Shown: piece after piece, positions 1-25,843 of the stretch
Layout: each line of letters starts with the position of its first letter
How positions within the stretch are numbered: the stretch's first letter is position 1
Virus record (IMG/VR): IMGVR_UViG_3300044695_001786
Location: 1 to 25,843 of that record
DNA from: a virus
Direction: 5' to 3' (one strand)
Length of the DNA: 25,843 nt
The notes under the pieces: generated by a model
The model's database searches: none
Seen by the model: only the letters and a program-made list of their open reading frames with translations
What the model was told of the DNA's origin: nothing
Program-made: the position numbers and the translations under genes

Positions 1-55
1 GGTTAAGCGACCTAACGAAGAAAATCGTATTCCGTTTTTTCTAACAACTAGACAA

Positions 56-826
56 ATGAAAATCGAACGCATTAACGTGGCCGAGCTATCGCTTGACCCA
101 TCGAACGTCCGCAAGCACTCGCGTAAAAATCTCGACGCGATCAAGGCTTCGCTGCGTAAGTTCGGCCAACAAAAACCCATCGTCGTGGACGCCAAGGGCA
201 TCGTGCTTGCTGGCAACGGAACGCTCACGGCGGCGAAGGAACTCGGCTGGACGGAAATCGAGATCACGCGCACGACCCTTCAAGGAGTTGAGGCGACGGC
301 GTTTGCGATTGCGGACAATCGTAGCGCGGAGCTGGCGGAATGGGACGATTCTCTCGCCGATGTGTTAAAATCTCTCGCCGACGCAGGCCAGAGTCTTGAT
401 GATCTTGGTTTTGGCAAGACAGACCTCGACGATCTGCTACCTGAAACGCCAAGCGATAACTATACACAAAAAGTTGATGCTCCCGTTTACACGCCAAAGG
501 GTGAAAAGCCACCGATTGCCGAGCTATTCGACGCAACAAAAGCCGAAGACTTTTTATCAAAGATCGAGGCATCGAAGGCACCGGACGATGTAAAATCTTT
601 TCTAAAAAAAGCTGCATCTCGACACATCGTTTTCGACTACGGCAAGATTGCCGAATTCTACTGTCACGCAGACAAAGAAACGCAGTTGCTGATGGAGGAG
701 TCAGCCCTGATCATTATCGACTTCAACAAAGCCATGCAGTTGGGTTATGTGAAGTTCAAGACCGAGATAGACAGCACGTTTCAAAACGAACAAGAACACA
801 AATCCGATGATGACGACACCGAATAA
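56..826 (+). CDS. ParB-like nuclease-domain protein (phage type)
   Basis: This 256-residue protein begins with a ParB/sulfiredoxin-fold domain (about residues 3-110). The order is the usual one: a strand containing LDPSNVRKHS, a helix, then PIVVDAKGIVLAGNGTLTAA, where the GNGT block replaces the GERR motif of chromosomal ParB, and IADNRSAELAEWD. Phage proteins with this variant are often fused or adjacent to DNA methyltransferases or other base-modifying enzymes. Here no methyltransferase domain follows; the C-terminal half holds the segment MEESALIIIDFNKAMQLGYV and ends in an acidic tail (DDDDTE). The next gene overlaps it by 20 bases and encodes a putative DNA-modification glycosyltransferase, so a joint role in DNA modification or its recognition is inferred. 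The frame is open to the left edge of the window, so an upstream start is possible, but the ATG at 56 fits the family's usual N-terminus. No Shine-Dalgarno sequence precedes it. Confidence 0.8.
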   Translation: MKIERINVAELSLDPSNVRKHSRKNLDAIKASLRKFGQQKPIVVDAKGIVLAGNGTLTAAKELGWTEIEITRTTLQGVEATAFAIADNRSAELAEWDDSLADVLKSLADAGQSLDDLGFGKTDLDDLLPETPSDNYTQKVDAPVYTPKGEKPPIAELFDATKAEDFLSKIEASKAPDDVKSFLKKAASRHIVFDYGKIAEFYCHADKETQLLMEESALIIIDFNKAMQLGYVKFKTEIDSTFQNEQEHKSDDDDTE

Positions 827-1688
827 AAACTTTTGTGTTTTTATCATATCGCATGGACGACCGGACAAGATTGTTACGCTGGGCACGTTGCGTCGTTGCG
901 GTTACAGCGGCCCGCTTTTCATAGTTTGCGACAACGAGGATAAAACGCTCGATCAGTATCAAAAAAATCATGGCGTGGAAATGGTTCTTGTTTTCGACAA
1001 GTTGCATTACGCTTCACTGGTAGATTCATGCGACAATTTCCAGAATCGAAGAACGACGACTCACGCTCGCAACGCATGCTTTGATTTAGCCAAGGCGCGT
1101 GGTTTCGACTATTTCTTGGTACTCGATGACGACTACACTGGATTGCGAAACATTTATTTTTCAAACGGTACTTATGAGCGCCGACATATCGCTAACATAA
1201 AGCCAATCTTTTCGTTAATGATTGATTTTTTAGAGTCAGACAATCGCATTGACTCAATATGTTTTATTCAAGGTGGCGATTGTATTGGTGGGTGTCAAGA
1301 TATGGAAAAAAGAGGTTATCCATTTAGAAGGCGGAAAGCAATGAACTCTTTTTTCTGTAAAACATCGCGGCGATTTTGGTTCTTCAGTCGATTAAACGAA
1401 GATGTGAATACCTATCTCGACGCTGGCAAGCGCGGGCGCATATTTTTGTCATTGCCTCAAGTGCAGTTAGATCAAGCATTGACTCAAGCAACGAGCGGCG
1501 GAATGTCAGATGCGTATCTTGCAAGTGGAACCTACGTTAAAAGTTTTTATACGACGATGATTTGTCCTTCGTTCGCGAAGGTGACTACACCAACATCAAA
1601 TGCGGCGCGTAGAATCCGCAGAATCCATCATAAAATAAGTTGGAACAACGCCGTTCCAAAGATAATCGACGAACAGTTCCGAAAGTAA
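807..1688 (+). CDS. TET-associated-type glycosyltransferase (GT-A fold)
   Basis: This 293-residue protein resembles the phage glycosyltransferase family first noted next to TET/JBP dioxygenases, where it is thought to glycosylate hydroxymethylated bases in phage DNA. Visible signs are the N-terminal nucleotide-sugar strand VFIISHGRPDK (residues 11-21), a second strand FIVCDNED, the ARNACFDLAKARG helix (88-99), the metal-binding acidic run LDDDY (D107-D109), the block KAMNSFFC (177-184), NEDVNTY (197-203), GTYVKSFY (241-248) and the basic C-terminus RRIHHKISWN. Family length is similar, so it looks intact. It overlaps the ParB-domain gene by 20 bases, suggesting translational coupling. Codon use is clearly more AT-rich than in the neighbouring terminase genes, especially from about 1140, consistent with separate acquisition. 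Family assignment is from remembered motif patterns; the sugar, the target base and a DNA target at all are inference. Confidence 0.72.
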   Translation: MMTTPNKNFCVFIISHGRPDKIVTLGTLRRCGYSGPLFIVCDNEDKTLDQYQKNHGVEMVLVFDKLHYASLVDSCDNFQNRRTTTHARNACFDLAKARGFDYFLVLDDDYTGLRNIYFSNGTYERRHIANIKPIFSLMIDFLESDNRIDSICFIQGGDCIGGCQDMEKRGYPFRRRKAMNSFFCKTSRRFWFFSRLNEDVNTYLDAGKRGRIFLSLPQVQLDQALTQATSGGMSDAYLASGTYVKSFYTTMICPSFAKVTTPTSNAARRIRRIHHKISWNNAVPKIIDEQFRK

Positions 1689-1697
1689 TTTTACGGC

Positions 1698-2354
1698 ATG
1701 AATCCATCCGAGCCGAAAGATGTTTCAGAGATTCGCGCGCGACTTGCCAAAAAGAACGTCGAAAACATTGCCGTTAAACTGAAAGCCGGTAAAACGCTTT
1801 CATCGTCTGAGCGTAAGGCTTTGGTCGATTTGGGTGAAGTAGAATCTGGCGGATGGGTCAAAGACTTGAGCTCACTCGCCAAGGAACTCGGTCTGACGCG
1901 CCAAGCCGTGTACGACGCACGCGCTCGCTTTCCAGATGCGCCAAAGAAGCACGAGGACGGCAAGCGCGAGAACCTAGTTGCGTGGCAGCAATTCTGCGGC
2001 GACAATCTGATCGGTAAGGACACGGCGACGAAGAACCTTGCGGAGCTAAAGGCGCAACTCATGCAGCGCGAGATCACTCTGCGCGACATGAAGATTGCGC
2101 GCGAAGCGGGCGAGACGATTGCAAAGGAGATCGTGGACGATATGTTTGCCACGCTCGCTCAGAAACTCGACTTGCTCCTGCGCCTCAAACTAGAGGTCGA
2201 GCTGGGCCAGCGCATCATCGGCAAGAACGCAGCCGAGGCAAACGTCGAGGGCGCGCTAATCCTCGATGAAATCCGCGAGGTGATCAACGCGAACATCGCG
2301 CTTTATCAAAACGACATGGTGGCGCGGTCGGCAAACTCGGAGGTCAGCCAATGA
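1698..2354 (+). CDS. terS: Terminase small subunit
   Basis: This 218-residue protein is the likely DNA-recognition subunit of the packaging motor. A helix-turn-helix is visible at about residues 55-78 (LSSLAKELGLTRQAVYDARA), the form found in Nu1-like small terminases. It is followed by a long, charged helical region (residues 105-160) suited to oligomerisation. Nu1 of lambda is 181 residues, so the size is compatible. It sits two small genes upstream of the large subunit, as expected, although in lambda the two are adjacent. The start at 1698 is 9 bases after the preceding stop and has no Shine-Dalgarno sequence; the stop overlaps the next start. Which sequence it binds (cos or pac) cannot be seen. 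Confidence 0.8.
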   Translation: MNPSEPKDVSEIRARLAKKNVENIAVKLKAGKTLSSSERKALVDLGEVESGGWVKDLSSLAKELGLTRQAVYDARARFPDAPKKHEDGKRENLVAWQQFCGDNLIGKDTATKNLAELKAQLMQREITLRDMKIAREAGETIAKEIVDDMFATLAQKLDLLLRLKLEVELGQRIIGKNAAEANVEGALILDEIREVINANIALYQNDMVARSANSEVSQ

Positions 2355-2857
2355 GCTGGTCGGTTTTTGTAACGCTAAAACAATCAGAAATTGATTATGC
2401 GTTTGAAATTGGAAAACAACGCCAAGATAGCGCAGACAGAAAGAAAAGCGTGTCGGCTTTTCCTGAGCAATTTGCAGGACAATTTTTGCAAAGTCATCAG
2501 TTCGCTGCTTGCGCTGAATTGGCCGTTGCCAATTTTCTAGGATTAGAAATTGAATTGCACGTTGATGTCTACGATGTGCCAGACATAGACGGAACAAGAA
2601 TTGACGTAAGGTGGAGTCGGAGTAAAAATCATTGTAAGGTAAAACCAAGAGACATTCTGAAAGATCGAGTCATTGCCGGAACATTCGGCCCTCCGAATAA
2701 AATGGAGATTCTCGGATGGATTCTTGCGACTGATGCACCTAGTCGTTGTCGAAGAAGCAACCCTAACGATGGAAAGCCGCCATGTTTATTTATCGAAGAA
2801 CTTGCATGGGAAAACCCGCATGATTTAACCGAGGAGATTTATCTACTCAAAAAATGA
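2351..2857 (+). CDS. Putative PD-(D/E)XK-like protein between terminase genes
   Basis: This 168-residue protein has the pattern of a widespread phage hypothetical family that may adopt a restriction-endonuclease-like fold. A helix carrying an acidic residue (FAACAELAVANFLG, E56) is followed by DVPDIDGTRIDVRWS (D80, D85, R87), then KVKPRD (K96, K98, D101) and a late strand ending in GWI (122-124). The E...D...(R/K) spacing is compatible with a nuclease core, but no motif is decisive, so catalysis is unproven. A GGAGG at 2339-2343 lies 7 bases before the start, one of the few good Shine-Dalgarno sequences here. The gene overlaps the stop of the small terminase gene and the start of the next gene by 4 bases each. 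It is more AT-rich than its neighbours. A role in packaging or in DNA processing during packaging is inferred from position only. Confidence 0.62.
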   Translation: MSWSVFVTLKQSEIDYAFEIGKQRQDSADRKKSVSAFPEQFAGQFLQSHQFAACAELAVANFLGLEIELHVDVYDVPDIDGTRIDVRWSRSKNHCKVKPRDILKDRVIAGTFGPPNKMEILGWILATDAPSRCRRSNPNDGKPPCLFIEELAWENPHDLTEEIYLLKK

Positions 2858-3072
2858 CCGACACACCAAAGTTTCGCCTCGGCGACATGGTCTGGCACCG
2901 CACTTGCGGCGACGATGCGGGCGTCATCATTGCCATGATTTACCGCCCCAACTGCTTGCTCTACCAAGTGTCATGGGCTGGGCGTTGCGTCGATGACCAT
3001 TTCGAGATCGAGCTGACATCCGACCGACCTTTCTTTTCATCGAGTGGCGGAGCAACCAAAGACGAAGCATGA
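2854..3072 (+). CDS. Small conserved phage protein
   Basis: This 72-residue protein contains FRLGDMVWHRTCGDDAGV, then YRPNCLLYQVSWAGR and a conserved-looking DDHFEIEL. The pattern of short beta strands opening with a G-D-x-V turn suggests a small SH3-like barrel, and similar short proteins occur near phage terminase genes. It overlaps both neighbours by 4 bases (ATGA), so it is almost certainly co-translated with the large terminase gene. No enzymatic motif is present. The two cysteines are too far apart to suggest a zinc site. Function is unknown. Confidence 0.7.
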   Translation: MTDTPKFRLGDMVWHRTCGDDAGVIIAMIYRPNCLLYQVSWAGRCVDDHFEIELTSDRPFFSSSGGATKDEA

Positions 3073-4859
3073 CCGAAACCGAACGACGCCTTGCCGCCTT
3101 CAAGCTGCCCAAGCGTGACCGCTCGCCGATTTACGAGTGGGCACGCAAGCACATCGTGTTGCCCGAGAGCTACGCGACGTCAGGCCCATTTAACGTGCGC
3201 CTCTCGCCGTGGCTGATTCCGATCTTCGACGCGCTCCAAAACCCGCTCGTGCGCCGCGTGCATTTCCGCAAGGCGGTGCAGATCGGCGGCACGCTCGTCG
3301 CCGACGTGTGGGTGCCTTGGCTAATCTGTAACGACGCTGGCCCTATCTCGTGGACGATGCAGACCGACGAGATGATTGACCGCCACGCCAAGTCTCGGCT
3401 CAACCCAATCTTTGAAAGTTGCAAGCCGGTCGCCAAGATGCTGCCGCGCGCTGGCCCGATGAAGACGACGACCGAGATTTATTTCGGCGGTTTCTTTTTC
3501 ATCCTCAACCCCGCGAATCTTTCATCGCAGCAAAGCCAGTCCATCCGCTACAAGATCAACGACGAAATCTGGCTCCCAAAGTGGCAAGATGTTTATGGTC
3601 ATGCAGTTGCGCGCGTGTCTCGTTTCGAGGAAGTCGGTCGGTCAAAAATCTACAACACGTCACAAGCTCCGATAATGGACTTGGAAACCGGCAACGTCGA
3701 GGACACGTCTTTTCGTCAAGGCAATCAACAAGAGTGGAGCGCAGAATGTCCTTCGTGCACCAAGGTTCATCCAGTCGCGTTCACGCTCGAAAAGAACGAG
3801 GAGACAGGTCTGCGCGGTGGCGTCGTTTGGGACGCAGCGGCAAAGCGCGACGACGAGACGTGGGACGTGACGCGCGCCGTCGAGTCTTGCCGTTTCCGCT
3901 GTCCGCATTGCGGGCACGAGTCCACAGATTCAGACGCGACGCGCAATGCTTGGAAGCGCACCGGACGCTTCGTGGCAATGCGACCCGACGCGCCGATCGA
4001 GTTTCAGTCCTTCCGCGTCGAGGCTCTAGTGTCGCGGCCAATGCGTTTACTCGTCGAGGAGTTTTGCGCCGCCGATAATCATCACGTCAGGCAAGGCGAC
4101 GACAAGATGAAGATCGAGTTCAAGACCAAGCGCGAGGCGCGTCCGTGGATTGTCGAGAAAAAGGTCGTCAATCTATTCGTGCAGGCGTCCGACTACACCG
4201 TTTCGCAATTCTCGAATGGCGAACAGATCGAGGGCGAGGTGATTCGTTTCATGGCAATCGACCGTCAGCAAGACCATTGGTGGCTAGAGATTGGCGCGTT
4301 CAGCTCGGCGACCGGCCCGACGTACAAGCAACTTTATTTTGGGCGCATTGAGACGCGCGATCAGCTTCGTCAAATGCAGTATCGCTATAAGGTGCAGGAT
4401 TCGTGCGTGGCGCAGGACAGAGGCTATCGGCCCGCCGACGTTGATCGTGACTGCGCCGATTTCGGCTGGCGAGGCATGAGAGGACACGCGCGTAAGACGT
4501 GGACGATGCGCGACGAGAACACGAACGCGCTGATTAACTTTCCATTCAGCGAACCGCGCGTGAGCGACTACCGAGGCGGCGACGTGTTTTACTACGATTG
4601 GTCGGGCGATTACTTCAAAGACATCTTGGCGAACGCGCTCGAAAACAAAGGCGACCTAAAATGGCTCATGCCAGCAGACGTCAATCCGCTCTACCTTGAA
4701 CACCTCAAAGGCGAGTCGAAGGTCGAGATCAGGACGGGTGTCTGGGAATGGCGTGAGGTAAAGAGCAACGCGCCGAACCACGGACTCGACACCTCGGCCA
4801 TGATGCTTTGCATGGCGACGATTGCGAATGTGGTTCGCTACACGCCGCCGAAAGAGTAA
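3069..4859 (+). CDS. terL: Terminase large subunit (gpA family)
   Basis: This 596-residue protein is the packaging ATPase and nuclease; lambda gpA is 641 residues. The N-terminus (SPIYEWARKHIVLPE) and the block GPFNVRLSPW are typical of the gpA family. A divergent Walker A appears as RKAVQIGGT (residues 67-75), and a Walker B-type acidic pair in YKINDEIWLP (D165, E166). A zinc-binding insertion is formed by CPSC (C227, C230) and CRFRCPHCG (C274-C281). The nuclease half opens with FMAIDRQQDHWWLEIG (D398) and closes near GLDTSAMML. The protein would bind the small subunit, dock on the portal and cut the concatemer. The start overlaps the upstream stop by 4 bases. The gene is GC-rich, with strong third-position bias that creates spurious open frames on both strands. 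Confidence 0.95.
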   Translation: MTETERRLAAFKLPKRDRSPIYEWARKHIVLPESYATSGPFNVRLSPWLIPIFDALQNPLVRRVHFRKAVQIGGTLVADVWVPWLICNDAGPISWTMQTDEMIDRHAKSRLNPIFESCKPVAKMLPRAGPMKTTTEIYFGGFFFILNPANLSSQQSQSIRYKINDEIWLPKWQDVYGHAVARVSRFEEVGRSKIYNTSQAPIMDLETGNVEDTSFRQGNQQEWSAECPSCTKVHPVAFTLEKNEETGLRGGVVWDAAAKRDDETWDVTRAVESCRFRCPHCGHESTDSDATRNAWKRTGRFVAMRPDAPIEFQSFRVEALVSRPMRLLVEEFCAADNHHVRQGDDKMKIEFKTKREARPWIVEKKVVNLFVQASDYTVSQFSNGEQIEGEVIRFMAIDRQQDHWWLEIGAFSSATGPTYKQLYFGRIETRDQLRQMQYRYKVQDSCVAQDRGYRPADVDRDCADFGWRGMRGHARKTWTMRDENTNALINFPFSEPRVSDYRGGDVFYYDWSGDYFKDILANALENKGDLKWLMPADVNPLYLEHLKGESKVEIRTGVWEWREVKSNAPNHGLDTSAMMLCMATIANVVRYTPPKE

Positions 4860-4887
4860 GACCTTTTGACGTTCCGCGCATTAGCAA

Positions 4888-5124
4888 ATGCTCGACAACC
4901 CATTTCTCGGACTCGATGGCGCGACGCTGGCGACGCTCAAAACAAAAACGCTCGATGCCATTCAAGCCGTGCTGTTAAATCAAAGCTACTCGCTTAACGG
5001 CAAAAGCGTTTCGCGCGCGGATTTGGCGCAGCTCAATAATATGCTGGGCAACATTCAGGACGCGATCAATGACGTGAATGGAACCTCAACGGATACGGTT
5101 TTTATTTCTTTCAACGGTAACTAA
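4888..5124 (+). CDS. gpW-like head-tail joining protein
   Basis: This 78-residue protein lies between the large terminase and portal genes, exactly where lambda gpW sits (68 residues). The core SYSLNGKSVSRADLAQLNNM, followed by an amphipathic helix (GNIQDAINDV), matches the gpW pattern of two helices around a small beta hairpin. In lambda, gpW enters the filled head below the portal and prepares it for tail joining. The start at 4888 follows a 28-base gap after the terminase stop and has no Shine-Dalgarno sequence. Assignment is by motif and position. Confidence 0.8.
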   Translation: MLDNPFLGLDGATLATLKTKTLDAIQAVLLNQSYSLNGKSVSRADLAQLNNMLGNIQDAINDVNGTSTDTVFISFNGN

Positions 5125-5132
5125 ACACAAAC

Positions 5133-7313
5133 ATGGAACACGAGAACTTCGACGCGTCAAAGCTAGTCAAAAATCAGCCGTGGCTCGACCGCGCGCTCGA
5201 AAACATTGCGCCACAGTGGGCGTTGAAGCGTCTGGAGGCTCGCGTGCAGAAATCGCTTTTCGAGTATAACGCCGCGCGCACTAATCGTCTTTACGCTCCG
5301 AAGCAATACGGACAACCAGCCGAGAGCACACAGAACCAGCGCGACCGCGTCGTCATGATGTGGGAGGCGCGCGACCTGATCGAGAACAGCCCAGAAGCGC
5401 GCGAGGTTTCGCGCAAGTTTGGTCTCTATCTCACGCCGCACGAATACTCGCCGACGACCGGCGACCGTGACTACAATCAGACGGTCAGCGATTACTTCCA
5501 CGAGTGGTGCAAGAACTGCGACGTTACCAATCGTCACACTTTCAAGAAACTCGTGCAGCTCGCCGCCGAGGAGCGTCCGGTGGACGGCGATTGCGGCTTC
5601 GTGATTCGTCGCGCGGGCGAAGGATTGAAACTGCAACTCGTTCCGGCGACGCGCATCGGAAATCCAAACAGCGCAGCGGTCGAGTCCAACAACTATTACC
5701 AAGGTATCATAACGGACGACTTCGGCCAGCCTATCGCATACCGCATTTACCGCGTAGATCGTAACGGCGTTTACTTTGGCGCAGAGGACATTCCAGCGAA
5801 TCAGTTCTGCCACTACTTCGACCCGTTCCGCGTCGATCAGTATCGAGGCATCACCGATTTCCACTCGGCGATTCAGACCGTGCGGATGCTTCACGACATT
5901 CTCCAAGCCGAGAAAGCGGGCGTTCGTTTCTCGTCGCAACAGGCCGCGCTGATCTTCAACGACCGAGGCGTTGCCAATCCGCGCAACCTTTTCCAGCCAA
6001 ATCCAGCCATGTCGCTGCCGAGCGGCCAGACGCAAAAGAACGAGCTGACCGAGGTGGGCATGATTCGCTATTTCCAAAACAGCGACCGCGTGGAAGTAAT
6101 GCCTTCGCGTCCATCGCAAGCGTTCACCGGTTTCGTGCAGCATCTCATCCACGAGATCGCCTTGGGGGTGGGCGTGCCCGAAGGCGTGCTTTTCGGAACG
6201 CAAGATTACAAAGGCCCAAGCGTGCGCGCCGAGTTTGCCGCCGCCGACCGTGTTTTCACGCGCCAGCAAGGCGTGCTTACTGACAAAGTTCTCGACCCGA
6301 TCAAAGACGCTGTGATTCTCGACGGCATCGCGCGCGGTGAAATTCCGCCTCCGACGCTGCTCGCGGGCGAGACGATGGTGCAAGCTCTGCGTCGCGCGAC
6401 TAAAGGCGAGTGGCGTTTCCCTGCGAAGCTCTCGATTGACGTTGGCCGCGAGTCCGCCGCGAACATGAACGAGAACCGCCAAGGCGCGAAATCACTGCAA
6501 GAAATCGCAGCCGAAGAAGGCACCGACGCTTTCTCGCGTTTGGAGCAAATCGCAATCGAGGCAGGTTTCATTAAAGAACTCTCGACGAAATACGGCGTGC
6601 CAGAAACGGCCATCCGCATGGTCACGCAACAGCTCCCTGCCAACGCTTCGATGGCCGCTTCGCTCGGTACGAACGTCACGCAAGATGCGGTTGATGCAAC
6701 GATTGCCGCAACGGCAAAGCCTGACGCGGCTGCGCCAGCCGAGCCTACGCAAAAAATCGAGAACGACTCCAAGCTCGTCACGATTGATTTCGAGACTAAC
6801 ACTTACATTCCGACGGTCGCCATCGCCGACAACGCCAAGCGCGCTCTTGAAGTGCGCGACAAGAAACCAGCCTCGCAACGCGGCATGACGAGCGTGGGCA
6901 TTGCTCGCGCGCGTGATCTGATGAATCGCCGCCCGCTTTCCGAGGAAACCGTGCGCCGCATGAAGGCGTACTTTGACCGTCACGAGTCCGACAAGAACGG
7001 CGAGACTTGGGACGAGCAAGGTAAGGGCTGGCAGGCGTATATGGGCTGGGGAGGAGACGAGGGTTATTCGTGGAGCACTGCTATCGTCGAGCGGCTAAAC
7101 AAGCAGGCGGACACTAAAGAACTCAAAGCAGCATCGAGCGAAGTGCGGCAAAGTTTTGCTGCGCTGCAACCACCGGAGCCAGAGGAGTGGCTAGACGCGG
7201 TTCAGAATTATCGGAAGAAACAAAATGGCCGCGTCGATGAAATCAAACAAAGCATCGTCGGAGAAAAATCCATCATCGAGTTAAGCAAGACGGTTAAAGC
7301 TGAAAACAAATAA
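5133..7313 (+). CDS. Portal protein (gpB family) with extra C-terminal domain
   Basis: This 726-residue protein forms the dodecameric DNA channel at one head vertex. The first about 480 residues follow the lambda gpB portal family: an N-terminal helix, WEARDLIENSPEAREVSRKF, GDCGFVIRR, LQLVPATRIGNPN, FDPFRVDQYRGITDF, and the wing/clip region GVPEGVLFGTQDYKGPSVRA. Lambda gpB has 533 residues, so this one is longer. After an alanine/proline-rich linker (about 525-545) comes a separate domain at about 580-650: GMTSVGIARARDLMNRRPLS, VRRMKAYFDRHESDK and AYMGWGGDEGYSWS. The same domain occurs in other phages on portals or head proteases; its role is unknown. A lysine-rich helical tail ends the protein. 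The A/C-rich leader (acacaaac) lacks a Shine-Dalgarno sequence. Confidence 0.93.
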   Translation: MEHENFDASKLVKNQPWLDRALENIAPQWALKRLEARVQKSLFEYNAARTNRLYAPKQYGQPAESTQNQRDRVVMMWEARDLIENSPEAREVSRKFGLYLTPHEYSPTTGDRDYNQTVSDYFHEWCKNCDVTNRHTFKKLVQLAAEERPVDGDCGFVIRRAGEGLKLQLVPATRIGNPNSAAVESNNYYQGIITDDFGQPIAYRIYRVDRNGVYFGAEDIPANQFCHYFDPFRVDQYRGITDFHSAIQTVRMLHDILQAEKAGVRFSSQQAALIFNDRGVANPRNLFQPNPAMSLPSGQTQKNELTEVGMIRYFQNSDRVEVMPSRPSQAFTGFVQHLIHEIALGVGVPEGVLFGTQDYKGPSVRAEFAAADRVFTRQQGVLTDKVLDPIKDAVILDGIARGEIPPPTLLAGETMVQALRRATKGEWRFPAKLSIDVGRESAANMNENRQGAKSLQEIAAEEGTDAFSRLEQIAIEAGFIKELSTKYGVPETAIRMVTQQLPANASMAASLGTNVTQDAVDATIAATAKPDAAAPAEPTQKIENDSKLVTIDFETNTYIPTVAIADNAKRALEVRDKKPASQRGMTSVGIARARDLMNRRPLSEETVRRMKAYFDRHESDKNGETWDEQGKGWQAYMGWGGDEGYSWSTAIVERLNKQADTKELKAASSEVRQSFAALQPPEPEEWLDAVQNYRKKQNGRVDEIKQSIVGEKSIIELSKTVKAENK

Positions 7314-7314
7314 C

Positions 7315-10300
7315 ATGATCCACACTCAGACTCAAATCGACAACCTCATCGAGCTGGCAATCATTCAGCGCGTCGAGCTAAAGAAGCTCGTCGAATCGCT
7401 GCCGGAACTCCGCACGCATCTCTCGGTGGAGATCGAGCGCAACTTAAACGAGATTGAACCAGCGATGCGCGATGAACTGCAAAAGTTCCTCTCGCAAGAA
7501 TCACAATCCGAGCACGCAAAGCTCGGCAACGTATTAAAGCAAAAGATCGCCGAGCTGTCCGTGCAACTCGAGGACACGACCGCTGCGAAGTATTCCGTGT
7601 TGATGGCCGAGCGCGCGGAGAATGAAACGCTTTTGGCTAAGGCCGAAGCACGCATCGCCGAGGCTGCATCTGCGCTGCCGAACGCGGTCAAAGAAATTGT
7701 CGCCGACGAACTCTCGCGCTTTCCTCGCGCGGGCGAAATTGACCAATTGCGAAAAGAGTTTGCCGAGCCGAAAGGTTTGAACCCGCGCGGCAAGTGGGAA
7801 TCTGGCGTTACTTATTACAAGCTCGATCTTGTCGCCTACAACGGCGACAGCTACGTTGCAAACGAGGAGACGACGCAAAAGCCTTCGCGTAATTCGACTA
7901 AGTGGACGCTGAACTCTGCGCGTGGTGCGGCTGGTAGTGGAAACAGTACGACGCTTGCCGAGCTGACCGGCTCACCTGCCAACGGTCAAATCCTGATCGG
8001 CAGCAATGGCGCGTTCGTAAACGCCGACATTACGGCGGGCGACGGTATCGCAATCTCGACGGCGGCCGGATTCATCGAAATCTCCGCCGACGGCGGAACG
8101 AATTACCAAGGCACTTGGGACGCGGCGACGAATAGCCCAACGCTCACGTCGAGCGTCGGCACCAAGGGTTATTACTACGTCGTCAACGTGGACGGCTCGA
8201 CGAACCTTAACGGCATTACCGACTGGAAGGTTGGCGACTGGGCGATCTACAACGGCACGATCTGGCAGAAGGTAGATAACAGCGAATCGGTCACTAGCGT
8301 ATTCGGTCGCGTTGGCTCGATCACCGCCGTCGCTGGCGATTACTCGGCCACGCAGATCACGAACACCGCGGCAGGTAGCATCACGGCGACGAACGTACAG
8401 GACGCGATCAACGAACTCGATGGTGAGAAATTGGCGAAGGCGTCGAACCTGAGCGACGTCGCCAGCGTCACGACTTCGCGCACCAATCTCGGCGTCACCG
8501 CCACCGGCGCAGATACGACTTACGCATACCGCGCGAACAATCTCAACGATCTCGCCAGCGTCACGTCGGCTCGCACAAATCTCGGTCTTGGCTCTGCCGC
8601 GGTGGAGAGCGCGACCTTTTTCCTGCAAGCCGCGAACTCGTTGAGCGACGTTGCATCCGTTGCGCTTGCTCGCACGAATCTCGGCTTGGGTAGCATCGCT
8701 ACTCAATCGGCTGGCAATGTCTCGATCACTGGCGGAAGCATCTCCGGCATTACAGACCTTGCCGTGGCAGATGGTGGCACTGGTGCCTCCACGCTGACTG
8801 GTTACGTTAAAGGCAGCGGAACGGCGGCTCTGACGGCATCTAGCACGATACCAAACACCGACATCACTGGTCTTGGTACAATGAGCACGCAGAACGCTGC
8901 AAGCGTCACCATCACTGGCGGCACGATCACCGGAATCACGGACTTGGCTATCGCTGACGGCGGCACCGGAGCATCTAACGCGACGGACGCGCGCACCAAT
9001 CTCGGACTCGGCTCTGCTGCGGTGGAGAGCGCGACCTACTTTCTCCAAGTCGCAAACAATCTCAGCGACGTCGCCTCGGTCGCTCTGGCCCGAACCAATC
9101 TTGGTCTTGGCAATTCCGCCACGCGCGACGTTGGCACGACCGCTGGCACCGTTGCGGCTGGCGACGACGCACGCTTTACCGACTCGCGCACTCCTACCGG
9201 CCCAGCTGGCGGCGATCTCACCGGCACCTATCCAAACCCAAGCCTGACGATCTCTGGCGTCACGGCTGGCGGCTATGGCAGCGCATCGAGCGCAGTCGTC
9301 ATCACGCTCGACTCGAAAGGTCGCGCGACGGCGGCATCGGCGGTAAACATTCTGATTGCTGAATCGCAAGTCACGAACCTCGTCACCGATCTGGCGTCGA
9401 AGATTCCGAGCACCGAGAAAGGCGCCAACTCTGGCGTCGCTACGCTCGACTCTGGCGGCAAGATTCCGCTCACACAGTTGCCCGATTCTATCCTCGGCCA
9501 AGTGACGTACATGGGAACGTGGAATGCTGCGACGAACTCGCCAACGCTAGCGAATCCTCCCGCGACGACGACCCTCGGCGATTACTACATTGTCACGACC
9601 GGCGGCACGTTTGCCTCGATCACGTTCAACGTCGGCGACTGGATTATCAGCAACGGCGCCGACGGCTGGGCGAAGGTGGACAACACGGACGCGGTCGCCT
9701 CGGTCTTCGGCCGCACCGGAACCGTGACCGCTACCAACGGCGACTACACCGCGAGCAACATCACGAACGTGCCAGCGGGCGGAATCGTCGCCACGGAAGT
9801 TCAGGCCGCGATCAACGAGCTGGACGGCGACAAACTAGCCAAGGCGTCGAATCTCTCCGACCTCGTTTCGCCTTCGACGGCGCGAACCAATCTCGGACTC
9901 GGCAGCGCAGCGACGCAGAACGACACTTATTTTCTGCAAGTCGCCAATAACCTCTCCGACTTGGCGAGCGTCACCACGGCCCGCAGCAATCTCGGACTCG
10001 GCACGATGGCGGTTCAGAACGCGGCGAGCGTTTCCATCACCGGCGGCAGCATCACCGGCATCACCGATCTAGCGGTTGCGGACGGCGGCACGGGCGTATC
10101 AACGACGCCCGCCAACGGTCAGCTCCTCATCGGTAACGGCACCGGCTACACGGTCGCAAACCTTACGGCTGGCACCGGCGTAACGATCACGAACTCGTCA
10201 GGCGGCATCTCGATTGCCACGACTGGCGCGCAATCGGCGGAGACGCTGACGGCCACGGTTACCAACGCCGAATCTACGACGATCACCAAAGGCCAAGTCG

Positions 10301-12564
10301 TTTATGCTTTCGGCGCGACTGGCAATCGCATGAGCGTAAAACTCGCGTATAATACGGGAGACGCGACCTCGGCGAAAACACTCGGAATCGTGAGCGACGC
10401 CAGTATCTCGGCTGGTGGAACCGGAACGATCACGCTCGTCGGCGTAGTCGATGGCCTGACGCTCGGAAGCTACACGGACGGCGACCAACTTTATCTCGGT
10501 GCGACGGCTGGCTCGCTAACGAACGTCAAGCCTTACGCTCCGAACCATCTCGTTTATGTCGGCATCGTCGAGCGCGCGAACAACGGCAACGGCGAACTCT
10601 ATGTGCGCGTTCAGAACGGCTATGAGCTGAACGAACTGCACGACGTGCAGATCACCACGCCGCCGTCTGCTGGCGCTCTGCTTGTTTATGACGCGACGAA
10701 CGCACTTTGGAAAGCTGCGCGGCTTACGGCTGGTACTAACATCGCCATCACGAACGCTGACGCATCGGTTACGGTGGGCATCACGGGAACCATCGCTGGC
10801 ACCTACGGCGGCACAGGCGTAAACAACGGCGCGAACACTCTCACGATTGCTGGCAACGTGACGCACGCGGGCGCGTTCACGCAGTCGTTTACTGCTACGG
10901 CTAACACGGCTCTGACGCTGCCTGTCACGGGCACGCTGGCGACCTTGGCTGGCTCGGAGGCGTTGAGCAATAAGACGATTACGGCGTCGTCGTTTAGCGG
11001 GTCGGTAACTGCAACGACGTTGAGCACGTCGGGAGACGCAGGAATTGGAACAGCTTCACCAACTCAAAGGTTACAAGTATCAAGCAGTGCTGGTTCAACT
11101 TATACGCTCATCACAAACACTGGAACAGGCCCAAGCAATTTGTTTTTGGGAGCGGCTAACGCCACAACGCAAATTATCTCTCGTGATGCCACGACAGGCG
11201 CGGTTCCGATTTCAGTTATTATTGGCACTACGGAGCGGGCAAATTTCTCCTCCACCGGACTCGCTGTTACTGGAACGTTGAGCGCGACGGGTGCCCTTTC
11301 GATTACTGCAACCGCAGCAAGTTCTATCTCGCGGACTCTAAGTGTGGGCGCACTAATTGCATCAGGAAATCTAAATGGCTTGGGTTTTGTGCCTAATTCC
11401 ACGGGCCTAAGTGCGGGTTACAATTATAGCGGAGGCGATGCGGAAACTAACGTTATTTTTGGCGCAAGTTCTTCTTCGCAGCAAATGCGTTTCCAACGCT
11501 GGGATGGCACCACTCTAACGAATGTTTTGACCCTTGTAGGCACAGGCAACGTCGGCATTGGTCTATCAACTCCGAGCTATCGCCTACAAGTCGGAGACGG
11601 CACTTCTACAAATTATGGCATTTGTTTTAATAAAGGTGCGGCGAATATAAATGACGCTGCAAACTTTGAGCAATTATTTAAACTAACACCAGATGCAAGC
11701 GGGTTTATGTATGCCAAGATAATTGGCGCACGAGACACATCATCTGCGTATAAATCATATCTCGGCTTTTTTACGGAAAGCAAAAGTTCCGGCACAACAG
11801 ATACATCAGCCGAGCGTATGCGCATCGACAGCAGCGGCAACGTCGGCATTGGGACTACGACAGGTCTGCTGGATGCAGTAAATCGCGTAACCGTTTCTGT
11901 TAATGGAACAAGTTCTAGTGCGCTTGCTTTTGGTGTGGCTGGAACCCGTCGCGCTCACATCTATGTGGATGGGAGTGAAATGGCAATCGCGGCTGGTCAA
12001 AGCGGTCAGTCACAGGTAATGACGTTTCAGGTCAACGGCTCCGAACGCGCCCGCATCGACAGCAGCGGTAATTTGCTGATTGGGACGACGACTACTAGCG
12101 GTAATGCTGGATTTCAGTTTTTACCAAACGCTGGCAGCGGATTCGTAGCATCTATTGACCATGTTACTGGAGTAGCATCGGGTGCATTTTACTATTCTTT
12201 TAACTATAACGGTTCGTCTATTGGTAACATTACACAAAGCGGAACGGCTGCTGTTTTATACAACACAACTTCCGATTATCGTCGTAAATTTAACGTCCAA
12301 GACCTTACTGGCAGCGGTACATTCATTGACTCTCTAAAACCTCGCACGTTTGATTGGGACACTGGCGACAAGGGTGTGGGCTTTATTGCTCACGAATTTG
12401 CCGAGGTTTGCCCATCTGCCGTCACTGGTGAAAAAGACGCCGTGGATAGCGACGGCAATCCGAAGTATCAGGGTATGCAAGCCAGCTCCGCTGAAGTCAT
12501 CGCAAATCTAGTTGCGGAGTTGCAGTCGCTTCGCCAACGTGTCGCCGCTCTCGAATCCAACTAA
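7315..12564 (+). CDS. Long tail-fibre protein with C-terminal S74 autocleaving chaperone
   Basis: This 1749-residue fibre-like protein begins with a coiled-coil-rich region (residues 1-150), then a carbohydrate-binding-like module (about 153-208: GKWESGVTYYKLDLVAYNGD, then a P-x(4)-W ending). A long Gly/Ser/Thr/Ala-rich shaft follows, with repeated RTNLG, ITGG and ADGGTG elements and two copies of a 130-residue unit. From about residue 1242 the shaft changes to GIGT-type repeats (AGIGTASPTQRLQV, NVGIGLSTPSYRLQV, two RIDSSGN blocks). The C-terminus is a Peptidase_S74 intramolecular chaperone: SDYRRK supplies the expected Ser-Lys dyad (S1653, K1658), followed by GVGFIAHEFAEVCP and a terminal coiled coil. 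Self-cleavage would release about 97 residues after trimerisation. Its place, between portal and head protease, is unusual; the product may nevertheless attach to the tail. Host binding is inferred. Confidence 0.9.
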   Translation: MIHTQTQIDNLIELAIIQRVELKKLVESLPELRTHLSVEIERNLNEIEPAMRDELQKFLSQESQSEHAKLGNVLKQKIAELSVQLEDTTAAKYSVLMAERAENETLLAKAEARIAEAASALPNAVKEIVADELSRFPRAGEIDQLRKEFAEPKGLNPRGKWESGVTYYKLDLVAYNGDSYVANEETTQKPSRNSTKWTLNSARGAAGSGNSTTLAELTGSPANGQILIGSNGAFVNADITAGDGIAISTAAGFIEISADGGTNYQGTWDAATNSPTLTSSVGTKGYYYVVNVDGSTNLNGITDWKVGDWAIYNGTIWQKVDNSESVTSVFGRVGSITAVAGDYSATQITNTAAGSITATNVQDAINELDGEKLAKASNLSDVASVTTSRTNLGVTATGADTTYAYRANNLNDLASVTSARTNLGLGSAAVESATFFLQAANSLSDVASVALARTNLGLGSIATQSAGNVSITGGSISGITDLAVADGGTGASTLTGYVKGSGTAALTASSTIPNTDITGLGTMSTQNAASVTITGGTITGITDLAIADGGTGASNATDARTNLGLGSAAVESATYFLQVANNLSDVASVALARTNLGLGNSATRDVGTTAGTVAAGDDARFTDSRTPTGPAGGDLTGTYPNPSLTISGVTAGGYGSASSAVVITLDSKGRATAASAVNILIAESQVTNLVTDLASKIPSTEKGANSGVATLDSGGKIPLTQLPDSILGQVTYMGTWNAATNSPTLANPPATTTLGDYYIVTTGGTFASITFNVGDWIISNGADGWAKVDNTDAVASVFGRTGTVTATNGDYTASNITNVPAGGIVATEVQAAINELDGDKLAKASNLSDLVSPSTARTNLGLGSAATQNDTYFLQVANNLSDLASVTTARSNLGLGTMAVQNAASVSITGGSITGITDLAVADGGTGVSTTPANGQLLIGNGTGYTVANLTAGTGVTITNSSGGISIATTGAQSAETLTATVTNAESTTITKGQVVYAFGATGNRMSVKLAYNTGDATSAKTLGIVSDASISAGGTGTITLVGVVDGLTLGSYTDGDQLYLGATAGSLTNVKPYAPNHLVYVGIVERANNGNGELYVRVQNGYELNELHDVQITTPPSAGALLVYDATNALWKAARLTAGTNIAITNADASVTVGITGTIAGTYGGTGVNNGANTLTIAGNVTHAGAFTQSFTATANTALTLPVTGTLATLAGSEALSNKTITASSFSGSVTATTLSTSGDAGIGTASPTQRLQVSSSAGSTYTLITNTGTGPSNLFLGAANATTQIISRDATTGAVPISVIIGTTERANFSSTGLAVTGTLSATGALSITATAASSISRTLSVGALIASGNLNGLGFVPNSTGLSAGYNYSGGDAETNVIFGASSSSQQMRFQRWDGTTLTNVLTLVGTGNVGIGLSTPSYRLQVGDGTSTNYGICFNKGAANINDAANFEQLFKLTPDASGFMYAKIIGARDTSSAYKSYLGFFTESKSSGTTDTSAERMRIDSSGNVGIGTTTGLLDAVNRVTVSVNGTSSSALAFGVAGTRRAHIYVDGSEMAIAAGQSGQSQVMTFQVNGSERARIDSSGNLLIGTTTTSGNAGFQFLPNAGSGFVASIDHVTGVASGAFYYSFNYNGSSIGNITQSGTAAVLYNTTSDYRRKFNVQDLTGSGTFIDSLKPRTFDWDTGDKGVGFIAHEFAEVCPSAVTGEKDAVDSDGNPKYQGMQASSAEVIANLVAELQSLRQRVAALESN
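8104..8493 (+). repeat. Fibre shaft repeat unit, copy 1 (390 bp)
   Basis: This stretch encodes 130 residues running from YQGTWDAATNSPTL through VGDW, FGRVGSITA, AINELDGEKLAKASNLSD to SRTNLG. A second unit of exactly the same length lies at 9508-9897. The two align without net gaps, and the second halves are the more alike, with AINELDG, KLAKASNLSD and RTNLG shared. The DNA has diverged at many third positions, so the duplication is old or the copies came from different sources. Confidence 0.85.
8722..8790 (+). repeat. ITGG...ADGGTG shaft motif, copy a
   Basis: This is the first of three 69-base coding repeats of the form (S/T)ITGG-x-I-x-GITDLA-(V/I)-ADGGTG-x-S. The others are at 8908-8976 and 10033-10101. 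Each follows an ARTNLGLG or RSNLGLG segment or its remnant. The motif is common in environmental phage fibres and probably forms a turn or transition between shaft segments. Confidence 0.85.
8908..8976 (+). repeat. ITGG...ADGGTG shaft motif, copy b
   Basis: This is the second copy of the 69-base coding repeat (TITGGTITGITDLAIADGG..). It is directly followed by a near-copy of the ARTNLGLGSAAVESAT segment. At the DNA level 9010-9114 resembles 8590-8695. Confidence 0.85.
9508..9897 (+). repeat. Fibre shaft repeat unit, copy 2 (390 bp)
   Basis: This is the partner of the unit at 8104-8493. It encodes YMGTWNAATNSPTL, a GDW motif, FGRTGTVTA, AINELDGDKLAKASNLSD and ARTNLG, again 130 residues. The block KLPLTQL-like segment just before it (KIPLTQLPDSILGQV) suggests that it begins a new shaft module. 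Confidence 0.85.
10033..10101 (+). repeat. ITGG...ADGGTG shaft motif, copy c
   Basis: This is the third copy of the 69-base coding repeat (SITGGSITGITDLAVADGG..), 1.06 kb after copy b. It closes the RTNLG-rich part of the shaft; after it the sequence becomes non-repetitive until the GIGT-type repeats. Confidence 0.85.
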
Positions 12565-12569
12565 AACAC

Positions 12570-12764
12570 ATGAACACTGAACAATCCAAACCCACCATCG
12601 AAATTAACGATATTGCCTCCGTAGTTCAGCTCATCGACGTTTGCTCCACTCGTGGCGCGTTTCGCGGTGAAGAACTCTTAATAGTCGGTGCCATGCGAAA
12701 CAAGTTTTCTGAGATTGTAAAATCCCAGCAAGAACCAGCTGCCGAGGCACCGAAAGCTGAATAA
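12570..12764 (+). CDS. Small conserved phage protein following the fibre gene
   Basis: This 64-residue protein has the core IEINDIASVVQLIDVCSTRG followed by AFRGEELLIVGAMRNKF and an alanine/glutamate-rich tail. Short proteins with the same D-x(4)-V-x-x-I-D-x-C/V-x-x-R-G-A-F-x-G-E-E-L pattern are recalled from aquatic tailed phages, usually near structural genes. The predicted fold is helical, with no signal peptide or membrane segment. The start lies 6 bases after the fibre stop, preceded by the G-free string aaaacac. One base separates its stop from the next start, so it belongs to the fibre operon. A role as fibre assembly helper or minor virion protein is a guess from position. Confidence 0.75.
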   Translation: MNTEQSKPTIEINDIASVVQLIDVCSTRGAFRGEELLIVGAMRNKFSEIVKSQQEPAAEAPKAE

Positions 12765-12765
12765 A

Positions 12766-13296
12766 ATGGCTGGAATAAAAGACGTAAACTGGCGCAGCTA
12801 CGTTGGCCCTGCGGACAACGGCAAGCTGGTTACGTCTGAGGACTGGCAAGCTCCAAGCGACCCTAAGCAATGGGACGACTTGTTTAAATGCTCAAACGTG
12901 AGCAACCTAACGGCTACTGGGCTAACGATTCCTGCTAGCCGTGAGGACTCGATTGATTGTGTGCGCGGAAACGCCTATTCCTTTGAATCCTGCACGATCG
13001 AAGGATCGGTCACGGTCAAAGGTAGCATCGACGGATTTACCCTCTCGAATTGCGTTGTTTCGGGCACGGTTGAACTCGGCCAATACTCCAACTACTGGGT
13101 CAAAGGTAGCGCTCCGACGCGCAATGTCCGACTCGTCAACTGCTGCTCACCAGATGGCTCGCCGATTAGGGTGAAGCTCTGGGACGCCGAGATGCCGTTT
13201 GTGCAGAATACCAACGTCGCTTTCACCAAGATACCAAAGTGGGTTTGGCTTCCTTATTTCTTGTTCCGTCGTTTGACGAATCCCAAAGCAGTATAA
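12766..13296 (+). CDS. Beta-helix-like phage protein
   Basis: This 176-residue protein has short repeated strands separated by turns (NAYSFESCTIEGSVTVKGSI, then DGFTLSNCVVSGTVELG, then NVRLVNC) that look like rungs of a small right-handed beta helix, with stacked cysteines at similar rung positions. The end is hydrophobic and aromatic (KWVWLPYFLFRRL). Parallel beta-helix proteins in phages usually bind or degrade glycans, but no catalytic residues can be assigned. It follows the fibre gene closely and precedes the holins. It could be a fibre tip, an accessory adhesin or a membrane-associated protein. Function unknown. Confidence 0.65.
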   Translation: MAGIKDVNWRSYVGPADNGKLVTSEDWQAPSDPKQWDDLFKCSNVSNLTATGLTIPASREDSIDCVRGNAYSFESCTIEGSVTVKGSIDGFTLSNCVVSGTVELGQYSNYWVKGSAPTRNVRLVNCCSPDGSPIRVKLWDAEMPFVQNTNVAFTKIPKWVWLPYFLFRRLTNPKAV

Positions 13297-13299
13297 GCC

Positions 13300-13698
13300 A
13301 TGCTCGATCTTCTCACAAATGCACTAGGCGGCGGCGCGTTAGGCGTCTTACTTAGAATCGGCAACGGCTTTTTTGAGAACTATAAGGCCGGACAAGATCA
13401 CAAACGAAAGCTGGAAGAGGCGAAAGCAATGGCCGAGATCGCCAGCGACAAAGCAAAGTGGGATGCGTTCACCGCGAGCCAACAAGCGGCAACTCCTCCG
13501 GCCAACACCTCGGACTGGGCGGCCAATTTGATAACGCTGTTTCGCCCATTCATCACGCTGCTTCTTTTGATTCTAGTGACCATTGTTTTCTTTCGCGTCA
13601 CGGCATCCGAGCAAGCTGAGATGATCGACGAAATTCAGTTCTGTGCGTTTAATTGTGTGGGCTGGTGGTTCGGAGATCGCATGACTCGCAAAAAATGA
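13300..13698 (+). CDS. Holin, gene-transfer-agent 3TM type
   Basis: This 132-residue protein resembles the holin family first described from gene transfer agents. It has a short hydrophobic glycine-rich N-terminus (LGGGALGVLLRIGNG), a charged helix (residues 28-60), a strong membrane segment after the family-typical arginine-proline (FRPFITLLLLILVTIVFF, 81-98) and a C-terminal WWFGDR motif (122-127). It would form inner-membrane lesions to start lysis. Its stop overlaps the start of a second holin-like gene by 4 bases. The leader (cagtataagcc) lacks a Shine-Dalgarno sequence. Confidence 0.78.
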   Translation: MLDLLTNALGGGALGVLLRIGNGFFENYKAGQDHKRKLEEAKAMAEIASDKAKWDAFTASQQAATPPANTSDWAANLITLFRPFITLLLLILVTIVFFRVTASEQAEMIDEIQFCAFNCVGWWFGDRMTRKK

Positions 13699-14021
13699 AC
13701 GAGCACAAAGACCTTATGGAAGTGGCAAAAGTCTGGAAAGAAACAGGCTGGCTCACTGCTGTGATTGGTGGCGCGGGCATGACTGCTCGGCTATTAGCCA
13801 ACCCAATCCAAGGCTCAATCTGGGACAGCGTGCGGCGCATCCTAATGGCGGCCATCGTATCAACTATTGCGTGGTTCATCGTTGAACAAATCGAGGTTAG
13901 CTCGCTCGTTAAGGCCATCACCTACGGCGTGGCTGGCGTCGTCTCTCCTGAGATTATCGACGGACTGACATCGCTGGCTAAGAAGTATAGCAAGAACCCT
14001 AGCAAGCTCTTGAAGAAATGA
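13695..14021 (+). CDS. Second holin, LydA / superfamily III-like
   Basis: The 108-residue reading from the ATG at 13695 is preferred over the upstream in-frame start at 13653, because it gives the ATGA overlap seen throughout the window and a family-like N-terminus. Three hydrophobic segments are visible (about 17-33, 48-64 and 70-84), with the LydA-like features GGAGMTARLLA, the amphipathic RRILMAAIVSTIAWF, EQIEVSSLVKAITYG and GVVSPEIIDGL, then a lysine-rich tail. LydA of phage P1 is a holin; homologues often sit in lysis cassettes. With the preceding gene this makes two unrelated holin-like proteins; one may act as antiholin. The stop overlaps the next start by 4 bases. Confidence 0.75.
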   Translation: MNEHKDLMEVAKVWKETGWLTAVIGGAGMTARLLANPIQGSIWDSVRRILMAAIVSTIAWFIVEQIEVSSLVKAITYGVAGVVSPEIIDGLTSLAKKYSKNPSKLLKK

Positions 14022-14626
14022 ACCCGAAGCTGATCACCGCTGCGCTGGCCGCAACTGTCGTCTGCTTTTCGGGCGTCGGAGTGATGACGGTGCAAAAGGT
14101 TTCGGAGAACATTGCGGCGAGTGACCGAGAGTTTGCGCTGACGAGCAACGTGCTGAGTCCGCTTTTCGACATTTACGGCTTGGCGATTGTGGACGGTCAG
14201 GCGAAGGCGAGCAAAGGACTGATCGACGCAAAAGAGTTTTGCGCTTCGCTGACCAAGTTGGAGAGCGAAGCCGAGCGACTGATCTCCGAGTTTGGTCAGC
14301 CTTCGGAACTCGTGGCGCAGCATAAACTCGTAAAAGCCTATTTGAAGAAAGCGCGCGAGGCGTGCGACAAGGGCGAAATTGAAACGCTGAACTCGCCGAG
14401 CATGACCGCAGAACTTTATGGCGTCATCGAGCCAATGACCGCGCTCATTAACAAGCTCTTGCTCGACAAGCTCACCGTCTCGCGCACGCACAAAGACGTC
14501 GCCGACTCGGCTTTGCTGACCTTTGAACGCTTCGCAAGCGTCGCGGCTGGGCTTGGCATCGTGTTTGCGGTCGCGCCTTGGATTGGCAAGCGACCGAAGA
14601 TCGTAAAGAAGCGAGCCAAGCGGTGA
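14018..14626 (+). CDS. Two-pass membrane protein with chemoreceptor-like four-helix domain
   Basis: This 202-residue protein has an N-terminal membrane segment (about residues 5-25), an extracytoplasmic helical domain (26-165), a second membrane segment (172-188) and a short, very basic tail (KRPKIVKKRAKR). The middle resembles the four-helix-bundle sensor domain of methyl-accepting chemotaxis proteins: an early ASDREF motif, then LSPLFDIYGLAIVDGQAKA, a heptad-rich helix, and a late LYGVIEPMTALINKLLL helix. No HAMP or signalling domain follows. It overlaps the second holin by 4 bases and ends the lysis cassette. It could sense periplasmic conditions or adjust holin timing, or replace a spanin, but it lacks a lipoprotein signal and a spanin partner is not visible. 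Resemblance to the sensor domain is by eye and moderate. Confidence 0.6.
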   Translation: MNPKLITAALAATVVCFSGVGVMTVQKVSENIAASDREFALTSNVLSPLFDIYGLAIVDGQAKASKGLIDAKEFCASLTKLESEAERLISEFGQPSELVAQHKLVKAYLKKAREACDKGEIETLNSPSMTAELYGVIEPMTALINKLLLDKLTVSRTHKDVADSALLTFERFASVAAGLGIVFAVAPWIGKRPKIVKKRAKR

Positions 14627-14653
14627 GCGATTTTGACGTCCGTCGCACTAGCG

Positions 14654-15592
14654 ATGGAACAAGTCATCACATTCGCAGCCTCGACCGGAGCCATTGACAC
14701 CGAAGCCGGCGTCATCCGTGGCGTCTCGCTGATCACCAAAGGCCCAGCTCTCGGCCACGGCGTCATGATTGACGACAAGACGCTGGCGCAAGTTAAGACG
14801 GCAGCCGAGCAATACGCGGGCGGACTCAAGGTTAAGCTCGATCACGCTAGTGGCGCTGGCGACATTATCGGCTATATCGACACGCTTCGCATCGACGGCG
14901 ATAAGCTGCTCGGCGATATGCATCTGCTGCAAAACTCTCCGCATCGCGACTATATACTAGAAATCGCGCAGCGTATTCCTGACACGTTTGGACTTTCTAT
15001 CGCCTTCTCAGGCCCGTCGGAAAAATCAGCCGACAAACTTACCACTCTGCAACGCTGCTCTGAAATCTACTCGGTTGACCTCGTTTCAGAGCCAGCCGCG
15101 AACAAAGGACTATTCGAGCGAAAACTGAAACAACTTCAGACCGCCGAAGTTGAGCAACCGTCTGCGGAAATAGACATCGAATTACCCATGAATGACGAAA
15201 TGAAAAAGGCCATCGAGGGCATGATTGAAAGTGCCATGATGAGCATGAATGATAAAGTCGCGAAGCTCGAAAGTGCTCTCGCTCCGAAAGAGGAAAAGCC
15301 CGCTATGATGAGCGCGCAGAATGAAGTCGTGCAACTCGCTGCGAACACCGCCGCGCTCGCTGCCGTCAAAGAATTTGCCAAGTCGTTTGGTGCGCCCGCC
15401 GCTCCCGTCGCCTCGGCTGAGGCTCCAAAGCCTGTCGTGCAATCGCAGAAATTCGAGGAGATCGTCGCCGCCAAAGCCTCCGAGCTGAAAGGCGACAAAT
15501 CTGCCGCGATCTCGTTTGCTATCAAGAATCACGCTGACCTTTACGCCGCTTATCGTGCGCGCGTGCAAGGCGGCGAAATCGTTAAACTCTAA
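14654..15592 (+). CDS. Head maturation protease with scaffold-like C-terminus
   Basis: The 312-residue reading from ATG 14654 is chosen; an in-frame TTG at 14633 would add 7 residues. The N-terminal domain (about 1-170) is a prohead serine protease: the blocks KVKLDHASGAGDIIGYI (His64), FGLSIAFSG (Ser115) and YSVDLVSEPAANKGLF have the expected spacing of catalytic His and Ser. The C-terminal half is charged, alanine-rich and helical (MKKAIEGMIESAMMSMND, AAVKEFAKSF), as in scaffolding proteins, and ends with a conserved-looking YRARVQGGE. The protease would process head proteins after assembly on the scaffold region. The arrangement recalls lambda C with nested Nu3, though the protease type differs from the ClpP-like gpC. 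Decoration and capsid genes follow directly. Confidence 0.87.
   Translation: MEQVITFAASTGAIDTEAGVIRGVSLITKGPALGHGVMIDDKTLAQVKTAAEQYAGGLKVKLDHASGAGDIIGYIDTLRIDGDKLLGDMHLLQNSPHRDYILEIAQRIPDTFGLSIAFSGPSEKSADKLTTLQRCSEIYSVDLVSEPAANKGLFERKLKQLQTAEVEQPSAEIDIELPMNDEMKKAIEGMIESAMMSMNDKVAKLESALAPKEEKPAMMSAQNEVVQLAANTAALAAVKEFAKSFGAPAAPVASAEAPKPVVQSQKFEEIVAAKASELKGDKSAAISFAIKNHADLYAAYRARVQGGEIVKL
15188..15592 (+). other. Possible internal start giving a separate scaffold protein
   Basis: An in-frame ATG at 15188 (codon 179 of the protease gene) sits at the junction between protease and helical scaffold-like region, and would yield a 134-residue protein with just the scaffold part. The preceding bases (gacatcgaattaccc) lack a Shine-Dalgarno sequence, but so do most genes here. 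Nested scaffold genes are known in lambda (Nu3 inside C). This is inference from domain layout. Confidence 0.35.
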
Positions 15593-15612
15593 ACCTAATA
15601 CTATATACTAAA

Positions 15613-15963
15613 ATGGCTACTTCATTTAATAATACGGGCACTTTTCTAGCCAATTCGGCCATCACGGCCTTTCGGTTGGTAACTGTGTCTGCAAACAGAG
15701 GCGTGGGTCTTGCTGCCACCGCTTCTCTACCTGACGGCGTTGCCGTCATCGACGCCGCCTCTGGCGATTACGTCACCGTCGAATTTCTCGGCGGCACCAC
15801 CATTAAAGCGACCTTGCTCGCTGGCCCTGTAACCGTTGGTGATACGCTATTTAGCGTGGCCTCAGGTCAAGTCGCCATTACAGGTTCGATCACCGTTGGC
15901 AAATCGCTGACCACCGCGTCTGACGCTGGTGCGATCATCGAGATGCTGCCTAAGAACATCTAA
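15613..15963 (+). CDS. Head decoration protein
   Basis: This 116-residue beta-rich protein lies between the protease and the major capsid gene, where lambda gpD sits (110 residues). The pattern FLANSAITAFRLVTVSANRG, then LPDGVAVIDAASGDYVTVEF, TVGDTLFS and VGKSLTTASDAGAIIEMLP matches capsid-stabilising proteins of the DUF2190-like group rather than gpD itself. It would bind the outside of the expanded capsid. The 20-base leader (15593-15612) contains no G and no Shine-Dalgarno sequence. Confidence 0.8.
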   Translation: MATSFNNTGTFLANSAITAFRLVTVSANRGVGLAATASLPDGVAVIDAASGDYVTVEFLGGTTIKATLLAGPVTVGDTLFSVASGQVAITGSITVGKSLTTASDAGAIIEMLPKNI

Positions 15964-15986
15964 TCTAAACAATCTACTAAACTACC

Positions 15987-16949
15987 ATGTATACTAATTC
16001 TGCTGCAATCTTCCGTGGCGACATCGCTGGCGTACTCGAGCAAGCTAAAGACTTCGAGTCCACGCTGATCGGTACGGCTGTGATGCCCGTCCTCAATGTT
16101 CCTGTCAAAGCTGGTCAGTATCCTTCTTTCCTTCTGAAAGAGGGCCAACTGCTCAAGTCCGACGTCAAGAATCGCGCTCCATATAGCACCTACGCTCGTG
16201 GCACTCGTTCTTTTAGCCAAGAGGTCTACACGGCCCTTGAATATGGTTATGAGGAAGCTGTAGACGATACAGTAAATCTCGACGTCGCGCGTTTTTTTGA
16301 CGCTGAGACGGTTGCCGCCAAGCTCGCTAAACGTAAGCTCCTCCTCGCTCACGAACTCCGCGTTGCTGCTCAGATGTTCAACACGAGCAACTTCACGGCC
16401 ACGAACTCGACGACCGCTTGGACGACCGCGAACATCGCTACGTTTGACGCCGCGCAAGACGTGCAAGACGCTCTCGACCGCATGCTCGCCAAGGGTGAAT
16501 CCACGAGCAACGCCAAGGTTGTGATTCCATACCCAGTGTGGACGCGCCTCCGCGCCTCGACGAAATTCCAGAACCGCCTCCGCGGCACCGGTCTTTCGAG
16601 CGACACCATCCTCAACGCTTCGACCCAAGCCGCTGCCGAAGTGTTCGGCGTCGCCGAAGTTCTCATCGGTCGCGCGTCCTACGACTCCGCCCCCGAAGGC
16701 GTCGCGTTCAGCTCCAGCAACGTCTGGGCGAACACCTACGTCTGGGTTGGTAACGTCACCGAAGCCTCTGCCGGCTTCTTCGGTGGTGGCGCCGGTTTCA
16801 CGCTCAACTGGTCTGAGTACGGCCCAGCCATCGGCGTCAGCACCTACCGCGACGAGTCGATCAAATCGAACATCGTCCGCGCTTCGCACTACACCGCCGA
16901 GAAGGTTGTGAACACGAACGCCGGTCAGCTCATCACGACCCAGTTCTAA
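15987..16949 (+). CDS. Major capsid protein (HK97 fold)
   Basis: This 320-residue protein follows the decoration gene, as gpE does in lambda (341 residues). The N-arm and E-loop region (LNVPVKAGQYPSFLLKEGQL, then APYSTYARG), the long spine-helix region (DAETVAAKLAKRKLLLAHEL), the central A-domain segment VVIPYPVWTRLR, and the late blocks AAEVFGVAEVLIGRASYDS, NVWANTYVWVG, GGGAGFTLNW and VSTYRDESIKSNIVRASHYT are characteristic of capsid proteins of this group. No scaffold or delta domain is fused; that role is probably played by the protease's C-terminus. The 23-base leader has no G and no Shine-Dalgarno sequence, and an intrinsic terminator follows the stop by 21 bases. Confidence 0.92.
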   Translation: MYTNSAAIFRGDIAGVLEQAKDFESTLIGTAVMPVLNVPVKAGQYPSFLLKEGQLLKSDVKNRAPYSTYARGTRSFSQEVYTALEYGYEEAVDDTVNLDVARFFDAETVAAKLAKRKLLLAHELRVAAQMFNTSNFTATNSTTAWTTANIATFDAAQDVQDALDRMLAKGESTSNAKVVIPYPVWTRLRASTKFQNRLRGTGLSSDTILNASTQAAAEVFGVAEVLIGRASYDSAPEGVAFSSSNVWANTYVWVGNVTEASAGFFGGGAGFTLNWSEYGPAIGVSTYRDESIKSNIVRASHYTAEKVVNTNAGQLITTQF

Positions 16950-16970
16950 TCCTAATTAAGTTCAGTTCTA

Positions 16971-17006
16971 AAGCCTCACGCCTCACCGCGTGGGGCTTTT
17001 TGTTTT
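16971..17006 (+). terminator. Intrinsic terminator after the major capsid gene
   Basis: The arms aagcctcacg (16971-16980) and cgtggggctt (16989-16998) form a 10-bp stem with one G-U pair around an 8-base loop, followed by a T-rich tract (ttttgtttt). It is the only strong terminator seen in the window. It would end or reduce transcription between the capsid gene and the glycosyltransferase genes. Confidence 0.9.
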
Positions 17007-17050
17007 GACGGTTCGCGCGCCTTCTATTGACCGAAGCAAAACACACGACC

Positions 17051-18436
17051 ATGACGATCTCACTCTGCGTAATTTGTGGCAACGAGGCGCACCACATCGA
17101 GGCAATGCTTAACTCGTTCGTCGGACTGATCGACGAACTCTCACTCGTCCGCGCCATTGGCTCAAAGGAACCGGACGACACCGAGCGAATTGCGCGCGGG
17201 TGGTGCATCGACAATCGCGTCAATTTCGTTTTTAGCGAGTATCGGAACGGAGTCACGGCACAGGCTTGGAAGCACGTCGATTCGTTCGCCAAGGCGCGCA
17301 ATCAGGCTTTTGCATATGCGACCGGAGATTGGCTAGTCTGGGCGGACTGCGACGACGTTTTGGCACAAGCCGACGACCTCAAGAGCAAGCTCGCCGAACT
17401 CTCCGAGGAGGTGCTGATGGTGCGCTGTCCTTACGACGTGCGCGGCACCGGAAAGAAGCTGCAACGCGAGCGATTCATCCGTCGCAGCGCGTTTCAATCT
17501 GGCCGCGTCTGGCATCACGACGTACATGAAAACCTGCTACTTTTGCCCAACGACCGGCACGTTGAGTGGCCATCGCCGGTCTGGAGGCATGAGCCAGCCT
17601 GCATAAAACAAGATAACCGCAAGCGTAACCTTGCTATTCTAGGCCGCAGCGTAGGCGAAGCGGCGACCCAGTATTTTTATATCCACCAAGAGCACTACTG
17701 CGCCGGCAATAAACCAGCCGCTGAACAGTTTGGCCGCATCGCGCTATCGTTTCCGAACCTCGACGACTCTTTCCGGTACGAGGTTCAGCTTAACCTTGCG
17801 CGTATCTCAGCCAGTCGGCGCGAGTCGATGCAGTTCGCCATGGGCGCACACGGCGTCTTTCCGTGGTGCCGCGAAGCCATCGCCTCAATTATCATGCTGG
17901 CGTTTGAGAAGAACGACGGCAAGCGCGCGGCGTGGTGGGCGTCTCGGATGCTGACCTTGCCCGAACCGGCGCAGAAAGATCGTCCGTGGACGCACGAGGC
18001 GAAGTGGTACGGCTGGGCGGGGCATGATCTCGCCGCGCGTGCATATCGCTTGGCTGGCATGGTGGCGGACGCGAACGCGCTCCAACTGGTTTATCATAAG
18101 CACACCGAGCCGACCATCCGAATCACGCAAAAGACGCTCGGCAACTCGACGCGTTCTGTTTCATTCCGTGACGCTTGGTTATCAACTGCGGCACGGCCCG
18201 AGATCGTCGAGCATTACTTTCAAATCAAGGCCGACGACTCCGAGACGATGGCAATGGCGAAGCAGTTCCTGCATCACGTCGGCGAGCCTACTGAAACGCC
18301 TCGCGCCGTGATTCGCGTGAACGTCGAGGACGGCATGGTGCCGCCGAACAACTGGGACGAGCGCGTGCTGACGTGCGGAGAAACCGTCATCGACGCGGAG
18401 AACATCGAGCGAATCCTCGGAGCTAAAAAGCCATGA
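17051..18436 (+). CDS. Family 2-type glycosyltransferase with helical C-terminal region
   Basis: This 461-residue reading uses ATG 17051; an in-frame TTG at 17027 is also open. The first about 200 residues form a GT-A glycosyltransferase: the start MTISLCVICGNEAHHIEAML, a variable mid strand, FAKARNQAFAYATGDWLVWA and the metal-binding ADCDD (D99-D102), then the typical RCPYDV and VWHHDVHENLLL (acceptor side). The remaining part is helical and TPR-like (ATQYFYIHQEHYCAGNKPAA and following), as in several bacterial enzymes that modify proteins or surface glycans. It lies just behind the capsid terminator and 4 bases upstream of overlap with the next glycosyltransferase. Targets could be virion proteins or host glycans; a DNA target is less likely because the family differs from the gene at 807. 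Confidence 0.82.
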   Translation: MTISLCVICGNEAHHIEAMLNSFVGLIDELSLVRAIGSKEPDDTERIARGWCIDNRVNFVFSEYRNGVTAQAWKHVDSFAKARNQAFAYATGDWLVWADCDDVLAQADDLKSKLAELSEEVLMVRCPYDVRGTGKKLQRERFIRRSAFQSGRVWHHDVHENLLLLPNDRHVEWPSPVWRHEPACIKQDNRKRNLAILGRSVGEAATQYFYIHQEHYCAGNKPAAEQFGRIALSFPNLDDSFRYEVQLNLARISASRRESMQFAMGAHGVFPWCREAIASIIMLAFEKNDGKRAAWWASRMLTLPEPAQKDRPWTHEAKWYGWAGHDLAARAYRLAGMVADANALQLVYHKHTEPTIRITQKTLGNSTRSVSFRDAWLSTAARPEIVEHYFQIKADDSETMAMAKQFLHHVGEPTETPRAVIRVNVEDGMVPPNNWDERVLTCGETVIDAENIERILGAKKP

Positions 18437-19077
18437 TTCCAGAACCAGCCATCGTCGTCTGCACGAAGAACGCGCGTTGCCTTGACGTGATGAGAGCGTC
18501 GATCAAAGCCTACGTTCCGCACGGCATTCGCACCTACGTTTCGCACGGACTCGGCCCGACCTTCGGCGAGGCTTACAACGAGGCGGCGCGCATCGCGTTC
18601 AAGGAGCATGACCAACTCGTGATCTGCAACGACGACATCGTGTTCACGCCGACGACATGGGCGAAGCTCATGGGCGACGTGAAATTACTTCGTAAACATT
18701 ATCCAGACCTCGGCTGGGTGGCGACTCGCTCGGACTACGCGCGCGGCGAACAGAACATCCGCAGCGGACGCGGGCAAATTGACTTCCTGCGGTTCGCGTC
18801 GGAGCGAAACATCGTACAAGCAAGCGTCATTGCGCCAATCTGCGCGTGGATTCACCGCGACGCATGGGTAGATTTTCCTCCGCTCAACTGGTTCTCCGAC
18901 GACGTGCAATGCCTCGACATGAAGCGACCGCATTTTATCTCGCGCGCCTACGTTCACCACGTCGGAAGCCAGACCTGCGGAAACGACGCGCAAAAGTGCA
19001 TGGACGATGCCGAGCCTTGGCTGCGCGAGAACCGGCCCGAGTTGCACGCTCGGTGGTATTTAACGAAAGGCGCATAA
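18433..19077 (+). CDS. Second GT-A glycosyltransferase
   Basis: This 214-residue protein has a compact GT-A core: IVVCTKNARCLDVMRASIKA at the start, GLGPTFGEAYNEAARIAFKE, then LVICNDDIVFTPTTW, where NDD is the metal-binding motif, and later the acceptor-side segments APICAWIHRDAW, WFSDDVQCLD and AYVHHVGSQT. The size is that of a minimal glycosyltransferase with no extra domain. It overlaps the preceding glycosyltransferase by 4 bases, so the two probably act on the same glycan in sequence. GGAG 11 bases before the start may be a weak Shine-Dalgarno sequence. Substrate unknown. Confidence 0.78.
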   Translation: MIPEPAIVVCTKNARCLDVMRASIKAYVPHGIRTYVSHGLGPTFGEAYNEAARIAFKEHDQLVICNDDIVFTPTTWAKLMGDVKLLRKHYPDLGWVATRSDYARGEQNIRSGRGQIDFLRFASERNIVQASVIAPICAWIHRDAWVDFPPLNWFSDDVQCLDMKRPHFISRAYVHHVGSQTCGNDAQKCMDDAEPWLRENRPELHARWYLTKGA

Positions 19078-19079
19078 GT

Positions 19080-19400
19080 ATGGCCGCCGTCCGAGACTTC
19101 GACCCGACTCAAATCAACGCCGATTTCGACGCTATCTTGTCGCAAGCTGGCATCGCGTTCACCTATCAAGGCAACAGCATCACCGGCGTCTGGTCTGCAT
19201 CGCGCGACGCGTTCGCGGACTTTGAAGATCAACGCCGCGACGATTCCAAGTTCACCGTGTTTCTTTTGACGACGAGCGTAAGCGCAACGCCGAAGGTCAC
19301 GCAGACTCTTTCGCGCGCGGGCATTACCTATTTCATCGAACGCGTGACGCTCGACGCCGAGGGCGCGGGCTGTGAAATCGAGGTCTGCAAAACAATATGA
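19080..19400 (+). CDS. Head-tail connector, lambda FII-like
   Basis: The 106-residue reading from ATG 19080 is chosen, because the longer open frame upstream (from 18846) is a shadow of the glycosyltransferase gene. The protein opens with NADFDAILSQAGIAFTYQG, then a strand-rich middle and TLSRAGITYFIERVTLDAEG near the end, the layout of lambda FII-type proteins that cap the filled head and receive the tail. Position before the Z- and U-like genes supports this. It overlaps the next start by 4 bases. Sequence similarity is weak, so the call rests largely on order and size (FII has 117 residues). Confidence 0.7.
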   Translation: MAAVRDFDPTQINADFDAILSQAGIAFTYQGNSITGVWSASRDAFADFEDQRRDDSKFTVFLLTTSVSATPKVTQTLSRAGITYFIERVTLDAEGAGCEIEVCKTI

Positions 19401-20200
19401 TTCAGATCGAGACGAGTTTTCATCGTTTAGAATACCAACTGGCGCGCCTTGCTCTGGCTGCAAAGGTCGATCTCGGCTTGGTGATCAAAGAGGAAGCCAA
19501 GTACGCGATTCAGACCATCGTGAAATTCACGCCGCCAAAAACTAAACAGCAAGGCGTCAATGCTGTTCGTGGTGACTTTAGCAGATTGGCCCAGCCTTTG
19601 GTTTATAGTGATCTCAAAACAAAGGCAACGAAGGGAGGTTTTTATGGTTCGATGGCGAAGTATGTTCGCAATCGTGATGTCGAAAAAATGCGCGCGCTTT
19701 TGCGTAATCCAAAGCTCACCGGATACTACGGAATGAAATTTCTCGAGAATGAAGATGCTCTAAGGAACGAGCACAAAGCGCGAAGAAATGCTCGCGGAAG
19801 AATAACCGGAAAAGCTACTGCTCTAGCATTTGGAGCAGACTTTAAAAAGTATCGGAAAGAAATTGAAGGCCGTGTCGGCTGGACGGTATCTGGATGGAAC
19901 TCATCGGCAAAAGTTGCCGGTGCGCGCTACAAAAAATTTTCCGATAGATTGAAACCGCAAGGCGGACTTAAAGGACGCTTGTTTGGTTATGTAAGTTCTA
20001 GTTTTGGGGAAAGACCTTTCATCAAAGCGACCGCATCGCACGTTAAAATTCCAAACTATCAACGCATGGTGGACGGAGCAATCAACTCACGAGAACGCAC
20101 TACCATTAAAAAGATCAATGCGGTTCTTGCAAACCGCGCCGTCAATCTTGGATTCACCAAGGTGAACGGAGCAATGCCACTTCTAACCGCCGCCGCATGA
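19397..20200 (+). CDS. Tail completion / minor tail protein, gpZ-like
   Basis: This 267-residue basic protein matches the family of tail completion proteins (lambda Z, 192 residues) in pattern: an N-terminal helix ending EEAKYAIQTIVKFTPPKTKQ, a central region rich in Lys and Arg, the GWTVSGWNSSAKVAGARYKK segment and a C-terminal helix. Proteins of this type sit at the tail's head-proximal end and are needed for joining. From about 19580 the DNA is visibly more AT-rich than its neighbours, suggesting exchange of the inner part. It overlaps genes on both sides by 4 bases. Confidence 0.72.
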   Translation: MIQIETSFHRLEYQLARLALAAKVDLGLVIKEEAKYAIQTIVKFTPPKTKQQGVNAVRGDFSRLAQPLVYSDLKTKATKGGFYGSMAKYVRNRDVEKMRALLRNPKLTGYYGMKFLENEDALRNEHKARRNARGRITGKATALAFGADFKKYRKEIEGRVGWTVSGWNSSAKVAGARYKKFSDRLKPQGGLKGRLFGYVSSSFGERPFIKATASHVKIPNYQRMVDGAINSRERTTIKKINAVLANRAVNLGFTKVNGAMPLLTAAA

Positions 20201-20628
20201 GCACACGCACAAACATTCGCAACGCTACCGCAACCGCCCTTACGTCCGCTCTAGTAGTGCCAACGGCGAACATCCTGCGCGGGCGCAACAACACGATTGC
20301 CAGCGTCAGCTTTCCGTCGGCTGCGGTCTATGCCGTCACCGAGCAAATCGAAGTTCGCACGCTCGGCCCAAGTAACCGCACGCAGTACCGACAGCTTCAA
20401 CTCGTCGTTGATTACTTCACGGCGGAGAGCGGCACTTACCTGATCGACGATCTTTTCGACACCGGCAGCGCGGCGGTCGAAGCAGCGGTGCTCGCGGACG
20501 TGACGCTGGGAGGCGTGTGTAGGGATACACATTTGACGTCAGTTGATTATATGATCGAACCCGACGAAGAACGCCGCTGGGGCACCGCTCGTCACACTTT
20601 CAACTGCATCTATCTAACCAACGATTAA
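20197..20628 (+). CDS. Tail terminator protein, gpU-like
   Basis: This 143-residue protein lies between the Z-like and tail-tube genes, as lambda gpU does (131 residues). It has an N-terminal helix (TRTNIRNATATALTSAL), the strand-turn segment ILRGRNNTIASVSFPSAAVY, QLQLVVDYFTAESGTYLIDD, an alanine-rich helix and the late strand WGTARHTFNCIYL, consistent with the gpU alpha/beta fold. It would form a hexameric ring stopping tail-tube growth. Returns to GC-rich codon use after the previous gene. Confidence 0.78.
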   Translation: MSTRTNIRNATATALTSALVVPTANILRGRNNTIASVSFPSAAVYAVTEQIEVRTLGPSNRTQYRQLQLVVDYFTAESGTYLIDDLFDTGSAAVEAAVLADVTLGGVCRDTHLTSVDYMIEPDEERRWGTARHTFNCIYLTND

Positions 20629-20629
20629 C

Positions 20630-21016
20630 ATGGCTAACCATCTCGGCCGCGAAGGCCTTATCAAAATCTCGTCCACCACTATCGGCGAACTCCGCAATTA
20701 CTCGCTCTCGCACTCCTCCGACACCGTCGAGGATAGCGTGATCGGCGACGTTTACCGCACGCGTCAAGGCTCAATGAAGACTTGGAGCGCATCTGGCGAT
20801 CTCTACTGGGACGAAGCCGACGCCGGCCAACTCCTCATCACTATCGGCTCGACCGTTACGCTCAACCTCTATCCAGAAGGCGCGTCGTCCTCCGACGTTT
20901 ATTATTCCGGCTCGGCTATCGTCACGAAATTCGACGTCTCGGCTTCGTTCGATGGCCTTGTCGAAGGCTCAATTGCCTTTGAAGGCAATGGCGCGCTCTC
21001 GACCCTTACCGTTTAA
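20630..21016 (+). CDS. Major tail tube protein
   Basis: This 128-residue beta-rich protein (Phage_tube_2-like pattern) has HLGREGLIKISSTTIGELRN at the start, the segment SDTVEDSVIGDVYRTRQGSM, WSASGDLYWDEAD, and the final strand pair FDVSASFDGLVEGSIAFEGN. This is the common small tube protein of siphoviruses and gene transfer agents; hexameric rings stack to form the tail. Position between terminator-protein and chaperone genes agrees with lambda gpV. A 30-base, nearly G-free spacer follows. Confidence 0.86.
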   Translation: MANHLGREGLIKISSTTIGELRNYSLSHSSDTVEDSVIGDVYRTRQGSMKTWSASGDLYWDEADAGQLLITIGSTVTLNLYPEGASSSDVYYSGSAIVTKFDVSASFDGLVEGSIAFEGNGALSTLTV

Positions 21017-21046
21017 CGCTAGAAAAAAACACAAAACAAAACACAC

Positions 21047-21370
21047 ATGGAAGCCATTGATCTTGTCCGCGAACACTTCAACAATCTCGGCACTAAAAGA
21101 ATCGAAGTTCCTGAATGGAAACTCGTGATTTTCTCGACGCCAATGACCTTGGCCGAGAAGAACCGAGTTTACAAAAAATCTCAGAACAACGATATGGATT
21201 TGCTCGTGGACATTCTGATCATGAAAGCCACGGACGAGAGCGGCAAGAAGCTATTCACCATCGAGCACAAGCCGACCTTGCTCAACAAGGCTGACAGCAA
21301 TCTGGTCGCTCGCGTCGCCAATGAGATTCTTGCGGACAGCTCCGCGAAGCTCGACGACTTAAAAAACTAA
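21047..21370 (+). CDS. Tail assembly chaperone, gpG-like (zero-frame product)
   Basis: This 107-residue protein lies between tube and tape measure genes, where lambda G is found. It begins MEAIDLVREHFNNLGTKRIE, and contains WKLVIFSTPMTLAEKNRVYK and a C-terminal helix ending KLDDLKN just before its TAA stop. It would coat the tape measure during tail assembly. The last two sense codons form the slippery heptamer described separately. The leader (21023-21046) is A/C-only with no Shine-Dalgarno sequence. The wild-type ratio of this product to the frameshifted form cannot be estimated. Confidence 0.85.
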   Translation: MEAIDLVREHFNNLGTKRIEVPEWKLVIFSTPMTLAEKNRVYKKSQNNDMDLLVDILIMKATDESGKKLFTIEHKPTLLNKADSNLVARVANEILADSSAKLDDLKN

Positions 21371-21531
21371 TCGGCGGCGATGAAGGTGCCGACCTCCTCG
21401 CCGTCTATGCCATCGCTGAACGTCTCGGCAAATTCGCTCACGAAGTCCTCGCAATGCCAGCCGAAGAAATGAACGGCTGGCTCGCTTACATTAACCATCA
21501 AAATCGACTGAGAAAACAACATGGCAGCTGA
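21047..21531 (+). CDS. Tail assembly chaperone, gpGT-like (-1 frameshift fusion)
   Basis: If ribosomes slip back one base at the AAAAAAC site (21361-21367), translation continues from C21367 for 54 further codons to a TGA at 21529-21531, giving a 161-residue protein. The extension starts LIGGDEGADLLAVYAIAERL and contains EMNGWLAYINHQNR, the W-x-x-Y-like ending commonly seen in the second half of tail chaperone pairs. The extension has no start codon of its own at its beginning and otherwise would leave 150 bases uncoding. It overlaps the tape measure gene by 11 bases. In lambda, gpGT recruits tail tube subunits to the tape measure. Confidence 0.85.
21361..21367 (+). promoter_or_regulatory. 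-1 ribosomal frameshift slippery site (A AAA AAC)
   Basis: In the zero frame the codons are TTA AAA AAC TAA, so the heptamer reads A AAA AAC, a perfect X XXY YYZ site. It lies directly before the stop codon of the gpG-like gene. Slippage opens the 54-codon extension. A hairpin follows 7 bases downstream. Confidence 0.9.
21375..21403 (+). promoter_or_regulatory. Stimulatory hairpin for -1 frameshifting
   Basis: The arms cggcga (21375-21380) and tcgccg (21398-21403) pair fully. Inside them aggt (21384-21387) and acct (21392-21395) form a second helix around the loop gccg, leaving a small internal loop (tga / cc). The hairpin begins 7 bases after the slippery heptamer, the spacing expected for stimulating a -1 shift. 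Confidence 0.8.
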
Positions 21532-22873
21532 AGCTACATTCACACTCAGGGCGGTTGATGCAACTCGTCAGGCTTTTGCGAGCGTGCAAAACTCGCTGCA
21601 AAAAATTCATGGAACGACGAGAAGCATTTCGATGGGGCTAAAAGGATTCTTTGGTCTCGGTGCAGTTGTTTCTATGGGCAGAAGCCTTAACACAACTCTC
21701 GAGGACATTGAGGCTAACTCCAAAAAGTTTGGTTTAAGTTCCGAGGAAGTTAATAAAGTAACACGCGCAACCGGAGCGGTTGATGACGTAATGAACTTTT
21801 TTAAGGGAACAATCGTTGGAACGATTAACAAAGTTTTAGATTTAAAGGATGCGTTAATGGGTGTTTCAAAAGCCCAAGCATTTTCTATTGCTGATAAAAT
21901 TCTACTAGATCGCGATCTTCCAAAAATTGAAGATGCGAAAAAACAAATGGATGAATTGAAAAAGAGTTTTGATGCAATCGGTCAAACTCCTGCTCAAAAG
22001 TTTCGGCAACTTTTCAAAGACTTTCAAGAGATTCAAGCTAAACCAAGTGACCCAGCAAAAAGCTCAACACTTAATGCGTTAGAAAAAGATTTAGAGGTTC
22101 AAAGGCTAATTAACGCGCAGCGAACTATTGCTACCGATCAATTCGAGCAATACACAAAAGCGGTTGCCGATCACAATAAGGTTTATGATGAATATAATTT
22201 TTCTTTGTTAACTGAAAAAGAACAGCAAACCGAAATTAATCGTCAGTTAAATCAGCTGGTAAATTTACGCAGAGCAGATGAAGATTTATTAAAAAACTTC
22301 GACCCAGCAAAAGCAACGGTCGCGCAACTTGAAGCAATGGACAGGATGCTGGTTACATTGCCTAAAATCAACGAACTGCTCGCAAAAAGAAAAGTCATTG
22401 AAACCGATCTTCAAGTTATAGCAAAAAATGCTGGAGATATAATTGCCTCTGGTTTTGAAGATGCAATTTTTAGCGGTCAAAAACTTAGCGAAGTAATCAA
22501 AGCGATTGGCATGGATTTGATGCGTATGGTTTTTCAACAAACCATCACCGCTCCTCTAGCAAAAGGAATCAGCACCGCAATTTTGGGTATGCGCGCTATG
22601 GGTGGCCCAGTCTCGGCAAACAGTCCTTATATCGTCGGCGAAAAAGGCCCAGAATTATTCGTGCCACACGCCAGCGGCTCCATCGTTTCAAACTCCAATA
22701 TGAACCAAGGCGGTGGCTCCGCTGGTTCCTCGATCAACGTGAACTATAACATCGCCGCCGGCGTCACGCGCAGCGAACTCGCGCCGATCTTGGAGCAAGA
22801 ACGTCGCCGCCTTAAAGCCGAGATTCCAGACATGGTGCGCCGTGGTGGCGCGTATCGTTCAGCCTTCGCGTAA
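21521..22873 (+). CDS. Tape measure protein (short)
   Basis: This 450-residue protein sets tail length. It opens with the typical AEATFTLRAVDATRQAFASV, then a hydrophobic stretch (MGLKGFFGLGAVVSMG), and a long helical body rich in Lys, Glu and Gln (about 130-330). The C-terminus has the tape-measure signature GGPVSANSPYIVGEKGPELF, VPHASGSIV and a basic helix. With about 0.15 nm per residue the tail would be near 65-70 nm, so a short siphovirus tail is inferred. The body (21540-22590) is clearly AT-rich, while the C-terminal about 90 codons return to the GC-rich style of the neighbours. Its start overlaps the frameshifted chaperone's end. Confidence 0.88.
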   Translation: MAAEATFTLRAVDATRQAFASVQNSLQKIHGTTRSISMGLKGFFGLGAVVSMGRSLNTTLEDIEANSKKFGLSSEEVNKVTRATGAVDDVMNFFKGTIVGTINKVLDLKDALMGVSKAQAFSIADKILLDRDLPKIEDAKKQMDELKKSFDAIGQTPAQKFRQLFKDFQEIQAKPSDPAKSSTLNALEKDLEVQRLINAQRTIATDQFEQYTKAVADHNKVYDEYNFSLLTEKEQQTEINRQLNQLVNLRRADEDLLKNFDPAKATVAQLEAMDRMLVTLPKINELLAKRKVIETDLQVIAKNAGDIIASGFEDAIFSGQKLSEVIKAIGMDLMRMVFQQTITAPLAKGISTAILGMRAMGGPVSANSPYIVGEKGPELFVPHASGSIVSNSNMNQGGGSAGSSINVNYNIAAGVTRSELAPILEQERRRLKAEIPDMVRRGGAYRSAFA

Positions 22874-22878
22874 ACATC

Positions 22879-23460
22879 ATGGCAATCTCCTATCCACTCA
22901 CGCCGCCCGCTGCGCTTGAAGCATCGCGCCTGTCCTTGACCGGACTCAGCGCAGTCTCGCGCAACGTCTCGCCGTTCACGATGCAGGTGCAGCAATACAA
23001 CTGGCAAGGCCAAGGCTGGACTGGCACCGTGGATTGCCCGCCAATGACGCGCACCGCGGCAGAGCAAGTCATCGCGTTTCTGCTCATGGCCCAGCGCGGC
23101 ACGTTCTATTTTCAAGACTTCGCAAACCCGACGCCGCGCGGCAACGTGACCGGCACGCTCACCGTGTCCTCGGCTACGGCTAACGGAACCACGCTCGGTA
23201 TCAGCGGTGCAACTGGCTCGTTCGCTGCTGGCGATTGGATTCAAATCTCGACCTCGCTTTACAAGATCGTGCAAGTAAACTCGTCGTCATCGGTGGACGT
23301 GTTTCCAGTGCTGCGCTCCTCCTACGCTGGCGGCACCGCGATCACTTACAACAACGCCAAGGGCGTGTTCCGCCTCGCCGAGCCTTCGACGCAATGGAGC
23401 ATCGACACGGCCAAGTTTTACGGCGTGTCGTTCAACGTGATGGAGGACGTTGCGCAATGA
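22879..23460 (+). CDS. Minor tail protein, distal-tail-like
   Basis: This 193-residue protein follows the tape measure gene, the place for a distal tail protein. It starts YPLTPPAALEASRLSLTGLS and contains QYNWQGQGWTGTVDCPPMTR, AEQVIAFLLMAQRGTFYF and the aromatic segment FYFQDFANPTPRG. A beta-rich insert (about 93-150, with SFAAGDWIQI) follows, and the last strand reads FYGVSFNVMEDV. The W-x(3)-PPM-x(n)-FLLMAQRG-x-F pattern is recalled from tail proteins of gene-transfer-agent-like phages. It would form a ring at the tube tip. Its stop overlaps the next start by 4 bases. Exact family uncertain. Confidence 0.68.
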   Translation: MAISYPLTPPAALEASRLSLTGLSAVSRNVSPFTMQVQQYNWQGQGWTGTVDCPPMTRTAAEQVIAFLLMAQRGTFYFQDFANPTPRGNVTGTLTVSSATANGTTLGISGATGSFAAGDWIQISTSLYKIVQVNSSSSVDVFPVLRSSYAGGTAITYNNAKGVFRLAEPSTQWSIDTAKFYGVSFNVMEDVAQ

Positions 23461-24089
23461 GCATCACCACCGCAGGCCGCTCTCTCAGCAACGACATGAC
23501 GACGCAGGTCAGCGCGTCGCAACTCTCTCCGATCATTCTCGCGTCGCTTGCTTTTCAGGCTCCGGTGAATCTTTGGAGTGGTTACGGCACGATCACCTAC
23601 GCTGGCACCGGCTATCTCGGAATTGGCACGCTCGGCACGATCTCTCCAGTCGAGGAGACGACCGACCTCGCTGCGCGCGGTATTACGATGCAACTCTCAG
23701 GAGTGCCGACCGCTTTGATCGCCGTCGCACTCAGCGAGAACTACCAAGGCAAGGCTTGCTCGATCATGTTTGGCGCACTCGATTCCAGCGGCGCGCTCGT
23801 CTCGTCGCCGATCACGGTTTTCTCTGGCCGCATGGACGTCATGTCGATCAACGACGATGGTCAAAATGCGACGATTGGCATGACTGCCGAAAACAAGCTC
23901 GTAGATTTTCGGCGTCCGCGCGAAGTGCGTTACACCGATGAGGAACAAAAGAATCTTTACTCAGGCGACAAAGGCTTGGAGTTCGTGAACTCAATCCAAG
24001 AAAAGGAAATCTATTGGGGCAACGCGAAGATGTCCGCGCCGGTAAACGACAACGGTGGCGGAAACTACGGCCCGACTGAATACGATTAA
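23457..24089 (+). CDS. Minor tail protein (DUF2163-like hub component)
   Basis: The 210-residue reading from ATG 23457 is chosen; the longer open frame from 23235 lies within the previous gene. GGAGG sits a few bases upstream (in atggaggacg), an unusual good Shine-Dalgarno sequence for this window. The protein contains WSGYGTITYAGTGYLGIGTL, ARGITMQLSGVPTALIAVAL, SENYQGKA, the segment FSGRMDVMSINDDGQ and YTDEEQKNLYSGDKGLEFV, ending with IYWG. This pattern is shared by phage tail proteins next to NlpC/P60-type and gpJ-like proteins. A role in the tail tip hub is inferred. The final NDNGGGNYGPTEY tail is flexible. Confidence 0.75.
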   Translation: MSITTAGRSLSNDMTTQVSASQLSPIILASLAFQAPVNLWSGYGTITYAGTGYLGIGTLGTISPVEETTDLAARGITMQLSGVPTALIAVALSENYQGKACSIMFGALDSSGALVSSPITVFSGRMDVMSINDDGQNATIGMTAENKLVDFRRPREVRYTDEEQKNLYSGDKGLEFVNSIQEKEIYWGNAKMSAPVNDNGGGNYGPTEYD

Positions 24090-24091
24090 CC

Positions 24092-24514
24092 ATGCCGACC
24101 CGCTGCGCCAACTGGCCCGAAGCTCTCGCCGCCTACATTGACCGCAAACGAAACGAGCCTTTCGCTTGGGGCATGAACGATTGCTGTCTGTTTGGTGCCG
24201 ACTGGATTCAGCTTTGCACCGGACTCGACCCAGCGGCGACCTTGCGCGGCACTTATGACCGTGCGCTTTCTGGCGTGCGCGTGCTGGAAAAACACGGAGG
24301 ACTGATAGGAACTATTGAGACGCACATGGAGCCTTTAGGCTTCAAGCCAATCGGCCAAGGATTCGCGTCGCGCGGTGACATTGCGGTGCGAGATTGCGGC
24401 AACGGCGACACGATGGGAATCATGCTTGGTTCAACGGCAGCGTTCGTCGGCAAGGATGGACTTTTGTTTGCTGAATTAAACGACGGCGTGGAAACGCGCT
24501 TCTGGAGAATTTAA
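24092..24514 (+). CDS. NlpC/P60-like (DUF6950-type) tail protein
   Basis: This 140-residue protein resembles the small cysteine-peptidase-like proteins coded just before gpJ-like tail tip genes. The block PFAWGMNDCCLFGADW carries the candidate nucleophile Cys31 (followed by Cys32), and RGDIAVRDCGNGDTMGIMLG occupies the place of the catalytic His segment, but no His is present there. It ends GLLFAELNDG and RFWRI. The family may cut peptidoglycan during DNA entry, or help assemble the tip. Because the His is missing, activity is doubtful and a structural role is possible. It lies 2 bases after the previous stop. Confidence 0.72.
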   Translation: MPTRCANWPEALAAYIDRKRNEPFAWGMNDCCLFGADWIQLCTGLDPAATLRGTYDRALSGVRVLEKHGGLIGTIETHMEPLGFKPIGQGFASRGDIAVRDCGNGDTMGIMLGSTAAFVGKDGLLFAELNDGVETRFWRI

Positions 24515-24516
24515 AA

Positions 24517-25843
24517 ATGCCACAAGCAATCGCAATCGCTATTTTATCAAATTTCAGTTTCGCCACCGTCGCGGGCGCAATTAAGGCGGTCAAATTTCTG
24601 GCGGCAGTCATTAAGTTCATCGCAATAACCGCGTCCTCAATGGCCGCGTCCAAGCTCCTTGCGCCAAAGGCTCCGAGTTTTTCGGATTCATCTCTTTCTC
24701 AACGCTCGCAAATGGTGCGTTCGCCAATCGCTGCGCGCACGATTGTTTATGGTCGCTGCCGCGCATCGGGAACCGTGGTTTATATGTCCACGACCGGAAG
24801 CAAAAACGAGTATTTAAACATCGTTATCGCTCTGGCTGGCCACGAAATCCAAGAAATCGAGGAGGTTTATTTTAACGACGACCTCGTTGGTCTTTCTGGA
24901 AACGCAGCAACGGGCTTTTATAGCGGAGTTGCAAACGTCTACAAGCATCTTGGAAGCACAACACAAGCGGCTGACTCTTTTCTTGTTAATGAAACCAGTA
25001 CTTTGACGGACGGCAAGTGGACAACCGCACACACGCTTTACGGCATTGCTTACCTTTACGTCCGCCTCACTTGGGACACCGAGAAATTTCCGAGCGGTAT
25101 TCCGAACATCTCGGCAGTCATCAAAGGCAAGAAGGTACTCGATACGCGCACGAGCACGACGGCTTACTCGGCAAATCCTGCATTGTGCTTGCGTGACTAT
25201 CTCACCGACTCGGCTGTCGGCATGGGCATGGACGCGACCGAGATTGACGTCACCGCGATCAATGCAGCCGCGAACATCTGCGACGAAGACGTCGAGGTAA
25301 AGCCGATCACGGTTCCGGCAACCTACGAAAACCGCTACGAGTGCAACGGCGTCATTGCTACGAGCGCGTCGCCCGACGAGAACATCGGCAAGCTCCTCTC
25401 GGCGATGGGCGGACTCATCGCGTACTCTGGCGGCAAGATAGTGGCTTACGCTGGCGGCTATCGCATCCCAACGGTGACGCTCACCGAAAAGCACTTCGTC
25501 GGCCCGCTCAACATCCAGACCCGCACGAGCGCGCGCGACCGCGTGAACTCGGTCAAAGGCGTGTACGTCAGCGAGTCGAACAACTGGCAGGTGTCAGACT
25601 TTCCGACGATCTCGTCGGCGACCTACGTTACGAACGACAACAACACGCGCTATTACCGCGACGTCGTTCTGCCATTCACGACCTCCGCATCCTGCGCTCA
25701 ACGCTTGGCCGTCATAGAGCTGCGCCGCGCGCGCGAGGAAATCACGTTCACCGCACGCTTCCGCCTAGAGGCAATGCAGGTTCGCGCGGGCGACACGGTC
25801 ATGATTACCAACGCAAAGCTCGGTTGGTCGTCGAAGGTTTTCG
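24517..25843 (+). CDS. Tail tip / host-specificity protein, gpJ-like (3' end outside window)
   Basis: The frame from ATG 24517 stays open to the right edge (442 codons). The N-terminus is strongly hydrophobic and alanine-rich (about residues 6-45, with AAVIKFIAITASSMAASKLL), as in many tip proteins of this kind. Later blocks are RSPIAARTIVYGRCRASGTV, LNIVIALAGHEIQEIEEVYF, FPSGIPNISAVIKGKKVLDT, NPALCLRDYLTD and YECNGVIATSASPDENIGKL, followed by GGLIAYSGGKI, all typical of the gpJ/phage tail 3-type central hub. VYGRCR and the DYL-TD segment are particularly recognisable. It would form the trimeric tip and mediate receptor contact. GGAG lies 13 bases upstream. The product continues beyond the window; its total length is unknown. 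Confidence 0.88.
   Translation, partial: MPQAIAIAILSNFSFATVAGAIKAVKFLAAVIKFIAITASSMAASKLLAPKAPSFSDSSLSQRSQMVRSPIAARTIVYGRCRASGTVVYMSTTGSKNEYLNIVIALAGHEIQEIEEVYFNDDLVGLSGNAATGFYSGVANVYKHLGSTTQAADSFLVNETSTLTDGKWTTAHTLYGIAYLYVRLTWDTEKFPSGIPNISAVIKGKKVLDTRTSTTAYSANPALCLRDYLTDSAVGMGMDATEIDVTAINAAANICDEDVEVKPITVPATYENRYECNGVIATSASPDENIGKLLSAMGGLIAYSGGKIVAYAGGYRIPTVTLTEKHFVGPLNIQTRTSARDRVNSVKGVYVSESNNWQVSDFPTISSATYVTNDNNTRYYRDVVLPFTTSASCAQRLAVIELRRAREEITFTARFRLEAMQVRAGDTVMITNAKLGWSSKVF

Follow-up and report, generated by a model that had tools for sequence, protein, structure and literature searches.

Paired phage genes for a TET-associated glycosyltransferase and a ParB-type partner with a constant C-terminal domain

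An association of TET-associated glycosyltransferases (TAGTs), ParB and DNA modification is said to have been proposed already by Iyer et al. in 2013. The TAGT of phage T6 adds a second glucose to glucosyl-hmC on DNA, and the alpha-glucosyltransferase (alpha-GT) of T4 binds the gp45 clamp, clamp binding not being the main determinant of the glucosylation level there (PMC13216743). Of 753 phage genomes, 288 encode a TAGT while having neither an alpha- nor a beta-glucosyltransferase, and the function of such TAGTs is 'yet to be defined' (PMC13216743; 2026). The locus described here provides a testable frame for them, made up of a constant partner domain, two putative delivery modes, variable candidate donor genes and, among the families tested, no source of a hydroxymethyl base. 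Our literature search, partial in its coverage, found no published account of the constant partner domain, of an exchange between ParB and clamp parts or of inserted donor genes.

The gene pair and its constant domain

The DNA analysed, hereafter the window, spans 25,843 bp and is the entire virus record, so that the record offers no sequence before position 1. Two plus-strand ORFs that a preliminary description of this DNA had reported ahead of the packaging genes, overlapping by 20 bases, were located at positions 56–826 and 807–1688, with genes for the terminase large subunit (TerL) and the portal protein downstream. The same description had read the 807–1688 product (293 aa) as a TET-associated-type glycosyltransferase, which was confirmed by its match to PF20691 (E=4.7e-31; 108.7 bits, above the curated cut-off of 27.5) and to phrog_842 (E=6e-62). 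Its AF2 model (pLDDT 88.4, pTM 0.88) has a GT-A fold, and the matches of this model in a PDB fold search were GT-A folds; sequence searches of the PDB returned no matches. The alignment of relatives revealed catalytic motifs intact throughout, including the DDD catalytic metal site at residues 107–109 (positions 1125–1133; D108 and D109 in 75/75 rows), the NEDVNTY motif at residues 197–203 (positions 1395–1415; N197 and D199 in 75/75 rows) and an HH pair at residues 274–275 (positions 1626–1631; 74/75 rows).

The gene behind the TAGT (1698–2354, plus strand) probably encodes the small terminase subunit, as judged by its position and a weak HTH match (HTH_29, E=0.056), and homologues of its product come after the TAGT in many relatives. 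It is followed on the same strand by genes for a gpA-type TerL (3069–4859; PF05876, E=2.8e-24) and a lambda-family portal protein (5133–7313; PF05136, E=4.2e-43). A search of the window for a promoter-like pattern gave no match. Further downstream, between the portal and the capsid genes, comes a 1749-aa fibre-like ORF (7315–12564) whose product has a Peptidase_S74 chaperone domain (PF13884) at its C-terminus. Tail fibres are not usually encoded at this point; a related ORF is similarly placed in contig L021. A second glycosyltransferase gene (GT2, PF00535; 17027–18436) and a further, unassigned ORF whose sequence likewise suggests a glycosyltransferase (18433–19077) are found between the capsid and tail genes.

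The product of 56–826 (256 aa) matched phrog_620 with E=4.8e-45 and, by profile, ParB/Noc structures (7nfu, 6e-11); a fold search also gave ParB/Noc, and the claimed coupling of the TAGT to a ParB-type protein was thereby borne out. The match to PF02195 (E=0.0013, 19.2 bits) lies under the Pfam cut-off of 26.3, and that to TIGR00180 is likewise under its cut-off. The AF2 model of the partner has a mean pLDDT of 88.0 and a pTM of 0.56. Its ParB_N-type domain comprises about residues 1–130 (positions 56–445), in which the GxxR site reads GNGT; this site carries R in 54 of 61 relatives with a ParB_N domain and T in 6. The replacement of R by T may alter ParB function, and CTP-driven sliding appears doubtful for the window's own subclade, to judge by this residue. 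The C-terminal part of the protein is occupied, in place of ParB's own C-terminal part, by a domain of about 100 aa (about residues 136–231, positions 461–748), for which Pfam holds no model and for which AF2 predicts a helical fold at high confidence. Its invariant residues include Y145, R189, H190, A199, Y202, E214 and D222.

This TAGT-partner domain precedes the TAGT on the same strand in every relative open to judgement. Overlap of the two genes, seen in the window at positions 807–826, is shared by 109 of 122 non-redundant pairs; 2 pairs lie within 6 nt, and putative donor-synthesis genes split the remaining 11. Such an arrangement is far beyond chance, and the 20-nt overlap suggests translational coupling of partner and TAGT. 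When the partner domain rather than the TAGT served as query, the TAGT was directly behind it in 68 of 80 contigs and behind one or two inserted genes in the other 12. No natural fusion of partner and TAGT was present among the cassettes examined. The constant partner of the TAGT is this helical C-terminal domain and not ParB: ParB is absent from 28 cassettes that retain the C-terminal domain, and was therefore rejected for that role. The pairing of ParB with the TAGT put forward in the preliminary description thus holds as coupling to a ParB-type protein, but its constant element is the C-terminal domain, and the ParB part is replaceable.

Exchangeable front parts, companions and inserted genes

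Within the 122 non-redundant cassettes, a ParB_N domain stands ahead of the constant domain in 92 partners, the window's own among them. The ParB-less partners number 30, two of which are broken ORFs; the 28 usable ones are about 130–150 aa long, and most start with MKQ-x-x-LF (for example MKQINLFG, MKQTNLFG and MKQFDLFG). Strict QxxLF was found in 20/30 ParB-less partners versus 1/92 ParB partners and 3/879 neighbouring proteins, and four further ParB-less partners carry QxNMF. Chance occurrence of MKQxxLF was ruled out by this background, since the 3 hits in 879 neighbouring proteins refer to the first 40 aa and none falls within the first 10. The start sequence fits the published beta-clamp-binding consensus of the Q-x-x-[LM]-F type (PMC11139829), Q, L and F being constant and the remaining positions variable, so that we infer a sliding-clamp-binding motif in the ParB-less partners of these relatives. 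Contig L124 has two such sequences: QQDLF, carried by the partner, and QSSLF, with which the TAGT ends.

Parsimony places 4 changes of the clamp type on the TAGT tree, which has 122 rows, and well-supported branches force at least 2. A single origin of the clamp type is accordingly not favoured, and as far as this tree can tell the swap between ParB and clamp front parts happened more than once. The two types also differ in their surroundings. Terminase genes are near 76/92 ParB-type cassettes, in keeping with the coupling to terminase genes claimed earlier, and replication genes are near 8/92, whereas clamp-type cassettes have replication genes nearby in 19/28 cases and terminase genes in 5/28. 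The Fisher p-values for this contrast (about 6e-10 and 1e-9) overstate the evidence because related sequences were counted as independent, and the repeated switch on the TAGT tree is the better argument.

The company kept by ParB_N itself was surveyed in 79 contigs found via this domain alone. An amino-methylase-type motif was present in the same protein in 53 of them; in others the next gene encoded Mom (PF25680), TET/JBP (PF12851), a C5-methylase, a PAPS reductase or a diverged TAGT, and TET adjoins ParB in phage Nigel and in contig L194. Judged by these neighbours, ParB_N appears to accompany DNA-modifying enzymes in general, which is the main ground for supposing that the TAGT acts on DNA. 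PADLOC reported no defence system besides the methylase-linked ParB domain. Two of the contigs (L198 and L204) carry a PAPS-reductase-family gene downstream of the ParB_N-type gene, perhaps representing a sulfur-based DNA modification.

Genes inserted between partner and TAGT form a further variable element. A histidine-phosphatase/cytidylyltransferase-like fusion gene occupies this place in 11 contigs (L113, L118, L119, L125, L134, L139, L152, L159, L165, L167 and L171); the one representative scanned matched PF00300 and PF01467, and its nearest phage family is heptose-1-phosphate adenylyltransferase. In L124 (2646–6388), CofD/HAD and NTP-transferase genes separate a clamp-type partner from the TAGT. 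The genes inserted in these 12 cassettes look like makers of an activated sugar or polyol, and the donor may therefore vary between phages.

The acceptor of the sugar

The preliminary description had seen no methylase or dioxygenase in the window, and profile searches agreed, finding no TET/JBP, C5-methylase or thymidylate-synthase family gene in these 25.8 kb, a fragment without a left flank. TET/JBP (PF12851) was then sought in whole records comprising 50 records with the window included, 8 named phages and 16 contigs. None of these 74 TAGT-bearing phage records gave a match above the cut-off (a single 10-bit match was at chance level), a count to be read with many of the contigs being fragments and with PF12851 being able to miss diverged oxygenases. 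The positive controls, mycobacteriophage Nigel (4e-8, itself below the curated cut-off) and L194, were both detected. The thymidylate-synthase (ThyA) family was found in 0/54 records and a C5-methylase in 2/54 (L013 and L153, in both unlinked to the pair), the other 52 having none. The complete genomes of Lactobacillus phages c5 and phi jlb1, haloarchaeal virus HHTV-2 and Nocardia phage NTR1 carry the pair but none of these enzymes, and the same is true of a Porphyromonas prophage record and a partial E. coli Rac-type record. In a sister contig of 85% identity (L005), the left flank measures about 9 kb and encodes RecT-like, DUF3799 nuclease and RusA proteins and one enzyme of Methyltransf_24 type; neither a TET nor a C5-methylase is among its genes. 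The earlier suggestion that an oxidase or methylase lies further left is consequently disfavoured, the sister contig and the relatives being negative apart from the two unlinked C5-methylases. The other option raised in the preliminary description, a base made in some other way by a less-known system, may still apply.

We propose, at a probability of roughly one half, that the two genes form a two-component glycosyl-transfer module in which the partner tethers the TAGT to phage DNA and the sugar goes most likely onto DNA. The TAGT, with its GT-A fold and DxD site, would transfer a sugar from an activated donor; the partner would grip it through the constant helical C-terminal domain, presumably in a complex, and its exchangeable front part would bring the enzyme to phage DNA. 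Where the cassette belongs to the packaging module, as it does in the window, delivery would fall to the ParB-type domain; where it belongs to the replication module, delivery would fall to a peptide predicted to bind the sliding clamp, for which the gp45 binding of the T4 alpha-GT is a precedent. The sugar would then most likely be placed on phage DNA around replication or packaging, where it might protect against nucleases. The observations themselves are the pairing, the two partner types with their differing gene surroundings, the conservation of the catalytic motifs and the absence of the tested routes to a hydroxymethyl base. The last of these counts against the proposal, since most records yielded no enzyme that would make a hydroxymethyl base as acceptor on DNA. 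A bolder version, which we advance only tentatively and consider rather improbable, is a widespread DNA glycosylation that dispenses with a pre-made hydroxymethyl base: ordinary DNA would be the substrate of the TAGT and the partner domain, or the latter would itself generate the acceptor, with delivery by ParB at packaging or by the clamp at replication.

The main rival places the sugar on a protein, be it the partner, the terminase, the capsid or a host protein, the front parts serving only to localise the enzyme. The hydroxymethyl-base source missing from nearly all records is what this reading would expect, several of the PDB fold matches are protein glycosyltransferases, and GREB1, which contains a TAGT domain (PMC6163654), reportedly adds O-GlcNAc to protein (PMC12645433, citing Shin et al. 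2021). We nevertheless hold a protein acceptor to be possible but unlikely, given that ParB_N is otherwise found with DNA-modifying enzymes, that the clamp-type front part suggests DNA, and that the TAGT of T6 works on DNA (PMC13216743).

The classic route, in which an oxidase, methylase or hydroxymethylase encoded elsewhere in the genome prepares hmC or hmU for glycosylation by the TAGT, is improbable. The counts of 0/74 for TET and 0/54 for the ThyA family, which cover the complete genomes of c5, phi jlb1, HHTV-2 and NTR1, and the 9 kb to the left in the sister contig outweigh, in our judgement, the family name and the T6 precedent, the missing left flank of the window, the C5-methylase in two relatives and the TET genes beside ParB in Nigel and L194.

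A minor rival, and a very improbable one, has the TAGT glycosylate nucleotides or DNA ends, that is, a free 3'-OH left by terminase or present in precursors, for which no hydroxymethyl base is needed. The cassette adjoins terminase genes and lies beside the cos end in phage c5, and the top PDB fold match of the TAGT is AvpGT (9jn3; E=5.5e-5), a nucleoside 3'-O-glucosyltransferase (PMC11959488); a TM-score of about 0.46 and 16% identity, however, make this match a lead only, and capping of 3' ends would harm replication where clamp-type cassettes accompany replication genes. A ParB-type partition pair with an incidental glycosyltransferase, to which only the resemblance of ParB_N to ParB/Noc points, is extremely unlikely, as ParB is lost from 28 cassettes that retain the C-terminal domain and the TAGT, another domain replaces the C-terminal part of ParB, and the overlap with the TAGT gene is conserved.

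Intact copies of the cassette occur both in Rac prophages of E. coli and in Lactobacillus phage c5, which brings the acceptor, DNA or protein, within reach of routine tools. The gene order of Rac-type prophages runs trkG, ynaK (ParB type), TAGT (annotated 'GREB1-related protein'), small and large terminase, and at least 80% of the 3-kb cassette is present in 835 of 5,426 complete E. coli genomes. In the K-12-derived strain MC4100 (locus L257, 4001–4604), ynaK is shortened to 264 bp and continues into ydaY, and the TAGT, terminase and head genes that intact Rac prophages carry between ynaK and ydaY are gone; K-12 ynaK is therefore best read, from this gene order, as a remnant of a partner/TAGT cassette. 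In strain HE302, ynaK is annotated as broken and the TAGT is intact. A scan of genome contigs yielded only 3 loci, and the closest match in a cellular genome (L088, JAJTDU010000061.1; 66% identity), on a contig of a Verrucomicrobiaceae MAG, hints at the group to which the host of the window's phage belongs. Modification of DNA that needs no hydroxymethylation would amount to a new type of DNA modification and of anti-restriction; if protein is modified, the label 'TET-associated' misleads the annotation of many phage genomes.

Comparison with known systems

The TAGT of T6 and T2 (beta-glucosyl-HMC-alpha-glucosyltransferase) belongs to the same Pfam family, PF20691, and has the same GT-A fold as that of the window, but the records tested here are without the hydroxymethylase family. 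The TAGT of the T4-like Aeromonas phage 65 shares 26% identity with that of the window and, unlike it, has no dedicated partner alongside. Vertebrate GREB1 shares the TAGT domain family (PMC6163654), and NCBI calls the E. coli Rac homologue 'GREB1-related protein'; the reported acceptor of GREB1 is protein, and GREB1 is not known to have a ParB or clamp partner. The T4 alpha-glucosyltransferase resembles the putative clamp-type cassettes in being a clamp-guided DNA glycosyltransferase. It differs in its GT-B fold, its direct clamp contact and its hmC substrate, whereas the clamp-like motif of the relatives sits mostly on the partner.

Two further systems share the ParB side of the pair. Phage proteins in which ParB-N is fused to a DNA methylase (phrog_498, PADLOC MTase_II) contain the same ParB_N-type domain but no TAGT-partner domain, and their methylase is part of the same protein, whereas the window encodes a separate glycosyltransferase. 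Hypermodification of the Nigel type, based on TET/JBP, resembles the window in that a ParB-type gene overlaps a modification gene, the two occupying the same position ahead of the terminase. The order in Nigel is ParB, TET, P-loop nucleotide kinase and terminase, without a TAGT, and its ParB is without the TAGT-partner domain; where Nigel has a TET, the window has none and carries a TAGT.
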